Shown here: piece after piece, positions 1-64,000 of the stretch
Layout: each line of letters begins with the position of its first letter
Numbering within the stretch: the stretch's first letter is position 1
Assembly (NCBI RefSeq): GCF_004355185.1
Contig: NZ_CP037922.1
Location: 1,612,001 to 1,676,000 of the forward strand
From: Hymenobacter radiodurans
GTDB taxonomy: Bacteria; Bacteroidota; Bacteroidia; Cytophagales; Hymenobacteraceae
Length of the DNA: 64,000 bases
Direction: 5' to 3'
Translations under genes and position numbers: made by a program
Notes under the pieces: generated by a model
Told to the model about the DNA's origin: nothing
Databases searched by the model: none
Seen by the model: the letters and a program-made list of their open reading frames with translations, nothing else

Positions 1-155
1 CGGCACACCGACTGTTTGATGTTGTTTTTCAACGGGCTATTCGGGCTGGGGGGCTTTTTGTCGGTGGTATAGGCGCTGGCCATGCCCAGGGTGCCCACGG
101 CGGCAGTGCTGGTGAGGAGACCTTTCAGGGCAGTTCTTCGGTTCCAGGTGGCCAT
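1..155 (-). CDS. TIM-barrel sugar isomerase (hydroxypyruvate isomerase-like), N-terminal part only
   Basis: Only the first 51 codons lie in the window; the gene runs off the left edge. The N-terminus begins MATWNRRTALKGLL and continues with an Ala/Gly-rich stretch, which is a twin-arginine (Tat) signal with the RR pair at residues 6-7. The mature part begins with LKNNIKQSVC, which resembles the start of the barrel in exported hydroxypyruvate-isomerase-like proteins of Bacteroidota. The start codon is 8 bases after the stop of the upstream MFS permease, so the two are almost certainly cotranscribed. A copy of the dispersed G6 motif lies at 48-53, read here as KKPP. The Tat signal is seen directly; the enzyme family is inferred from a short stretch and from the neighbouring sugar genes. 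Confidence 0.6.
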   Translation of the reverse strand, partial: MATWNRRTALKGLLTSTAAVGTLGMASAYTTDKKPPSPNSPLKNNIKQSVC

Positions 156-163
156 GCTGTCAG

Positions 164-1417
<1,254 letters not shown>

Positions 1418-1492
1418 AGCTGGGAAGGGTTTCGGTGTCGTTAAGAAAGGAAGCTGTTTATGATTTATGCGCTCAACTGCGTAATACAGGCG

Positions 1493-1586
1493 GTCATGCA
1501 GAGGCGGAGCCGAAGCATCTCGCGTGCTGATGTGAGGTCACTAACCTTACTAAACACGCGAGATGCTTCGCTCCGCTCTGCATGAC
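1493..1586. repeat. REP-like palindromic repeat, copy 1
   Basis: An imperfect inverted repeat with arms of about 32 bases. The outer ends are GTCATGCAGAG and CTCTGCATGAC, and the inner arm parts are GAAGCATCTCGCGTG and its complement. The left arm has two extra bases compared with the right arm. The loop is about 28 bases and unrelated to those of the other copies. Three further copies lie at 14982-15068, 41662-41750 and 51188-51287, all between genes. No transposase gene is nearby. Confidence 0.85.
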
Positions 1587-1664
1587 GGTTGGTTTATTAC
1601 ACATTAGCACTTAAAACATCAGCGCATCAGATGTTGCGCTCAGAATGACCGCCTCAATTTTGTC

Positions 1665-2134
1665 TTACTTCAGTGTGAGAATGTAGCGGGCCATTTCCTC
1701 CGCGTCGGCTACCGATATAGCGGGATGGGGCGTCATGGCGATATCGCCCCAGTTGCCTTTGCCGCCGGTAATAATTTTGCCCCCCAGCATCTTAATGTTG
1801 GCTTCCGTAGCCGGATATTTCTGGGCAACGGCCTGATAGGAAGGGCCCAGGAGCTTCTCGTTTACGCGGTGGCAGGTGGCGCAGTCGCTGCCTTCCATTA
1901 GCTTGGCGCCCTTGGCCAGCGCCCCACCAGTTGGCGTAGTTCCAATTTTGGTGACATTGGTATCAACCTGAGGCTGACGAGCCACGGCGCTCATATTGGC
2001 ACCCGTGGTGCTGTCGCCATTCATGGTTTCTTCGGGTTCCGCCAGCGTATATTTCTCCTGGGGGCTTTATTTGACTCGGAGCTACAGGCAGCTAAAAAAG
2101 CGAAGGAGCTAAGGAGCAGAAGGGCTTTTTTCAT
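1665..2134 (-). CDS. c-type cytochrome lipoprotein, interrupted by an apparent -1 frameshift
   Basis: The C-terminal 119 codons encode a class I cytochrome c domain with the haem motif CATCH and a distal Met in IAMTPHP, ending in ADAEEMARYILTLK. No good start exists in that frame. Upstream, in another frame, an ATG at 2134 opens a lipoprotein signal peptide (MKKALLLLSSFAFLAAC, lipobox LAAC) that runs into a stop after about 37 codons. The frames join at a run of five G (2060-2064; C on the coding strand). Adding one C gives a continuous lipoprotein reading KAPQEKYTLAEPEE into the cytochrome. The protein probably accepts electrons from the GMC dehydrogenase in the periplasm. It lies 17 bases after the TIM-barrel gene and ends the main operon. 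The break may be a sequencing error. Confidence 0.8.
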
Positions 2135-2151
2135 AGTGCGAAAGGAGAATA

Positions 2152-3204
2152 TTAAAGGCCCAGAAGGCTTTTGTTGTGAGCTTCATCGGTGCCGGCCGAC
2201 GCAAAATCATCGAAGGCTTTGTCGGTGACGTGGATGATATGGTCGCGGATGAAGGTAGCACCTTCACGGGCGCCGTCTTCGGAATTTTTCAGCGCGCATT
2301 CCCACTCCAGTACGGCCCAGCCGGGGAAGTCGTATTGGGCCATTTTGCTGAAAATAGCCTTGAAGTCCACCTGTCCATCGCCGAGGGAGCGGAAGCGGCC
2401 TGCCCGGTCTACCCAGCTTTGGTAGCCCCCGTACACGCCCTGCCGGCCCGAGGGGTTAAACTCCGCATCCTTCACGTGGAAGGCTCGGATTCGCTCGTGG
2501 TAGATATCGATGTACTCCAGGTAATCAAGGCATTGGATTACAAAGTGGGAAGGGTCGTAGAGCAGGCAGGCGCGCGGATGGTGCTTCACTTTGTCGAGGA
2601 ACATCTCGTAGCTAATGCCGTCGTGTAGGTCCTCGCCAGGGTGAATTTCGTAGCATACATCGACCCCGCACTCGTCGAAGGTTTGCAGGATAGGTAGCCA
2701 GCGGCGAGCCAACTCGTCGAAGCCAGTATCGACCAAGCCAGCGGGGCGCTGGGGCCAGGGATACACCATCGGCCAGAGCAATGCTCCGCTAAACGTGGCG
2801 TGAGCCGTCAGGCCCAGATTCTGCGAGGCTTTGGCGGCGTACTTAAGCTGCTGCACTGCCCATTCTTGCCGGGCTTTGGGGTTGCCGCGCACAGATTCGG
2901 GCGCGAAACCATCAAACAGCGAGTCGTACACCGGATTTACAGCGACTAGTTGGCCCTGCAAGTGCGTGGATAGCTCCGTGATTTCCAGCCCCGCGGCCTG
3001 CACTGTGCCTTTCACCTCGTCGGCATAGGTCTGGCTTTCGGCGGCTTTTTGCAGATCAATAAAGCGGCTATCCAGAGTCGGGATCTGTACGCCTTTGTAG
3101 CCCAGGCCGCTAGCCCATTCACAGATGGAAGTCAGGCTATTAAACGGCGCCTGATCGGAGATGAATTGCGCCAGGAAAATTGCGGGGCCTTTGATGGTTT
3201 TCAT
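2152..3204 (-). CDS. Sugar phosphate isomerase/epimerase-type TIM-barrel protein
   Basis: A 350-residue cytoplasmic protein with no signal peptide, of the xylose-isomerase-like TIM-barrel (AP_endonuc_2) superfamily. Metal-binding candidates are seen in CYEIHPGEDLHDG, LLYDPSHF, RAFHVKDAEF and AVLEWECAL. These supply the Glu, Asp, His and Glu expected for a divalent-metal sugar epimerase or isomerase. The length and motifs resemble the YcjR-like 3-keto-sugar epimerase group. It starts 6 bases after the Gfo/Idh gene stop, so the two are tightly coupled and may act on successive keto-sugar intermediates. The exact reaction is inferred from context only. Confidence 0.8.
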   Translation of the reverse strand: MKTIKGPAIFLAQFISDQAPFNSLTSICEWASGLGYKGVQIPTLDSRFIDLQKAAESQTYADEVKGTVQAAGLEITELSTHLQGQLVAVNPVYDSLFDGFAPESVRGNPKARQEWAVQQLKYAAKASQNLGLTAHATFSGALLWPMVYPWPQRPAGLVDTGFDELARRWLPILQTFDECGVDVCYEIHPGEDLHDGISYEMFLDKVKHHPRACLLYDPSHFVIQCLDYLEYIDIYHERIRAFHVKDAEFNPSGRQGVYGGYQSWVDRAGRFRSLGDGQVDFKAIFSKMAQYDFPGWAVLEWECALKNSEDGAREGATFIRDHIIHVTDKAFDDFASAGTDEAHNKSLLGL

Positions 3205-3210
3205 GCGCAG

Positions 3211-4362
3211 CTAGACGGTAAACTCAGTCCACTTCTGATCGGAGCGGCCCGAGGCAATGACGTTTTCGATAAAAGCCATTCCCCGCACGCCTTCCTCAAT
3301 GCCAGGATAATCGAGGGCTTCGGGCGGCACCGATTTGCCCCCCAGGTCGGCTTGCAGGCTCAGCGCGAAGTTGCGGTAGAGGTTGGCAAAGGCTTCAAGA
3401 TAGCCTTCCGGGTGTCCGGCCGGCGTGCGGGTATTGTGGCGGGCGTAGGAGCTGACGTAGCTCGCGCCGGTCCGCCGGATTTCCATCGGCCTATCCAGCC
3501 ATTTCACTTGGAGCGTGTTGGCATCTACTTGTTGCCATTCCAAACCGCCTTTGTCGCCATACACGCGCAGGCGCACATTGTTTTCCTCACCCGCCGCCAC
3601 CTGCGTCGCCACCAGCACACCGCTGGCCCCACCCGAAAGACGAAGCAACACGGCCCCATCATCGTCGAGCTTGCGGCCGGGTACAACCGTGTTGATGTCG
3701 GCGCAAAGTTGCGTGACGGATAAGCCCGTCACGTACTCTAACAGGTTGAAGGCGTGGGTGCCAATGTCGCCCATGGCGCCGGCCACGCCGCTGCGGGCGG
3801 GGTCGGTGCGCCAGGCAGCTTGCTTGTTATCGGAGCCTTCCTCGAAGTTGCTCAGCCAGCCCTGCGGATATTCCACGTAGGCTTTGCGCACGGTGCCCAG
3901 GTCGCCAGAAGCTACCAACTGCCGCGCCTCCTTCACCATGGGGTAGCCGGTATAGGTATGCGTGAGGCAGAAACGGCTTTTGCTGGCGGCAGCCACCGCT
4001 TGTAAGTCCTTAGCTTCAGCCAAAGAAAAGGTCATGGGCTTGTCCAGGATGACATGGAAGCCGTTTTCCAGCGCTAGCTTGGCTGGGGCAAAGTGCAGGT
4101 GGTTGGGCGTCACGATGGACAACACTTGCACGCGCTCGTCGGCGGGCAGGGCTTTCTCCCGCTCAATCAATTCCTCGTACGACCCATACACGCGGTCGGC
4201 GGACAAGCCCAGGAGCTGGCCGCTGGCTTTGGAGGTATCGGGGTTGCTGCTGAAGGCGCCGGCTACTAACTCGTAGAGGCCATCCAAGGCGGCGGCGTGC
4301 CGGTGCACGGCGCCAATAAAAGCCCCCTGGCCACCGCCAATCATGCCTAGTCGTAGTTTCAT
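3211..4362 (-). CDS. Gfo/Idh/MocA family NAD(P)-dependent oxidoreductase
   Basis: A cytoplasmic dehydrogenase of about 383 residues. The N-terminus has the Rossmann dinucleotide motif GMIGGGQGAFIG. It is followed by TPNHLHF and DKPMTFS, the family's substrate-side Lys motif (EKP in most members, DKP here). The C-terminal part is the alpha/beta domain with GTHAFNLLEYV supplying the usual catalytic His. An in-frame TTG at 4371 exists, but the ATG at 4362 is the better start. The gene is 18 bases after the subunit 3-like gene and 6 bases before a TIM-barrel gene. In this type of cluster such enzymes interconvert sugars and keto-sugars; the substrate cannot be read from the sequence. Confidence 0.88.
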   Translation of the reverse strand: MKLRLGMIGGGQGAFIGAVHRHAAALDGLYELVAGAFSSNPDTSKASGQLLGLSADRVYGSYEELIEREKALPADERVQVLSIVTPNHLHFAPAKLALENGFHVILDKPMTFSLAEAKDLQAVAAASKSRFCLTHTYTGYPMVKEARQLVASGDLGTVRKAYVEYPQGWLSNFEEGSDNKQAAWRTDPARSGVAGAMGDIGTHAFNLLEYVTGLSVTQLCADINTVVPGRKLDDDGAVLLRLSGGASGVLVATQVAAGEENNVRLRVYGDKGGLEWQQVDANTLQVKWLDRPMEIRRTGASYVSSYARHNTRTPAGHPEGYLEAFANLYRNFALSLQADLGGKSVPPEALDYPGIEEGVRGMAFIENVIASGRSDQKWTEFTV

Positions 4363-4380
4363 GCCGTCCAAGGTCGCAGA

Positions 4381-4995
4381 TTAAGTGGTGGCCCAGGCTT
4401 TGTCGCCCTTTTTGTAGGGCACGCAGCCTTCGTACTTGCCCGGCACGGGCGAATACCGCAGGGCTTTGGTGCTGCCTACTTCCGAGGTAAAATAGCCGAG
4501 CAAGGTCAGCTCCTTAATCATGCGGAAGTAGTGGTTGGGATCCTCCTTCGTTTTGGTTTTGGCGTAGTTTTTCTGTTCCGCGTCGAGGGCCGTGAGCAGA
4601 GCCGTGCGCTGGGCGGCGTCAGAGGCCAGAAAGCCTTTGCCGTTCTTCTTTTTGGAAGCTTCTTCCAGCTGATCCAACCCTTTCAGAAAAATCTGCTGAT
4701 CCTTCGGCTTGTAGCAGTCGCGGACCATTACAGCCATAAAACCGCCCACGTCGGCGGCTTTGGCGCCGGGCGAAGAAGTAGTTGGCAGAATAGTGTCGCC
4801 TACCTCATTCAAATAAGCGATTTGCTCCTGATTGAGAACGGGCTTCAGTTCCTTAGCCGCTGGGGGGCTTTTTTTGGCGGTTTTGGCTTCCTTTTCCTGG
4901 CTCGGGGAGGAGCAGCCGGTGAGGAAATAATCGGCGCCGATGATAGTGCCACCCATGATGAGGGCTACTCGGCCTAGTGCGTCTCTTCTGTTCAT
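4381..4995 (-). CDS. Gluconate 2-dehydrogenase subunit 3-like Tat lipoprotein
   Basis: A 204-residue protein starting MNRRDALGRVALIMGGTIIG and reaching FLTGCSS. It combines a twin-arginine pair with a lipobox (LTGC), so it is a Tat-exported lipoprotein. A low-complexity linker rich in Lys, Ala, Glu and Pro follows. The body (LNEVGDTILPTTSSPGAKAADVG and MVRDCY) matches the small subunit of membrane-bound gluconate and related GMC dehydrogenases. That subunit carries or escorts the flavoprotein across the membrane. It is 18 bases downstream of the GMC gene. A G6 motif copy at 4862-4867 encodes part of the Pro-rich linker. Confidence 0.88.
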   Translation of the reverse strand: MNRRDALGRVALIMGGTIIGADYFLTGCSSPSQEKEAKTAKKSPPAAKELKPVLNQEQIAYLNEVGDTILPTTSSPGAKAADVGGFMAVMVRDCYKPKDQQIFLKGLDQLEEASKKKNGKGFLASDAAQRTALLTALDAEQKNYAKTKTKEDPNHYFRMIKELTLLGYFTSEVGSTKALRYSPVPGKYEGCVPYKKGDKAWATT

Positions 4996-5013
4996 AATGC
5001 TGCCGAGTAAGAA

Positions 5014-6690
5014 TTAGATATTCTGCTTTTTCAACTCGCTTACCGCATGATCCACCGCCCGAGCAGTCAGGGCCATGTACGTCAGCGACGGGTTCTGGCA
5101 GGCCGCCGAGGTCATGGCCGCACCGTCGGTCACGTACACGTTGGGGGCGTCCCACACCTGGTTGTGCTGGTTGAGTACGGAGGTTTTGGGGTCGCGGCCC
5201 ATGCGGGCGGTGCCCATCTCGTGGATGCCGCCGCCTAGGGTGTAGCCGTTGTTGTAGGTGTTCACATTTTTCAGGCCCGCTTTTTCCAGCATCTCCTTGG
5301 CATCCTGCATCATATCGATGCGCATTTTCTGCTCATTTTCGCGAATAGTGGCGTCGATGGCTAGCACTGGCAGGCCCCACTTATCTTTTTTGGTTTTGTC
5401 GAGGTAAGTGCGGTTGTCGTGGTAGGGAAGGGTTTCGCCAAAGCCAGTCAGGCCCATAGTCCACTTGCCGGGCTCGGTGAGAGCATCCTTGAAGTCGCCA
5501 CCAATGTTCATTTCCGCAATTTCCCGGCTCCAGCCTTCCCGGCCGGCACCGCCCTGGTAGCCAAAGCCGCGGATGTAGTCGCGCTTGTCGCCAAACAGAT
5601 TGCGGTAGCGCGGAATGTAAATACCATTGGCCCGGCGCCCGTACACGTACTTATCGTCGTAGCCCTCGGCCTCGCCGCTGGCACCCGCCCGGAAGTGATG
5701 GTCCATCAGGTTGTGGCCCAGCTCCCCGCTGCTGCTGCCCAGGCCCTCGGGCCACACGTCGGTGGCCGAGTTCATCAGCACCCAGGCCGAGTTCAGGGCC
5801 GAGGCGTTCAGGAAGATGATTTTGGCGAAGTACTCGTAGGTCTCGTTGGTTTCCGCGTCGAGCACTTCTACGCCTTTGGCCCGCTTGGTATCCTTGTCGT
5901 AGAGAATTTTGGTGACGATGGAAAACGGCCGCAGCGTGAGGTTGCCAGTGGCCACAGCCGCGGGCAAACTCGCCGACTGCGTGCTGAAATAAGCCCCGAA
6001 TGGGCAGCCCAGCCAGCACTTATTGCGGTACTGGCAGGCCACGCGGTTATTATGCCCCACCGTAATGTTAGCCGTGCGGCCAATGACCATGTGGCGGTCC
6101 TTGAAGTTTTTCCGAATGCGAGCCGCCACGTCCTTCTCCACGCAGTTCATCTCCATGGGGGGCATAAATTCGCCGTCCGGGAGCTGAGGCAGGCCGTCGC
6201 GGTTGCCGCTGATGCCGGCAAATTTCTCCACCCGGCTGTACCACGGCGCCAGATCCTTGTAGCGAATAGGCCAGTCCACGGCAATGCCATCCTTGGCATT
6301 GGCCTCGAAGTCGTAGTCGCTCAGGCGGTACGACTGCCGGCCCCACATCAACGAGCGCCCGCCTACTTGGTAGCCCCGAAACCAGTCGAAGGGCTTCACC
6401 TCTACGTAGGGGCTTTCCTTCTCCTTCACCCAGAAGTCCAGATTCTGCTCGTTCAGCGTGTAGTCGCGGCTCAGAACAGGGTAATCCTCAATCATCTGCT
6501 GGGTTTTGCCCCCCCGATGCGGATATTCCCACGGCGCCTTATTGGCGTTCACGTAGTCCTTAATGTGTTCTACGTTGCGGCCGCGCTCTAGCATGATGGT
6601 CTTCAGGCCTTTCTCGGTCAACTCTTTGGCGGCCATGCCGCCCGAAATACCTGATCCGATGACAATGGCATCGTAGGTGTTCTTTTCCAT
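5014..6690 (-). CDS. GMC family oxidoreductase (FAD-dependent sugar dehydrogenase)
   Basis: A 558-residue flavoprotein. The FAD-binding Rossmann motif is at the N-terminus (AIVIGSGISGGMAAKELTEKG, then MLERGR). A GMC C-terminal domain carries GGGIHEMGTARMG and NPSLTYMALTARA, with His and Asn as catalytic candidates. A Cys-containing insert (CQYRNKCWLGCPFGAYFST) is typical of the gluconate/fructose/glucoside dehydrogenase large subunit. It has no signal peptide and is expected to be carried out by the Tat signal of its partner encoded next. In context it probably oxidises C3 of glycosides or a related sugar carbon and passes electrons to the cytochrome c of the same operon. The substrate is inferred. 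Confidence 0.9.
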   Translation of the reverse strand: MEKNTYDAIVIGSGISGGMAAKELTEKGLKTIMLERGRNVEHIKDYVNANKAPWEYPHRGGKTQQMIEDYPVLSRDYTLNEQNLDFWVKEKESPYVEVKPFDWFRGYQVGGRSLMWGRQSYRLSDYDFEANAKDGIAVDWPIRYKDLAPWYSRVEKFAGISGNRDGLPQLPDGEFMPPMEMNCVEKDVAARIRKNFKDRHMVIGRTANITVGHNNRVACQYRNKCWLGCPFGAYFSTQSASLPAAVATGNLTLRPFSIVTKILYDKDTKRAKGVEVLDAETNETYEYFAKIIFLNASALNSAWVLMNSATDVWPEGLGSSSGELGHNLMDHHFRAGASGEAEGYDDKYVYGRRANGIYIPRYRNLFGDKRDYIRGFGYQGGAGREGWSREIAEMNIGGDFKDALTEPGKWTMGLTGFGETLPYHDNRTYLDKTKKDKWGLPVLAIDATIRENEQKMRIDMMQDAKEMLEKAGLKNVNTYNNGYTLGGGIHEMGTARMGRDPKTSVLNQHNQVWDAPNVYVTDGAAMTSAACQNPSLTYMALTARAVDHAVSELKKQNI

Positions 6691-6733
6691 AAGGGGTGGG
6701 GTAAGGATAATGGAAGCGAGAGTCCGAGGCGGA

Positions 6734-7618
6734 CTACACTAAAGTGCGCTTGATGTGCGTGATGCTTTTCTGGATGCTGTCGAAGGGTGAGCCGGGCGTT
6801 TGGTCCTGCTCTACAAAGTAGTATTTCAGGCCCGACTTACTGGCCTGAGCAAAGATTTTTTTGAAGTCGATAGTGCCGCTACCTACCTCCGTAAAGTTCT
6901 TTTTGGGTGTGTTATCCATGTCCTTCACGTGCCAGAGTGGGAACCGGCCGGGGTGCTGCTGAAATAGCGCAACGGGGTCTTTGCCGGCTTTCACGGTCCA
7001 GTACAGGTCTAGCTCCATCTTCACCAGTTCCTTATCCGTGCTGCTCAACAGCAAATCGTAGGGCGTTTTGCCGTTCTGGGGGGCAAATTCGAAGTCGTGG
7101 TTGTGGTAGCACATCTGGATGCCCGCTTTCTTGGCCCTTTCACCGGCTTTGTTAAGCTGATCGGCCACGTACTTATACTTATCGAGGCCACCGCGCTCGG
7201 CTTCCGATAGGTAAGCGCACACCATATACTTGATACCAACCTGAGCGGCATCGTCCACGGCTTTGTCCCAGCCGTGCAGCATGGTGCCCTGCACCGGCTG
7301 ACCTTTTTCCTGCTCTTCTCCCAACCGGTAATGGCTGCTAGGCATGATCAGGCCATTCTGCTTGAGCACGCCGGCAAAAGCCGCGGGCGTCATGCCGTAG
7401 AATTTCTGGCTGCCCGTGTAGGTAGCGCCCTCCATCGAGTTGTAACCCAACTTGGCCACGCGGGCTAGCGTGCCCGCCGGATCCTTTTGCATCGCATCGC
7501 GCACGGTGTATAGCTGAAGCCCGATATACGATTTGGGTGCGGCCAGCAATGCAGGTGAAACAAGCGCACCAGCCGATAGCAGCGCAGCGGACTTCACAAA
7601 GGAACGGCGAGAGGTCAT
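6734..7618 (-). CDS. Tat-exported sugar phosphate isomerase/epimerase-like TIM-barrel protein
   Basis: 294 residues from the ATG at 7618, which places a clean Tat signal MTSRRSFVKSAALLSAG at the N-terminus; the open frame extends further upstream but without a plausible start. The mature protein opens IGLQLYTVRD, a hallmark of the exported TIM-barrel group in Bacteroidota. Metal-site candidates appear in YHNHDFEF, MELDLYW, LWHVKDM and YFVEQDQ. First gene of the leftward operon, 43 bases before the GMC gene. It probably handles a periplasmic keto-sugar, for example as an isomerase or lyase. The reaction is not known. Confidence 0.85.
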   Translation of the reverse strand: MTSRRSFVKSAALLSAGALVSPALLAAPKSYIGLQLYTVRDAMQKDPAGTLARVAKLGYNSMEGATYTGSQKFYGMTPAAFAGVLKQNGLIMPSSHYRLGEEQEKGQPVQGTMLHGWDKAVDDAAQVGIKYMVCAYLSEAERGGLDKYKYVADQLNKAGERAKKAGIQMCYHNHDFEFAPQNGKTPYDLLLSSTDKELVKMELDLYWTVKAGKDPVALFQQHPGRFPLWHVKDMDNTPKKNFTEVGSGTIDFKKIFAQASKSGLKYYFVEQDQTPGSPFDSIQKSITHIKRTLV

Positions 7619-7688
7619 AAAGAGAAGTTGGTGGGAAGGAGAGAAATCGTGTGGTCTTATTTGAGCAATAGGCAACAAGTAACCGGAG

Positions 7689-7706
7689 ACTGACACACCA
7701 GTGTCA
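7689..7706. promoter_or_regulatory. Perfect palindrome, possible operator
   Basis: CTGACAC and GTGTCAG flank a 4-base centre (ACCA). The site lies about 70 bases upstream of the first codon of the sugar-oxidation operon, a position suited to a dimeric repressor or activator. No regulator gene is adjacent in the window, so function is inferred only. Confidence 0.35.
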
Positions 7707-8146
7707 GGTACTCACGCTGCTGCTTATTCAGAGCTGGTTGGCAAGGAAAAAAGCCTTACCGTAGAAGTACAGTTCACTAATTTATCCTTCCTTTTTCTGG
7801 TAATGCAAGCTTTTTCCAAGGAAAGATAGAACGCTGCTGCTTATTCCTACCCAAGCTAAACCGCTTAGTGCACAACCCTAAAACCTTGTTTCTTCGGATT
7901 TGGGGGCTTTTTGTTGATTTTTTGCTGATAAAAACACACGGATAAAAAACAAGTGAGGCGCTTGCTTCACGGAAAAGGTTTTTGTGCACACAAGCGCGTT
8001 GGCTGGCTTCTAGAGTGTTGTGTTGGGGCTTGAGATTACTCCTACGGTAGGCTATAAATTCAACCCGAATACAGGCGTTTTCTACCATACCAAGCAGGGG
8101 ATATTACAGAGACATATACTGCCAGCCGCTACCCTTTGCATAAAGA

Positions 8147-8193
8147 CAATGGTCCCAACAGCGCAGCAGTTTGCTGCGCTGTTGGGACCATTG
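8147..8193. terminator. Perfect 22-bp hairpin downstream of the Bcr-type MFS gene
   Basis: Two 22-base arms (CAATGGTCCCAACAGCGCAG plus CA, and the complement) enclose a 3-base loop GTT. The hairpin lies 36 bases beyond the stop of the leftward MFS gene. It lacks a strong T run on either side, so it may act as a transcript 3' end stabiliser rather than a classic intrinsic terminator. Confidence 0.65.
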
Positions 8194-8228
8194 CCAAATT
8201 CTAACTAAGAGTGCTTGCTTGTAGACTG

Positions 8229-9458
8229 CTAGTGCACCGGCTCCGCCATCTGATCAGTGGATACATTCACTTGCTCAGTAATCTGCCGGCGGCCGGTGAG
8301 TAGCAGCACTAAAGCCACCACCGATGTGACGGCCATGATAGCCACCATGGGAACTGCCGTGCCGTTGCTGAAAACACTGACCGCCATAGATGCCAACGCG
8401 CCCATCGCCATCCGAATGGCGCCCATCAGAGCTGAGGCGCTTCCGGCGGTGCGGGAAAAAGGAGCTAACGAAAGCGCGGCAGTGTTAGGACTACTAAAGC
8501 CGAGGCAGCATAGGAAAATAAACAGCAAGGCAATCGTGCCATAAAGGCCAATCCAGCCCCCGCTGATCAGCACCAGAAAAACCACGCCGGTCAGCACCTG
8601 ACAGATCAGGGCAGCATACACCAGTTGCTCATTCTGATAATGCCGCAGCATGTAACTATTTACCTGACTGGCGCCAATCAAACCTACCGACAGGAAGGCG
8701 AAAATCCAGCCGTAGACCTCGCCACTTACCCCAAAAATCTCCATAAACACCAGCGGTGAACCGGCTACGTAAGCGAAGAGACCGCAGAAGGACATAGCGC
8801 CGGTAAACGTGTAGGTATAAAACTGCGGCTCGCGCAGCACCGACCAGAAATTAGCCAAAATAGGCTTGGGCTTTAATGACATAGTCGTGTCGGGCTCATA
8901 GCTTTCGGGCAACCAGAGAAAGGTGGCAATCAGCAGCAGCAAGCCCATTGCGCCCAGCACGATAAACACGCCGTGCCACCCGAAGGCTGCCGTTACATAA
9001 CTACCGGCGGTGGGGGCAATCATGGGCGAAAGGCCAATCACGAGCATTATCAGGGCAAATACTTTCGCACTGTCTTTCACTGGGAACAGGTCGCGTATCA
9101 TCGCCACGGAAGCAACCCCCGCGGCGCAGCTACCAATGGCCTGTATCAGGCGCAATACGATAAGTCCGTCGATGGTCTGAATCATGGCGCAGCCGATAGA
9201 GGCCAGCACGTACACAGCTAGCCCCACATACAGCGGCTTTTTGCGTCCAAACCGGTCGAGCAGCGGCCCATACAGTAGCTGGCCTGCCGAGATACCGACG
9301 AAGAAGCTGGATAAGGACAAGGTAACGCGGGCTGCCGTGGTATTCAGGTCTTCGGCAATGGCCGGAAAGCCCGGCAGATACATATCGATGGAAAATGGTC
9401 CGAGAGCTGATAGGCTTCCCAGAATCAGAATCAGAAAAAAGTACTGTTGCTTTGACAT
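8229..9458 (-). CDS. Bcr/CflA family multidrug MFS transporter
   Basis: A 409-residue, twelve-segment inner-membrane transporter. The opening LGSLSALGPFSIDMYLPGFP is the signature of the Bcr/CflA drug:H+ antiporter group. The MFS loop motif appears as GPLLDRFGRKKPL, and the second-half motif as AMIRDLFPVKDSAK after a TM segment. Proteins of this group export bicyclomycin, chloramphenicol or similar compounds. It is a single-gene unit with a hairpin at its 3' end. The drug specificity cannot be predicted. Confidence 0.88.
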   Translation of the reverse strand: MSKQQYFFLILILGSLSALGPFSIDMYLPGFPAIAEDLNTTAARVTLSLSSFFVGISAGQLLYGPLLDRFGRKKPLYVGLAVYVLASIGCAMIQTIDGLIVLRLIQAIGSCAAGVASVAMIRDLFPVKDSAKVFALIMLVIGLSPMIAPTAGSYVTAAFGWHGVFIVLGAMGLLLLIATFLWLPESYEPDTTMSLKPKPILANFWSVLREPQFYTYTFTGAMSFCGLFAYVAGSPLVFMEIFGVSGEVYGWIFAFLSVGLIGASQVNSYMLRHYQNEQLVYAALICQVLTGVVFLVLISGGWIGLYGTIALLFIFLCCLGFSSPNTAALSLAPFSRTAGSASALMGAIRMAMGALASMAVSVFSNGTAVPMVAIMAVTSVVALVLLLTGRRQITEQVNVSTDQMAEPVH

Positions 9459-9720
9459 AAATGCTACTGGGGGCTTTTTTGCCCCTTATGATTTCACTGA
9501 GGAATACGTGTAGTAAGTAGCCCGGATGGCTTCATGGGGGCCAAAAGTATTCCCCGCTGGAACGCATGGAAAAGTGCAGGCTAGTTTTCGAGGGCGATAC
9601 CACCGACGGATTCGGAATGGCTAAGACGTGTGAACGGCCTGACCGGCTGGATAATTCACCGGAATAAATATTTTAATATAATCCCATTAATTGCTCTTCG
9701 CCCGACTTCTGGGTTAGAAA

Positions 9721-10524
9721 CTAGATATCGGAGTAAGCGGTGGGGCGTAGGAACACAATATCAATCTTCGATACGTTGTTCTGATACTCGGGCGCCGCAG
9801 ACAGTTTTTTCCACTCGGGGTCCGCGCCGAATGCTTTCCAGTGCTCATCGCGGTCCGCTTGGTTTTCGAACGTGGTGAGATACATCAGGTTGGGCATGCG
9901 GCTACCGGCCACCACGCGGGCATAGAACACTGCGTTGAAGCCCAGGCGCTCGAACAGTGGTATTTCGCCGCCCTGGTCAAACATGTGCACCTTATTGCGG
10001 TGTTGTTTCTCGGTGGCGCTTTCGTAGCTGCGCAGCTCATACACGCGTTCGTTCCGCGGCCCTTGCAACTGCGGTTCCCGCAGGCGCAGCTTATCAGTAA
10101 AAGCCTCCAGCTGAATGGTTTCTACGCGTAGGTAGGGCGGAGCGGTATGGACGGCATTCCAGTAGGCGGGGCTGGTTTTGGCAAAGTCCGCGTCCTGTTC
10201 TAGTCGCTCCGCCACGCGCCCCAGATGAGCAAGGGAAGAGTAAGGAATGAGCACTACCACTCGCCGGTCGGTGGCCGTATCGTTGCCGATGGGCTTGAAA
10301 ACCCCCACCTTCCGAACGCCCAGCTTGTGCAGTGCTGGCAGAAAAGCCCCCCGCAGAAAATTCTCCACCTGCTCTTCCTGCTGCCCGGTTTTCACGTGGT
10401 AAATTCGGAGCTGGTACATTTCGCGGTCGGCGGGCCGGTACGCCGACACGATTAGGAATGTTGTTAGCACTAACAGCAGAGCGCCAACTCTGCTGAGCCG
10501 CTGCGCCAGGAATAATTTGTTCAT
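9721..10524 (-). CDS. NIPSNAP family protein with signal peptide
   Basis: 267 residues. The first 30 form a hydrophobic signal or anchor (LLLVLTTFLIVSAYRPADRE). Two ferredoxin-like NIPSNAP/dimeric alpha-beta-barrel repeats follow: the first begins YQLRIYHVKTGQ near residue 38, the second YELRSYESATEKQH near residue 150. Bacterial NIPSNAP proteins are found in periplasmic or metabolic contexts with no settled function. It is a monocistronic gene divergent from msrB. The family call is confident, the role unknown. Confidence 0.82.
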   Translation of the reverse strand: MNKLFLAQRLSRVGALLLVLTTFLIVSAYRPADREMYQLRIYHVKTGQQEEQVENFLRGAFLPALHKLGVRKVGVFKPIGNDTATDRRVVVLIPYSSLAHLGRVAERLEQDADFAKTSPAYWNAVHTAPPYLRVETIQLEAFTDKLRLREPQLQGPRNERVYELRSYESATEKQHRNKVHMFDQGGEIPLFERLGFNAVFYARVVAGSRMPNLMYLTTFENQADRDEHWKAFGADPEWKKLSAAPEYQNNVSKIDIVFLRPTAYSDI

Positions 10525-10643
10525 GAGAATACCGGAGTAGAAAGTAGGAGGGAGGTGAGCTAAGTATGGAAAAACACGTTACCCCAAACCGGGCGCCCAT
10601 TTACCTGAAAAACCTACTACGTTAAAAACAAATAACCCGCCTT

Positions 10644-11141
10644 ATGCTCCGCTGGCCCGACGTGCTGAAATTTGCCAAATACAGCAACCCCGAACCGCCC
10701 AGACGGGTGGAGCGCTCAGAGGACGAGTGGGAGGCGCAGCTGACGCCCGCCCAATATGAGGTAATGCGGCAGAAAGCCACGGAGCCGCCGTATCGCAACG
10801 CCTATTGCCGCTCCTACGAGCCGGGCGTGTATGCCTGTGCCGGATGCGGTAATTTATTATTCAACTCTACCGAGAAGTATCACGCCATATCCGGCTGGCC
10901 CAGCTTTACGCAGCCCATTGCCAAAAACGCCATCAAATACGCCTTCGACAACAGCCACAACATGCAGCGCCTTGAGGCACTCTGCAACGTCTGTGACTGT
11001 CATTTAGGCCACGTTTTCCCCGACGGACCCGCGCCCAGCGGCTTGCGCTACTGCATGAATTCGGAAAGCTTAATTCAGACTAAAGAAGTAGCGCTGGGGG
11101 GCAAATTTCAGTCTAACGACGAGAGCGGTAATCAGCTATAA
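10644..11141 (+). CDS. msrB: Peptide-methionine (R)-S-oxide reductase
   Basis: 165 residues, cytoplasmic. MsrB reduces methionine-R-sulfoxide in proteins back to methionine. Zinc-binding CxxC pairs are visible as CAGC (near residue 73) and CNVC (near residue 115). The catalytic region GLRYCMNSESL supplies the resolving or active Cys, with GHVFPDGP between. The conserved SGWPSF loop is also present. The 3' end overlaps the converging amidase gene by 29 bases. A G6 motif copy lies at 11096-11101 within the coding sequence. Confidence 0.92.
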   Translation: MLRWPDVLKFAKYSNPEPPRRVERSEDEWEAQLTPAQYEVMRQKATEPPYRNAYCRSYEPGVYACAGCGNLLFNSTEKYHAISGWPSFTQPIAKNAIKYAFDNSHNMQRLEALCNVCDCHLGHVFPDGPAPSGLRYCMNSESLIQTKEVALGGKFQSNDESGNQL

Positions 11142-12153
11142 TGCCCTCGCAGATCCAGTTGGCTAAGGCCTGCCGGTTATCTGGAATAACGAAGCGGCGC
11201 TGGTCTTTGTCGTTGCGGATGTTGCCCAGTTCCATGAATACAGTCGGGGCGAGGCTCTTGCGCACCACGTACAGCGAATTGCGCGTCGATACATTGCCGG
11301 AGTAAGGCCGGTTGGGCTGGGCGCGGCGGTAGCGGGCGGTAAAGGTTTGGTGAATGCGCTGCGCCAACTGCTGACCCGCCTTGCTGTTGGAGTTGTGGTA
11401 GAAAAAAACGTCGATGTTCTGGCCGGCGCTCCGACTGTCCACGTGCAGCGTCAGTAGGCGTTGGTAAGCGCCCTTGTGCCGGGCATGCAGGCTATTCACG
11501 GCATTGATGCCCTGGCGCAGACGAGCCAATTGATTAAGCGGAATAGTCTGGCGCGGATACGTTACTTCGTCGTAGTCAATGGGCAGCACAGCCTGGTCGC
11601 GGATGCCGTCGTTGGGGTCCTGGATGATCATATACACCTGTGCGCCGTGCTCCATCAAGGCCCTAGCCAGCCGCAGCGTTACGTCATAAGCATATTCGTC
11701 TTCGGCCAACGCGGCGCTACCATACTGCCCAATAGCCCCCGGATCGGGCCCGCCGTGGCCGGCAGATACGTACAGTACAGCCCCTCGTAGTTGCTGGGTG
11801 CGAACAGTTACGCCCCCGTAAGTGGGGCCAAACAAGCTGGCCGGCGGAATGGGGCCCACCGTTTTGGCAGTGGCTACCGTTCTTTTTACCTCCTTGGGGC
11901 TGGGTGGGGGCGAGGCCACGGGTAGGCGGTATTTATGGCCTACAATCAAGCTCTGATTTTTGCCCAGCTTCGCCTGATTTAGTGCCAAAAAAGGACGTAA
12001 GTGCCTCGTCGGATTCAGGCCGTAGCGCCGCAGCAAGGTGTGGGTGCCGTCGCCGGCACGGGCCGTAACCAGGCGGTAGGTACCCTGACTAAACGCCTGA
12101 AACGAAGTCAGCAGCAGTACTAGGAAAAGGAAAATAGAACGCAAAAGCAGCAA
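11113..12153 (-). CDS. N-acetylmuramoyl-L-alanine amidase (Amidase_3) with LysM-like domain
   Basis: 346 residues, secreted. A signal peptide (LLLRSIFLFLVLLLTSFQAFSQG) is followed by a LysM-like stretch (GDGTHTLLRRYGLN to GHKYRLPV, about residues 30-85) that should bind peptidoglycan. The catalytic domain from residue 125 has the zinc ligands of Amidase_3: His in SAGHGGPDPGA, Glu in EDEYAYD and His in LTLHVDSR. The catalytic Glu is in FMELGNIRN. It cleaves the amide bond between MurNAc and L-Ala of the stem peptide during cell-wall turnover or daughter-cell separation. It converges with msrB. Confidence 0.9.
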   Translation of the reverse strand: MLLLRSIFLFLVLLLTSFQAFSQGTYRLVTARAGDGTHTLLRRYGLNPTRHLRPFLALNQAKLGKNQSLIVGHKYRLPVASPPPSPKEVKRTVATAKTVGPIPPASLFGPTYGGVTVRTQQLRGAVLYVSAGHGGPDPGAIGQYGSAALAEDEYAYDVTLRLARALMEHGAQVYMIIQDPNDGIRDQAVLPIDYDEVTYPRQTIPLNQLARLRQGINAVNSLHARHKGAYQRLLTLHVDSRSAGQNIDVFFYHNSNSKAGQQLAQRIHQTFTARYRRAQPNRPYSGNVSTRNSLYVVRKSLAPTVFMELGNIRNDKDQRRFVIPDNRQALANWICEGIIADYRSRR

Positions 12154-12401
12154 GCCGTAGGTAGAGGAAAAATTCGTGTATACCGATATGGGCGTAAAAG
12201 TACCGCTGACATGCTTATAAACATGCGCTATTTCAGTACTTGTGGCATAACCTTTCGTTTCTGCCGGGAGTACGAGGCGTTTGTAAGGGGTTAAGTACCA
12301 GGTATAAATAAAGCTATTGCAGCAAGCGGATATATACTTCCACCTCGAATACGTATCTGCACACTGCTTTACCTGCCGTTTTTATTCCGCACTGCTGCTA
12401 T

Positions 12402-14962
12402 ATGGCCAAATCTTCTTCCGAGCCGGCGACTACTCCTTTTACTGGTTTTGTACACGTGCGCGGTGCCCGCGAGCACAACCTCAAAAACGTTGATGTAGAA
12501 ATTCCGCGCGACGCTTTAGTCGTATTCACGGGCGTGTCGGGTTCGGGCAAGTCAAGTCTGGCGTTTGGGACGCTTTACGCGGAGGCGCAGCGCCGCTATC
12601 TGGAGTCGGTGTCGCCGTACGCGCGGCGCCTTTTTCACCAGATGGCCGTTCCCGAAGTCGATTCCATTGAAGGTTTGCCCCCCGCCGTGGCTTTGCAACA
12701 GCAGCGCGGCACGCCCACCACGCGCTCATCAGTAGGTAGCGTTACGACACTCTCGAACCTGGTGCGCATGCTGTACTCGCGGGCCGGCGACTACCCGGTG
12801 GGGCAAAGCATTATTTACGCCGAAGCCTTTTCGCCAAATACGCCCGAGGGTGCCTGTCCCACCTGTCACGGTTTGGGCCGCATTTATGAGGTAACCGAGC
12901 GCTCCATGGTGCCCGACGACTCGCTTACCATTCGGGAGCGAGCCATTGCCGCGTGGCCTCAGGCCTGGGGGGGCAAAATCAGCGCGATATTCTGGTCACG
13001 CTCGGCTACGACGTGGATCGGCCCTGGCGCGAGCTTTCCCAGAAAGACCGCGACTGGATTCTGTTCACTGAGGAGCAGCCGGTTGTGCCGGTGTACCCTG
13101 GGTATTCGCCCGCCGAAACCCAACGCGCCTTGAAACGCCGGGAGCCCCCAAATTACATGGGCACCTTCAGCAGCGCCAAGCGCCACGTGCTGCATACTTT
13201 CGCCACCACGCACAGTCCACTGATGAAAAAACGGGCCTTGCAATACATGCTCAGCACCGAGTGCCCGCTCTGCCACGGTAAGCGTCTCCGGCCCGAGTCG
13301 CTGTCTGTCAAGTTTGCGGGGCTGGATATTGCGGAGCTTTCGCATTTGCCCCTGAAGCGCGTAGCCAACTTGCTGCGCCCTTACGCCGACGGCACACACA
13401 CTGGTCGCAAAAAGCATGATGCCGCCCACCCCGAGCAGGTTATCGTGGCCCAGCGCATTGCCGCCGACTTAGTTGCACGTCTCGCCGTGCTGCTCAATCT
13501 GGGGCTGGGTTATCTGTCTTTGGAGCGCAGTACGCCCACCTTGTCGCCGGGGGAGCTGCAGCGGCTACGCCTAGCTACTCAGCTGTACTCCAACCTGTTT
13601 GGCGTGGTGTACGTGTTAGACGAGCCCTCCGCTGGCCTGCACCCTTCTGATACCGAAGCATTGCTAGCCGCTCTGGCAAGTCTGAAGCAAAGCGGCAATT
13701 CTCTGTTTGTGGTCGAGCATAATCTGGACGTCATTCGGCAGGCAGATTGGCTGGTGGATGTGGGTCCGGCGGCTGGTGAACAGGGCGGGGAAGTACTGTA
13801 TAGCGGCTCGCCTGCAGGTTTGGCAAAAGTCCCAGCTTCGCAAACACGCCGTTATCTGTTTGGAAAAGAAAAGCCCCCCACCCGTCCACCGCGCACACCT
13901 AGCGGCTGGCTGCGGCTGGCGGGCGTCACGCGCAACAACCTGAATGAGCTAGATATAGCGTTTCCACTGGGTGTGCTTACCACGGTTACCGGCGTGTCGG
14001 GGTCAGGCAAATCGAGCTTGGTTAGTCAGGTGCTGGTGGAGTTGGTAGCCGAACATTTGGGCCAACCCATAGAAGCCGAAGATGAGCAGGAAGGTGACGA
14101 ACTGGCGCGGGCCGCACCCATTGCTACTGGGGGGCAAATTGTGAGCGGTATGGAAAATATTAAGCGCTTGGTACGCGTCGATCAGAAGCCAATTGGCCGC
14201 ACGCCGCGCTCCAATATGGCCACCTACACGGGCCTCTTCGACCATGTGCGTAAGCTGTTTGCCGCCACTAAAATGGCCAAAGCCCGCCGCTACGATGCCG
14301 GCCGCTTTTCCTTCAACGTAGCCAAAGGGCGCTGCGAAAACTGCCAGGGCGAAGGCTTCGTGATGGTAGAATTGCTGTTTCTACCCAGCGTGTACGCGCC
14401 TTGCCCCGTTTGCCACGGTGCCCGCTACAACGCCAAAACGTTGGAGGTCAAGTATCAGGAAAAAAATATAGCGGAGGTGCTGGGCATGACCGTGGATGCG
14501 GCCTGGGAGTTTTTCGCTGCCGAGCCCACCGTGCAGCGCGCCCTCACCGTACTGCGGGAAGTAGGTCTGGGCTATCTGCGGCTGGGACAACCCGCCACCG
14601 AGTTGTCGGGCGGTGAGGCTCAGCGCATTAAGCTTGCTACCGAGCTCCAACGTACGCAGCGCGGCACCTCGCTTTATGTCCTCGACGAGCCTACAACTGG
14701 CCTGCACCCCTCCGACGTAGAAAAGCTCATGGCCCAGCTCGACGGCTTAGTAGAAGCCGGCAACACCGTCATTGTAGTGGAGCACGATATGCGCGTAGTA
14801 GCTGGCAGCGACTGGGTTATCGACATGGGCCCCGGTGCCGGCGATGAAGGAGGCCAGGTAGTTGCCGCCGATTCGCCTGCCAAAGTCGCCAGAAGTAAGG
14901 CCAGCCGCACCGCACCGTATCTGGCGCGCTTTCTTAGCGACGGGCAGGAAGTTAATAGATAA
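12402..14962 (+). CDS. UvrA-like excinuclease subunit (short form), interrupted by an apparent -1 frameshift
   Basis: Two overlapping frames (12402-13133 and 12953-14962) together encode one UvrA-type ABC ATPase of about 853 residues. Both Walker A motifs are GVSGSGKSS. Zinc-finger cysteines are seen in CPTCHG, CPLCHG, CENCQG and CPVCHG, and the ABC signatures as [14 protein letters not shown] and [15 protein letters not shown]. The first zinc finger follows the first Walker A by only about 110 residues, so the UvrB-binding insert of standard UvrA (about 940 residues) is missing; this is a UvrA2-like short form. The frames change at a run of seven G (12964-12970). Eight G would give [12 protein letters not shown], matching the family. 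The break may be a homopolymer error. Such proteins are linked to DNA-damage tolerance or drug resistance. Confidence 0.85.
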
Positions 14963-14981
14963 ATGATCTATTAACGAGAAC

Positions 14982-15068
14982 GTCATGCCGAGCGCAGCAT
15001 CTTGCGTGTTTAGTAAAATTGCTAATCAGACGTCAGCACGCGAGATGCTTCGCTGCGCTCTGCATGAC
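14982..15068. repeat. REP-like palindromic repeat, copy 2
   Basis: Same element as at 1493-1586. The right arm is complete (CACGCGAGATGCTTCGCTGC then GCTCTGCATGAC). The left arm (GTCATGCCGAGCGCAGCATC then TTGCGTG) lacks about five bases. It lies in the 240-base gap between the uvrA-like gene and the HipA-like kinase gene, which otherwise shows nothing notable. Confidence 0.85.
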
Positions 15069-15203
15069 CGCCTTTTATTGTTCCATAACAGATACTTAGA
15101 TTATCTCTATAATCTTTTCTAAACACAGTAACAGATTCCGCTTGCCCTAAACTCCCCGCATTATGCGTCCTTTGCAGGCCTCATTTTTCAGTTTCGTGTG
15201 CCT

Positions 15204-16004
15204 ATGCCGGCTAATCTTTCTTTGAGAACCGTTGATGTAACGCGCTATGTGACGCCACTGCGAGAAGGTGGCTCCCTACCGGCACTAGCAGAGGCAGACG
15301 ACGGATTTCTGTACGTTTTAAAATTCAGAGGAGCAGGGCAGGGCATTAAAGCTCTCATTGCCGAACTCATTGTGGGCGAAATAGCGCGCGTGATGGGGCT
15401 GCGCGTGCCGGAGCTGGTATTTTGTCAGCTCGATGAAGCCTTTGGGCGCACCGAGCCCGACGAAGAAATTCAGGATTTGCTGCGCGCCAGCACCGGCGTC
15501 AACCTGGGGCTGCATTACCTGTCGGGCGCTATCACCTTCGACCCGCTGGTAACTGCTATCGAGCCCTATCTGGCCTCCCAGATTGTGTGGCTCGACTCCC
15601 TAACCTTGAACGTCGACCGCACTGCCCGCAACACTAATATGCTGATGTGGCACAAGGAGTTATGGTTGATTGACCACGGCGCGGCCCTCTATGTGCACCA
15701 CGCCGGCTCTGGCTGGGCTCAGCCGGAACGCCAGCGCTCCTTTGCCCAGGTGAAAGACCATGTGTTGTTGCCCAAAGCCGCTGAGTTGGAAGCCGTGAAT
15801 GCCGAAAGCCGAGCATTGCTTTCAGGTAGTGTTATCCGAGATATTGTGGCTTTGGTGCCCGACGAATGGCTACTGGAAGCATTTTCAGCGGATACCACGG
15901 CCCAGGAGCAGCGCACGGCCTATGTGGAGTTTTTGGAAGCTCGCCTCGCCGCATCAGATACTTTTGTTCAAGAAGCGCAGCATGCCCGACAAGCACTTAT
16001 TTGA
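15204..16004 (+). CDS. HipA-like kinase domain protein
   Basis: 266 residues from the ATG at 15204 (a GTG two codons earlier is possible). The N-lobe has DGFLYVLKFRG with a candidate ATP-binding Lys, then AELIVGEIARVMGLRVPEL as in HipA proteins. The catalytic loop is NVDRTARNTNML near residue 136, and the metal-binding motif is IDHG in LWLIDHGAALYVHH. This is the short HipA_2 type, not the full HipA toxin with its N-subdomain. Its 3' end overlaps the next gene (DUF3037) by 23 bases, a pairing that recurs in bacteria. It may phosphorylate a protein or tRNA-linked substrate, but no function is established. Confidence 0.75.
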   Translation: MPANLSLRTVDVTRYVTPLREGGSLPALAEADDGFLYVLKFRGAGQGIKALIAELIVGEIARVMGLRVPELVFCQLDEAFGRTEPDEEIQDLLRASTGVNLGLHYLSGAITFDPLVTAIEPYLASQIVWLDSLTLNVDRTARNTNMLMWHKELWLIDHGAALYVHHAGSGWAQPERQRSFAQVKDHVLLPKAAELEAVNAESRALLSGSVIRDIVALVPDEWLLEAFSADTTAQEQRTAYVEFLEARLAASDTFVQEAQHARQALI

Positions 16005-16368
16005 GTATGCCGTTCTGCGCGTGGTGCCGCGCGTGGAGCGAGAGGAGTTCCTGAACGTCGGCGTCATTGTGTACTGTCGGGCGCAGGGCTTTTTGCAAAC
16101 GCAGTTTGAGGTGCCCGGAGCGCGCCTGCGCGCTTTTGCCGGCGACCAACTGGATATGCAGGAGCTAACCGAACGCTTACAGGCTTTTGAGCGAATCTGT
16201 CGGGGGCGAACCGAGGGTGGCCCCATTGGTCAATTGCCTATTGCTGAGCGGTTTCGTTGGCTTACGGCCACGCGTAGCACGGTGGTGCAAACCTCGCCCG
16301 TACACCCCGGACTCTGCGAAGATGCCGCCGCGACGCTGGCGCGTTTGCACGCGCAGCTTGTGCAGTGA
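15982..16368 (+). CDS. DUF3037 family protein
   Basis: 128 residues starting at the ATG at 15982, inside the end of the HipA-like gene. The sequence opens HLFEYAVLRVVPRVEREEF, then LNVGVIVYC, the conserved core of DUF3037. It is a small soluble protein with no signal peptide. Translational coupling with the HipA-like kinase suggests the two form a unit, with DUF3037 as partner, substrate or regulator. The biochemical role is unknown. Confidence 0.78.
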   Translation: MPDKHLFEYAVLRVVPRVEREEFLNVGVIVYCRAQGFLQTQFEVPGARLRAFAGDQLDMQELTERLQAFERICRGRTEGGPIGQLPIAERFRWLTATRSTVVQTSPVHPGLCEDAAATLARLHAQLVQ

Positions 16369-16638
16369 AGTTGCTGGCCTTAGCATCTGACGCCTTGTCC
16401 TTATTAGATAATCAATTGGAATTGGAGCTAAAAAAGCCCCCAGAAAAGTTATAGTTAATCTTCGGGCAAGCTAAAATTATACTAGTCAATCGATTAGCTC
16501 CCTTTCAGCGGTAATAGAGAACGCGAAAGTTAAATTTGTAAAAGTCAGCCGTTGGTATGGTAGTTGGGGCTACAGCCACTGCGCCAAGGTTCAGAGGCGG
16601 CACTTAGCAAATTTTGGGGAAGGGAGGTCAGGTTGAAT

Positions 16639-17070
16639 ATGTCGAATAACTACCACATTTATTATGAGAATCCCGTAGGGCGAGCCGTGGATGATCCGAT
16701 GGGTTTTGCCCGCCTCACCTATCAGCCCGGCTTACGTTCCTTTGACGAATTCAAAGACCTCTTAAGGCACGTCATGAAGCTGCTGATTCGGCAGCAAGAT
16801 GGCTGCCTGCTTATCGATCAGAGGGTAATGACTCCTTTCACGCCCGAAGAGCAGGAGTACGTGATTCAGCAGTGGCTCCCGCGCTTGGTGGAAGAAGGTG
16901 GCTATCGATATGGAGCTGTGCTGGTAGCGCAAAATGTATTTGCGCGTCTGGCTACGGCCACCGTGATATCTGCCGTGCGCGACTTATCCATCACGTACCA
17001 ATACTTTGAGCAGGAAGCTGAAGCCATCACCTGGCTTATGAGTCAGCAACGCCAGGCAGTAAGGGCTTAG
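16639..17070 (+). CDS. Uncharacterised protein, STAS/SpoIIAA-like in outline
   Basis: 143 residues from the ATG at 16639, preceded by a purine-rich GGGAAGGGAGG. The open frame extends upstream but the preceding residues look non-coding. The sequence starts MSNNYHIYYENPVGRAV and contains alternating beta and alpha patterns (GCLLIDQRVMTPFTPEEQEY, YRYGAVLVAQNVF, LSITYQYFEQEAEAITWL). These resemble the small STAS-like proteins of Hymenobacter and relatives. No catalytic motif is visible. It is a single-gene unit between DUF3037 and an MFS gene. Confidence 0.6.
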   Translation: MSNNYHIYYENPVGRAVDDPMGFARLTYQPGLRSFDEFKDLLRHVMKLLIRQQDGCLLIDQRVMTPFTPEEQEYVIQQWLPRLVEEGGYRYGAVLVAQNVFARLATATVISAVRDLSITYQYFEQEAEAITWLMSQQRQAVRA

Positions 17071-17192
17071 CGTAGAACCTAGTATGTCGGCAGTAAGCAG
17101 CTAAAACCGCGGCGCAACCACAGAAAGGGGTGGCCGTTTAGTCTTGCTGCGCGTAAGAGGGGGCTTATTTACGTGCCGCCTATCCGTTTGCC

Positions 17193-18356
17193 ATGAGTCA
17201 GGTATTGACTGCCGTGCCCCCCGCATCTCCCACGCGGGCGCGACTTGCCATTGCACTATTCTTCTTTGTCTCAGGGTTTGGGTTTGCTACCTGGGCCTCT
17301 CGCATTCCCCTGATTCAACACCAGCTTGGGCTTAATGAGGCGCAGCTGGGAGGCGTTTTGCTGGCCCTGCCAGCTGGCCTAATGCTCACGCTGCCCGTTA
17401 CCGGTCAGTTATTACAGCATTTCAGTAGCCGCCATGTGATGATGGCGGGCGCTATTCTCTACAATGGTGCACTAGCGCTTCTGGGTTTTGCTACCCACAC
17501 CTGGCAGCTGGTAGCACTGCTATTCTGCTTTGGATCTTCTCGTAATCTGCTCAATCTGAGTATGAACGCGCAGTCGGTGGGCGTGCAGGCTTTGTATAAG
17601 CGCTCCATCATTGCTTCGTTTCATGGTGTGTGGAGCGTGGCGGGGTTTGCGGCTGCGGGAGTTGGCACCTTGCTGATTCGAGGCTCGGTGCCCATTAGCT
17701 ACCACTTTTTGGGCGTAGCGGTGCTGCTCACGGCGCTGTCATTGGCGTTTTTCCCGAATGCGTTGGCGCTGCCGCCGTCACCACCCGCTACCAAATCGCG
17801 CTTTTCGTGGCCCGACAAACACCTGTTAAAATATGGCCTTATCACGTTCGCTTCTATGGCCTGCGAAGGCACGCTTTATGACTGGACGGGTGTGTACTTG
17901 GTGCAGGCAGTGCACGCACCCAAGGAATTAGCAACATTAGGCTTTACGGCCTACCTAGTTGCCATGACTACGGGCCGCTTCCTCGGCGACTGGGCAGTAA
18001 GCCGTTTTGGCACCAAGCTCATGTTGCAAGCCAGCGGCATCCTAATGACAACCGGCTTATTGCTGGCGGCCGCTTTTCCAACGCCTCTGTTGGCCGGCGT
18101 GGGGTTCGTGCTGGGCGGGCTGGGCGTGTCATGCGTGGTGCCGCTGGTGTTTGGGCTCGTTGGCAAGGCTAGTCCTGAGCGCGCTGGGGCCGCTATTGCT
18201 TCTGTTTCGACGGTGAGCTATTTCGGTTTTCTGATCGTGCCGCCGCTAGTAGGGTTCGTGGCGAAAGCTTCTAATCTGCGCTGGTCGTTTGCGCTGGTAG
18301 CGCTTCTGGGTGGGCTGGTGGTATGGCTGGTACCCAAGCTGCGGGAAGAAGCATAA
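17193..18356 (+). CDS. MFS transporter, YbjJ-like
   Basis: A 387-residue membrane protein with about twelve hydrophobic segments. The start FFFVSGFGFATWASRIPLIQ and the internal STVSYFGFLIVPPLVGFVA are typical of the YbjJ/FucP-related branch of the major facilitator superfamily. The central loop is PPSPPATKSRFSWPDKH. Substrate unknown; related proteins are predicted sugar or drug carriers. The gene ends directly before a C6 motif copy (18362-18367). The aldo/keto reductase gene follows after about 105 bases. Confidence 0.8.
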   Translation: MSQVLTAVPPASPTRARLAIALFFFVSGFGFATWASRIPLIQHQLGLNEAQLGGVLLALPAGLMLTLPVTGQLLQHFSSRHVMMAGAILYNGALALLGFATHTWQLVALLFCFGSSRNLLNLSMNAQSVGVQALYKRSIIASFHGVWSVAGFAAAGVGTLLIRGSVPISYHFLGVAVLLTALSLAFFPNALALPPSPPATKSRFSWPDKHLLKYGLITFASMACEGTLYDWTGVYLVQAVHAPKELATLGFTAYLVAMTTGRFLGDWAVSRFGTKLMLQASGILMTTGLLLAAAFPTPLLAGVGFVLGGLGVSCVVPLVFGLVGKASPERAGAAIASVSTVSYFGFLIVPPLVGFVAKASNLRWSFALVALLGGLVVWLVPKLREEA

Positions 18357-18461
18357 AAAAGCCCCCCGGCAAGTGTCGCCATCCGTATTTGGCCCTAACC
18401 TGAACAACGGCCTTCGCCGCTTTCTGAGCGTATACGGTAGCCAGCACTTCAACACGACAGT

Positions 18462-19442
18462 ATGGACTACATCCGTTTAGGGGCCTCGGGCCTTCAGGTT
18501 TCTAGAATTTGCCTAGGTACGATGACCTACGGCACCCCCACCGACCGCTGGCCGTGGGCTCTAAACGAGGAGCAGAGCCGGCCTTTCATTCAGAAAGCGT
18601 TGGAACTGGGAATCAACTTTTTCGATACGGCCGACGTGTATTCCAACGGCGCCAGCGAGGAAGTAGTCGGGCGGGCCCTGCGCGACTTTGCCTCGCGCGA
18701 CGACGTGGTTATTGCCACCAAAGTATATAATGCGATGGGGGCGGGCCCTAACGATAAAGGGCTGTCGCGCAAGCACATAATGAAGGCTATCGATGCCAGC
18801 CTCAAGCGCCTCGGCACCGACTACGTCGACCTCTATCAGATTCACCGCTGGGACTACGATACGCCCATTGAGGAAACGCTGGAGGCCCTGCACGACGTGG
18901 TGAAAGCGGGTAAGGCGCGCTACATCGGCGCATCCTCGATGTTTTCGTGGCAGTTCGCGCAGGCGCTGTATTTGGCGGATCTGCACGGCTGGACGCGCTT
19001 TGTGAGTATGCAGCCCCACTACAACCTCGTGTACCGGGAGGAAGAACGCGAAATGCTGCCGCTGTGTCAGGATCAGAAGATCGGCGTCATTCCGTGGTCG
19101 CCGCTGGCGCGCGGGCTGCTCACGGGCAAGCGCAGCAAAGCCCGCAACGAAACCGAACGCGCCCGCACCGATATCTTTGGCCAAGCGCTGTATTCCCGCG
19201 ACGATGACTTCGACGTGGCGGCCCGCGTGACGGAAGTGGCCGAAGCCCGCGGTTTGCCCAATGCGCAGGTGGCATTGGCCTGGATGCTGTCGAAGCCCGT
19301 GGTGACAGCGCCCATCATTGGGGCCAGCAAAACCGGCCATCTTGAGGATGCCGTAGCCGCGCTGGATGTGCAGCTTTCTGAGGATGAGATTACGCGTCTG
19401 GAAGAGCTGTATTTACCTCACCCGGTGCTTGGCTTCGCCTAA
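18462..19442 (+). CDS. Aldo/keto reductase
   Basis: 326 residues, cytoplasmic TIM-barrel NADPH-dependent oxidoreductase. The catalytic tetrad is visible: Asp and Tyr in FFDTADVYSNGASEE, Lys in VVIATKVYNAMG and His in LYQIHRWDYDTP. The C-terminal cofactor-binding region is TAPIIGASKTGHLEDAV. It belongs to the YajO/YhdN-like group acting on aldehydes or sugar derivatives. It starts about 105 bases after the MFS gene and could be cotranscribed with it. Confidence 0.9.
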   Translation: MDYIRLGASGLQVSRICLGTMTYGTPTDRWPWALNEEQSRPFIQKALELGINFFDTADVYSNGASEEVVGRALRDFASRDDVVIATKVYNAMGAGPNDKGLSRKHIMKAIDASLKRLGTDYVDLYQIHRWDYDTPIEETLEALHDVVKAGKARYIGASSMFSWQFAQALYLADLHGWTRFVSMQPHYNLVYREEEREMLPLCQDQKIGVIPWSPLARGLLTGKRSKARNETERARTDIFGQALYSRDDDFDVAARVTEVAEARGLPNAQVALAWMLSKPVVTAPIIGASKTGHLEDAVAALDVQLSEDEITRLEELYLPHPVLGFA

Positions 19443-19472
19443 ATCAGTTGTTCTATCTCTGTGTTTATAGCT

Positions 19473-20012
19473 ATGAAAACGTTTCTTCTATTGCTTCTGC
19501 TGAGTTTGGCTGCCTGTGCACCTGAGCAGGTAAAAGATATCACGCAGCAATCGGGCGTCGATTTTACGACCTATAAAACCTATAACTTTATGGATGTGAG
19601 TGCTCGCAACGAGGCCGCATTCGAGGGCCCCGGCACCGGTATCGAAACCCTGAAGCAAGCCGTGAGCCGCGAGATGGCGCGGCGCGGCTATCAGCAGTCG
19701 GACTCGCCGGATCTGTTGGTGAATATTGGGGTCGTTATCAAGGACAAAACCCAAACCCGCCAGACTACTATTCAGGAAGCCCCCTTGTATATCGGGCAGC
19801 GCAACTACCGTTGGCAAAGCCAAGAGGTGGCAACGGGCACCTACGAAGAAGGTACCGCCACCATAGAAGTGGTGGACGCGGCCCGCAACGAACTGATTTG
19901 GGAAGGCTCGGTGGCCAGCATTCTGACACCCAAACCCGACAAGCTTACCAAGCGCATCAACGACGCCTTCAGAACGCTGTTTGACAAATACCCGGTGCCG
20001 CCCCAAGGCTAG
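19473..20012 (+). CDS. DUF4136 domain lipoprotein
   Basis: 179 residues from the ATG at 19473 (an in-frame GTG at 19461 is less likely). The signal peptide MKTFLLLLLLSLAAC ends in a lipobox (LAAC). The body has DFTTYKTYNFMD and AVSREMARRGYQQSDSPDLL, the core of DUF4136, and a conserved end KRINDAFRTLFDKYPV. It is an outer-envelope lipoprotein of unknown role. A very strong terminator follows within 3 bases of the stop. Confidence 0.85.
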   Translation: MKTFLLLLLLSLAACAPEQVKDITQQSGVDFTTYKTYNFMDVSARNEAAFEGPGTGIETLKQAVSREMARRGYQQSDSPDLLVNIGVVIKDKTQTRQTTIQEAPLYIGQRNYRWQSQEVATGTYEEGTATIEVVDAARNELIWEGSVASILTPKPDKLTKRINDAFRTLFDKYPVPPQG

Positions 20013-20014
20013 CG

Positions 20015-20082
20015 CTACCATACAGTCGAAAAAGCCCCCGAACATTCTGGAATGTTTGGGGGCTTTTTCGACTGTATGGTAG
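20015..20082. terminator. 33-bp near-perfect hairpin, bidirectional terminator
   Basis: The arms begin CTACCATACAGTCG and contain AAAAAGCCCCC on the left and GGGGGCTTTTT on the right. There is one G-T mismatch and a loop of about two bases. It directly follows the DUF4136 stop codon. The inner arms are an inverted pair of the dispersed G-run motif. Confidence 0.85.
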
Positions 20083-20123
20083 CCAATTTCATATTTGATA
20101 CGCTGGTCACAGCCTTCCAAAGC

Positions 20124-20131
20124 TACCTTTG
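20124..20131 (+). promoter_or_regulatory. Bacteroidota -7 element TACCTTTG next to the LRR-kinase start
   Basis: TACCTTTG matches the Bacteroidota sigma-A -7 consensus TAnnTTTG. A TTTG lies at 20094-20097, slightly further upstream than usual for the -33 box. The element ends only 4 bases before the ATG at 20136, so the transcript would be leaderless or nearly so. Confidence 0.4.
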
Positions 20132-20135
20132 CCGG

Positions 20136-21479
20136 ATGCATACGCTTGATCAACTGCGTGCTGGAAAGCTGGCCGGCACTACTCGCCTCGATTTATCTGA
20201 AGGCCTTACGGAGTTTCCCACTGAGATTTTTGAGCTGGCCGACACGCTCGAAATCCTCAATCTTTCCGGCAATAAGCTATCCGATTTGCCCCCCGACTTT
20301 GGGCGGCTGCACAAGCTGCGCATTCTGTTCTGTTCCGACAATCAGTTTGCCAGCGTGCCCGAGGTCATAGGTCAATGCCCGCAGTTGAGCATGGTTGGGT
20401 TTAAGGCAAATCAAATTCAAACTCTGCCGGCAGCGGCGCTTACGTCCGCGTTGCGCTGGCTTATTCTCACCGATAACCAGGTCCGCGAACTCCCGCCCGA
20501 CTTGGGCAACTGCCAATACCTGCAAAAGCTAATGCTGGCCGGCAACCAGCTCACGGAACTGCCCGCGAGCATGGTGGCCTGTACGCGGTTGGAGCTGGTG
20601 CGCATTGCTGCCAATCGATTTGAGGAATTGCCGCAGTGGCTTTTAACGCTGCCGCACCTGTCGTGGCTGGCATATGCCGGCAATCCTTTTAGCGAGGAAG
20701 CCGAACAGAAGGCCGTAGCCCAACACCCCATCACTACCATCGATTGGGCTGCCCTAACCTTGCAGCAGCAGTTGGGCGAGGGAGCATCGGGGGTTATTTA
20801 TCAGGGGCAATGGCAGCGCGAAAATGCGGCTTCGCAGGCCGTGGCGGTGAAGCTTTTCAAAGGCGCCGTGACCAGCGATGGGCTGCCGCGCAGCGAAATG
20901 GCGGCTTGCATCAGCGCCGGTGTTCACACTAATCTGGTGGCCGTGGGGGGCAAAATCGGTGGTCATCCCGCGGGCGTCGAAGGGTTAGTGCTGGACTTGA
21001 TTGACCCAGAATTTCGCAATCTGGCCGGCCCCCCCAGCTTTTTATCGTGCACCCGCGACGTGTACGCGGATGGTACGAGCTTTAGCTTAAAAGCTGCCTT
21101 GCAAATTGCCCACGGCATTGCTGCCGCCGCTGAGCACCTGCACGCCGGCGGCATCATGCATGGCGACTTATATGCCCACAATATTCTGGCTACGGAAGCC
21201 GGCGCCAGCCTGCTTAGCGACTTTGGTGCCGCCTGCTTCTTCGACCCCGAAAAATTGGAAAGCGCTCATGCCTTGCAGCGCTTGGAAGTGCGGGCCTTCG
21301 GTTGCTTGCTGGAAGAACTTGTAGTCCGTTGCCAAGACTCACTGGTTTTTCCCGAAGCCTTACATACGATGCGGGACTTGCAGGCGCAATGCACGCAACC
21401 TACTGCTTCGGCCAGGCCACTATTTGCCGAAATCCGCCAGACATTGGCAGATGTGCAAACTATGGGGCAAGTCTTGTAA
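20136..21479 (+). CDS. Leucine-rich repeat protein kinase
   Basis: 447 residues from the ATG at 20136. Residues 1-200 hold about seven leucine-rich repeats (for example LEILNLSGNKLSDLPPDFG, LQKLMLAGNQLTELPASM). The rest is a eukaryotic-like kinase: glycine loop LGEGASGVIYQG, ATP-binding Lys in VAVKLFK, catalytic loop MHGDLYAHNIL near residue 342 and DFGAAC near residue 363. The HGD form replaces the usual HRD. It is cytoplasmic with no membrane segment. It could be a signalling kinase whose LRR half selects partners. Monocistronic, flanked by strong terminators on both sides. Confidence 0.85.
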   Translation: MHTLDQLRAGKLAGTTRLDLSEGLTEFPTEIFELADTLEILNLSGNKLSDLPPDFGRLHKLRILFCSDNQFASVPEVIGQCPQLSMVGFKANQIQTLPAAALTSALRWLILTDNQVRELPPDLGNCQYLQKLMLAGNQLTELPASMVACTRLELVRIAANRFEELPQWLLTLPHLSWLAYAGNPFSEEAEQKAVAQHPITTIDWAALTLQQQLGEGASGVIYQGQWQRENAASQAVAVKLFKGAVTSDGLPRSEMAACISAGVHTNLVAVGGKIGGHPAGVEGLVLDLIDPEFRNLAGPPSFLSCTRDVYADGTSFSLKAALQIAHGIAAAAEHLHAGGIMHGDLYAHNILATEAGASLLSDFGAACFFDPEKLESAHALQRLEVRAFGCLLEELVVRCQDSLVFPEALHTMRDLQAQCTQPTASARPLFAEIRQTLADVQTMGQVL

Positions 21480-21516
21480 TCGGCATTAAACGTATTCCAT
21501 CTAATGCTTTAAAAAG

Positions 21517-21548
21517 AAAGCCTCCGCTACTGATATAGCGGAGGCTTT
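21517..21548. terminator. Bidirectional intrinsic terminator between the LRR-kinase and M3 peptidase genes
   Basis: The stem AAAGCCTCCGCTA / TAGCGGAGGCTTT has a 6-base loop and is followed by more T. It lies between two converging genes. Confidence 0.85.
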
Positions 21549-21594
21549 TTTAAATTAATCGGGCAGGTAATCCTTGCCGAAAAATGGTAAGAGA

Positions 21595-23838
21595 TTAGCT
21601 TTTCTTCTTGCTAGGGGCCTTTTTATCCGTTGGTTTGGTTGCTTTGGCCTCCGTTACCGGAAAGCCACGCTCGCGCATCAGGGCCTCCGTTTTGGGGTCG
21701 CGGCCACGGAACGAGCGGTACGCTTCGGCAGGGTCAACGGTATTGCCTACGGAGAAAATCTGCTGGGTAAGGCGCTTGCCCACGGCTTTGTCGTACGGGC
21801 CGCCAGCCTCAGTAAAGGCGCCATACGCATCAGCCGCAATTACCACCGACCAGAGGTAGCTGTAGTAGCCAGCAGAGTAGCCGTCAGACGAGAAAACGTG
21901 CGAGAACTGCGGCGTGCGGTGGCGCATGACAATCTCGCTCGGCATGCCTAGCTGCGCCAGGGTTTCACGCTCAAATTTGTCGGGGTCAATCTTCTGATCG
22001 CCGGCCAGGTGCAGCTTCATATCAATCAGAGCGCTGGCCAAAAACTCGGTGGTCTCGAAGCCCTGATTGAATGTAGCAGCCTTCTCAATGCGGTCAACTA
22101 ATGCTTGCGGGATGGGCTTACCGGTCTGATAATGCACGGCAAAGCGCTGGAGTACTTGCGGCGTAGAAAGCCAGTTCTCCAGCACCTGCGAGGGGAACTC
22201 AACATAGTCGCGCACTACGCTAGTGCCGGATAGCGTGGGGTATGTAACGTTGGAAGAAAGCCCGTGCAAGGCATGACCAAACTCGTGGAAAAGGGTAGTG
22301 GCATCGGTCCAGGAAATCAAGGTTGGTGCACCGTCTTTACCCTTCACAAAGTTGGAGTTATTCGACACAATAGTTGTAACGGGCTTGCCGTCCATCCGCT
22401 CCTGCTTACGATAGGCATTCATCCAGGCCCCAGAGCGCTTGCCTGGGCGCGCATACGGGTCAAAATACCAGAGGCCTACCTGCTTGCCGGAAGTCTTATC
22501 TTTCACTTCCCACACCTTCACATCGGGGTGGTACACGGGTACATTGGTGACGGGGCTAAAGGTGAAGTTGAACAGCTCACCAGCGACCCAAAACATGCCT
22601 TCGCGCATCTTATCGAGCTGCAAATATTGCTTTACCTCATTCTGGTCGAGGTCGTAGCGGTCTTTGCGCACTTTCTCAGCGTAGTAGCGGTAGTCCCAGG
22701 GCTCAATCTTGAAAGTGGTGCCTTCCTTTTTGGCCAAAGCCTGCATATCGGCCACTTCCTCTTTCACGCGCGCTACGGCCGGCTTCCACACTTCTTCCAT
22801 CAAAGCCATTGCCTTTTCGGGCGTCTTGGCCATGGTATTGTCGAGGCGCAGATGGGCGTGGGTGGCGTAACCTAATAGCTTGGCGCGCTCAGCGCGCAGC
22901 TGTAGAATCTGGGTAATAAGAGGGTTGTTGTCGTGGGCACCGCCATTGTCACCGCGGTTCACAAACATGCGCCAGGCTTTTTCGCGCAACTTGCGCTGGT
23001 CAGAATAAGTCAGAAATGGGTCAATGGAAGAACGCGTGTTGGTGATTACGCCCGCAGCCGAAAGCTTGCGGTCGGCGGCAGCTTTGGCGGCATCTTCACG
23101 CAGCGAAGTGGGCAAACCGCCGAGGTCAGCGGGCGTTTTTAACACCAATACGGAGTCCGTCTCATCGGCCAATACATTCTGGCTGAAGCGCGTGAAATGG
23201 CCAGCCAGCTCCTGGTTAATGGCTGATAAGCGCGTTTTGGCCTTCGCGTCGAGCTTGGCCCCGGCCCGCACGAAGTTGTTGTAATACACAAACGCCAGGC
23301 GCTGCTGCTCGGGTGTCAGCTTCTTTTTGTCGGGCGAGTTATACACCGCCTCAATGCGGCGGAAAAGCGGCTCGTTCTGAGTAATCTGATCGGAGAAGGC
23401 GGCCATTTTGGGGGCCATTTCCCGCTGCACCAGCTGCACTTCCGGGTTGCTCATTGTCCCCGTCCAGACGCCATACACTGTCTGCACCTGGTCGAGTGAT
23501 TGACCAGCCCGCTCCAAGGCAGCAATCGTATTCTCGAAATTGGGAGCCTGCTTGTTACTGGCAATGGCCTGAATTTCCTTCAGGTTTTCGGCCATGGCAG
23601 CCTCAAGAGCCGGTTTAAATTGAGCTACTTCCACCTTATCGAAAGCCGGTACGCCACCGTAAGGCCCGGCCCAGGGAGCTAATACTGCATTATTGTCGGG
23701 GCGGGTGGCCGTGGCCGTAAACGTGGGAGCCGTCGTTTGGGCGTAGCTTGAAGTCGGATTCACAGTGGCAGCAAAACTGAAGGTGAAAAGCGTGTTTGCT
23801 AATAAAAGCCTACCAGGAGAAAAGAGTGGTTTGGGCAT
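21595..23838 (-). CDS. M3 family peptidyl-dipeptidase (Dcp-like), exported
   Basis: 747 residues from the ATG at 23838, which gives a signal peptide (MPKPLFSPGRLLLANTLFTF onward to SSYAQ); the frame continues upstream without a better start. The zinc motif HEFGH lies in TTLFHEFGHALHGLSS near residue 515, as in oligopeptidase A/Dcp enzymes. The downstream family elements SGTSVVRDYVEFPSQV and YSAGYYSYLWSVVIAAD are also present. It should cleave dipeptides from the C-terminus of periplasmic peptides. The C-terminus is Lys-rich. Single-gene unit with its own terminator. Confidence 0.92.
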   Translation of the reverse strand: MPKPLFSPGRLLLANTLFTFSFAATVNPTSSYAQTTAPTFTATATRPDNNAVLAPWAGPYGGVPAFDKVEVAQFKPALEAAMAENLKEIQAIASNKQAPNFENTIAALERAGQSLDQVQTVYGVWTGTMSNPEVQLVQREMAPKMAAFSDQITQNEPLFRRIEAVYNSPDKKKLTPEQQRLAFVYYNNFVRAGAKLDAKAKTRLSAINQELAGHFTRFSQNVLADETDSVLVLKTPADLGGLPTSLREDAAKAAADRKLSAAGVITNTRSSIDPFLTYSDQRKLREKAWRMFVNRGDNGGAHDNNPLITQILQLRAERAKLLGYATHAHLRLDNTMAKTPEKAMALMEEVWKPAVARVKEEVADMQALAKKEGTTFKIEPWDYRYYAEKVRKDRYDLDQNEVKQYLQLDKMREGMFWVAGELFNFTFSPVTNVPVYHPDVKVWEVKDKTSGKQVGLWYFDPYARPGKRSGAWMNAYRKQERMDGKPVTTIVSNNSNFVKGKDGAPTLISWTDATTLFHEFGHALHGLSSNVTYPTLSGTSVVRDYVEFPSQVLENWLSTPQVLQRFAVHYQTGKPIPQALVDRIEKAATFNQGFETTEFLASALIDMKLHLAGDQKIDPDKFERETLAQLGMPSEIVMRHRTPQFSHVFSSDGYSAGYYSYLWSVVIAADAYGAFTEAGGPYDKAVGKRLTQQIFSVGNTVDPAEAYRSFRGRDPKTEALMRERGFPVTEAKATKPTDKKAPSKKKS

Positions 23839-24439
23839 GAGGGAAGTGGTGGTTGAGGTAGCAATTTGAGCCTGAAAGGTAAGAAGGAACGCTTCGGTTC
23901 CCTTTCGCCGGTCCTGGGCTACGTGAACAGCAAAGGCTTCAAGCCAAATCATGAGCTTTATACAAAGGCAGAGCCTAAACTAGCTTGCTGCACATTAGGG
24001 TGAGATAGAGATGCTGGCTAGGACTCCCGATTATTCATCGCCCAAAATATTTTCTGACTTAGCTGTAACCTTGCTGAAATCGCGCAGTTACCAGCGCCGA
24101 ATACAGTCATTACTCTTCCCACAGGCAGAGGCAGCGTTGAAAAAATATTTGAAGCCGGCTGTAACGTTTAGACTTAACTCCGGTAATCGCCTCGTTCAAC
24201 ATCCTGTCTCTGGTTTTTTGCTCCCACCAGCTACGTATTTGCACTACAGATTTCTCTTAGCAGCAAGCTGTTTTATTAGTTGATTCCGGCTGTACACGCG
24301 GCTTTCCCCATTCTGTTTTAATCACTTTTCGCGCCGCTTATTGCTGCTGCCAGCTACCGGTACGCCCCTATTTCTCGGGATCTTTTCTGCCGCTGGATTC
24401 CACTGCTCTACCTCACGTTTCTTCTAATTCCACCGCGCT
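23839..24439. other. Intergenic region between divergent M3 peptidase and DUF5916 genes
   Basis: About 600 bases. A 90-codon open frame at 24011-24283 (plus) has no family signature and I do not call it. The region must hold two divergent promoters. I see no clear TAnnTTTG box, repeat or RNA gene. Confidence 0.5.
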
Positions 24440-26989
24440 ATGTCTTTCAATTTTACGCTGCGTTTTTGCCTATTGCTGGCCGGCTTCGTGGCTGGGGGGC
24501 ATTTTGCGGTAGCCCAGCAAACCCCAGCTCCCACCAGCTCCGCCACGGCCGCCCCCAAGCGTCAGCTCCAGGCCCTACGCATTACGGAGCCAATCAAGCT
24601 CGACGGGGAGCTAAATGAAGCCATGTGGCAGCAGGCTACGGTCGCCACCGATTTTATTCAGCAGCGGCCTAACCCCGGCATACCGGAAAAGCAAAAAACG
24701 GAAGTGCGCATACTCTATGATGACGCCAACCTCTACATCGGCGCCATCATGCACGACATTAGCCCCGATTCCATTCTGCGGGAAATGACCCAGCGTGACC
24801 AGTTTGGTAACACCGATCTGTTCTCCATTTTCCTGGATACCTATAACGACAAACTCAACGGCTACAACTTTACGGTAACCACTTCTGGCGTGCAGCTGGA
24901 TGCGCGCTACTCGCCGGCCAGCGGCGAAGACTGGAACTGGAACGCCGTGTGGGACGCCCAAACCAGCCAGCGCGGCACCGACTGGATTGCCGAAATGCGC
25001 ATTCCGTACTCGGCTATTCGCTTCAGCAAGGCGCCCGAGCAGCTCTGGGGACTGAATTTTGCCCGCCAGCGCAAGCGCGATAATGCGCAGTTTTTCTGGA
25101 ATGAAGTAAAGCCCGAAGTCGATGGCTTTGTGAATCAATGGGGCGAGCTGCGCGGCATCCAAAATGTAGAGCCGCCACTGCGCCTGTCGCTCACGCCCTA
25201 CGTGTCGGCCTACGTGAACCACAACCCGCTGAACGCCGACGGCACGCGCCGCACTACCACCAGCTTCAACGGTGGCGCTGACCTGAAATGGGGTATCAAC
25301 GAAAGCTTCACCTTGGACGCCACGCTGGTGCCGGACTTCGGGCAAGTGCAGAGCGATAACCAGGTGCTCAACTTATCGCCTTTCGAGGTGCAATTCAATG
25401 AGAACCGGCCGTTTTTTACCGAGGGCACTGAGCTGTTTAACAAAGGCAATCTGTTCTACTCCCGTCGCGTGGGCGCCACGCCCATCGGCTTCTACAATGT
25501 AGCCACGGAGGAGAATGAAAAAATCGTGCGCAACCCCTCCGAAACGCGTCTGCTGAACGCCACCAAAGTATCCGGCCGCACCAGCAAAGGCTTGGGGATT
25601 GGGTTGTTCAATGCCTTAAGTAACGATGTGTACGCCACCGTGCGCAACACCGAAACGGGGGAAGAGCGCGAGGTGCAAACCCAGCCTTTCTCGAACTACA
25701 ATATTGCCGTGCTCGACCAGAGCTTGAAGAATAACTCCTACGTAAGCTTAATCAATACCAACGTCACGCGCTGGGGCAAAACCTACGACGCCAACGTGAC
25801 TGGGGGGCTTTTTCGCTTCGCTGATAAGAAGAACGCCTATGCCTTCGATGGCAGTGTTGTGTATTCGCGGCGGCGCGGCACTGCTTTCGGCTCCGACGAC
25901 CAAGTAAGCGACCAAGACGGCTACAAATACCGCGTGGGAGTGGGCAAAATCAGCGGCAAATTTACCTGGGGCCTGAACCACGGTATCGAGTCGGATACCT
26001 ATAATCCGAACGACCTGGGTATCCTGTTTGGTAACAACAAAATCACCCAGTCGCTGGACATGGGCTACTGGAAGTATAAGCCATTTTGGAAGGTGAATAA
26101 CTTCTACCTGTTTGGTCAGGCCCGGCATACCTTGCTGTACAAGCCTACGCGCTACCAAAGCACGAGCTTCTACCTGGGCGCTAACACCACGTTTACCAAG
26201 AACTTTCTGCAAGTGGGCTTCGACTTCAACGTGGACCCGCGCAACCACGACTACTTTGAGCCGCGCGTGTTCCCGTTGGGCGAATATTACGTGCGCGTGC
26301 CCGGCAGCACGAGCCTGATTGTGTTCTTCAATTCGGATACGCGCAAGAAGTTCGCGCTGGGCATGAACGCCGGTAACAGCACATACGCCCTCGATAACCG
26401 TTTCGCCCGCGACCGGCGGGTAAGTTACCGGTTCGGCGCTTATCCACGCTACCGCGTGAATGATCACCTCACCTTCCGCTACAGCCTCGATTGGAGCTTT
26501 GATGGTAACCAGATTGGGTACGTAAACGGCGGTATGTCGCGCGACGAGCCTATGGATGAGCCCTTTATGGGGCAGGTTATTCTGGGTCGCCGCGACGTAG
26601 CCACCGTTTCCAACGTCTTGTCGGTGGCCTACACGTTCACTAATCGTATGTCGTTCACGCTGCGCACGCGCCACTATACTAGCAACGTACGCTACGCCGA
26701 CTTCTCGGTGCTGTCGCCGGGCGGCAATGAGCAGATCGTGGACTACCGCCGCAACCGCGACAATACCTACAACGCCTTCAACGTGGACGCGGTGTATTCG
26801 TGGTGGTTTGCGCCCGGCTCCCAGATCAGCGTCGTGTGGAAGAACGCGGGCACGTCGTTTCTGCAAGCTAACGAAGCCACCCCGCTTTACTTCGACAACC
26901 TGAGCAACACCATTAACACGCCGCACAATAACTCCGTCTCCGTGAAGATCCTGTACTACCTCGACTACCTCGCGTTTAGAAAAAAATAA
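24440..26989 (+). CDS. DUF5916 outer-membrane-type protein with N-terminal carbohydrate-binding-like domain
   Basis: 849 residues. A signal peptide (LLLAGFVAGGHFAVAQQ) is followed at residues 45-230 by a CBM9-like sugar-binding domain (ITEPIKLDGELNEAMWQQAT to LWGLNFARQRKRD). A long DUF5916 region of alternating beta strands, probably an outer-membrane or surface barrel, completes the protein (FEVQFNENRPFFTEGTELF to VKILYYLDYLAF). Such proteins are abundant in Bacteroidota, and their role in polysaccharide handling is suspected but unproven. A G6 motif copy at 25802-25807 is read as GGLF. Confidence 0.85.
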   Translation: MSFNFTLRFCLLLAGFVAGGHFAVAQQTPAPTSSATAAPKRQLQALRITEPIKLDGELNEAMWQQATVATDFIQQRPNPGIPEKQKTEVRILYDDANLYIGAIMHDISPDSILREMTQRDQFGNTDLFSIFLDTYNDKLNGYNFTVTTSGVQLDARYSPASGEDWNWNAVWDAQTSQRGTDWIAEMRIPYSAIRFSKAPEQLWGLNFARQRKRDNAQFFWNEVKPEVDGFVNQWGELRGIQNVEPPLRLSLTPYVSAYVNHNPLNADGTRRTTTSFNGGADLKWGINESFTLDATLVPDFGQVQSDNQVLNLSPFEVQFNENRPFFTEGTELFNKGNLFYSRRVGATPIGFYNVATEENEKIVRNPSETRLLNATKVSGRTSKGLGIGLFNALSNDVYATVRNTETGEEREVQTQPFSNYNIAVLDQSLKNNSYVSLINTNVTRWGKTYDANVTGGLFRFADKKNAYAFDGSVVYSRRRGTAFGSDDQVSDQDGYKYRVGVGKISGKFTWGLNHGIESDTYNPNDLGILFGNNKITQSLDMGYWKYKPFWKVNNFYLFGQARHTLLYKPTRYQSTSFYLGANTTFTKNFLQVGFDFNVDPRNHDYFEPRVFPLGEYYVRVPGSTSLIVFFNSDTRKKFALGMNAGNSTYALDNRFARDRRVSYRFGAYPRYRVNDHLTFRYSLDWSFDGNQIGYVNGGMSRDEPMDEPFMGQVILGRRDVATVSNVLSVAYTFTNRMSFTLRTRHYTSNVRYADFSVLSPGGNEQIVDYRRNRDNTYNAFNVDAVYSWWFAPGSQISVVWKNAGTSFLQANEATPLYFDNLSNTINTPHNNSVSVKILYYLDYLAFRKK

Positions 26990-27008
26990 GGAGCTACTCT
27001 ACGTCGCC

Positions 27009-27063
27009 AAAAAGCCCCCCAGTGCTGCTATCTACACACGATAGTGGTACTGGGGGCTTTTTT
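27009..27063 (+). terminator. Intrinsic terminator after the DUF5916 gene
   Basis: AAAAAGCCCCCCAGT pairs with ACTGGGGGCTTTTTT, with one bulged C. An inner CTATC/GATAG stem lies inside. Built from an inverted pair of the dispersed motif. Confidence 0.85.
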
Positions 27064-27160
27064 CGTGCGGCTAATCAGGTAGAACTTGTGTACTCATGGC
27101 CGGAAACTATCGTACAAGTTGCGGCGGGTACGCCTTGCTCCAACTCCAGATTCTTGCTTC

Positions 27161-27784
27161 ATGATGTCGTCCTTTTTAGAAGAATTTCTGCGTAATCCTG
27201 CTGTGGTAGGTTCACTAGTGCCCAGCTCGCGCGAGCTAACCGAGAAAGTAATGGCGCCCATCGACTTTGCCAACGCTCGCTGTATAGTGGAGTACGGCCC
27301 TGGAACGGGCGTTTTCACCGATATTCTAGTTCAGCGCCGCAAAGCCGAAACAGCTATTGTGCTGATAGAAGTAAACCGGCGTTTTAGCCAAATGCTGAAG
27401 GAGCGTTACTCAGGCCAACCCAATGTGTACATCATCCACGGCTCGGCCGACAAAACCGGCGAATATTTGAAGAAACTGGGTCTGGATACCGTCGATTATG
27501 TGGTTTGTGGCTTGCCATTTTCTTCGCTGCCGCGCCGTCTGGGTTGGCGTATTATGCAGCAAACTCAGCAGGCGCTACTTCCTGATGGTAAGCTCATTCT
27601 GTTTCAATATTCTCTGCAAAACAAACGTCTTTTCGAGCGCTTCTTCCGCCTGCTCGATGACACGTATGTATTACTAAATATCCCGCCGGCCCACGTGCTA
27701 GTATATACCCCCGAAACCACCGTTTCTGCAGACGCTACGGCGGCCGAAGTAGCGCAGAATACCCCAGCCAAAGTGCCTGCTTAG
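27161..27784 (+). CDS. Class I SAM-dependent methyltransferase, phospholipid N-methyltransferase-like
   Basis: 207 residues from the double ATG at 27161. The opening FLEEFLRNPAVVGSLVPSSRELTEKV is typical of PmtA-like enzymes and of rRNA adenine dimethylase relatives. The SAM-binding motif I is IVEYGPGTGVFTD, the acidic residue after strand 2 is in VLIEVNRRF, and the post-motif is VVCGLPFSSLP. It may methylate phosphatidylethanolamine or another membrane-associated substrate. The Ala/Thr-rich C-terminal tail has no domain. Confidence 0.75.
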   Translation: MMSSFLEEFLRNPAVVGSLVPSSRELTEKVMAPIDFANARCIVEYGPGTGVFTDILVQRRKAETAIVLIEVNRRFSQMLKERYSGQPNVYIIHGSADKTGEYLKKLGLDTVDYVVCGLPFSSLPRRLGWRIMQQTQQALLPDGKLILFQYSLQNKRLFERFFRLLDDTYVLLNIPPAHVLVYTPETTVSADATAAEVAQNTPAKVPA

Positions 27785-27907
27785 TTGCCTGCTTAGTTGA
27801 TAATGGAGTATAAATACCTCGTTGTGCAAGCTGCACGAAGCGTCGGTTTCTATGTGCTTACTTTTGCTCATGCCTAAGCCGGCCGCTCCACACTCTTTTT
27901 CGCTAGT

Positions 27908-28894
27908 ATGAGTTTGTTAACAGTATCAGGAATTACACTGCAAGAAAAAGAGAAATACATTTTAAAGGACGTCGGCTTTACGCAGCAGAAATTACAGAAA
28001 ATTGCTTTAGCTGGCGAAACGGGGGCGGGTAAAAGCACCCTCCTTCAAACCATCGCTGGCCTAGTGCAGCCCACTGCCGGTGAAGTATGGTTTGATGGCC
28101 GAAGAGCCAAAGGGCCGGCCGAACAATTGATGCCTGGCAATCCGGGTATTTCTTACCTGTCGCAACAGTTTGAGCTACCTAAGTTTTTGCGGGTAGAACA
28201 GGTGCTGAAATATGCTAATAAGCTGACAGGAGCGGAAGCTCAGACGCTGTTCGAAGTGTGTCGAATAGACCATTTGGGTGAGCGCCGCACCGACCAGTTA
28301 TCCGGTGGCGAAAGGCAGCGGATTGCTTTGGCAAAACTGCTACTTTCTTCGCCCAAATTGCTCCTGCTGGACGAGCCATTTTCTAACCTGGATATGGTGC
28401 ATAAAAACATCCTAAAATCTGTGATTCAAGATATCGGCGAGCGGCTGCAAATTACCTGCATTCTCATCTCCCACGATCCGCTGGATACGCTTTCGTGGGC
28501 CGATGAGATAGTGGTGATGTATGGGGGGCAAATCGTGCAAAAAGGCCCCCCAGCCCAGATTTATAACCAACCCGTTAATGAATATGTGGCGGGTCTTTTT
28601 GGTACATATAATCTAATAACAAGCGCTGGGCAAGCGAAGGCTTTCGTAGCGGCGGCCGGGGCGAAAAGCAAGCGTAAAACCATGCTGATTCGGCCGGAAA
28701 AATTCATGCTAAACCCAGTCGGGTTAGGTGCCCTTTCAGGCGAGGTAAAAACGGTACGTTTCTTCGGCTCTTATTCCGAACTTGATGTGCAAGTAGCCGG
28801 CAGTATTGTTAGGGTGCGCACCAACGTAGGCAGCGCCACTGCTGGTGATACAGTTAACGTTTCGCTGGCTGCTGATGCAGTCTGGTATATCTAG
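27908..28894 (+). CDS. ABC transporter ATP-binding protein with C-terminal TOBE-like domain
   Basis: 328 residues. Walker A is GETGAGKST, the signature LSGGERQRIALAKLLL, Walker B LLLLDEP and the switch His is in LISHDPLDT. From about residue 255 a beta-rich TOBE-like region (MLIRPEKFMLNPVG to SGEVKTVRFFGSYSELDVQV) resembles importers of the PotA/FbpC/MalK type. No permease or binding-protein gene is adjacent, which is unusual for this class. The partner may lie elsewhere. Confidence 0.85.
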   Translation: MSLLTVSGITLQEKEKYILKDVGFTQQKLQKIALAGETGAGKSTLLQTIAGLVQPTAGEVWFDGRRAKGPAEQLMPGNPGISYLSQQFELPKFLRVEQVLKYANKLTGAEAQTLFEVCRIDHLGERRTDQLSGGERQRIALAKLLLSSPKLLLLDEPFSNLDMVHKNILKSVIQDIGERLQITCILISHDPLDTLSWADEIVVMYGGQIVQKGPPAQIYNQPVNEYVAGLFGTYNLITSAGQAKAFVAAAGAKSKRKTMLIRPEKFMLNPVGLGALSGEVKTVRFFGSYSELDVQVAGSIVRVRTNVGSATAGDTVNVSLAADAVWYI

Positions 28895-28967
28895 CCTTGA
28901 TAAGTAAATTCAAGGCAAAGCAGCAGTGTGTCAGTAGAAACGAAACGCCTTATTTTCCTGCTGGTGT

Positions 28968-29372
28968 ATGAATAGAAATAACGCCGCTTTTCTGGCTCAT
29001 CAAGTGAGGGCAGCAGGCTGCCTACTGGCCCTGCTGACGCTTGCTGCTTTTGCCCCGCCCCAAACGACGCCCAAAGTGCTAAATACGTACCGCAACAAAG
29101 CGATAGTGATAAGCAGTGCAGCGCCCATTAGCACACCGCTTGGCGCCAAAGCACCAAATGGGTTTCTGGGGCGTACCGCTGCCTTTCGCAAGCGAGAAAT
29201 GTCGGTGATGGTGACACTGGCCCGACCACTCTCCGAGGCGGAAGTCCTGCGTTTTACCGAAACCAAATCGTCGGTGCAAGTTACCTGCGCCACTATCACC
29301 ATGTACGACGCCAACGGTACCCTGATGGCGATGGGTGAAAAGTGCACTTTGGCTCCCGCCAAAAAGAAGTAG
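28968..29372 (+). CDS. Hypothetical exported protein
   Basis: 134 residues with an N-terminal hydrophobic segment (AAGCLLALLTLAAFAPPQTT) that looks like a signal peptide, with Cys at residue 18. The rest has no motif I recognise. It contains a beta-rich stretch (REMSVMVTLARPLSEAEVLRF and VTCATITMYDANGTLM) and ends Lys-rich. Followed by a perfect terminator, so it is a real transcription unit end. Confidence 0.6.
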   Translation: MNRNNAAFLAHQVRAAGCLLALLTLAAFAPPQTTPKVLNTYRNKAIVISSAAPISTPLGAKAPNGFLGRTAAFRKREMSVMVTLARPLSEAEVLRFTETKSSVQVTCATITMYDANGTLMAMGEKCTLAPAKKK

Positions 29373-29401
29373 TTACTGAAGTTCGCTCACCGTTTGAGCA
29401 C

Positions 29402-29447
29402 AGACCACCAAAAAGGCCCGGTTATTACCGGGCCTTTTTGGTGGTCT
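29402..29447. terminator. Perfect 21-bp bidirectional terminator
   Basis: AGACCACCAAAAAGGCCCGG plus T pairs with its exact complement across the loop TATT. It separates two converging hypothetical genes. Confidence 0.9.
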
Positions 29448-29526
29448 AATACGCGCTTCAGAATTACTTCAAAATGCAAGTGTGCGTCTCGTTTTCTCTA
29501 TTTGCGATCTTTGTCTCGAAGCTTAT

Positions 29527-30033
29527 TTACCACAAAACTTGGAAATGCTTGGCCTTGGTCGTGGCTAGATACAGCTTTTCATCGCTGAAGCGAGCTAATT
29601 TGCCAATGCCGACGCCACCAAACAGGCCTACCAGTATCCCGTAGCCTAGAGGCGTAACTTCGAAGGTAGTCGTGACACCTGAGTCATTTGTTTTGGTGCC
29701 AGTTTGGGTGGTAATAAGTCCGATGGTGGCAGCCCCAGCGGTAAGCCATAAAAAGCCACCACGCTGTTTGCGACTAAACAAGTGGATAACGGCGCGCGCC
29801 TCCTTATCATTAGGGTAACGCTTAATTAGATAGTCTCTGTACTTTCCTTCCTTATACCTCGCTTCCTGTAGTTGTTTAGGAGCTAACAATGGTGCTAGCG
29901 TAGTAGCAGCTACTTCAGCCGAGGTAGGAGGTGTAGTGGGCGTGGCAACGGGAGCTTCTGATTGGGCATGGCTAGTAAAAACTACATTACTAACTAGCGC
30001 ACCAACTAGAGAAATGCGAAGTAAAAAGGTCAT
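29527..30033 (-). CDS. Hypothetical exported/membrane protein
   Basis: 168 residues from the ATG at 30033. A signal peptide MTFLLRISLVGALVSNVVFTS ends near SHAQ. A Pro/Thr/Ala-rich linker and a charged region (LQEARYKEGKYRDYLIKRYP) follow. Two hydrophobic segments, GGFLWLTAGAATIGLITT and LGYGILVGLFGGVGIGKL, may span the membrane. Base composition is slightly more AT-rich than that of the neighbours. I recognise no family. Confidence 0.55.
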   Translation of the reverse strand: MTFLLRISLVGALVSNVVFTSHAQSEAPVATPTTPPTSAEVAATTLAPLLAPKQLQEARYKEGKYRDYLIKRYPNDKEARAVIHLFSRKQRGGFLWLTAGAATIGLITTQTGTKTNDSGVTTTFEVTPLGYGILVGLFGGVGIGKLARFSDEKLYLATTKAKHFQVLW

Positions 30034-30287
30034 AGAGTTGATGATACCGGTATTAATTGTGAGAATATGAACCATCAAATATAAGTGCTTTATATACACA
30101 GTGCAATTTTTTTGTTACATGCCCACGTTGCCTTTTTCTAACTTTTTGATTTTCAATTTTTCATAAAACAAGAAGGATATTGTAAAAAACAAGAGCTTAA
30201 TAATCACTGCATTATTGCTTGAATTTATTAGATAATATTTATTTTAGCGTAATTCAAAATCTGCCTTGTTTTCAATTAGATATACGT

Positions 30288-31991
30288 ATGCAAGAATCAT
30301 CTACTCCGCATTTTAAAGCCCGTACTCCCTTATTAAGAGCTCTGCAAAAGGCTTTTGGATTAGCTACAGTAGCCAATGAATCTGGCGCGCCATCCGCCGA
30401 CGAGTTGGCCCAGATGGCTACTAGCCAAAGTCGCCGAGATTTTTTGGCCAATACCGCCAAGCTAGGCTTGCTCATTGGGGCTGGTGGTTTGCTTACGGCC
30501 TGCGAGGCTGAGGTGGCAGAACCAACTCCGTCGCTGGGCGGCACCGCCACTGCCGATGCGAAAGGCACGCAGCCGCGCATTGTGGTAGTAGGAGCAGGAA
30601 TAGCCGGACTCAACTGCGCGTATCAACTGCGCAAAAATGGTTTGCGTGCGGATATCTACGAGGCTAGCAACCGCGCTGGGGGGCGAATTTTTACTGCTCG
30701 CGACCTAATGGCTCCTGGCCTGACTACGGAGCTAGGCGGCGAGTTTATCGACAGTGGCCACCGCGACATGCTGCAGCTGGCTAGGGAGTTTGCTTTGCCT
30801 CTTTATGATGTGCAAGGTCCGAGTGAAACGATGCTTCAAAAAGATGCCTATTTTTTCAACGGCCAGCACTATTCCGTCGCGCAGGTAATTGAGGCTTTCC
30901 AGCCTTACGCTCGCCAAATTGCGGCCGATATTCGTGCTCTGCCCGGCACTATTACCTACGACAAGCTTACGCCGGCCGTGGTGCGCTTTGATCAGCTTTC
31001 CATTGCCCAATATTTTGACTCGTTAGGCATGACGGGCCTGATCAGGGAGTTGCTGGATGTGGCCTACCTCACGGAGTATGGTCGCGAGGTGAACGACCAG
31101 TCGGCCATTAATTTTCTGTATCTGTTTTCGGCCGATACGCATAAGGGCAGCTTCGACATCTTTGGGGAGAGTGACGAGCGCTACAAGATTCAGGGCGGCA
31201 ATCAGCGCCTCACCGACGCCCTGGCCGAGCAACTCAGCGGCCAAATCACGCTGCAGCACAAGCTAGTGAAGCTGGCTCAGAACACCACCGGGCAGTATGT
31301 ACTCAGCTTTGAATGCCCACAGGCCAGTATCCTCAATGTCGTGGCCGACTATGTAGTGCTCACGCTTCCCTTCACTGTGCTGCGCAACATTGATATTCAG
31401 GTGCCGCTGCCGGTCTGGAAAACGAACGCCATTCAACACCTGGGCTACGGTACCAACGCCAAACTGATTCTAGGTTTCAAAAGCCGCCCTTGGCGCACCG
31501 ACGGCTACACGGGCTACATCTTTACGGACGGCACCGTGCAAACTGGCTGGGACTCAGGGCAATTGCAGCCTACTACCCAATCGGCTTATACGGTGTACGT
31601 GGGTGGCAACGAAGGCATACAAATAGGCACCGGCACGCCCGAATCACAGGTAAGTCGCTACTTGCCGGTGCTGGAGCAGGCTTGGCCTTCCGCCAGCGAA
31701 CAGTATAATGGGCGGGTGGAGCGCATGCACTGGCCCACACATAAATACACGCTGGCTAGCTACGCCTGCTACCGGCCAGGGCAGTACAGCACCATTGCCG
31801 GTGCAGAGCGCAAGCCAGTAGGCAATATGTTCTTCGCTGGTGAGCACTGCAGCGCCTGGTATCAGGGCTATATGAATGGAGCCGCCGAAACTGGCCGCAT
31901 GGCTGCCGAAGACGTACAAGCGGCCTTGCGCGGTAGTCGTCGGACGGCCCTGCACCGCCGCATGCAGCAGCGAGAATCTATGTTGGCTTAG
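30288..31991 (+). CDS. FAD-dependent amine oxidase, Tat lipoprotein
   Basis: 567 residues from the ATG at 30288. A charged N-terminus of about 45 residues precedes a twin-arginine lipoprotein signal (SQSRRDFLANTAKLGLL to LLTACEAE). The FAD motif is IVVVGAGIAGLNCAYQLRKNG, with the second flavin motif GGRIFTARD and the C-terminal GNMFFAGEHCSAWYQGYMNG typical of monoamine oxidase/polyamine oxidase-like flavoproteins. It probably oxidises an amine or amino acid in the envelope. A G6 motif copy lies at 30678-30683. A terminator follows. Confidence 0.85.
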   Translation: MQESSTPHFKARTPLLRALQKAFGLATVANESGAPSADELAQMATSQSRRDFLANTAKLGLLIGAGGLLTACEAEVAEPTPSLGGTATADAKGTQPRIVVVGAGIAGLNCAYQLRKNGLRADIYEASNRAGGRIFTARDLMAPGLTTELGGEFIDSGHRDMLQLAREFALPLYDVQGPSETMLQKDAYFFNGQHYSVAQVIEAFQPYARQIAADIRALPGTITYDKLTPAVVRFDQLSIAQYFDSLGMTGLIRELLDVAYLTEYGREVNDQSAINFLYLFSADTHKGSFDIFGESDERYKIQGGNQRLTDALAEQLSGQITLQHKLVKLAQNTTGQYVLSFECPQASILNVVADYVVLTLPFTVLRNIDIQVPLPVWKTNAIQHLGYGTNAKLILGFKSRPWRTDGYTGYIFTDGTVQTGWDSGQLQPTTQSAYTVYVGGNEGIQIGTGTPESQVSRYLPVLEQAWPSASEQYNGRVERMHWPTHKYTLASYACYRPGQYSTIAGAERKPVGNMFFAGEHCSAWYQGYMNGAAETGRMAAEDVQAALRGSRRTALHRRMQQRESMLA

Positions 31992-32006
31992 AAAAAATAA
32001 TCAGCA

Positions 32007-32044
32007 ACCAAAAAGCCCCCGCTAATCACCGGGGGCTTTTTGGT
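32007..32044. terminator. Intrinsic terminator after the amine oxidase gene
   Basis: ACCAAAAAGCCCCC pairs with GGGGGCTTTTTGGT across a 10-base loop; an inverted pair of the dispersed motif between two converging genes. Confidence 0.85.
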
Positions 32045-32095
32045 GTTGGGCTATACACGGCTTAAACAACAGGATTTTCGCATGAAGGTACTAGC

Positions 32096-33061
32096 TTATG
32101 CGTTTTTCCGAGGGAGCTTTTTTACATATGTAAGTACGGCTTTGCGGAAGGCTTCGGGCTGCTCTACAAAAGGCACGTGGCCGGCTTGTAGCTGCGCTAC
32201 CTGCTGATTGGGAAAGCGGAACATCTTGTAATGCTCCGGCCCAACGCAATAATCTTTGGTGCCCGTGATAATCAGCACGGGCGCTTTAATTTGGGGCGTG
32301 AGGGCGGTGAAATCCTTGCGGTAATCGGGCAGGCTGAAGCCGTAGCTACCGAACTCGCCCGTGCCGGGGTTGCCCTTGTCGGCTTCGGTTACCTTTTGGT
32401 GGCCGGCTTCGGTCTGGTACTGAAGCTTGAACCAGATGTTCTGCTCGCTCAGGACGGGCATGATCATGCCGAAGCGCTCATCCAGCGGCTTACTTTCGTC
32501 GAGGTAGGGGGCTTTGTCGGACAAGGTCGCGAAGTTCAGCCCGTTTGTCAGGGTACTTTTCATGGCTTCCTGTATGCTGAGCGTGCTATTCACGAGCACT
32601 AGGCCGCGCACGTGCTGCGGATAGCGCGCCGCATATTCCGTCGCGATGGTGCCGCCAAAAGAGTGGGCCATTACCAGCCAAGTTTCCAAGCCCAGTTGCT
32701 GGCGCAACTCTTCCATATCCTGCACCATACGGTCGAGGGAGTAGTTCTTATTCGAGTCGTTGGGGGTGCGGCCGCTGCCGCGCTGATCGTACCAAATCAT
32801 CTGGAGCTTGTCCTCCAAACTTGGGCCCGCCAGCGCTTCCGGCATGCCGCTCCAAGCGCCCGGTCCGCCGTGCACAAACACGCAGGGAATGCCCTGCCCT
32901 GAAATTTTGGTGTAAAGCTTTATGCCGTCGCTGGTAGTGATATTTGGGGTGCCATTGTTAAGCGGCTTTGACCGTACCCCGGCGAGCAGGAGCGTAGTGG
33001 GCAGCAACAGCGCCCAAAGTAGAAGTGCAAAGGAGTAGCCGTGGCGGAAGAAACGGGTCAT
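32096..33061 (-). CDS. Alpha/beta hydrolase, proline iminopeptidase-like, exported
   Basis: 321 residues. An N-terminal hydrophobic segment (FALLLWALLLPTTLLLAG) is a signal or anchor. The oxyanion motif is VFVHGGPGAWSG. The nucleophile elbow is AHSFGGT, with Asp in ITGTKDYCVGP and His in LQAGHVPFVEQP. The HGGPG pattern and WYDQRGSGRT point to the proline iminopeptidase (S33) group. It acts on peptides or esters in the periplasm. Monocistronic. Confidence 0.85.
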   Translation of the reverse strand: MTRFFRHGYSFALLLWALLLPTTLLLAGVRSKPLNNGTPNITTSDGIKLYTKISGQGIPCVFVHGGPGAWSGMPEALAGPSLEDKLQMIWYDQRGSGRTPNDSNKNYSLDRMVQDMEELRQQLGLETWLVMAHSFGGTIATEYAARYPQHVRGLVLVNSTLSIQEAMKSTLTNGLNFATLSDKAPYLDESKPLDERFGMIMPVLSEQNIWFKLQYQTEAGHQKVTEADKGNPGTGEFGSYGFSLPDYRKDFTALTPQIKAPVLIITGTKDYCVGPEHYKMFRFPNQQVAQLQAGHVPFVEQPEAFRKAVLTYVKKLPRKNA

Positions 33062-33446
33062 AGAAGAAAAGGTGGGTTAGGGAGAGAAAAGGAGTTGCAA
33101 ACGGAGAGTGCGACTATTGGCTGCGTATAGGAAAATCGGCAGGTAAAGGAGAGCCGCAAGAAGTAATTAGCTAGACACAAAAAGTGCCTAGGGGGCAAAT
33201 CAGCCTACAAAAATATAAAAAGACTCAGTATTTAACGCACGCCTAACTCTTCCCATAGCAAGGGGAATTGTAAGCCGTTTCCAACATTCTCAGGTAGCTG
33301 AAAAAAGCCCCCCACCTGTCATCCTTCGGGCCGCAGAATGATGAAGCGTGTGCAGCCAGGAAAGATGCTATGCATAACGGGCTACGACGTGACCATTCTT
33401 CAATGGTCGCGTTGTAGCCCGTCTGGTTGGCTTATGAAATGCTCTT
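33062..33446. other. Intergenic region with motif copies and a hairpin
   Basis: 385 bases without a gene. It contains G-run/C-run motif copies near 33190 (five G) and at 33308-33313, and a short stretch (GTCATCCTTCGGGCCGCAGA) that loosely recalls the REP-like element. A hairpin lies at 33377-33422 next to the universal stress protein gene. Confidence 0.6.
33377..33422. terminator. Hairpin downstream of the universal stress protein gene
   Basis: ACGGGCTACGACGTGACCAT plus T pairs with AATGGTCGCGTTGTAGCCCG plus T, with two wobble positions and a loop of about four bases. Little T run. Confidence 0.6.
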
Positions 33447-34309
33447 TTAAAACGTCTCCGGGTGGAAGGTGAGTACTGGTGCTTTGGCCTGCACCGCTAC
33501 GCTCTCGGCGGTGCTGCCACCGTGCAGGAAGTGCCAGAGGCCCGTGCGGCCGTGGGAGAGCATCACCACCAAGTCGGCGTGCGACTGCTCGGCGTAGCGC
33601 GGCACCCCGATGCTCACTTGGGGGGCATTTACCACGTCTGGCTCGAAGTTGAGAATGTGGTGGCGGTCGGCGAAGGCATTAATACGGTCGATGGCGTTGG
33701 AATAATCTTCCGCGCGGGTTACTACGTCGAGCAGGTGCAGGGTGGCTTCAGGGAAGGCGGCACACACCTGCTTCAAGCTCTTCACGGCGCGGTCGGCTTC
33801 CTGAGAAAAATCGGAGGCGAAAACGATGGAGCGCACCTCGAAATGAGGCGCTGGCAGCTTGACTGTAAGCACCGGACATGGCGCCAGCCGCACCAGCCGC
33901 TCAGCGTGCGAATCCAGCTCGAATAAATGCAGGAACGCCGGCGCGTGAACTTGGGCCCCGATTACGACCAAGTCCATGTGCTGCTCGCGGATAACTTCCA
34001 GAATGGCCTCGTCTACGTTGCCGGTGGCCACTTGGTCGTGTACCGTTACTTCGGGGGCAATTCGGGCCATTTCGGCAATCAGCTGACGCATTCGGTGCTT
34101 GGTGCGCTGCAGCAGCTCCACCATAAATACGCCGTGCAGCGAGGCTCCGCTCGATACGCCGCCGGTGGTTACCATACCACTGCCAGCCGACGCATCGACT
34201 ACATGCAACAACGTGATCTGCCCATGCGTGCGGTGGGCCAATTGCATAGCTACCTCGAAGGCGTTGTGTGCTTCGGGGAGAAGTCGGTAGGTACAAGGAT
34301 GTTTTGCAT
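33447..34309 (-). CDS. Universal stress protein (tandem UspA), N-terminus separated by an apparent -1 frameshift
   Basis: The long frame (33447-34247) holds two UspA-like domains. The first starts within QLAHRTHGQITLLHVVD, and the second at VRSIVFASDFSQEADRAVKSL. The second ends with the nucleotide-binding SHGRTGLWHFLHGGSTA. The first beta strand is missing from this frame. An ATG at 34309 opens MQNILVPTDFSP, the classic Usp start, but stops after about 20 codons. Adding one base in the CCCC run at 34275-34278 (GGGG on the plus strand) joins it as DFSPEAHNAFEVAMQLAH. The sequence is otherwise intact, so the break may be an assembly error. Confidence 0.82.
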
Positions 34310-34714
34310 GGCAGTAAGGGGTGAATGGTAGGCCGAATTAAGTCCTGCACGCTCCTGCAAGGCTGGTGTAATAATTTACATATTAAACTTTAATAAAACA
34401 ATATAGAAGCTCAACTTTATGCGCTGTTCATTTGCTCCAATCATTCGCTTAACTAACTGATATCGACATACAAACCAATTAATAACAGTGAAGTAATTCC
34501 GGGCAAAAGACCAGTAGCCTCAGTAGCGGCAAAATCCAGAGCGATACTGCAGAAAATGGTGATCAAGCCGCCGCGAGTCTATGTTCGTGCTGGGGGCTTT
34601 TTAGTGTATACAGTTCAAGCAGTGGTACAAAAAAGCCCCAGCTGCATGGCGGCTGGGGCTTTTTGAATGTGTAATGAGTGTTACCTGCTTCCGGGCAATA
34701 TCGTTGGCTGCTGC
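34310..34714. other. Intergenic region between the universal stress protein and serine hydrolase genes
   Basis: 405 bases. The left part is AT-rich and probably holds the promoter of the leftward stress protein gene. The right part holds a G5 motif copy near 34591 and the terminator at 34630-34664. No gene is supported. Confidence 0.6.
34630..34664. terminator. Intrinsic terminator after the serine hydrolase gene
   Basis: AAAAAGCCCCAGC pairs with GCTGGGGCTTTTT around a 9-base loop; it lies about 50 bases beyond the stop codon of the leftward gene. Confidence 0.8.
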
Positions 34715-36580
34715 TTATACGCTCCACAGCTGTAGCCCCAGCCACCCATACGACCCTAATACCGTCGCGATTAGGCCCAGGGCGCCATAAGTGAGCAGCA
34801 GGTACCAGGCTACCACGCGGCTGCGGAACAGGCGGAAGCGCCGCACCGTCAGAACCAGGCCCCAGAGCGTGAGCACGGCGAAGGCCAGCGGCGCCACGAA
34901 GAGCAACACACTTTCAAAACTTATGCGTCCGGCCGCCGCAACATTGCCCCCCAAACTGACCAGGGCAAATACAACTACTATCAGCGCTACCGTGGCCAGT
35001 AGCGGCAGCAGGCGGGGCAGCAGCTGAGGGCGTGGCAGTTGCTTGCGCAAGGCGTAAATAATCCAGATCAGTCCTGCAATGCTGGAAGTGGTGGCGAGCA
35101 GGATGCTGGCCCAGAATAGTGTAGGCGGCAACCACCACCACATGCCCGCTTTAAGCGCGTAACCCTGAGGTGAAATCAATACTAGCTCACCGTCGCGGTC
35201 GCGGGTGAGAGCTACGCTCGGCTGGGTCTGGCTGCTGATGCGGAAGGTGAGCGGGCCAGTAGCCAAGAGCGTATCGGGGGCGCCGATAAGAGGCTTGAGC
35301 GTAAGTAGCTGCCCACTTTGCTCTAACGAAATGCCCCCCAGCAAGTGAGTACTGAAGCCAGTTAAGGCATTGCGGGGTGCAGCGCTTTGATAGTGACCCA
35401 GATAAGGAGCAATGGCTGCCGCATCGAGGGGCAGGGTAGGCGGTGGGGGTGGAGTGGGGTAATCGCGCAGCAGGAAATCGCGCACCAGAATGCTGATGGT
35501 GGTAAGTGGCTTCGCGCCATTATTAGAAAGTGCATAGCCTAGGCCTAACTCCCGGTTGTAGGCGAACATGGAGGTAAACCCTTCAATGCCGCCATTGTGC
35601 CCCCGAAATGGGACCTTGCCTTTCTGGCTGACGATTGTGTTGGCGAGGGCGTAGCCGGTTTGCAGGCCGGCGCGGGCTTCGAGGGGGCTATGCACGGTTT
35701 CCATTTCGCGCAGACTGGCGGGCTGGAGTAAGGCCGCACCGCCGGGAGTGCGGAAGTCGCGGAGGAAGAACTGCACCCACTGAGCCATGTCGGTGGCTGA
35801 GGCACTCACGGAGCCCGCCGGACCCGCATAAATGGGCAGCGCGGATAGTGGCTGATAGCCGCCATCGGCGTAGGTATAGCCGCGCGCCAGCTTCGGATCC
35901 GACGCTGGTCGCAGGGTGGCTGTGGCGTCGGGCATACCCAGGGGGCGGAATACGTTTTTAGCGAGATAATGCTCATACGTTTCCCCACTTAGCTTTTCGA
36001 GCAGATAGCCCGCCACCAGATACCCGGGGTTGGAGTACGACATGCGCTCGCCGGGCCGCCACCGGCAGCGCAGCTCTTTACGAAAAACCTGAACTACGGC
36101 CGTGCCTCTGGGGTCGGTGGGCGTGGTATTGTAAACGTGGTTGAGATGCATGTCGTCGAAGCCGGCGGTGTGTTCCAGCACATGCACTACGCGCACAGGG
36201 TCAGTGGCTTCCCAGGGATTGTCGATGGGTACTTCAGGGGCAATTTTGCGAAGCTCGTCTTTGAGGCTAAGCTTGCCCTGCTCAATCAGTTGCAGCAGCC
36301 CCACCACGATAAATGGCTTAGTAACGGAGCCCACCCGAAACAGCGTGTGCGGCGTCACGGGCTTCTTCTGGGCTACATCGGCTAGGCCCAGCCCACCCGC
36401 AAAGAGAACTGAGTCGCGGGTAACGAGCGTGAGCAGCAGCCCCGGAATACGCTCCCGCTGCATGATGCGCTCAATCGAATCGGTAAGTTGGGGAATGGTG
36501 GTTATTGGCCGGCCTGGGCGCTGGGCCTGAGCGCTGAGATAAGGTGCCAGCAGCGCCAGAAATAGTAGAAGTCTTTTCAC
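34715..36580 (-). CDS. Serine hydrolase, class C beta-lactamase-like, with C-terminal membrane domain
   Basis: 621 residues from a GTG at 36580, which starts the signal peptide VKRLLLFLALLAPYLSAQAQ; the frame upstream of it looks non-coding. The beta-lactamase/transpeptidase-like fold shows SxxK as SVTK in LFRVGSVTKPF, YxN as YSNPGY, and a late HNGG. Hence it is a penicillin-binding-protein-type peptidase or esterase. After about residue 470 a beta-rich linker leads to four hydrophobic segments (LFWASILLATTSSIAGLIWI, LLPLLATVALIVVVFALVSL and two more), so the catalytic domain is membrane tethered. Substrate unknown. Confidence 0.82.
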   Translation of the reverse strand: MKRLLLFLALLAPYLSAQAQRPGRPITTIPQLTDSIERIMQRERIPGLLLTLVTRDSVLFAGGLGLADVAQKKPVTPHTLFRVGSVTKPFIVVGLLQLIEQGKLSLKDELRKIAPEVPIDNPWEATDPVRVVHVLEHTAGFDDMHLNHVYNTTPTDPRGTAVVQVFRKELRCRWRPGERMSYSNPGYLVAGYLLEKLSGETYEHYLAKNVFRPLGMPDATATLRPASDPKLARGYTYADGGYQPLSALPIYAGPAGSVSASATDMAQWVQFFLRDFRTPGGAALLQPASLREMETVHSPLEARAGLQTGYALANTIVSQKGKVPFRGHNGGIEGFTSMFAYNRELGLGYALSNNGAKPLTTISILVRDFLLRDYPTPPPPPTLPLDAAAIAPYLGHYQSAAPRNALTGFSTHLLGGISLEQSGQLLTLKPLIGAPDTLLATGPLTFRISSQTQPSVALTRDRDGELVLISPQGYALKAGMWWWLPPTLFWASILLATTSSIAGLIWIIYALRKQLPRPQLLPRLLPLLATVALIVVVFALVSLGGNVAAAGRISFESVLLFVAPLAFAVLTLWGLVLTVRRFRLFRSRVVAWYLLLTYGALGLIATVLGSYGWLGLQLWSV

Positions 36581-36776
36581 GATAAGCGCAGAAGGAATAA
36601 GTAGGTATATGCGGTGGAAGATAGGTGTTCTGCTATTTATTATAATACGAATGGATATTCCGGTAGAGTCTTGTGAATGAGAACGACTCGCTGGGGGGCT
36701 TTTTTGAATAATGCGCCTCTGCATGACAGAGGATTTTGGCAGATGCTCGATAAATTTCAAGCTCGAAAAATGCCCC

Positions 36777-39700
36777 CTACGGCCGCAGCAGACGCAGCGT
36801 GGTATCGAGGGGCTGGGTGAGCAGTAGTTGCCGGGCCTGCTGGCGCAGCAGTTCCTGCTGCTCGCGTTGTTCGGCTTTCTTGAATAAGCGCACCTTGTAG
36901 GGGCTTTTCGCGGCGGGGCGACGGAGGTTGACATAGGTAGGGCGGCCCCGCGCGCTCCGAATCAGGCGACCTTGCTGAATCCGCTCCACGCGCTTCTGGT
37001 TGTTGCCGAAAAGAACCTGCAACGGATTGAGGCTTACATATAAGTTGGCCCGTCCGTCCAGATGGTAATAGCCACTCACTTCCAGGTTGCTCAGGTTGCT
37101 GTTCAGGCGCAGGCTGGGAATCAGGATGCGCCCATCATGCAGCAGAAGCTGGGTGCTGACGGGCTCGAAAAACAAGTGACTGGTGCGCTCCGTTTTCATG
37201 AACTTCAACGATTCCGTAAAGAAATCAACGTTTAGCAGCTCCAAGTCGCGAATATCCGTTTTGAGGTAGCCCAGCGTGGTATCGAATACGGGCAGGAAAG
37301 TAGAGTCGAGGTCGGTGTGCAGGTCGGCAGCGCAGCGCAGGGTGCCACGCACGTTGTGGCCGTCGAGCAGGTTAATGTTCATATCGGTGAGCGTGGTGAA
37401 GAGCTCGGGAAGAGCAATTCCTTCCAGCTGCGTTTGAACATGCAGAGGGTGGTGGTTTTGGCCCGCATTGGTGAGCATGCGTCCGCGCAGCTTAATTTGC
37501 CCCCCAAGGGCATTTAGCGAACATTCTTCCAGTAATGCCTCTCCCTCGCGCAGCCGTGAGACCAGCTTAAATTGCGTGCCGCGCACCGCCGTGTACTGCA
37601 CTTTGTCGGCCTGCACCCGCACTACGGCGCTCAAAATACCGTTGGAAAGCAGCGACTTATCGCGGGGGCTGCCGTTGGCGGTTGCGGCCGGTCTCTTCCT
37701 GCGGCTGCCGTTCTGGGCCGACTGGGGGGCATTTTCTTCCTTCACATCTAGGCCGGCCAGCATTTGCAGTAATTGCTGCACATCCAGGGTGGCGTAGCGC
37801 AGATCGAGGGTGGCGTTGGCGGCCAGCACGCGGGTACCTGCTACCTGCACGGTAGCCGTGGCTTTGCCGATGCCGCCGCGCGTAGTGGCGAAGTTCAGGT
37901 AAGGCATCCGTAGAGAACTGCCCGTTTTTTCTAAGCGCAGCCGCAAGTCCCTGATGTTTTCACCAGCCGACAATTGCATGGCATCAATAGTACAGGTAAC
38001 GTGCCCGTTGGCAGCCAGCAGCAGCTCCCGTAGCGCCGGACTCGCGGGCTCCTTGGCCGAGCGTTGGGGCGGGCGCGCCGCGTGCCGCACCAGGTTCTGA
38101 TAGTTGAGCTGGTCATATTTTACCGCCAGCTCGAAGCGGATGGGGGCCACCTGCTGACTGGTATCGGAAGGCCAGGAGGCGCGGCCGCTGACATCGGCGC
38201 CCCACACCTGGCCGCGAATGTTGTGGAGCTGTACCCGGTGGCCATCGTGGCGCACGGTCACGGCCAGACGGTTAACGGTATCAGCAGGCAGCAAAAGCCG
38301 GTCGCAGCGCAAGCCCACATTCAAGTGCAACCCCGGCGGAAACATGCTCATATCCAGCTTCCCCGACTTGGCGGGTACGGGTGCCGCTGTGCGTGCGGCA
38401 CCCGGCGCCACTGGCCGCAATAGCTCGCGCAAGCGGTCAATACGGACTTCATCGACGGCAAAATTGCCGGTAATATCGGTGGTTGGGTGCCGCTTGGTCA
38501 AATAATCTAGCAAATGGTCCGTGGTGGCAGTGGCCCGAAACCGCATGCCATCCAGCACCCCGATGGCATTGGTTAAGTGCCAGCGACTATCCTGCAAACC
38601 AACTCGCACGTTCACGCCCGAGAAATTTGCCCCCCGATCGAGCAGCACGAAGGAAGCATCGCGCAACGTCACGTTGCCGCGCACCGAAAGGCTGTCGGGG
38701 TAGATGGGCCTGGTGCCATCTGATTGCGGCGGGAGCGGTCCTCGCAATTGCAAATCGAGCTCGGCCGTGCCGCGCCGTGCCCGCAATAGCTCAGGCGCCA
38801 CCACGGCGGCCAGCTCAGGCAGCTCGGTGCGCCCAATAATCTGCCCGGTCAGAAAAGGACGGGTAAAGTCGCGAATAGTGAGGGATATATCGACCCAGCC
38901 CGGCGCGGTATGGATGCGACATTGGGGCAGCGTGAGCGTAGTGGTCTTGAGGTTGTGCCCCGGCCCATTGTCGTAGGTGCCGCTCAGGTCCCAGTTTTTG
39001 ATATGACGCGTGGTGTCGGGCCAGGTGAGCTGAGCATCGCGCAGGGCAAAACGCAGGATATTGCGCGGACGGATAGTAGGTCCGCTCAGCCCTCGAATGG
39101 TGTAGCGAATGTAGGCTTTGCTGGGACTAGTGGCGCCTTCCACGATGGGGCGCAAACTTTGCGGCAACGCCAGGCGGAGCACATCGGGTAGGGGCTGGGT
39201 GCCCACAAACCGGAAGCTAAGCTGCGTGCCCGGCTGGCCAGGCACCACAGTATGCGTGCCGCTGATCTGGACGGTATCACCATTAAGCGTAGCGCGGGTG
39301 CGGTAGATATAGCCTTGGCGCTCCCTAAACTTATAGCGGTAATTAACCCAGGCCTGCATAGGTTCGCGCTCAAACAAGGGCTCCGTGGTGGAGCCCAGTC
39401 GGCCAAGCTCGCCATCGAGAGTGCCATCTATGCGTAGCACGCCCTGTTGCATATACGCCTTTAGCCGCGCCTGGCGCACATGGGCCGCAAACAAGCCGCC
39501 GGTAAAGTCGTTACGCGTGACGATACGGAAGTTGTTGATGGTCAGGGCATCCAATTTCAGATTCATCCTGGGTGCCCGACCCGGCCCAGGTTGGCGTTTG
39601 CCTTTGCGCCCCACACTCCAGCTGCGCCCCAGCGAATCGACCCGCTCGTGCAAGACGGCGTCATTGATTACTAAACGCGTGACGTGCACCTGACCTCGCA

Positions 39701-40013
39701 GCAGCTCGCGCAACGACAGTCGCATATCGGTGCGGGCGATGCTCAACACCGTCATTGGTTGTTGGTAGGCAGTGTCAGTCAGCCGCAAATGCAGGAGGGA
39801 AGCCGTAAGGTGCGGAAAGTCGCGCCAGGGCGAAATCTGAACTTCAAACGGGGCCAGCACCAGGGCAGAGTTTTGCCGGTGCTGCTCGCGTACCCATTGC
39901 TCCACGCGTCGCTGCCCGACCCGAGTGCCCACCAACGCAGCCACCAGCCCCAGCCCAATGATTACCAGCAATAACCCCGCAACTAATACGCGCCGAAGCC
40001 AGCTCAATTTCAT
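36777..40013 (-). CDS. AsmA family protein
   Basis: 1078 residues. One N-terminal membrane anchor (VLVAGLLLVIIGLGLVAALVG) is followed by a very long repetitive beta-rich periplasmic region, typical of AsmA/TamB-like bridge proteins. The N-terminal AsmA pattern is APFEVQISPWRDFPHLTASL. The C-terminal AsmA_2-like part has LETLLHDG-type strands and ends in NLYVSLNPLQVLFGNNQK plus a charged tail. Such proteins move lipids between inner and outer membranes or influence outer-membrane assembly. Single-gene unit with motif copies at 37500, 37724 and 38630. Confidence 0.85.
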   Translation of the reverse strand: MKLSWLRRVLVAGLLLVIIGLGLVAALVGTRVGQRRVEQWVREQHRQNSALVLAPFEVQISPWRDFPHLTASLLHLRLTDTAYQQPMTVLSIARTDMRLSLRELLRGQVHVTRLVINDAVLHERVDSLGRSWSVGRKGKRQPGPGRAPRMNLKLDALTINNFRIVTRNDFTGGLFAAHVRQARLKAYMQQGVLRIDGTLDGELGRLGSTTEPLFEREPMQAWVNYRYKFRERQGYIYRTRATLNGDTVQISGTHTVVPGQPGTQLSFRFVGTQPLPDVLRLALPQSLRPIVEGATSPSKAYIRYTIRGLSGPTIRPRNILRFALRDAQLTWPDTTRHIKNWDLSGTYDNGPGHNLKTTTLTLPQCRIHTAPGWVDISLTIRDFTRPFLTGQIIGRTELPELAAVVAPELLRARRGTAELDLQLRGPLPPQSDGTRPIYPDSLSVRGNVTLRDASFVLLDRGANFSGVNVRVGLQDSRWHLTNAIGVLDGMRFRATATTDHLLDYLTKRHPTTDITGNFAVDEVRIDRLRELLRPVAPGAARTAAPVPAKSGKLDMSMFPPGLHLNVGLRCDRLLLPADTVNRLAVTVRHDGHRVQLHNIRGQVWGADVSGRASWPSDTSQQVAPIRFELAVKYDQLNYQNLVRHAARPPQRSAKEPASPALRELLLAANGHVTCTIDAMQLSAGENIRDLRLRLEKTGSSLRMPYLNFATTRGGIGKATATVQVAGTRVLAANATLDLRYATLDVQQLLQMLAGLDVKEENAPQSAQNGSRRKRPAATANGSPRDKSLLSNGILSAVVRVQADKVQYTAVRGTQFKLVSRLREGEALLEECSLNALGGQIKLRGRMLTNAGQNHHPLHVQTQLEGIALPELFTTLTDMNINLLDGHNVRGTLRCAADLHTDLDSTFLPVFDTTLGYLKTDIRDLELLNVDFFTESLKFMKTERTSHLFFEPVSTQLLLHDGRILIPSLRLNSNLSNLEVSGYYHLDGRANLYVSLNPLQVLFGNNQKRVERIQQGRLIRSARGRPTYVNLRRPAAKSPYKVRLFKKAEQREQQELLRQQARQLLLTQPLDTTLRLLRP

Positions 40014-40232
40014 AAATAGGACCGCACCAGTTGCGGCTACACGCCTAATTACGAGTAATTAGGGCTTGCCGTCGAGTTAAGGGTAGCTGGGGTAGAAGTG
40101 AAACGCAGGTAAGATAGATAGTCCTTTCCTAAGAACCTCAACCTTTGCCAGGCAGATGAGGGTTCGAATCAGTAAGTCTTTTTACCTGAACTCTCGTATT
40201 CGGCCGTACTTACTCCTGCTGATTTTCCTTGT

Positions 40233-41128
40233 ATGCCTCCAACCGAGACGACCGCTCACCCTGCTAACATTCAGTATCCCTCGGTGCCGCCCGGCCTGAA
40301 ACTGCTGCAACTGAAGTTTCGGGTACTATCGGCGCTATCTTCCGAGTGGGCTTTTAAGGCCGCCTGGGAGGTATTTACTACTCCGCGCCGTCTACCACTA
40401 AAGACTTGGGAGACGAAGGCGCTGGCCCATGCTACCCAGCATTGGGCTCAGGCGGAAAGTGGCCGAATTGCCTACTATGAGTGGAACGGGAGCGGCAGTC
40501 GCACGGTGCTGCTGGTGCATGGCTGGGAGCACCGGGCCAGCTTCTGGGGGCACATGGCCGACGGTCTGGCGAAAGCCGGCTTCCGGATCGTGGCTGTGGA
40601 TGGACCGGCGCATGGCCTGTCGGACGGGAAGCGGGCTACCTTGGTGAGCTTTGCGGGAGCCGTGCAAGCCGTAGCCGATGCTATCGGACCAGTTCATGCC
40701 ACGGTAGCACATTCCTTTGGGGCCGCGTGCACTGCGGGCGTGCCGGTGCGGTTCAATCAGGCCATTGGGGGGCAATTACCGCGGCTTGTTTTGATGAGTG
40801 CGCCCAGCAGTACCCGTAAGGTAGCCGCCCGCTTCGCCCATCTGCTGCATTTGCCCCCAGCGTAGTGCAGCGCATGGGGCGCTTCATTGAGGAGCAGTAC
40901 GGCCGCAGTGCCGAAAGCTTCAGCCTACTCGAAACCGGTCGCCAATTGCCCGTGCAGCGCGCCCTGCTTCTCCACGACTACCTCGACCCCAACGTGCCCT
41001 TTGCCGAAGCTGAAGAAATTGCCAGTCACTGGCCCGCCTTGGAGTTTCGGCCTACTACCGGCTTGGGCCACAACCGCATCATGCGCGACCCTAACGTGAT
41101 AAAGCAAGTAGTAGATTTTATTGCTTGA
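40233..41128 (+). CDS. Alpha/beta hydrolase, interrupted by an apparent -1 frameshift
   Basis: The first frame (40233-40865) has the hydrolase core: oxyanion region VLLVHGWEHRASFWG, nucleophile elbow VAHSFGAAC, Asp in VAVDGPAHGLSDG. It stops at LLHLPPA. The second frame (to 41128) carries the rest, including an acid residue in LLHDYLDPNVPFAEAEE and the catalytic His in TTGLGHNRIM. The two join at a run of five C (40854-40858); with six C the reading is HLPPSVVQRMGRF with no other change. The tract is a copy of the dispersed TTTGCCCCCC motif. An assembly error or a true disrupted gene are both possible. Confidence 0.8.
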
Positions 41129-41285
41129 TAGGTGTTAGGAAATAGTACGTGCTGGATTTTGAATTGGTATCTTAAACTGAATACTCACGAAGGAACTACA
41201 GTTTTGAGCTGAACAATACATAGTGTGTTAGACTTGACTACCCATTAGGTTACTCACTTCCATTTACCTCTAACACCCCAAGCGC

Positions 41286-41579
41286 ATGGTCAACGTAGGA
41301 CTGTTGGTGCGGCTCGAAGCCAAACCCGGAAAAGAACAAGCAGTAGCCGATTTTTTGCGCAGTGGGCTGCCGCTCGTGCAAGACGAGCCCGAAACCATTA
41401 ACTGGTACGGTATCCAACTAGGGCCGTCAACTTTCGGTATTTTCGACACTTTCCCCGACGAGGCTGGTCGCAAAGCCCATCTTGGCGGCAAAGTTGCCGA
41501 AGCTCTCATGGCTAATGCTGGGGAATTACTGGCTACTGACCCAGTCATCGAAATGGTTGATATTCTCGCCTCTAAGTAA
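41286..41579 (+). CDS. Antibiotic biosynthesis monooxygenase (ABM) domain protein
   Basis: 97 residues, a single dimeric ferredoxin-like ABM domain: VNVGLLVRLEAKPGKEQAVADF, then ETINWYGIQLGPSTFGIFDTF. Small proteins like this are quinol or heme monooxygenases, or have no catalytic role. No cofactor-binding motif is diagnostic. Monocistronic. Confidence 0.8.
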   Translation: MVNVGLLVRLEAKPGKEQAVADFLRSGLPLVQDEPETINWYGIQLGPSTFGIFDTFPDEAGRKAHLGGKVAEALMANAGELLATDPVIEMVDILASK

Positions 41580-41613
41580 ATCCTGATAGTAGTTCAGGTT
41601 AATCAATAAGTAG

Positions 41614-41655
41614 AAAAGCCCCTAGACATTAACACTGACGTCTGGGGGGCTTTTT
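41614..41655 (+). terminator. Intrinsic terminator after the ABM gene
   Basis: AAAAGCCCC and AGAC on the left pair with GTCT and GGGGCTTTT on the right around a short internal mismatch. The right arm contains the G6 motif (41644-41649). Confidence 0.65.
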
Positions 41656-41661
41656 CTGGCT

Positions 41662-41750
41662 GTCATGCAGAGCCCAGCGAAGCATCTCGCGTGTTTGACA
41701 TCAGTAATCCAGCGTCAGCAAGCGAGATGCTTCGCTGGGCTCTGCATGAC
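41662..41750. repeat. REP-like palindromic repeat, copy 3
   Basis: GTCATGCAGAGCCCAGCGAA then GCATCTCGCGTG on the left; AGCGAGATGCTTCGCTGGGC then TCTGCATGAC on the right. The compensating change CCAGC/GCTGG relative to other copies preserves pairing. It lies between two converging genes. Confidence 0.85.
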
Positions 41751-41790
41751 GGTTATTTAGTTGCTAAGCTCCTTCAATAGTTTAAGCTTC

Positions 41791-42798
41791 TTAAACCGTT
41801 TCCTGGCCTTCAGCTGCTAGTCCACGCAGCACTTCGCGCAAGCCTTCGGGCTCTTGAATTAAGCGAGCTACGTGCTGCACGTATTCAGCCTCAGCACGTA
41901 AGTAGCGCTTCAGTTGGCGCAGTTCGGCTTCCTGCTTCTTGCCAGTCCCGCTAAGCACTTTAGACGGCCCGTATTTCAACTCGTTCAATTGCTGCTTTAG
42001 CTCGATTTGCTGCTGGCGGAGCGCCTGAGTGTAGCGCGTAAGAACGTCGTCATCGGCGTGGTCGGTGGGGGCGGATTCGGATAGAAGCTGAAGCAGCGTG
42101 TACAGGTCGTTAGCCTCGTAGGCTTCCGTGATGCGCTGCATGAGCGCGGTTTTCTGCTGCTGCGCGTCGGGATTGCGCTCTAAGTCGGGGTGATGGGTGC
42201 GGGCGAGCTGGCGGTAGAGCGTTTTGGTATTGGATAACAGGCGTTGCTCCTCCTCGCGAGCGGCTTTTTCAGCGGCTTCTTGGGCTTTCTGGGCTTTAGT
42301 TTTGCGTCGGGCGCGGGCCTGCTCGGCTGCTTGTTCGTGCGGTGGCAGCGAAGAATCGAAGCTGGCGTTGGCGTCTGCAGAATCGGAGGCAGCACTTCGC
42401 GCCTTGCCTGACTGGCGCTGGGGGGCATATTTCAGCAATATATCCGCCGCATCTTCCCCAAACCGCTCCTGCAAAGCGCGGGCATTCCCCACAATTACGC
42501 CCGTAATCTGCTGCTCCTCGGCCCGACTGAAAAAGTGAAGCAACAGAGCGTTTTCCAGCGGGGCAAACAACGTCTGCCGCGCTTCCACCACCGCCCGGGC
42601 CGCTGGCCCTACCTGTTGCCAATAGCGGCGCCGGGCGTCGGCCTGCTCCGCCTGCAAGTCGCGCAGGCGTTGGCGCAAGCCTTCTACCTGTTGTACTGCC
42701 TCCCGAAATGCCTGTTGAGCAGGATTAATAGCTGTATCCGTTGCCGGAATGGGGTAAGAAGTAGCGGCCGGAAGATCGGAGGGGGCGGAAGTATTCAT
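41791..42798 (-). CDS. J-domain protein (DnaJ-like) with coiled-coil region
   Basis: 335 residues, cytoplasmic. The N-terminal third is a charged helical segment with coiled-coil character (VEGLRQRLRDLQAEQADARR). A low-complexity Ala/Arg/Lys/Glu linker follows. A J-domain near residue 200 shows LYRQLARTHHPDLERNPDAQ with the HPD triad, then MQRITEAYEANDL. The J-domain is internal, not N-terminal, and no zinc or peptide-binding DnaJ domain follows. It probably stimulates DnaK in a special setting. A TACCTTTG box (minus strand, 42806-42813) lies just before the start. Confidence 0.82.
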   Translation of the reverse strand: MNTSAPSDLPAATSYPIPATDTAINPAQQAFREAVQQVEGLRQRLRDLQAEQADARRRYWQQVGPAARAVVEARQTLFAPLENALLLHFFSRAEEQQITGVIVGNARALQERFGEDAADILLKYAPQRQSGKARSAASDSADANASFDSSLPPHEQAAEQARARRKTKAQKAQEAAEKAAREEEQRLLSNTKTLYRQLARTHHPDLERNPDAQQQKTALMQRITEAYEANDLYTLLQLLSESAPTDHADDDVLTRYTQALRQQQIELKQQLNELKYGPSKVLSGTGKKQEAELRQLKRYLRAEAEYVQHVARLIQEPEGLREVLRGLAAEGQETV

Positions 42799-42805
42799 GG
42801 GACAG

Positions 42806-42813
42806 CAAAGGTA
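42806..42813 (-). promoter_or_regulatory. -7 promoter element TACCTTTG next to the J-domain gene start
   Basis: Read on the minus strand it matches TAnnTTTG and ends 7 bases before the ATG at 42798, giving a very short or absent leader. No clear TTTG/TTG box is seen 20 bases further upstream. Confidence 0.35.
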
Positions 42814-43013
42814 GCGATGACCATTGCGTTATATGTTCGAGCGCACCTTTACCTACACTTTTGAGTGTCAAGAGTGTGACCCGATGATAGAAAGCCCAGG
42901 CTTGGCGCAAACCACGAGTAGTTTTATGAGTAGTGTTGACTCATTATGTACTGGTGGGTATTTTCGGCTGACTCCCTTACATTCTTATCCAACTGCCTCT
43001 TACTGCTGCGTCC

Positions 43014-44129
43014 GTGTTTCCGCAAAACAATCGAGTTTTACTTTGTTGTCTACTAGCCCTTATGCTGCTAGACTTCCAGCCCTCGCTCCGGGCGCAAGGA
43101 CAGGCCATCACGGTGAAAACAGACCTTGGAGTAGAGCTGGTGAATGCCCTTATGGTGCAGCTTTCCCCGGAATTTATAAAGGACTCAGTCGCCGACCCGC
43201 ACCTGTTTCGTAGTACCCGGCTGATGCGCGAAAGCTACACCCACTTTGCGCCATTTCGCACTCACGTCGCTGTGCGCCGTACCCAATGGCTGGCCGACAA
43301 AATCGGTACCGGCGTCTACTTACTACCCTTATTCTATCAGGGATTTCCGCGCCCTCGACGGCACACGCCCATCTCGACGCCGTTGCTCGAAGCTATTCAC
43401 GCGAATCCAGACTCGGCAGTACGCATAGCTGATGCTTATATGCGTTTAGTGGGGCGATTTTATCAGGACTCCCACTTCGCGCAATTTCAGCGTGCCAACC
43501 AAGCTGTGTACGAGGTGGCCATCTCGGAAGTGAAGCGCAACCTTCCTTCTCCAACCTTTATACCGACCATGGAGCGTTATTATGGCGCCCAAAAGGCAGC
43601 GTATTGTATTATCGTCAATCCATTTTTCAAGTCACAGTGGGGCATGGCTTGGGAAGTAGCAGGTGCCAATGGTCCGGTTGCTACCCAAATTGCGGCGCCT
43701 TTCGGCGAGCAGCTGCGCGTACGCGGAAACTTGTTAAAAGCTGGGTTTGACAACGCCGAAGAAGTGCGCAACCTGTCGGTGCATGAGTTCGGCCACACGT
43801 TTGTCAATACCTTAACTGCCCAGCCAGCCTTCGCGGCGGGTATTAAAGCGCAAAGCGCCTTGTTTCAACCCATTCCAGGGCATGGACAATACAGCGACTG
43901 GGAGACGTCATTCAACGAGCATCTGGTACGAGCCGGAGAGGTTCGCCTGGCGCTGGCACTTGGCCGGAGCGACGTCAGCGAGAAGCTCCGAGTAGACTAC
44001 GCGGCTTGGATGTATCTGCCGTTTTTTGAGCAGCAGCTCCGGCGCTATGAAGCGGACCGGCAGCGCTATCCTACCTTAGAATCGTTTTTGCCAGACTTAA
44101 TTAGTGCCTTACCCACGCTCAATCGATAG
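43014..44129 (+). CDS. DUF4932 domain protein, exported, with metallopeptidase-like HEFGH
   Basis: 371 residues starting at a GTG (43014), which preserves the signal peptide FPQNNRVLLCCLLALMLLDF to SLRAQ. The body matches DUF4932 (TVKTDLGVELVNALMVQLSP). It has a gluzincin-like zinc motif in LSVHEFGHTFVN near residue 257 and a possible third ligand in FNEHLVRAGEVRLAL downstream. A periplasmic peptidase activity is inferred. No other catalytic domain is visible. Confidence 0.75.
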   Translation: MFPQNNRVLLCCLLALMLLDFQPSLRAQGQAITVKTDLGVELVNALMVQLSPEFIKDSVADPHLFRSTRLMRESYTHFAPFRTHVAVRRTQWLADKIGTGVYLLPLFYQGFPRPRRHTPISTPLLEAIHANPDSAVRIADAYMRLVGRFYQDSHFAQFQRANQAVYEVAISEVKRNLPSPTFIPTMERYYGAQKAAYCIIVNPFFKSQWGMAWEVAGANGPVATQIAAPFGEQLRVRGNLLKAGFDNAEEVRNLSVHEFGHTFVNTLTAQPAFAAGIKAQSALFQPIPGHGQYSDWETSFNEHLVRAGEVRLALALGRSDVSEKLRVDYAAWMYLPFFEQQLRRYEADRQRYPTLESFLPDLISALPTLNR

Positions 44130-44192
44130 TTAGTTCAATTGTCACTCAACTGGCCATTATCTACTTATATCTGCGTGAGAAGAGGAAGGCGC

Positions 44193-45110
44193 TCAAAGAC
44201 TTACCGAGTCACTCCATACTTCATATGCCACCCGAAACGTATTGCAGTGCGCATCCACGATGTCGCTGATCCGCTCGGAGTAGCCGCCGCCCATACTCAC
44301 GGCCACGGGCAGGTTCTTCTCTCGACAAAGCCCCAACACGAACTCATCCCGCTGGCGGCAGCCCTCCTTCGTTAGAGCCAGCTTGCCGAGCTTATCCGTC
44401 GCCAGCACATCAACGCCCGCTTGAAAAAACACGAAATCAGGCTGCACTTCGGTGAGCAGACGGGGTAACGTAGCGGTTAGCTGCTGAAGGTATTCCGTAT
44501 CAGATGTGCCCAGCGCGAACTCCACATCCAGGTCCGACTTCTCCTTGCGAAGCGGATAATTGGCCCCCGCGTGCATGGAAAAGGTGAATACCCGCGGCTC
44601 GTGCTGAAATATGCTGGCCGTACCGTCGCCCTGGTGCACGTCCAGATCCACCACCAATACTTGCTTGGCTAACCCGTGATGCAGCAAGTGCGCGGCGGCA
44701 ATAGCAATGTCATTAAGCACACAAAAACCCTCACCCCGGTCGGCAAAGGCGTGGTGGGTGCCGCCCGCCAAATTAAGCGCCACGCCGTCAGTTAGGGCCC
44801 GCTGCGCCGACTGTAGCGTGCCGGCGCTGCTGCTCAACGAGCGGCGTACGAGCTGTTCACTTTGGGGCAAACCCAGGCGGCGCACCTCAGCAGGGGAGAG
44901 GCGTTGGTCGCGCACTTTGTGCCAGTACTCTTGGGTGTGCACGCGCAGGATATCCTCCTCGGCGCACAGGCCAGGGTCGTAAAAGTCGGTCTGGGGGGCA
45001 ATTCCTTGCCACAGCAGCTGCTCCCGAATCAGCTCATATTTGGCAATCGGAAACCGATGACCGGGGGGCAAATCCAGCGTGTAGCGTTCGGAAGTAGCGA
45101 GGCAGGGCAT
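44193..45110 (-). CDS. Histone deacetylase superfamily protein
   Basis: 305 residues, cytoplasmic, of the bacterial class IV/AcuC-like deacetylase fold. The family signatures are GGTHHAFADRGEGFCVLNDIA (active-site His pair), VVDLDVHQGDGTA (zinc Asp and His), FQAGVDVLATD (zinc Asp) and SMGGGYSERI. It should deacetylate lysine or a small acetylated amine. No acetyltransferase gene is adjacent. Motif copies at 44993 and 45063 lie in the N-terminal coding part. Confidence 0.9.
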   Translation of the reverse strand: MPCLATSERYTLDLPPGHRFPIAKYELIREQLLWQGIAPQTDFYDPGLCAEEDILRVHTQEYWHKVRDQRLSPAEVRRLGLPQSEQLVRRSLSSSAGTLQSAQRALTDGVALNLAGGTHHAFADRGEGFCVLNDIAIAAAHLLHHGLAKQVLVVDLDVHQGDGTASIFQHEPRVFTFSMHAGANYPLRKEKSDLDVEFALGTSDTEYLQQLTATLPRLLTEVQPDFVFFQAGVDVLATDKLGKLALTKEGCRQRDEFVLGLCREKNLPVAVSMGGGYSERISDIVDAHCNTFRVAYEVWSDSVSL

Positions 45111-45327
45111 GTAGCAGGGAAAGGGCCGAAACGTACGGCTAGCTACTCGTTACAACGCTAGGCAAAAGAGATTGTTCACATGCTTCGTTTACAAAAGCAA
45201 GCATAAAATTTATTTATAAATAGTATAAATTATAAAGTCGTAAATAATAAAAAATGCAGTAGCTTGATTTAAACGCTACTTTTAATAATTGTTGAAAAAT
45301 AATTTAAAAAAAATATTCAATAACTAT

Positions 45328-45358
45328 TGACTTTAATTGAATAACCTTTCTACCTTTG
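45328..45358 (+). promoter_or_regulatory. Bacteroidota sigma-A promoter
   Basis: TTG at 45328-45330 and TACCTTTG at 45351-45358, 20 bases apart, match the -33 and -7 elements of Bacteroidota. It is embedded in AT-rich DNA and drives the small unit that follows. Confidence 0.65.
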
Positions 45359-45404
45359 ACTCGTTCAAAACACCACACATAACAATCCACTTCTTTTACC
45401 TGTC

Positions 45405-45494
45405 ATGCGCCGCCATATTAATAAGCTAGATATGCCAAGTTTCTCACTGACCCAACGGGATCAGTTCGGGTTCGGCGCGTACGCAGATAGGTGA
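45405..45494 (+). CDS. Possible 29-residue small protein
   Basis: ATG at 45405 begins MRRHINKLDMPSFSLTQRDQ and the frame ends with FGFGAYADR at 45494. It lies about 40 bases after the predicted transcription start and ends 23 bases before a strong terminator, so it fits a dedicated short transcript. The sequence has no hydrophobic segment and no recognised family. It could instead be a non-coding RNA with an accidental frame. Confidence 0.35.
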   Translation: MRRHINKLDMPSFSLTQRDQFGFGAYADR

Positions 45495-45517
45495 AATTCT
45501 AACGATAGAATTACCCC

Positions 45518-45559
45518 AAGCAAAACGCCCGAATCCAGCCAGATTCGGGCGTTTTGCTT
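45518..45559. terminator. Perfect 18-bp intrinsic terminator
   Basis: AAGCAAAACGCCCGAATC pairs with its exact complement around CAGCCA and is followed by T residues. It ends the short transcript started at about 45365. Confidence 0.85.
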
Positions 45560-46004
45560 TCTTATTAGGTTCTAACTTCCTTACTATCATGTTGTCACGA
45601 CGCCCAACCCAGCCCAGCTTCTTGCCGCTCTCCAGCGTTGTTGCTCCGTGCCGGCGCGACAACAATTATCGAACAAGAAGCACTAGTCATCCAGACCGAA
45701 AACGGAAAGGCTAACCCCAAACTACTCCTTGCGGTAGAGCGATAAATTCGGATTTAATTTAATTAATCGACTTTGATTAGCTGCTTGAAAAAAGCAGCAT
45801 GAAAAATTATTGTCTATAATTTCAGTGATAAAATAAATGCGATAGGTATTTATTTCGAGGTAAATAAAATCAGTCATTAACCTTTTTTGCAAAACATATC
45901 ATGTACGAAAGCTTCAGAATTCTGCTCAGTGTGTCCGCCTTCGGGCCTACTTCTTCATCTGATTTTTTAATCGGTAAAATCCCTCGTGCAGGGAATCCTC
46001 CCCG

Positions 46005-47285
46005 ATGTCCAACCGTAATAAAACCGTATCCCGCCAAGCGCTGGATACCCAACAAGCCCTAGAAGCTTTATCGCGGCACGCTGATCGGCGCAAGTGGTCG
46101 GCTAGGCAGCAAATAGACTTTCTCTTTTCTTGTGCTACTATCCAGGAGTTGCACGCCCAAGTTTCGGCCGATTCGCCTTTGGCGCTACGCTACCAACACT
46201 GGGTAATGGGCCGCAACGCTACGGACCGGCACCGCACCCGCCAAGCCTTGCTGACCTTGGCCGATAAGCGCACCGTTCTGCTGGAGCGCCCGGAAATGGT
46301 GCCGGCCCTGAGCGTACTAACCACTTACTACTTAAGCCGGCAGCGCGACCTGGCCGACTGGCAACCCCGGACGCGCAACGTGTATCGGCAACTGGAAAGC
46401 TTGGTGCGCCACCTCTTCGATGGCTACGGCGACGTACCCGGCTGGGTGCTGGAATCCTGGGCCACGGGCGAGCTAACCTGCGGCGGCGTCAATTTGGCCG
46501 AGCTGACCATTCATTTGGGCAACGGTCGGTCGTTGCGCAGCTTCTCTGGTCAGCCCCGGTCCATCACCAAAAAGCTGGAGCACGCCATGCGCCAGGCGCC
46601 GGCGGGCTGCACCTATATCGAAGCCTTACGCTATGCTCAGTTGGCGTGTCGGGGCGCGCTGGAGTGGATCGGGCCGGTGCTGCAAACCGCCTGGAGCCGC
46701 ACGGTAGGTCCCGATGACGACTTCTGGCTGGATCTGGTCGACCTTTTTGCCACTACACCCATGGTCGACCCGCAGCAGTTCGGGCCGGTGTGCGACTGGA
46801 TTCATCACAAGCGCACCGTGGGCATCGGCGACGAGCCGCCCCAGCCGGGTTTTTCCCTGAAAGGCCGCTCCATGGCTAGTCTGCTGGCGCAAACGGAGCA
46901 GTGGCACCGAAGCCTGGGCCTGCTGCGGCGTCACGCTGGGCACCTGCTCTCGGCTACCTGGAACCCGCTGCCAGTGAGTGACTTCACCAGTGGCGACGAC
47001 CAGCGGGTGGTCATTACCCAACTGCGCACCTACGGGCAGTTGGTGGATGAGGGCAACGCCTTGCGACACTGCGTGGCTTCCTATCTGCAATCCTGCCAGA
47101 AAGGGCGTTGCAGCATCTTTTCGCTGAGGCTGGATGGTGCCCGTGCCATCACGCTGGAAGTGCAGCACAACCGCACTATTGTGCAGGCAAAGGGCCGCTA
47201 CAACCGCGCTCTGGCCGATAATGAGCGGTTTTGGGTGACGCGCTGGGCTACTGAAGCTCAACTCACGCTCTCCAAGCATTTGTAA
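46005..47285 (+). CDS. PcfJ-domain protein
   Basis: 426 residues, soluble. The C-terminal third carries the PcfJ-like core: ALRHCVASYLQSCQKGRCSI then FSLRLDGARAITLEV, with conserved His and Cys. It then continues VQAKGRYNRALADNERFWV. The N-terminal two thirds are helical and rich in Arg, His and Leu, without a known domain. PcfJ proteins were first named from a plasmid conjugation locus; their activity is unknown. The gene is 67 bases upstream of the TROVE gene in the same orientation, so the two are probably cotranscribed, pointing to an RNA-related role. Confidence 0.8.
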   Translation: MSNRNKTVSRQALDTQQALEALSRHADRRKWSARQQIDFLFSCATIQELHAQVSADSPLALRYQHWVMGRNATDRHRTRQALLTLADKRTVLLERPEMVPALSVLTTYYLSRQRDLADWQPRTRNVYRQLESLVRHLFDGYGDVPGWVLESWATGELTCGGVNLAELTIHLGNGRSLRSFSGQPRSITKKLEHAMRQAPAGCTYIEALRYAQLACRGALEWIGPVLQTAWSRTVGPDDDFWLDLVDLFATTPMVDPQQFGPVCDWIHHKRTVGIGDEPPQPGFSLKGRSMASLLAQTEQWHRSLGLLRRHAGHLLSATWNPLPVSDFTSGDDQRVVITQLRTYGQLVDEGNALRHCVASYLQSCQKGRCSIFSLRLDGARAITLEVQHNRTIVQAKGRYNRALADNERFWVTRWATEAQLTLSKHL

Positions 47286-47352
47286 AACCAGCTTCTACAG
47301 CAATACCAAATCCAGAACACAAACACCACCCCACCCAAAAAAGCCCCCCATT

Positions 47353-48873
47353 ATGCGCTTCAACCTTACTCTTCGCAAAGCTACTACTACCAACCACGAG
47401 GGCGCTGCGGCCTTCGCTCTCACTCCCCAGTTGGAGTTGTACGCCGCCGTAGCCACTGCCGCCCTCAGCGACCAGTTCTACGAAACCGCCGACACCCGCT
47501 TGCTCCGCTTGCGCGAGTTGGTGGCCCGCAACGACCCCGAGTTTGTGGCCCGCTTGGCGGTATATGCCCGCGAGCAGCTGTACTTGCGCACCGTACCCTT
47601 GGTGCTCACCGTGGAGCTGGCCCGCCTGCACCGCGGCGACAACCTGGTAAGCCGCTTGGTGGCCCGAGTGGTACAGCGCGCCGACGAAATCACGGAGTTG
47701 CTGGCCTTCTACGCCCAAGCCAACGAGCGCGACGGGGTGAAAACCCTCAACCGCCTCTCCAAGCAGCTCCAGAAAGGGTTAGCCCTGGCCTTCAACCGCT
47801 TCGACGGCTACCAGCTGGCCAAGTACGACCGCGCCGGTCGGGTGCGCCTCCGCGACGCATTGTTTCTGGTGCACCCCACGCCCCGAAATGCGGAGCAGCA
47901 AGTCTTGTTCGACCAGCTCGTGCAGGGTACGCTGCCCACGCCTTACACTTGGGAAACCGAGTTGTCGGCCTTGGGGCAGCAGCGCTTTGCTTCGGCATCG
48001 GAGCGTAAGGATGCCTTCTGCTCGGCTTGGGAAACGTTAGTTGGAAGTGGCAAGTTGGGCTATATGGCCTTGCTGCGCAACCTGCGCAACATCCTAGAAG
48101 CCGACGTGTCGGCGGAGGTGGTGGAGCAGGTGTGTGCCCGCCTTACCGACCAAGTGGCGGTGGCGCGCTCCAAGCAGTTGCCCTTCCGCTTCCTGGCCGC
48201 CTACCGCGAGGTCCTGACCGTACAGTCGGGCTACGTGGCGGTGGTGTTGGAAGCGCTGGAAACGGCTATTGCCCACAGCGCGGCCAACCTGCGCGGCTTC
48301 GACGCCGGTACCCGCGTACTGGTGGCCTGCGACGTGTCGGGCTCGATGCAGCAACCCATATCAGCGCGCAGCAAAGTGTTGCTCTACGACGTGGGCCTGG
48401 TGCTCGCCATGTTGTTGCAGAGCCGTTGCAGCCATGTAACCACCGGCATGTTCGGTGATACGTGGAAGCGCATCAGCCTGCCCCGCGGCCGGGTGTTGCA
48501 AAACGTGCAGGAGTTCTACCGCCGCGAAGGCGAGGTAGGCTACAGCACCAACGGCTACTTGGTTGTCCAAGACTTGGTGCAGCGCCGCGAAGTGGTGGAC
48601 AAGGTGATGCTTTTTACCGACGCCCAACTCTGGAACAGCACCGGTGACGGTAACACGCTGGCCCGAGCCTGGAGCGACTACCGCCGCACCGTAGCACCCA
48701 ACGCTCGTCTGTACCTGTTCGACTTGGCTGGCCACGGCACAACTCCCCTGGAGGTGCGCGCCGACCACGGCGTCGCCCTGATTGCGGGTTGGTCGGATAA
48801 GGTGTTCGACGTGCTGCAAGCCCTGGAAAACGGCGAGTCGGCCCTGGCTGAAATAGAGAAAATTGATTTGTAA
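47353..48873 (+). CDS. rsr: TROVE domain protein (bacterial Ro60 orthologue, Rsr)
   Basis: 506 residues. Residues 1-300 form the helical TROVE (HEAT-like) ring (RLRELVARNDPEFVARLAVY, VYAREQLYLRTVPLVLTVEL). The C-terminal von Willebrand A domain has the MIDAS motif DVSGSMQQP near residue 327, STNGY and FTDAQLWNS. Ro60 binds misfolded RNAs and Y RNAs, and in bacteria a Y RNA can tether it to PNPase. Here it is followed immediately by an array of Y-RNA-like genes and two RtcB ligase genes, the expected genomic neighbourhood. It follows the PcfJ gene by 67 bases, with a C6 motif copy between them. Confidence 0.92.
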   Translation: MRFNLTLRKATTTNHEGAAAFALTPQLELYAAVATAALSDQFYETADTRLLRLRELVARNDPEFVARLAVYAREQLYLRTVPLVLTVELARLHRGDNLVSRLVARVVQRADEITELLAFYAQANERDGVKTLNRLSKQLQKGLALAFNRFDGYQLAKYDRAGRVRLRDALFLVHPTPRNAEQQVLFDQLVQGTLPTPYTWETELSALGQQRFASASERKDAFCSAWETLVGSGKLGYMALLRNLRNILEADVSAEVVEQVCARLTDQVAVARSKQLPFRFLAAYREVLTVQSGYVAVVLEALETAIAHSAANLRGFDAGTRVLVACDVSGSMQQPISARSKVLLYDVGLVLAMLLQSRCSHVTTGMFGDTWKRISLPRGRVLQNVQEFYRREGEVGYSTNGYLVVQDLVQRREVVDKVMLFTDAQLWNSTGDGNTLARAWSDYRRTVAPNARLYLFDLAGHGTTPLEVRADHGVALIAGWSDKVFDVLQALENGESALAEIEKIDL

Positions 48874-48884
48874 ACCTGAGTACC

Positions 48885-49019
48885 GAGAGGGGAGAAGTGC
48901 GCTGGCCACGGCCACAAAGTGCACGCTTGAAATCTCCCTTCTCACTCTCAGATCAACCCTTAAACCCAACAGTCGGGGGCCTAAATGCACAGCCAAACGG
49001 GCTGGGCCTGCTCCCGACT
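48885..49019 (+). ncRNA. Structured region between the TROVE gene and the Y RNA array
   Basis: Two hairpins follow the TROVE stop. The first, 48885-48949, pairs GAGAG and GAGAAG with CTTCTC and CTCTC and encloses an inner GTGC/GCAC and TGGCC/GGCCA stem. The second, 48971-49019, pairs AGTCGGG with CCCGACT. Neither carries the conserved internal-loop sequences of the five Y RNAs, so I cannot say whether this is an extra RNA gene or a transcript 3' end. Confidence 0.4.
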
Positions 49020-49030
49020 ATTTGGAAACC

Positions 49031-49173
49031 AACCTATAGGCAAGGTGCCGTAGATGGGCGTTACTTCGTCGGTGAATCAGGCGGCCTTCGGGCTACCTGT
49101 TAGGGTTCGAATCCCGCTGGGGGCTTTTTGTCGCCCAGACACGCCTACCGCTGTTGCCCTTGCTGCTAGGGTT
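49031..49173 (+). ncRNA. Y RNA-like gene A (class I), with T-arm-like hairpin
   Basis: Outer stem: AACCTA (49031-49036) and GCAAGG (49040-49045) pair with CCTTGC (49158-49163) and TAGGGTT. The internal loop has UGCCGUA on the 5' side (49046-49052) and CUGUUGC on the 3' side (49151-49157). The inner stem TGGGCG (49055-49060) pairs with CGCCCA (49132-49137). The apical part holds a UUCG-closed hairpin (GGCC UUCG GGCT) and a T-arm-like GGG-TTCGAAT-CCC at 49103-49115. No D arm is visible. A motif copy with G5 lies in the apical region, so the RNA could also terminate internally. Confidence 0.6.
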
Positions 49174-49179
49174 GGTTGA

Positions 49180-49330
49180 TATATCCCGCCGGGTGTCGTC
49201 GGGTAGCATTTCTTCGGGTCGCGGGTTCGATTCCTGCCTTTCGCCTACCGCTCCAGGCGGCGAAAGTAGCTCAGTTGGTAGAGCAGAATGGCTTCGGCCG
49301 TGCTTCCCATTTTTTACCCCGTTTGGTATA
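49180..49330 (+). ncRNA. Y RNA-like gene B (class II), with permuted tRNA mimic (YrlA-like)
   Basis: Y stem: CGGGT pairs with ACCCCG (bulged C). The internal loop is GUCGUC (49195-49200) on the 5' side opposite a U-run, and the inner stem GGGTAGCA (49201-49208) pairs with TGCTTCCC (49301-49308). The apical module is a permuted tRNA: T arm GCGGG-TTCGATT-CCTGC (49221-49237), acceptor 3' strand CTTTCGCC (49238-49245), a 13-base loop, acceptor 5' strand GGCGAAAG (49259-49266), then U8-A9 and the D arm GCTC-AGTTGGTA-GAGC (49269-49284). There is no anticodon arm; the Y stem takes its place. This matches the architecture of bacterial YrlA RNAs. Confidence 0.8.
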
Positions 49331-49341
49331 CATAAAAGTAC

Positions 49342-49485
49342 CTCGTTGGGTGCCGTAGCCTAGCCTTACTTCGATTCAGATTCGCCGGGTCGGGGGTTCG
49401 ATTCCCTCTCGTCAGCCTTCGGGCTGGCGGTAGCTCAGTTGGTTAGAGCAGGTCAGTTGGCTGGGCGCCTTGTTGCCCCAATGAG
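49342..49485 (+). ncRNA. Y RNA-like gene C (class I), with UUCG-closed permuted tRNA mimic (YrlA-like)
   Basis: Outer stem CTCGTTGGG (49342-49350) pairs over nine bases with CCCAATGAG (49477-49485). The internal loop is UGCCGUA (49351-49357) opposite a strand ending CUUGUUGC. The inner stem GCCTAGCC (49358-49365) pairs with GGCTGGGC (49459-49466). Apical module: T arm GGGGG-TTCGATT-CCCTC (49392-49408), acceptor 3' strand GTCAGCC (49411-49417), UUCG tetraloop, acceptor 5' strand GGCTGGC (49422-49428), then the D arm GCTC-AGTTGGTTA-GAGC. The acceptor stem ends are thus fused by a tetraloop, as expected for a tRNA mimic that cannot be aminoacylated. Confidence 0.82.
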
Positions 49486-49487
49486 TA

Positions 49488-49581
49488 ACCGAGCCGGAAG
49501 CGGTGTCATCGGGTAGTATTCCTTCGTTCTGAAAATACGCAATCGGACTGCCCACTTTTTTACCCGTTTTCGTGCCTCGGT
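49488..49581 (+). ncRNA. Y RNA-like gene D (class II), short, no tRNA mimic
   Basis: Outer stem: ACCGAG and CGGAAGCGGT (49488-49504) pair with ACCCGTTTTCG and CTCGGT (49562-49581), again with one bulged C, as in RNA B. Internal loop GUCAUC (49505-49510) lies opposite ACUUUUUU. Inner stem GGGTAGT (49511-49517) pairs with ACTGCCC (49547-49553). The apical loop is about 29 bases with the conserved CUUCG but no T or D arm. Confidence 0.7.
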
Positions 49582-49584
49582 AAA

Positions 49585-49705
49585 TTGGCAATTTCATCTA
49601 GTCGGATGCCGTACGTCCGCGTTCCTTCGACCTGTCACGTCGGGTGTTACGCAAGTACCCCACAGACGCGGACGGTCTGTTGCTCCGGCTTTGCCAAACC
49701 TTTTT
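49585..49705 (+). ncRNA. Y RNA-like gene E (class I), ending in an intrinsic terminator
   Basis: Outer stems: TTGGCAA (49585-49591) pairs with TTGCCAA (49691-49697), and GTCGGA (49601-49606) with TCCGGC (49684-49689). Internal loop UGCCGUA (49607-49613) lies opposite GUCUGUUGC (49675-49683). Inner stem CGTCCGCGT (49614-49622) pairs perfectly with ACGCGGACG (49666-49674). The apical loop contains CUUCG and a small GGGT/TACCC hairpin but no tRNA arms. The outer stem runs into five T (49701-49705), so this RNA ends the array. The RtcB start codon is 20 bases further on. Confidence 0.75.
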
Positions 49706-49725
49706 CACTCAATAAAAAAACTCTC

Positions 49726-51126
49726 ATGGCTCAACAATTACGCGGCAACGACCTCCGTCAACTCGGCTTTCCCGAGGGCCGCGCCATCGGTCTCGCGCTA
49801 GCGCAATTGCAGCGCAAGCATCTCAAACGACTCTCGCTTACCGCTCAGCTCACGCTCTTACAGCAAATTCTGACCTCTCCCATGGACTTTGTTACGCACC
49901 TCGATTGGAGCCACGTGGCAGCCGCGTTGCTCCCACCACCTTCGCGCCATATCGAATTGGTGGCGCGCAAACCCTACGCCCTCTATGGGGCCGAACACAT
50001 TGAAGCCGGCGCCCTGCACCAAATGGACACGGCCATGAAATTGCCTGTGACGGTAGCGGGTGCCCTCATGCCCGACGCCCACCACGGCTACGGCCTGCCC
50101 ATTGGCGGCGTGCTGGCCACCGACAACGCCGTCATTCCTTACGCCGTGGGCGTAGACATTGGCTGCCGGATGGCGCTATCGGTCTTCAATTTGCCTCCCA
50201 AGCACCTCACCCAGCGGGTGCAGGAGTTGCAAAAACTGCTCTTGGACAACACCCGTTTCGGCAACCGGACTGGCTTTCAGCACGGCAAGAAAATGGGCCA
50301 CGAGGTACTAGACCGGGACGAGTTTCGCGACATTCCGTTTCTGCGCAACAAGCAGGCAACTGCCGCCGAGCAAATCGGGACATCGGGCTCTGGCAACCAC
50401 TTCGTCGAATTCGGCATCGTAGATATCACAGATCCGACGAACGAGATGGGCGTTCCGGTAGGTCAGTATGTGGGTTTGTTGTCGCACTCCGGCTCGCGGG
50501 GCCTGGGCGCGGGCGTGGCCAACCACTACACCAAGTTGGCCATGGAAAACTGCCAGCTGCCCTCTGAAGCCAAGCACTTAGCCTGGCTTTCCCTCGACGG
50601 GGAATTGGGGCAGGAATACTGGGCGGCCATGAACTTGGCGGGCGCGTACGCCTCGGCCTGCCACGAGCACATTCACCAGCGGATGGCGAAAGCCCTGGGC
50701 GAGCGGCCCTTGGCGAAAGTGGAAAACCACCACAACTTCGCCTGGCGTGAAAAGCTAGCCGACAGCCGAGAAGTGATTGTGCACCGCAAGGGCGCCACGC
50801 CCGCCGGCAAAGGCGTGCTCGGCATCATCCCCGGCTCGATGACGGCACCTGGCTTTATCGTGCGCGGCCGGGGCGTGGCTGATTCCCTGGGTTCGGCCTC
50901 GCACGGGGCCGGTCGCCTCATGTCCCGCACGCGGGCCAAGCAGGAGCTAAGCGAGTCGGCGGTGCGCCAGCACCTCACCGACCACGGCGTGGTGCTGCAA
51001 GGCGGCGGCCTCGACGAAGCGCCCATGGCCTACAAGGACATCCACGCCGTGATGCAAAGCCAGCAAGAGCTAGTAGATGTGCTCGGCTCCTTTACACCGA
51101 AAATCGTGCGCATGGACGGTGCGTAG
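49726..51126 (+). CDS. rtcB: RtcB family RNA ligase, copy 1
   Basis: 466 residues from the ATG at 49726; the frame extends upstream into the Y RNA array and is not a real extension. RtcB joins RNA 2',3'-cyclic phosphate or 3'-phosphate ends to 5'-OH ends using GTP and manganese. Family motifs: PDAHHGYGLPIGGV, VDIGCRM (metal Cys, near residue 147), GSGNHFVEFG, SHSGSRG, HHNFAW and SASHGAGR with the guanylylated His near residue 393. It follows the Y RNA array with about 20 bases of spacing, and a motif-based terminator follows. Confidence 0.92.
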   Translation: MAQQLRGNDLRQLGFPEGRAIGLALAQLQRKHLKRLSLTAQLTLLQQILTSPMDFVTHLDWSHVAAALLPPPSRHIELVARKPYALYGAEHIEAGALHQMDTAMKLPVTVAGALMPDAHHGYGLPIGGVLATDNAVIPYAVGVDIGCRMALSVFNLPPKHLTQRVQELQKLLLDNTRFGNRTGFQHGKKMGHEVLDRDEFRDIPFLRNKQATAAEQIGTSGSGNHFVEFGIVDITDPTNEMGVPVGQYVGLLSHSGSRGLGAGVANHYTKLAMENCQLPSEAKHLAWLSLDGELGQEYWAAMNLAGAYASACHEHIHQRMAKALGERPLAKVENHHNFAWREKLADSREVIVHRKGATPAGKGVLGIIPGSMTAPGFIVRGRGVADSLGSASHGAGRLMSRTRAKQELSESAVRQHLTDHGVVLQGGGLDEAPMAYKDIHAVMQSQQELVDVLGSFTPKIVRMDGA

Positions 51127-51133
51127 AGGATGT

Positions 51134-51167
51134 AAAAAGCCCCCGGAATTTTCTGGGGGCTTTTTTT
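51134..51167 (+). terminator. Intrinsic terminator after RtcB copy 1
   Basis: AAAAAGCCCCC pairs with GGGGGCTTTTT with an inner GAA/TTC, followed by T. It separates the two rtcB genes into different transcription units. Confidence 0.85.
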
Positions 51168-51187
51168 ATGTGAGTAAGAAGCAAACA

Positions 51188-51287
51188 GACCGTCATGCCG
51201 AACGGAGTGAAGCATCTCGCTCACGCATTTAGATTAGTAATCTTATGACCGCGAGCGAGATGCTTCATTCCGTTCGGCATGACGGTC
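51188..51287. repeat. REP-like palindromic repeat, copy 4
   Basis: The outer arms extend to GACCGTCATGCCGAACGGAG on the left and its near complement on the right (TTCCGTTCGGCATGACGGTC). The inner part GAAGCATCTCGC/GCGAGATGCTTC is shared with the other copies. It lies between the two rtcB genes. Confidence 0.85.
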
Positions 51288-51387
51288 TTACGAGCATTAC
51301 ATCTTTTCAACCTCCCAATCTAAGCTCAACCATAACCTATAAGCGCCGATCAGCGCTACAACCGAGAACCACCCACCTCTCGGCATT

Positions 51388-52824
51388 ATGGCCAAAGCGA
51401 CCAACAAACTCCACAGCAAGGACCTGCGCCAGATCGGCTTTACCAACGACCAGCACATCAGCCTCGCCCTCGATATTCTCGACCAACGTGAGCTACGCCG
51501 ACTCGATAAGGGCAGCGCGCAAGCCTTGCTACAGGAAATAAAAAACGACCCGTTCAAGTACCTACGCGACGAAAACTGGCGGCCTCTCGCTGAGCAGCTT
51601 GTGCCCCAGCCGTCGCGCGATGTGGCCCTCAATCCAGAAATTAAAGACTACCGCCGCTACGGCGAGGCTTTTATTGAAGATGGCGCCCGCAAGCAAATGG
51701 ACACTGCCATGCAGTTGCCCGTCACAATTGACGGGGCGCTCATGCCTGATGCGCACCAGGGCTACGGCCTGCCCATCGGCGGCGTGTTGGCGGTCGATAA
51801 CGCGGTGATTCCCTACGGTGTGGGAATGGATATAGGTTGCCGCATGGCGCTGTCCATCTTCGACATGCCAGCTAGCTACTTGAACAAGCACAGCCAGGAT
51901 TTGCGCAAGCTGCTGCTGGAGCACACCAAGTTTGGCAACAAAGAAGTGTTCAAGAAACCCTTCACCGACGACCCCATTTTCGAGCGGCCGGAGTTTCGCG
52001 AAATCGGGGTGGTGCGGCAAAAGCGCGATTCGGCAATTTCTCAGATGGGTAGCTCCGGCTCGGGCAACCACTTTGTGGAATTTGGGCTAGTAGATATTAC
52101 CGATCCGAATAATGAAATGGGCGTGCCCATTGGGCAGTACGTCGGCTTACTGTCGCACAGCGGCTCGCGAGGATTAGGAGCAGCCGTGGCCCAGCATTTC
52201 ACCAAAGTAGCCATGGAAAAATGCCCCCTGCCGCCGCAGGCGCGGCATTTGGCGTGGTTGTCTTTGGATTCGCAGGAAGGGCAAGAGTACTGGCGCGCCA
52301 TGAATCTAGCGGGTGACTACGCCTCGGCCTGCCACCACGATATTCACCGCCGACTCAGCAAAGCCTTAGGTAATAAACCGCTGGCCCAAGTAGAAAACCA
52401 CCACAACTTCGCCTGGCGCGAAAAGCTGCCCGATGGCCGTGAAGCCATTGTACACCGCAAGGGAGCCACGCCCGCTGGCAAAGGCGTGCTCGGCGTGATT
52501 CCGGGCTCGATGACCGCGCCCGGCTTCATCGTGCGGGGCCGCGGCGAACGGGACTCGCTCCAATCGGCTTCCCATGGCGCCGGGCGCCGCCTCAGTCGCA
52601 CCCAGGCCAAAGCGCAGATAGGAGAGGGCGACATGCGCCGCCAACTGCGCGACCACGGCATAGAGCTAATCGGCGGCGGCCTCGACGAAGCGCCCGCCGC
52701 CTACAAAGACATCCACCAGGTAATGGCCCACCAGCGCGACTTGGTAGATGTGCTGGGCACGTTCACGCCTAAAGTAGTACGTATGGATGCGGGCGGCGGT
52801 AGAGGGAAAGGGCGAGGGGAGTAG
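51388..52824 (+). CDS. rtcB: RtcB family RNA ligase, copy 2
   Basis: 478 residues, clearly a paralogue of the preceding gene, with the same order of motifs: PDAHQGYGLPIGGV, MDIGCRM, GSSGSGNHFVEFG, SHSGSRG, HHNFAW and SASHGAGR (His near residue 396). It differs by a longer N-terminus, an insert after the GNKEVFKKPF region and a Gly/Arg/Lys-rich C-terminal tail (GGGRGKGRGE) that could bind RNA. It is separated from copy 1 by a terminator and a REP-like repeat, so it may be regulated independently. A G6 motif copy follows the stop. Confidence 0.92.
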   Translation: MAKATNKLHSKDLRQIGFTNDQHISLALDILDQRELRRLDKGSAQALLQEIKNDPFKYLRDENWRPLAEQLVPQPSRDVALNPEIKDYRRYGEAFIEDGARKQMDTAMQLPVTIDGALMPDAHQGYGLPIGGVLAVDNAVIPYGVGMDIGCRMALSIFDMPASYLNKHSQDLRKLLLEHTKFGNKEVFKKPFTDDPIFERPEFREIGVVRQKRDSAISQMGSSGSGNHFVEFGLVDITDPNNEMGVPIGQYVGLLSHSGSRGLGAAVAQHFTKVAMEKCPLPPQARHLAWLSLDSQEGQEYWRAMNLAGDYASACHHDIHRRLSKALGNKPLAQVENHHNFAWREKLPDGREAIVHRKGATPAGKGVLGVIPGSMTAPGFIVRGRGERDSLQSASHGAGRRLSRTQAKAQIGEGDMRRQLRDHGIELIGGGLDEAPAAYKDIHQVMAHQRDLVDVLGTFTPKVVRMDAGGGRGKGRGE

Positions 52825-52891
52825 CTGGGGGGCTTTTTTGAATAGAAAGCCAGTGCGCTATCAGTATTGACGCCGATGGAATATGCTCTCA

Positions 52892-53317
52892 TCAATATGA
52901 TCCGGGCCTCGACCACTTCTTCCTATAGGCGTCTTCTGCCTTTTTCTGTTCGACTTTAAAAATGTCAACCTTATATTTAGCTAGGATGACACTGTCCATG
53001 AATTGGTTATAGCAAATCAAAGTCATTTCATCTTCATCAAGAGAACACCCTAGTGAGCGAACAAGCATACCATACTTCTTCCTTAGCGTATCCGGATCAA
53101 CTGTCGCTCCACCAATGCCCCAAAAGTAATAGCCAATTATACCTCCTTTAATATCGGCCTTAGCTCGGGCTATACCCTTATGGCAAGGTCTTTCTTCCTG
53201 CGTGGCAGTTACTTTAGTCTCCGTAGTCCTGCCAGCTGGAGTGCTTGGATGGTGATCATTACAGGACCACATGAAAGCTATGCTCAAAAGCAGGACTGAA
53301 TTTCTATTAATCAGCAT
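52892..53317 (-). CDS. Hypothetical lipoprotein
   Basis: 141 residues. Signal peptide VLLLSIAFMWSC with a lipobox-like end (MWSC). The body has IKGGIIGYYFWGIGGATVDP and four further Cys, which may form disulphides (RPCHKG, LGCSLDEDEMTLICYN). The C-terminus is charged (VEQKKAEDAYRKKW). AT-richer than its neighbours. No family recognised. Confidence 0.6.
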   Translation of the reverse strand: MLINRNSVLLLSIAFMWSCNDHHPSTPAGRTTETKVTATQEERPCHKGIARAKADIKGGIIGYYFWGIGGATVDPDTLRKKYGMLVRSLGCSLDEDEMTLICYNQFMDSVILAKYKVDIFKVEQKKAEDAYRKKWSRPGSY

Positions 53318-53476
53318 AAGGAGAAAACATTTACCACAAGGTAGGCCTATTCAGCACTCATCAGCTCCTCCGTAGCAACCCCCAACCCAAAAATCGAGTA
53401 CGGCAGAACTTCGCTTTGTGCGGCCAGCTTTGCGCGTAGCCGTATAAGTATCATTTTGCCAAACCTACATACCGCT

Positions 53477-54292
53477 ATGGCTTCAGCTTCTACAAAACGC
53501 TTACACAAGCAAATTGCGCTGGTTACGGGAGGGAGTTCAGGAATTGGAACAGGCGTAGCGGTGGCCCTGGCCGAAGCGGGCGCAACCGTGGTGGTCAACT
53601 ACCATAGTGATGCTGAAGAGGCGGAGCAGGTAGTGGCCCACATCAAGGAAAAAGGCGGCAAGGCCATTGCCATCAAGGCCGATGTGAGCAAGGAAGACCA
53701 GGTGCAGGCGATGTTTCGGCAGACGATTGAGCAGTTTGGAACCCTGCATATTCTGGTGGCCAACTCCGGTATCCAGCAGGATGCAACGCTGGTCAACATG
53801 ACCCTGGAGCAATGGCAGAGGGTTATTGACGTGAACCTAACGGGTCAGTTTCTGTGCGCTCGTGAGGCGGCGCGGGAGTTTATCCGGCGCGGCGTGAAGG
53901 AAGATATATCTAGGGCCGCCGGCAAGATTATCTGCATGAGCTCGGTACACGAAACCATTCCGTGGGCGGGCCACGTCAATTACGCCGCTTCAAAGGGCGG
54001 GCTGATGCTGCTCATGAAAAGTATGGCCCAAGAGCTGGCACCGCACAAAATACGGGTGAACAGCATTGCGCCGGGCGCTATTAAAACGCCCATCAACAAC
54101 GAGGCTTGGGAAACGCCCGAAGCGGCTCGCAAACTGCTGGAGTTGATTCCCTACGGGCGCATTGGGGAGGTGGAGGATATCGGGCGGGTGGCCGCGTGGC
54201 TGGCCTCCGACGAAGCCGATTATGTCCACGGCACCACTATCTACGTGGATGGTGGCATGACCTTGTATCCGGGCTTTGCCGACAACGGGTAG
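53477..54292 (+). CDS. Short-chain dehydrogenase, glucose 1-dehydrogenase-like
   Basis: 271 residues from the ATG at 53477 (a TTG further upstream is less likely). Classical SDR: cofactor motif VTGGSSGIGTGVAVALAEAG, NAG-like VANSGIQQDA, Ser in CMSSVHETIPW, and the catalytic YAASKGG. The length and IPYGRIGEVEDIG region fit the glucose 1-dehydrogenase type. It precedes a large glucosidase gene by 142 bases in the same direction, so a shared sugar role is likely. Confidence 0.88.
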   Translation: MASASTKRLHKQIALVTGGSSGIGTGVAVALAEAGATVVVNYHSDAEEAEQVVAHIKEKGGKAIAIKADVSKEDQVQAMFRQTIEQFGTLHILVANSGIQQDATLVNMTLEQWQRVIDVNLTGQFLCAREAAREFIRRGVKEDISRAAGKIICMSSVHETIPWAGHVNYAASKGGLMLLMKSMAQELAPHKIRVNSIAPGAIKTPINNEAWETPEAARKLLELIPYGRIGEVEDIGRVAAWLASDEADYVHGTTIYVDGGMTLYPGFADNG

Positions 54293-54434
54293 GAAGGTAA
54301 AACGCGGTAGCTGACCGAAAAAGGCCGACATTGTAACCGCCAGGTCCTGCTAAAATGAACCGCTAGAGCTTGCGTTTTGCCATGCCCAACACTACTTTTT
54401 AGCCGGGCAAACAGGCCCGTGCTTCAACACACTT

Positions 54435-57059
54435 ATGACGCAAGAACACCTACGCTTAGCTGAATCAAACGCTCAAAATACCGTCTGGAAGAAGTTTGGA
54501 CCTTACCTCACCGAACGGCAATGGGGTACCGTGCGCGAAGACTACAGCGCCAACGGCAACGCTTGGGAGTATATCACCCACGAGCTGGCTCGCAGCTATG
54601 CCTACCGTTGGGGTGAGGAAGGGCTGGGGGGCATTTCTGACCACCGACAGCGCCTGTGCTTCTCGGTGGCGCTCTGGAATGGGGCCGACCGTATTCTAAA
54701 AGAGCGCCTGTTTGGCCTGACCAACGGACAGGGTAACCACGGCGAGGACGTAAAGGAGTATTACTACTACCTCGACAGCACGCCCACGCACTCCTACATG
54801 AAGATGCTGTATAAGTATCCACAGCAGAAATTCCCGTACGAGCTGTTGGTAGAAGAAAACGCCAAGCGCACCCGCGACCAGCCTGAGTATGAGCTGGATG
54901 AGACCGGTATCTTCGACGACAACCGGTATTTCGATGTGTATGTGGAGTATGCTAAGGCGGGCATCAATGACATTCTGATTCAGATAACGGTGCACAACCG
55001 GGGGGCAAATATGGCCCCCATTATGGTGTTGCCGCAGGTGTGGTTTCGCAATACTTGGGCTTGGGGCCACGACGACTATCGGCCGACGATGAGCACGCCC
55101 GCGCCCGGCGTGGTGCAGACCGACCACAAGGTGATGGGGCGCTACCAGTTGTATTGCGACCAGAATCCGCCGCTGCTTTTCTGTGATAACGACACCAACG
55201 GCGACAAGCTGTATGGTCTGTCGGCGGAGGGTTTATTCTTCAAGGATGGCATCAACGATTATGTCGTTAATGGAAAACTGGATGCCATAAACCCGGCTCA
55301 TACCGGCACCAAAGCCGCTGCTCAGTACACGCTGCACGTACCGGCTGGCGGCTCCCAAACGGTGTGCCTGCGCCTGAGCCAAGCCGAGCTGGAATCTCCG
55401 TTCGCTGATTTCGCCGACATTTTTACGGCCCGCCAGCAGGAATCCGATGAATTTTACGCCCGCATTCAGGAGAAGGTAAAAGACCCGGATGCGCGCAATA
55501 TTCAGCGTCAGGCCTTTGCGGGAATGCTCTGGAGCAAGCAGTTCTACTACTATGACATGGCCCAGTGGATCGACGGCGACCCGAACATGCTGGCTCCGCC
55601 CAACCAACGCCGCACCGGCCGCAACAGCAACTGGCGCCACCTGTATAACGACGACATCATCTCGATGCCCGACAAGTGGGAATACCCGTGGTACGCGGCC
55701 TGGGACCTCGCTTTTCACTGTCTACCCTTAGCCATGGTAGATGCGCAGTTTGCCAAGCACCAGCTACGCCTGCTCACCCGCGACTGGTACATGCACCCTA
55801 ACGGCCAGCTGCCGGCCTACGAGTGGAACCTGAGCGACGTGAACCCACCCGTGCACGCCTGGGCCACCTGGCGCGTGTATCAGATGGATAAAGAACAGAA
55901 TAACGGCAAGGGTGATACGCACTTCCTGGAGTCGGTATTCCATAAGCTCACCCTCAACTTTACCTGGTGGGTAAACCACAAAGACAAAAGCAACCGCAAT
56001 ATTTTCGAGGGGGGCTTTTTGGGGCTGGATAACATCGGGGTGTTCGACCGCTCGGCCCCGCTGCCGACGGGTGGCACCATCGAGCAGTCGGATGGCACCA
56101 GCTGGATGGCCATGTACGCGCTTAATCTTATGCGCATTGCCCTGGAGCTGGCCCAAACCAACCCCGTGTACCAGGATATTGCCAGCAAGTTCTTTGAGCA
56201 TTTCCTCTACATTGTGGAGGCCATGACCCGAAGCGGCGACGGTGCATTCAACCTGTGGGACGAGGAGGACGAGTTCTACTACGACGTGCTGCACACCCCC
56301 GATAATGTACGCACCAAGCTCAAAGTGCGCTCCATTGTGGGCCTGATTCCGTTGTTTGCAGTGGAAGTGCTCGACGACGAACTGCTGGCGGCCATGCCCG
56401 ATTTTACCCGCCGCCTGCGCTGGATGCTGGACAATCGGCCCCAGCTGGCGGAGCTGGTGTCGCGGTGGCTGGAGCCCGGCAAAGGCGACCGACACTTACT
56501 GTCGTTGCTCCGTAGTCATCGGCTCAAATGTCTGCTGCGGCGCATGCTGGATGAGGCCGAATTCCTGTCGGAGTTTGGGGTACGAGCCATGTCGCGCTAT
56601 CACCTCGCAAAGCCGTATGTGTACCCTACACCGGAAGCGGAGTTTACCGTGGGCTATGTGCCCGGCGAAGCGGAGTCGAGCATGTTTGGGGGCAACTCCA
56701 ACTGGCGCGGGCCTATCTGGTTTCCGATTAACTACTTGATTATTGAGTCGTTGGAGAAGTTTTACACCTACTACGGCGACTCTCTGAAAGTAGAATACCC
56801 CACGGGCTCGGGTGAGCTGCGCAACCTCCGCGATATTGCCGCCGCCCTATCGGAGCGCCTGACGAAGCTTTTCCTGAAAGACGAAAACGGCCGCCGTCCC
56901 GCCTTTGGCAACTCTGAGCTGCTCCAAACCGACCCGCACTTCACGGATAATCTGCTCTTCCACGAATATTTCCACGGCGACGACGGTCATGGCCTGGGTG
57001 CCAATCACCAAACCGGCTGGACTGGCTTGGTGGTACGCCTGCTTCAGCCGCAGTCGTAA
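54435..57059 (+). CDS. MGH1/GH63-type glucosidase
   Basis: 874 residues, cytoplasmic (no signal peptide). The pattern WKKFGPYLTERQWGTVREDY at the start and the late (alpha/alpha)6 barrel region (KWEYPWYAAWDLAFHCLPL, GDGAFNLWDEEDEFYYDVL, NWRGPIWFPINYLIIESLEK) are typical of GH63-like mannosylglycerate hydrolase/glucosidase proteins of Bacteroidota and Cyanobacteria. Candidate catalytic acids are the Asp in AAWDLAFH and the Glu in the C-terminal FHEYFHGDDG. It probably degrades a glucosyl compound such as glucosylglycerate or a trehalose-like solute. Confidence 0.85.
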   Translation: MTQEHLRLAESNAQNTVWKKFGPYLTERQWGTVREDYSANGNAWEYITHELARSYAYRWGEEGLGGISDHRQRLCFSVALWNGADRILKERLFGLTNGQGNHGEDVKEYYYYLDSTPTHSYMKMLYKYPQQKFPYELLVEENAKRTRDQPEYELDETGIFDDNRYFDVYVEYAKAGINDILIQITVHNRGANMAPIMVLPQVWFRNTWAWGHDDYRPTMSTPAPGVVQTDHKVMGRYQLYCDQNPPLLFCDNDTNGDKLYGLSAEGLFFKDGINDYVVNGKLDAINPAHTGTKAAAQYTLHVPAGGSQTVCLRLSQAELESPFADFADIFTARQQESDEFYARIQEKVKDPDARNIQRQAFAGMLWSKQFYYYDMAQWIDGDPNMLAPPNQRRTGRNSNWRHLYNDDIISMPDKWEYPWYAAWDLAFHCLPLAMVDAQFAKHQLRLLTRDWYMHPNGQLPAYEWNLSDVNPPVHAWATWRVYQMDKEQNNGKGDTHFLESVFHKLTLNFTWWVNHKDKSNRNIFEGGFLGLDNIGVFDRSAPLPTGGTIEQSDGTSWMAMYALNLMRIALELAQTNPVYQDIASKFFEHFLYIVEAMTRSGDGAFNLWDEEDEFYYDVLHTPDNVRTKLKVRSIVGLIPLFAVEVLDDELLAAMPDFTRRLRWMLDNRPQLAELVSRWLEPGKGDRHLLSLLRSHRLKCLLRRMLDEAEFLSEFGVRAMSRYHLAKPYVYPTPEAEFTVGYVPGEAESSMFGGNSNWRGPIWFPINYLIIESLEKFYTYYGDSLKVEYPTGSGELRNLRDIAAALSERLTKLFLKDENGRRPAFGNSELLQTDPHFTDNLLFHEYFHGDDGHGLGANHQTGWTGLVVRLLQPQS

Positions 57060-57175
57060 GGTGTATTAGGTGTGTAGGGGGTAGTAGCCGCTCATATGAA
57101 GTAAGGCTAGTCGGCTGTTGCGCATTTTATTTCCTAGTATTGAAACCGCGTTCCTCTGTTTCACCTGCCCCTAAG

Positions 57176-59068
57176 ATGCTCCGTTTCAGTACTGCTGCTT
57201 TTTGCTTCGCTAGTGTTATTCTGCTGACTGCTCCCACGGCGCAGGCGCAGCAAAATGCCCCCCAGGATTCCATCTTTGTGCGTCAGAACTACCGCAAGCT
57301 CGACCGCCTTATTCCGATGCGCGATGGAGTGAAATTGTACACGGTCATCTACGTGCCCACCGACGCGACGAAGAAAAATCGGTACCCGTTTCTGCTGGAG
57401 CGCACGCCGTATTCGGCCGCACCGTACGGCGAAACAAACTACCCCACTACCGGCCCTGGCACAAGCCGGGCACTGTCGCAGGAGAAATACATTTTCGTGT
57501 ATCAGGATGTACGCGGACGCTACAAAAGTGAGGGTCAGTTTGAGGAGGTGACGCCCAACGTGCCCGGCAACAAAACCAAGCAAACGGACGAAAGCTCTGA
57601 TACTTACGACACCATTGAGTGGCTGCTCGAGAATGTGCCCAACAACAACGGTAAGGCCGGTATTACGGGCATTTCGTACCCCGGTTTCTACGCCACGGCC
57701 GCTCTCCCCGACGCTCATCCGGCCCTGAAAGCCGTGTCGCCCCAGGCCCCGGTGACAGATGAGTTTATCGGCGACGACGCCCGCCACAACGGCGCGTTTT
57801 TTCTGCTCGATAACTTCTCATTTACCAATTATTTCGACGCGCCGCGTACCGGTCCGTTAGAGGAATACAAGCCGTTATTCACTTTCCGACCGAAAGATGC
57901 ATACCAGTTTTTCCTCGATTTAGGACCGATCAAAAACGCCAATGCGCCGCAGTATTTTAACAACAAAGCCAAGATCTGGAATGAGTATCAGGAGCACGAT
58001 ACGTACGATGCGTACTGGCAGGCACGCAACATCCGAACGGCACTGAAAAATGTAAAGCCCGCCGTTCTGGTTGTGGGGGGCTTTTTTGACGCAGAAGATT
58101 TGTTTGGCGCGCTCAATACCTACAAAGCCATTGAGCAGCAAAACCCCCGCAATAACAGCCGCCTAGTGATGGGCCCTTGGACCCACGGCGCGTGGTCGCG
58201 AGCAGATTGGAGCCAGTTTGGGCCGCTGAATTTCGGTAGCAACACAGCCAAGTATTTTCAGGAAGACATTGAGGTGAAGTTTTTCAACTCCTACCTCAAA
58301 GACAAAGGCAACTTCACCCAGGCCGAAGCCACCATATTTAACACCGGCACCAACGAGTGGAAGACGTTTGAGCAGTGGCCACCGGCCGCTACCCAAGCCC
58401 AAACGCTGTTCTTCCAACCTAATGGCGGGCTTACATTCTCGGCCGCTGCTGCCGCGGAAAGCTTCGCCGAATACGTCAGTGACCCTGGCAAGCCAGTGCC
58501 CTACACCGATGGTATTTTTGCCCGTCGCAACAACGAATACATGATCGAGGATCAGCGCTTTGCGGCCCGCCGCCCCGATGTGTTGGTCTTCCAAACCGCC
58601 CCCCTCACCGAGGATCTTACGCTGGCCGGCCCCCTTACTGCCGACCTGTTCGTGACTACCACTGGCACCGATGCCGACTTTGTAGTCAAGCTCATCGACG
58701 TGCTCCCCGACACGGCCCGCAATCCTTCCCCCAATCCCAAAAACCTTCAGATGGCTGGCTATCAGCGCCTAGTGCGCGCGGAGGTAATCAGGGGACGTTT
58801 TCGTAATAGCTTTGAAAAACCGGAGCCGTTTCAACCGGGTCAGGTGGCAGAAGTGAAATATGAGTTGCCCGGTGTGCTGCACACCTTCAAAAAAGGTCAT
58901 CGCCTGATGGTACAGGTGCAAAGCTCCTGGTTTCCGCTCGTCGACCGCAACCCGCAGACCTTCGTGGACATTGACAAGGCCGAGGACAAAGACTTTGTGA
59001 AAGCGACGCTGCGCTTGTACCACGATGCCCAACACCCATCGGGCCTACGGGTGATGAAGCAGCCGTAA
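57176..59068 (+). CDS. CocE/NonD family hydrolase (X-Pro dipeptidyl-peptidase-like), exported
   Basis: 630 residues from the ATG at 57176, which starts a signal peptide (MLRFSTAAFCFASVILLTAP to AQAQ); a TTG earlier in the frame is unlikely. The alpha/beta hydrolase core has YVPTDATKKNRYPFLLERTP, YQDVRGRYKSEGQF and the nucleophile elbow GISYPGF. Asp and His of the triad should lie in VVGGFFDAEDLF and MGPWTHGAW. The C-terminal jelly-roll domain (LTLAGPLTADLFVTTTGTDA) is typical. Related enzymes cleave alpha-amino-acid esters, cephalosporin side chains or X-Pro peptides. Confidence 0.88.
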   Translation: MLRFSTAAFCFASVILLTAPTAQAQQNAPQDSIFVRQNYRKLDRLIPMRDGVKLYTVIYVPTDATKKNRYPFLLERTPYSAAPYGETNYPTTGPGTSRALSQEKYIFVYQDVRGRYKSEGQFEEVTPNVPGNKTKQTDESSDTYDTIEWLLENVPNNNGKAGITGISYPGFYATAALPDAHPALKAVSPQAPVTDEFIGDDARHNGAFFLLDNFSFTNYFDAPRTGPLEEYKPLFTFRPKDAYQFFLDLGPIKNANAPQYFNNKAKIWNEYQEHDTYDAYWQARNIRTALKNVKPAVLVVGGFFDAEDLFGALNTYKAIEQQNPRNNSRLVMGPWTHGAWSRADWSQFGPLNFGSNTAKYFQEDIEVKFFNSYLKDKGNFTQAEATIFNTGTNEWKTFEQWPPAATQAQTLFFQPNGGLTFSAAAAAESFAEYVSDPGKPVPYTDGIFARRNNEYMIEDQRFAARRPDVLVFQTAPLTEDLTLAGPLTADLFVTTTGTDADFVVKLIDVLPDTARNPSPNPKNLQMAGYQRLVRAEVIRGRFRNSFEKPEPFQPGQVAEVKYELPGVLHTFKKGHRLMVQVQSSWFPLVDRNPQTFVDIDKAEDKDFVKATLRLYHDAQHPSGLRVMKQP

Positions 59069-59614
59069 CTAAGCGCCGGTAGCGCCGGTTGGCAAGGTCG
59101 ATTCCAGTACGCTGACCACATCGCCCACCCGAATTTGCCCCCCACGGATGATGCGGGCCGTAAGACCGCCATGGCCGCGCATGGCGTTGTAGCCGCCGGG
59201 GCCCAGCTCTTCTTCCATGCGGGAGCAGGGGTGGCACTCACCGGTTATTTCTAGAATAACCTCGTCGCCCAACTGCACCTGACGGTTTTTCAGCGCCAGC
59301 AGATTCAGGCCGCTGATGGCCAAGTTGCGCCGCAAGCGGCCGGGCTCTACGGGGCCATCGAGCCCCAAAAAGCCCCCCACGGCCGCTAAGTGCTCCTGTT
59401 GGATAAGTGTAACCTGGCGTTTGCCGCCGGGCTTGGGGCGGGCGTGGTCGCCGCGCAGGTGAGCGTCCGTCAGTACTTCCACTTCGGGCAGTGATACAAG
59501 CGGCTCGCGCCGCACCGGCCGAATACCAATCCACTCGATGCGACCGGTTTGGGGCAAGGTGGACAGCAGGCGGGCAATAGTCGATTTGTCGTCGCCGAAG
59601 AAGGGAAAAGCCAT
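59069..59614 (-). CDS. MOSC domain protein
   Basis: 181 residues from the ATG at 59614. MOSC fold: IEWIGIRPVRREPLVS, GRLRRNLAISGLNLLALKNR, and the conserved Cys region ITGECHPCSRMEEELGPGGY then MRGHGGLTARI. MOSC domains bind sulfur or molybdenum cofactor intermediates and can handle N-hydroxylated compounds. No partner domain or molybdenum gene is adjacent. Convergent with the CocE-type gene and divergent from cfa. Confidence 0.85.
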   Translation of the reverse strand: MAFPFFGDDKSTIARLLSTLPQTGRIEWIGIRPVRREPLVSLPEVEVLTDAHLRGDHARPKPGGKRQVTLIQQEHLAAVGGFLGLDGPVEPGRLRRNLAISGLNLLALKNRQVQLGDEVILEITGECHPCSRMEEELGPGGYNAMRGHGGLTARIIRGGQIRVGDVVSVLESTLPTGATGA

Positions 59615-59800
59615 GTGAGAATAGAGATGGAAAGAGAAAGGAGAGCGTGAAGTTACTGCTTGCGGGTTTCGCAAAAACGAAGGGACCACTGGTTCAGCTT
59701 CTTTTTCGAGTGAATAAGGCTGGCTAATGTATTTTACTATTGCAATACTTAATTTAATTATTCCCTTATTGTAAGAGCAGCTGATATATACGATGTACGC

Positions 59801-60922
59801 ATGCAGGCACAGCAATTACAGCAAAACGTAGCCCGAATTCTGGCTCCGGCGGGCATACAGGTGAATGGTTCTCAGCCTTGGGATCTGCAAATTCACAACG
59901 ACCGGTTTTACCAGCGGGTACTTAGTCAGGGGACGTTGGGGCTGGGCGAGTCGTACATGGATGGGTGGTGGGATTGTGAGCAGATAGATGCGTTTGTCTT
60001 TCGGGCACTGCGCGCTGATCTGTACAAAACCGCTCGCCTGGGCTGGAAAAGTATCTTGGAAGTGCTGCTCACGCAGATATTCAACAGACAGGCCAAAGGA
60101 AAAGCCGCCCGCAACGCGCAGCGCCACTACGATATCGGCAATAATCTGTACGAGCGGATGCTGGACAAGCGCCTGACGTATAGCTGCGGCTATTGGAAGA
60201 ATGCCAACAACCTCGATCAGGCGCAGGAAAACAAGCTGGACCTGATTTGCCGCAAACTGTACCTCCAGCCCGGCCAGCGGGTGCTCGACATCGGCTGTGG
60301 CTGGGGCAGCTTCGCCAAGTTTGCCGCCGAACGCTACGGGGTAGAAGTGGTGGGCGTGACGGTAGCCCGCGAGCAGGTAAAGCTAGCGCAGGAGCTGTGC
60401 AAAGGCCTACCCATCGAAATACGACTCCAAGACTACCGGGACGTGCGCGAGAAGTTCGACCATGTGGTATCGGTAGGCATGGCCGAACACGTAGGCCACC
60501 GCAACTACCGAACCTACATGCGCACGGCAGCCAACTGCCTCAAGGACGATGGCCTGTTTCTGCTGCACACCATTGGTATGGCCTATTCTCGCACTTCCGC
60601 CGATCCGTTTACGAATAAGTATATTTTTCCCAACTGCCTGTTACCTTCCATTAAACAGCTAGGAGGGGCAATGGAGCACCTTTTCGTACTCGAAGACTGC
60701 CATAACTTCAGCGTGTATTATGATAACACGCTGATGGCTTGGTTTCAGAATTTTGACCGCAACTGGGAGCAGCTACGCCCTGAATACGGTGACCGGTTCT
60801 ATCGGATGTGGAAGTATTATTTGCTGTCCAGCGCCGCGTCTTTCCGGGCGCGCCACAACCAGCTCTGGCAAATGGTGCTTTCCAAGCGGGGTTTGCTGGG
60901 AGGCTACGAATCGGTGCGGTAA
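59801..60922 (+). CDS. cfa: Cyclopropane-fatty-acyl-phospholipid synthase
   Basis: 373 residues, membrane-associated cytoplasmic enzyme that adds a methylene group from SAM to unsaturated acyl chains. The N-terminal acyl domain (LGLGESYMDGWWDCEQID) and the SAM motif VLDIGCGWGSFAKFAAERYG are clear, as is the family block RHYDIGNNLYERMLD then LTYSCGYW. The pattern GMAEHVGHRNY completes the active-site region. Monocistronic with a terminator shared with the converging gene. Confidence 0.93.
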   Translation: MQAQQLQQNVARILAPAGIQVNGSQPWDLQIHNDRFYQRVLSQGTLGLGESYMDGWWDCEQIDAFVFRALRADLYKTARLGWKSILEVLLTQIFNRQAKGKAARNAQRHYDIGNNLYERMLDKRLTYSCGYWKNANNLDQAQENKLDLICRKLYLQPGQRVLDIGCGWGSFAKFAAERYGVEVVGVTVAREQVKLAQELCKGLPIEIRLQDYRDVREKFDHVVSVGMAEHVGHRNYRTYMRTAANCLKDDGLFLLHTIGMAYSRTSADPFTNKYIFPNCLLPSIKQLGGAMEHLFVLEDCHNFSVYYDNTLMAWFQNFDRNWEQLRPEYGDRFYRMWKYYLLSSAASFRARHNQLWQMVLSKRGLLGGYESVR

Positions 60923-60969
60923 GGCTGACAAGTATAGAAAAAGCCCCCCAGACGACTGCCGTAAGTACA

Positions 60970-61003
60970 AAAAAACCGCTGACAGTGTTGTCAGCGGTTT
61001 TTT
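60970..61003. terminator. Bidirectional intrinsic terminator between cfa and the DUF4394 gene
   Basis: AAAAAACCGCTGACA pairs with TGTCAGCGGTTTTTT around GTGT. A C6 motif copy lies just to the left. Confidence 0.9.
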
Positions 61004-61026
61004 AGCGAAAATGATAACGACGTTTA

Positions 61027-63054
61027 CTAGCGCACCATCAGACGCTTCGTTACGACACCTTCGGGCGTAGAAAGCTGAAGCATGTAGATGCCTTTCGCCA
61101 CGTTGGTGAGCGAGAGACGCTGGGTAGCGCCGTCGCGGGCGGAGAGAGTACGACGTATTACGGGCTGACCTAAGGCATTAACCAATGTAGCCTCTACCGA
61201 CTGCTTAATTAGAGCGGCTGGCATATTGATGGAAACCTCACCAGTAGCTGGGTTTGGATACACATCTACCTGTGCGCTCACTTTTTCTGAAGCCTTATTG
61301 CTGGATAGTACCGTGCCCGAAATCAGAGCGGATACGCCCGTGATAGGCATGCCAGCGCCAATGACTTCTACCAGTGTTGCAGCACCGCTCGTCAGGTTGA
61401 CGGTATAAAGACTTGCGTTGGTGGTTGTGCCAGGGCTAGCCACCAAGAAGGCTTTGTTCTGGGAGGCAGCTGCAGCAGCCGGATCGAAATAAATGTCAAA
61501 ATCAACGCCGGCAGCTGGGTTTACTGTCATGCCAGAACTGCCTACCGATGCGAACGTACCAGAATTTGGCGCGTCCTGGCGCACAAGCTGATTGTTGGCC
61601 GCATTGTAGTTGTAAAGAATAGTAGCGGCAGGTGCAGTACCTGGGCCACTATTGGTATAAGCCGCCGATGATATAGCGCCACCAGCCGGATTCAGGTTGG
61701 TATCGGTGGCAGTTATAGTTCCATCAACAGGGTTAAGGCGGTAGTTGGCATTGTTGGAGCTTACTACCCGGATGCGGTCAACGGTAGGGTTGAAGTCGAA
61801 TCCGACGCGAGCCGCAGCATCACCAAGCTCTAAGCGTTGGGCAGCACCAACAGCCGTTAGAGCGGCCGTACCTGGATTTACAGTATAAAGCTGGGCGTTT
61901 GCGGTAGGCGCAGCAGCCGTGGCATTATAGCCTAATGCGAATAGCTCGCCGGTAGCAGGCCGGAAATCAAGTCCTACCAGAGTTTGCCCAGCAGCTAAGT
62001 TGGTAATAGACGTTGAAGTACGGATAATTCGGGGGGCATTTGAGTCAAAAGAAATCAAGTTGCTCCCGGTCAGCGCGAACATCAATTGGCCCGCGAGGGC
62101 AATGGGTGGCGACACTGGATCGACGGCGAACGTTGCGAACGTCAGGTTATTGATTGGTAAACCCGTGCCAATAACGCCTTTTGATGTAGCTGCTCCCGAG
62201 CCAACGTTTAACTCATACAGCTGCGTGCTCGTGCCGGTACCAGGAGCACCAGACATCAGAACATAGTTTTCGCCGGTTCTGATAGAGTTAATGTCCATGC
62301 TTACCCCAATCGCAGGGTTGAATGTAAGGCCCGTAGCCGGCCCGGCAGCAGTAATTAAGCCCGTATTCGGAGAGGTCTGAATGAATAGCTGCCCGAGCGC
62401 ATCATCAAATACATACAGCGTGGTGCTGCCCGTACCAATAAAGTTGTTGGTGTAAGCCGCCGCGCCAATAGATGGGGTACCAGGGTTCAGGCTGCCATCA
62501 GGCTGGGTACCAGCCGCAACAGGGTCACCGTCTACAACGGTGCCATTGATAGGGTTGAGGCGATAGTTCGCTCTGTTCGTGCTTACTACCCGAATCCGGT
62601 CCACCACTGGATTGAAGTCGAACCCGATGCGGTCAGTGGCAGCACCGAGTGCCAGCGTCATAGCGGCAGTACCAACGGGCGTCGCAACGCCCGTGGTCGG
62701 ATTGATGACATACAAACGAGCGTTATCGGCTGTGAGGGTAGCATTATAGCCCAACCCGAACAATTGGCCTGTGCTCGGACGAGCGTCCATGCCCACTAAT
62801 ACTTGGCCAGCAGTCATGCCGGTAATGGCAACTGTAGAGCGTAGAACAGTAGGGGCTGCTTCGTCGAAGGATAATAAGTTGGTAGTGGTGCCCACTACCT
62901 GCGTGGCATACATAAGCTGCCCGGTCAGGGGAGGGAGCGTTTGGGCCGTTGCTGGCGCCATAGCGCTAAGGCATAAACCGAGCGTAGCCCCTACTAACCA
63001 AGGAGCACGACGAGCAGCTTTACCGAAGGAAGGGGAGAGTATGGGTAATTGCAT
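61027..63054 (-). CDS. DUF4394 repeat protein with type IX secretion sorting domain
   Basis: 675 residues. Signal peptide (LVGATLGLCLSAMAPATAQ) then two similar halves of DUF4394 type, about residues 45-310 and 320-580. Both contain the same blocks (GQLMYATQ/GQLMFALT, LVGMDARPSTGQLFGLGYNA/LVGLDFRPATGELFALGYNA, RIGFDFNPVVDRIRVVS/RVGFDFNPTVDRIRVVS, NYRLNP). The last 80 residues are a type A T9SS C-terminal domain (VDVYPNPATGEVSIN to GIYMLQLSTPEGVVTKRLMV). It should be exported and attached to the cell surface. Function of DUF4394 is unknown. Confidence 0.88.
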   Translation of the reverse strand: MQLPILSPSFGKAARRAPWLVGATLGLCLSAMAPATAQTLPPLTGQLMYATQVVGTTTNLLSFDEAAPTVLRSTVAITGMTAGQVLVGMDARPSTGQLFGLGYNATLTADNARLYVINPTTGVATPVGTAAMTLALGAATDRIGFDFNPVVDRIRVVSTNRANYRLNPINGTVVDGDPVAAGTQPDGSLNPGTPSIGAAAYTNNFIGTGSTTLYVFDDALGQLFIQTSPNTGLITAAGPATGLTFNPAIGVSMDINSIRTGENYVLMSGAPGTGTSTQLYELNVGSGAATSKGVIGTGLPINNLTFATFAVDPVSPPIALAGQLMFALTGSNLISFDSNAPRIIRTSTSITNLAAGQTLVGLDFRPATGELFALGYNATAAAPTANAQLYTVNPGTAALTAVGAAQRLELGDAAARVGFDFNPTVDRIRVVSSNNANYRLNPVDGTITATDTNLNPAGGAISSAAYTNSGPGTAPAATILYNYNAANNQLVRQDAPNSGTFASVGSSGMTVNPAAGVDFDIYFDPAAAAASQNKAFLVASPGTTTNASLYTVNLTSGAATLVEVIGAGMPITGVSALISGTVLSSNKASEKVSAQVDVYPNPATGEVSINMPAALIKQSVEATLVNALGQPVIRRTLSARDGATQRLSLTNVAKGIYMLQLSTPEGVVTKRLMVR

Positions 63055-63568
63055 TCGACTAAGGGGTTTGAAAATGGAAAGTATACTACCGTTTAAGCTA
63101 TCTGAAACGCGATGAGGGTCTACAAAGCTAAACTTTTATATAGTTTTTGTTACGTGGAAAATATGGGAAATGGATTGATAAATCCACATATATTTTCATT
63201 AGACGTATTTTATCGAAAAAACCGTGATTTTAACAACCAGTGGCTGCTTATATCGTAAACGACTTGTTTTGGCGCTCAGCAAAATTCTGAGTTAGGGGGG
63301 CTTTTTTAGCATTTTGCTGCTATTGGTTGCCTTCTGCATAGGCATCGGCTATGGTTGCCAGAGTGCACTGCTACGAGCTGGTTGAGTGAGGCATGGGGAG
63401 GGAGAGGTATTCGCGCGCTTGTTTTACGTAAAGTCGACAGTAAATTAACAAGATCGCGCTAACCTGCGGGGCAAGCCTGCGTATTGACATCAGGATGGAA
63501 ATGGACTGCTGAATTAGTGTTCAAGCACTTGTATCTGTTTCCTTTTTGTTTTCAAATCTCACCTCTCT
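63055..63568. other. Intergenic region between the DUF4394 gene and dps
   Basis: 514 bases. A TAGCTTTG box on the minus strand (63123-63130) is the likely -7 element of the DUF4394 gene, about 70 bases upstream of its start. A G6 motif copy with a T run lies at 63295-63300. The dps promoter should lie in the AT-rich stretch before 63569. No gene seen. Confidence 0.5.
63123..63130 (-). promoter_or_regulatory. Candidate -7 element of the DUF4394 gene
   Basis: TAGCTTTG on the minus strand matches TAnnTTTG, about 70 bases upstream of the ATG at 63054. No convincing -33 box at the usual spacing. Confidence 0.4.
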
Positions 63569-64000
63569 ATGGCAACCAAAACCACTGATAAGAAGCCAGC
63601 CGCTACAAAAAAAACCGCAGCGGCAGCACCAAAAAAATCGAACGGCACAGCTGTTAATCAGGGCAAGATTCAACCTGGTAATGTGGAGCAGCCAATTGTA
63701 AATCAGCGTGCGGCTGCCATCCAAAAGTTTGGCGTTGTATCGCCTCGTATGCCGGTAGGGCTGGACGAGAAAGTGCGTCAGCAAAGCGTTGATATGCTTA
63801 ACCAACTGCTAGTAGATACGATTACCATTCGTGACCTGTATAAAAAACACCACTGGCAGGTAGTAGGGCCTACTTTCTATCAGTTGCACTTGCTTTACGA
63901 TAAGCATTATGAGGAGCAAAGCGTATTGGTAGACGCCATTGCCGAGCGTATTCAGCTTCTGGGGGGCGTAAGTCTAGCCATGGCCGCTGATATTGCTGAA
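63569..64000 (+). CDS. dps: Dps family ferritin-like DNA-binding protein, 5' part
   Basis: 144 codons lie in the window; the gene runs off the right edge. A Lys/Ala-rich N-terminal tail (MATKTTDKKPAATKKTAAA, then PKKSNG), suited to DNA binding, is followed by the Dps four-helix body. Residues YKKHHWQVVGPTFYQLHLLY, then DKHYEEQSVLVD carry the His, Asp and Glu of the intersubunit ferroxidase site. Dps binds DNA and oxidises ferrous iron with peroxide. A G6 motif copy at 63961 is read as LLGGVS. Confidence 0.88.
   Translation, partial: MATKTTDKKPAATKKTAAAAPKKSNGTAVNQGKIQPGNVEQPIVNQRAAAIQKFGVVSPRMPVGLDEKVRQQSVDMLNQLLVDTITIRDLYKKHHWQVVGPTFYQLHLLYDKHYEEQSVLVDAIAERIQLLGGVSLAMAADIAE

Follow-up and report, generated by a model that had tools for sequence, protein, structure and literature searches.

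Predicted Y-RNA-like genes between Ro60 and RtcB in Hymenobacter radiodurans carry tRNA-like tips, possibly as anticodon decoys

Introduction

The bacterial Y RNA YrlA has tRNA-like D, T and acceptor arms (PMC8394870). The rsr-yrlBA-rtcBA operon of Salmonella (PMC7790460) combines Ro60, Y RNAs and the RNA ligase RtcB in the same way as the locus studied here; it names two Y RNAs, whereas the Hymenobacter locus has five candidate copies and two RtcB genes. What these five sequences resemble, and what their tips might do beside Ro60 and RtcB, is the subject of this study.

Results

The locus and its motif array

The window is the whole stretch of DNA analysed, 64,000 nucleotides of Hymenobacter radiodurans (contig NZ_CP037922.1, positions 1,612,001 to 1,676,000, forward strand), and all positions below refer to it. 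The gene order is PcfJ-like, TROVE/Ro60, Y-RNA-like array, RtcB-1 and RtcB-2.

46005-47282: PcfJ-like gene, before TROVE
47353..48870, + strand: TROVE/Ro60-like protein gene, 506 aa (Pfam TROVE E 3.3e-30, vWA_Ro60 E 5e-10)
49033..49169, + strand: copy A, class I; TGCCGTA at 49046-49052; linker GCTGTTGC ending at 49157
49186..49324, + strand: copy B, class II; TGTCGTC at 49194-49200; linker ATTTTTTAC ending at 49317; bulged C
49342..49485, + strand: copy C, class I; TGCCGTA at 49351-49357; linker GCCTTGTTGC ending at 49476
49497..49571, + strand: copy D, short class II; TGTCATC at 49504-49510; U-run linker ending at 49563
49600..49690, + strand: copy E, short class I; TGCCGTA at 49607-49613; linker GTCTGTTGC ending at 49683
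49726..51123, + strand: RtcB RNA ligase gene 1 (Pfam RtcB E 8.4e-83)
51388..52821, + strand: RtcB RNA ligase gene 2, a paralogue (Pfam RtcB E 1.1e-81)

The TROVE product matches the PDB TROVE chains 9l5y/9kop (E 1.5e-30) and is the one TROVE match in its own genome. Its closest named relatives are in Hymenobacter sp. BT188 (94%) and H. qilianensis (92%). From 171 TROVE relatives, 80 loci were retained. The Hymenobacter group consists of 44 of these plus the window, 45 in all, including one titled Solirubrum and two named BT442. The remaining 36 loci are mostly Bacteroidota by title, with one Williamsia and one Limnohabitans, and were scanned over stretches of up to 4 kb past TROVE. Copy counts given below are not counts of events, because many copies are orthologues.

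A first-pass annotation of this DNA had proposed five sense-strand copies of a motif between TROVE/Ro60 and RtcB, and these are present, with the T of TGYCRT at 49046, 49194, 49351, 49504 and 49607. The TROVE-RtcB gaps of the Hymenobacter group, 84,950 bases in 45 loci counting the window, contain the 5' motif TGYCRTN-(6 to 12 nt)-YTYCG 286 times in sense and 0 times in antisense; outside the gaps it occurs 11 times in 686,336 strand-bases. The spacer from TGYCRTN to the CTTCG-like end is 11 nt at 284 of the 286 sites. In its loose form the motif occurs elsewhere in the window (2 more in sense, 5 in antisense) and throughout the genome (133 forward, 134 reverse), so that what is unusual is the clustering, the single strand and the fixed spacer. 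The other 36 loci had 0 to 10 sense matches and 0 or 1 antisense match. When whole genomes of the genus were counted by hand for a narrower motif, TGYCGTA-N9-TNCTTCG, at least three sites were present in 82 of 86 TROVE-positive genomes, compared with 1 of 34 TROVE-negative ones. The number of five copies had been thought unusual, a view that does not hold up; the 45 arrays have from 2 to 8 copies, and a Rhizobium plasmid also has five.

Types of copy and their order

Clustering of the 286 copies, with thresholds and type names specific to this analysis, sorted them into types whose order recurs: A, B, C (at least one), sometimes A and C again, then D and E. The end of the array often carries a C-like type, F. 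The window has one copy each of types A, B, C, D and E. Judged from their sequences, the arrays are ordered sets of distinct candidate RNA types, conserved across the genus.

Two 3' linker classes exist, as had been proposed: CYUGUUGC in A, C and E, and a U-run-AC followed by a bulged-C stem in B and D. Types B and D hold 31 of 35 class II linkers; class I linkers are also found in B copies (7 of 21) and D copies (5 of 27), and the class was unassignable in 18 copies. The alternation I-II-I-II-I described for the window is correct there but is not a general feature, since it is found in 1 of 45 arrays, the window alone. Because only the window strictly alternates, alternation is a by-product of which types were retained.

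Pairing in the basal stems

Compensatory change in the stems, which had been put forward from the five copies, was borne out across the copies of the 45 loci, where the stems covary strongly when pairing is compared with shuffles. An exact TGTTGC lies downstream of 155 of the 286 sites; there, outer arms had 7.10 of 8 positions paired compared with 4.94 (sd 0.08) for shuffled 3' arms, and inner arms 7.30 of 8 compared with 5.36 (sd 0.09). The inner-arm score is the best of four linker lengths with the control treated alike, and partners were not picked by pairing. When arms were exchanged within one array, pairing was 4.75 (outer) and 5.15 (inner) of 8. A partner search that maximises pairing was rejected as a test, as it gives every one of the 286 sites a partner; it served to define copy ends for clustering and for excision of the apical domains.

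Alignments of single types gave the same picture. The share of cells paired was 93.0% in type E (alignment A1, 36 of 36 copies; shuffled 84.0%), 90.8% in type D (26 of 27 copies; shuffled 75.1%), 94.2% in type B (A3, 20 of 21 copies; shuffled 74.3%) and 90.8% in type C (A4, 24 of 79 C/F copies; shuffled 76.3%). Structures of these four types slid along their alignments were 31-55% paired. The count of type D pairs with two-sided change was equalled by 30 of 500 shuffles, and the other type D measures by none. Folding of single sequences gave z values of -0.85, -0.82, -2.60, -2.03 and -2.21 for copies A to E, unremarkable for A and B and weak evidence overall. The predicted structures of the array are well supported, and the array RNAs are predicted to have two kinds of conserved basal internal loop.

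Likeness to YrlA

The basal layout of YrlA (Rfam RF02553), GGCGAAUGC-8 nt-CUAC ... cUUGUCGCC, can be set beside that of the array, GGUGYCGUA-8 nt-UUACUUCG ... CYUGUUGCC; the letters of the motif differ between the two. A parallel layout, GGCGAAUGC, 8 nt, CUAC and 3' CUUGUCGCC, is found in the YrlA of a Rhizobium plasmid with RtcR, TROVE and RtcB. On this plasmid the YrlA 5' motif CGAATGC occurs five times; Rfam YrlA matches three of these copies, including a true YrlA at 95.1 bits. The Rfam YrlA model is without an anticodon arm; in a Rhizobium copy, the arm shows up as an insertion of about 13 nt. The plasmid also bears a Trp(CCA) loop on four pairs.

Copies B and C carry a YrlA-like tRNA-mimic module, in which the order of the T, acceptor and D arms is permuted. 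Like YrlA, they have a T arm, a closed acceptor-like helix and a D arm, and lie beside TROVE and RtcB; copy B is without an anticodon arm. The full module is absent from copies A, D and E. The apical hairpins of copy A include a T-loop-like TTCGAAT at 49106-49112 and no D arm. The first-pass annotation overlooked the tRNA-like arms of B and C and left the apical domains, the site of most of the novelty, uninterpreted.

Copy B matched Rfam YrlA at 35.7 bits (E 5.8e-6, 49213-49289) and copy C at 30.5 bits (E 1.8e-4), both below the gathering score of 69 bits, and none of the 39 genomes searched, its own included, gave an Rfam YrlA match over that score. Sub-threshold matches were rejected as proof of family, because the model rings below the cut-off in 9 of 14 control genomes and weak matches alone therefore prove little. 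Taken together, synteny, co-occurrence of motif and TROVE, covariation and the sub-threshold matches of B and C support the proposal of Y-RNA-like genes beside TROVE. The bulged-C stem and U-rich internal loop of class II resemble those of eukaryotic Y RNA; no Rfam eukaryotic Y RNA match was found in the interval at E up to 10, and eukaryotic Y RNA is not known to have tRNA arms.

A permuted tRNA fold in types C and F

The segment between CUUCG and the T arm of these two types holds a three-pair stem with a 7-nt loop at tRNA nt 29-41, followed by two bases, a 5-nt variable loop and then the T stem. The parts of copy C are as follows.

49372..49386, + strand: anticodon arm, CGA-TTCAGAT-TCG (nt 29-41) plus CC (nt 42-43)
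49387..49452, + strand: from the variable loop GGGTC to GG, with the T arm at 49392-49408
49409-49430, + strand: acceptor helix, closed by a loop
49431-49432, 49433-49449, 49450 and 49451-49452, + strand: U8-A9, D arm, A26 and GG

CC at 49385-49386 (nt 42-43) can pair with GG at 49451-49452 (nt 27-28). By its sequence, copy C is a nearly complete tRNA in circular permutation, its anticodon stem interrupted between nt 28 and 29 by the Ro60 stem, and type C as a whole is permuted and interrupted alike. This assignment, with the acceptor closed by a loop, was made because the anticodon-stem pairs and the tRNA register hold. Among the 79 C/F copies, 73 were testable at the tRNA register and 61 of these kept it (12 unpaired; the other 6 were too short). 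A shift of +5 gave 30 of 79, other shifts 0 to 7, and loops of 5, 6, 8 or 9 nt gave 0 or 1. In the 61 copies with the upper three pairs, U33 was kept in 43 of 44 type C and 16 of 17 type F copies, and position 37 was A in 40 of 44 type C and G in 14 of 17 type F copies. Pairs 27-43 and 28-42 form in 67 of 67 testable C/F copies, compared with a mean of 37 and a maximum of 48 in 1000 deals of re-dealt partners. The letters of 27-28/42-43 are GG/CC in 45 copies, CA/UG in 19, UA/UA in 2 and CG/UG in 1. The five-pair anticodon stem is complete in 58 of these 67 copies, and all five pairs are possible in window copy C. A26 is kept in 66 of 67. In subtypes H5, H9 and H10, GNRA-like hairpins often replace the arm, as judged by eye.

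ARAGORN, applied after rotation, called a tRNA in 64 of 68 C/F copies and 0 of 17 B copies; among controls, it called none of 255 shuffled and none of 85 reversed sequences. These calls speak for the remaining arms more than for the anticodon arm, and as proof of the latter they were rejected. With only nt 29-48 shuffled, 222 of 340 were still called, and under a looser scan copy B too is called a tRNA. Because the calls survive shuffling of the anticodon segment, we relied on the direct pair and loop tests. The MAFFT alignment A4 was likewise set aside for the anticodon stem, which it misplaces (41.7% paired), and the stem was therefore tested by register. The minimum-energy fold of copy C (-62.9) is not tRNA-like; the tRNA-like fold, without the two 27-28 pairs, has -55.9.

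A fold of this kind could belong to precursors of functional permuted tRNAs, cut by RNase P at the acceptor loop and rejoined by RtcB, which adjoins the array. The order anticodon-T-acceptor-D resembles that of the permuted tRNA genes described from algae and from one archaeon, in which the anticodon/T half precedes the acceptor/D half and the halves are joined at the acceptor (PMC3978253). Unlike those genes, the array copies end on a Ro60-type stem, and the acceptor helices of types C and F vary and are not uniformly 7 bp. Read as a tRNA, window copy C would have the anticodon CAG and a variable loop of 5 nt, in contrast to the long-armed Leu tRNAs, and the genome already has 38 normal isoacceptors. 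Precursors of working tRNAs are a very improbable identity for types C and F.

Anticodon loops across copies

The apical domains were compared with the 38 isoacceptor anticodon loops of the genome itself (41 tRNA matches). Exact loops on at least 3 bp were found in 65 of 286 domains, compared with a mean of 2.8 and a maximum of 7 in 200 dinucleotide shuffles, 0 in reversed and 1 in reverse-complement sequences. On at least two pairs the count was 80, compared with a mean of 6.6 and a maximum of 15 in shuffles and 20 in the reverse complement. The remaining 221 copies lack an exact loop closed by at least 3 bp. Three Pro-GGG matches among the 65 (L050, L056, L071), found next to the anticodon position, were discounted as positional artefacts; a fourth (L075) lies within it.

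The matched loops differ between types. On at least three pairs, type E (n=36) has Asp(GUC) in 17 copies and Asn in 3, and type G (n=18) has Trp(CCA) in 5 and Cys in 2. The C/F group (n=79) has Lys(UUU) in 17 and Pro in 7, of which three are the discounted ones, with rarer Asn (2), Gln (2), His (1) and Glu (1). In 5 of 56 type A copies, the whole 17-nt arm of the genome's own tRNA-Asn, UCUGA-CUGUUAA-UCAGA, is present with its stem letters. Type D has the Phe(GAA) loop on at least three pairs in 3 of 27 copies and the loop without a stem in 17 of 27, and type B has an exact loop on at least three pairs in 0 of 21 copies.

Within the window, only copies E and D match a real loop. Copies A and B have no exact own-genome anticodon loop among the 38 tested, and the copy C loop UUCAGAU differs from every real loop of its own genome (that of Leu CAG is UUCAGGC). 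In copy D, CTGAAAA at 49529-49535 is the exact tRNA-Phe(GAA) loop, behind a U.U mismatch and three pairs. The match in copy E is the following.

49627..49643, + strand: anticodon-arm mimic TCGAC-CTGTCAC-GTCGG, the exact own-genome tRNA-Asp(GUC) loop on 5 pairs

A 7-nt loop with U33 and R37 directly at CUUCG occurs in 91 of 284 copies (shuffled mean 12.0, maximum 21) and in 26 of 112 copies of other loci (mean 4.1, maximum 10). Lengths of 9 and 11 at CUUCG are also in excess and in other loci equal or exceed 7, so that the likeness to tRNA rests on loop letters and not on length alone.

The tips might bind aminoacyl-tRNA synthetases through the anticodon loop and so titrate or recruit them. The exact loops on at least three pairs belong to Asp, Lys, Asn, Trp, Pro, Phe, Gln, Cys, His and Glu. 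Absent from this set are Leu, Ser and Ala, whose synthetases do not read the anticodon. Given shared ancestry, three absent amino acids are weak evidence, and the acceptor ends are closed, so that charging is not expected. We consider binding of synthetases improbable.

On a tree of the TROVE protein, raw counts give at least 17 changes of the type C triplet in 36 species and at least 11 changes of the type F triplet in 23, with the arm's frame retained; five species with two type C copies were excluded. Such turnover fits changing targets, and it also fits drift of a triplet that is not read. If Y RNAs derived from tRNA genes, the anticodon arms could be unselected remnants, as the frequent triplet changes and the T-acceptor-D module common to B, C and tRNA would suggest. 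Retention of pairs 27-43 and 28-42 in all 67 testable copies argues against this origin, as does type E, which retains the arm without any other tRNA part (92.1% of cells paired, two-sided change in 2 of 5 pairs). We regard unselected remnants as quite unlikely.

Beyond the genus

A wider set of 41 loci, comprising the 36 genome loci, two plasmids and three phages, has 66 permuted T-acceptor-D modules in 34 loci, after 24 modules overlapping ARAGORN tRNA calls were dropped, probably including that of the Xanthomonas phage. The two lower pairs of the anticodon stem form in 56 of the 66 and all five in 19 (U33 in 17, R37 in 18). The tRNA register gave 20, compared with 0 to 9 at other shifts. 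An exact loop on at least three pairs was found in 7 of 97 non-genus copies off tRNA genes (shuffled mean 1.4, maximum 6). Caulobacter phage CcrColossus and Xanthomonas phage Olaya, both TROVE-bearing, have an Asn(GUU) loop on five pairs, and part of the Olaya module is called tRNA-Asn by ARAGORN.

Discussion

Our data point to small RNAs that would be held by Ro60 and whose tips likely pose as tRNAs, and we propose, tentatively, that they are most plausibly decoys for RNases that cut anticodons. Three observations led us to the decoy reading: the position of the array between Ro60 and two RtcB genes, the retention in some E and D copies of an anticodon hairpin or loop as the sole tRNA part, and the change of triplets between species. 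We predict that the five array sequences are transcribed as a set of small RNAs. By analogy with the known pairing of Ro60 and Y RNA, we infer that TROVE would bind the basal stem and that the tips, exposed as tRNA look-alikes, may contact proteins that recognise the anticodons of tRNAs. Under stress or in conflict, nucleases directed at tRNA anticodon loops would then bind or cut the Ro60-held mimics. The adjoining RtcB ligases would reseal cut tRNAs and possibly the cut mimics too, and different types would cover different tRNAs. Inhibition of an anticodon nuclease by the tRNA-like domain of YrlA has been raised as a possibility (PMC7790460).

Several observations count against decoys. An exact loop is lacking in the 221 copies noted above, and drift fits the changes of triplet. 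The loop of copy C is not a real one, the Phe loop of type D is closed by a stem in only 3 of 27 copies, and the minimum-energy fold of copy C is not tRNA-like. Within the window, copies A and B offer no exact loop; outside the genus such loops number 7 of 97, and at CUUCG 7 is not the sole loop length in excess. In PMC7790460, YrlA fragments were not detected, though YrlA is without an anticodon arm.

A more extended form of the proposal treats Ro60 as the holder of a library of anticodon decoys, in which types swap tRNA identity between species as the nucleases change and RtcB reseals the products. This extension is possible, with more doubt than belief on our side. The identities across species would be Asp, Phe, Lys, Pro, Trp, Asn and others, and some TROVE phages bear the same kind of Asn mimic.

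The main rival is that Ro60 binds the basal stem while the tips act as a tether or gate and dock PNPase, RNase P or tRNA-modifying enzymes, as in the RYPER model; the anticodon arms would merely widen the set of partners. The role of Rsr, Y RNA and PNPase is known, and DusA and TruB act on YrlA (PMC8394870, PMC7790460). The YrlA-like module of copies B and C agrees with such docking, and U33, R37 and the exact loops would likewise be compatible with enzymes that recognise anticodon arms. By itself, however, docking leaves the lone anticodon loops in part of the E and D copies unexplained, and it does not alone explain the frequent change of triplet. We consider this rival somewhat unlikely, and the decoy reading is kept as the working proposal.

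In a search of open-access titles and the opening parts of abstracts, a scope that places the main Y RNA papers outside it, no report of anticodon-arm mimicry by Y RNA was found among the entries listed, and its novelty is provisional. If the predicted structures form, tRNA mimicry by Y RNAs would no longer be limited to the D, T and acceptor arms but would include the anticodon arm and an almost entire permuted tRNA. The differing anticodons of the array may provide a specific and testable link between Ro60 ribonucleoproteins and tRNA damage.

Genes around TROVE

Three genes noted at TROVE loci are located as follows.

46005-47282 of the window: PcfJ-like gene (PF14284), immediately 5' of TROVE
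L060:5650-6492, at a locus around a TROVE relative: microbial-type PARG gene (PF10021, E 1.4e-44)
G030:C16:76755-78185, in one genome of the genus Hymenobacter: second, divergent TROVE gene (36% identity)

PcfJ-like relatives are found in many loci, either upstream of TROVE or in the interval between the array and RtcB. In several relatives a gene of about 285 aa separates TROVE from the Y RNA array. The PARG gene of L060 is one of these, and the ORFs of L033, L035, L045, L047, L064, L065 and L070 resemble it, as judged by eye. The longest ORF inside the TROVE–RtcB gap of the window is 69 aa. Ordinary tRNA gene clusters adjoin TROVE in some loci outside the Hymenobacter group (L083, L079, L076 and L094).

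Other elements in the window

Two further kinds of element lie on either side of the array.

48885-49019: two more hairpins predicted by the whole-region fold, after the stop codon of TROVE and before copy A
51191-51284: inverted pair of the 30-bp repeat CGTCATGCCGAACGGAGTGAAGCATCTCGC, between both RtcB genes

The hairpins lack the Y RNA motif. A third, weaker copy of the 30-bp repeat is located at 1558-1587, and this repeat is possibly a mobile or REP-like palindrome.

Anticodon loops in Y-RNA-like modules

Of the 38 loops used in the exact-loop search, 11 belong to Leu, Ser and Ala tRNAs, yet none of these was present with at least two closing pairs in the 286 apical domains. Several Y-RNA-like modules per phage lie 5' of TROVE in the Xanthomonas phage Olaya (L123:1790-2500) and the Caulobacter phage CcrColossus (L122:1400-2100), and one module of each carries an Asn(GUU) anticodon arm. 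The RtcR–TROVE–RtcB locus of a Rhizobium plasmid (L124:4053-4700) has the YrlA motif CGAATGC five times in tandem, and one of these five copies contains a Trp(CCA) loop.
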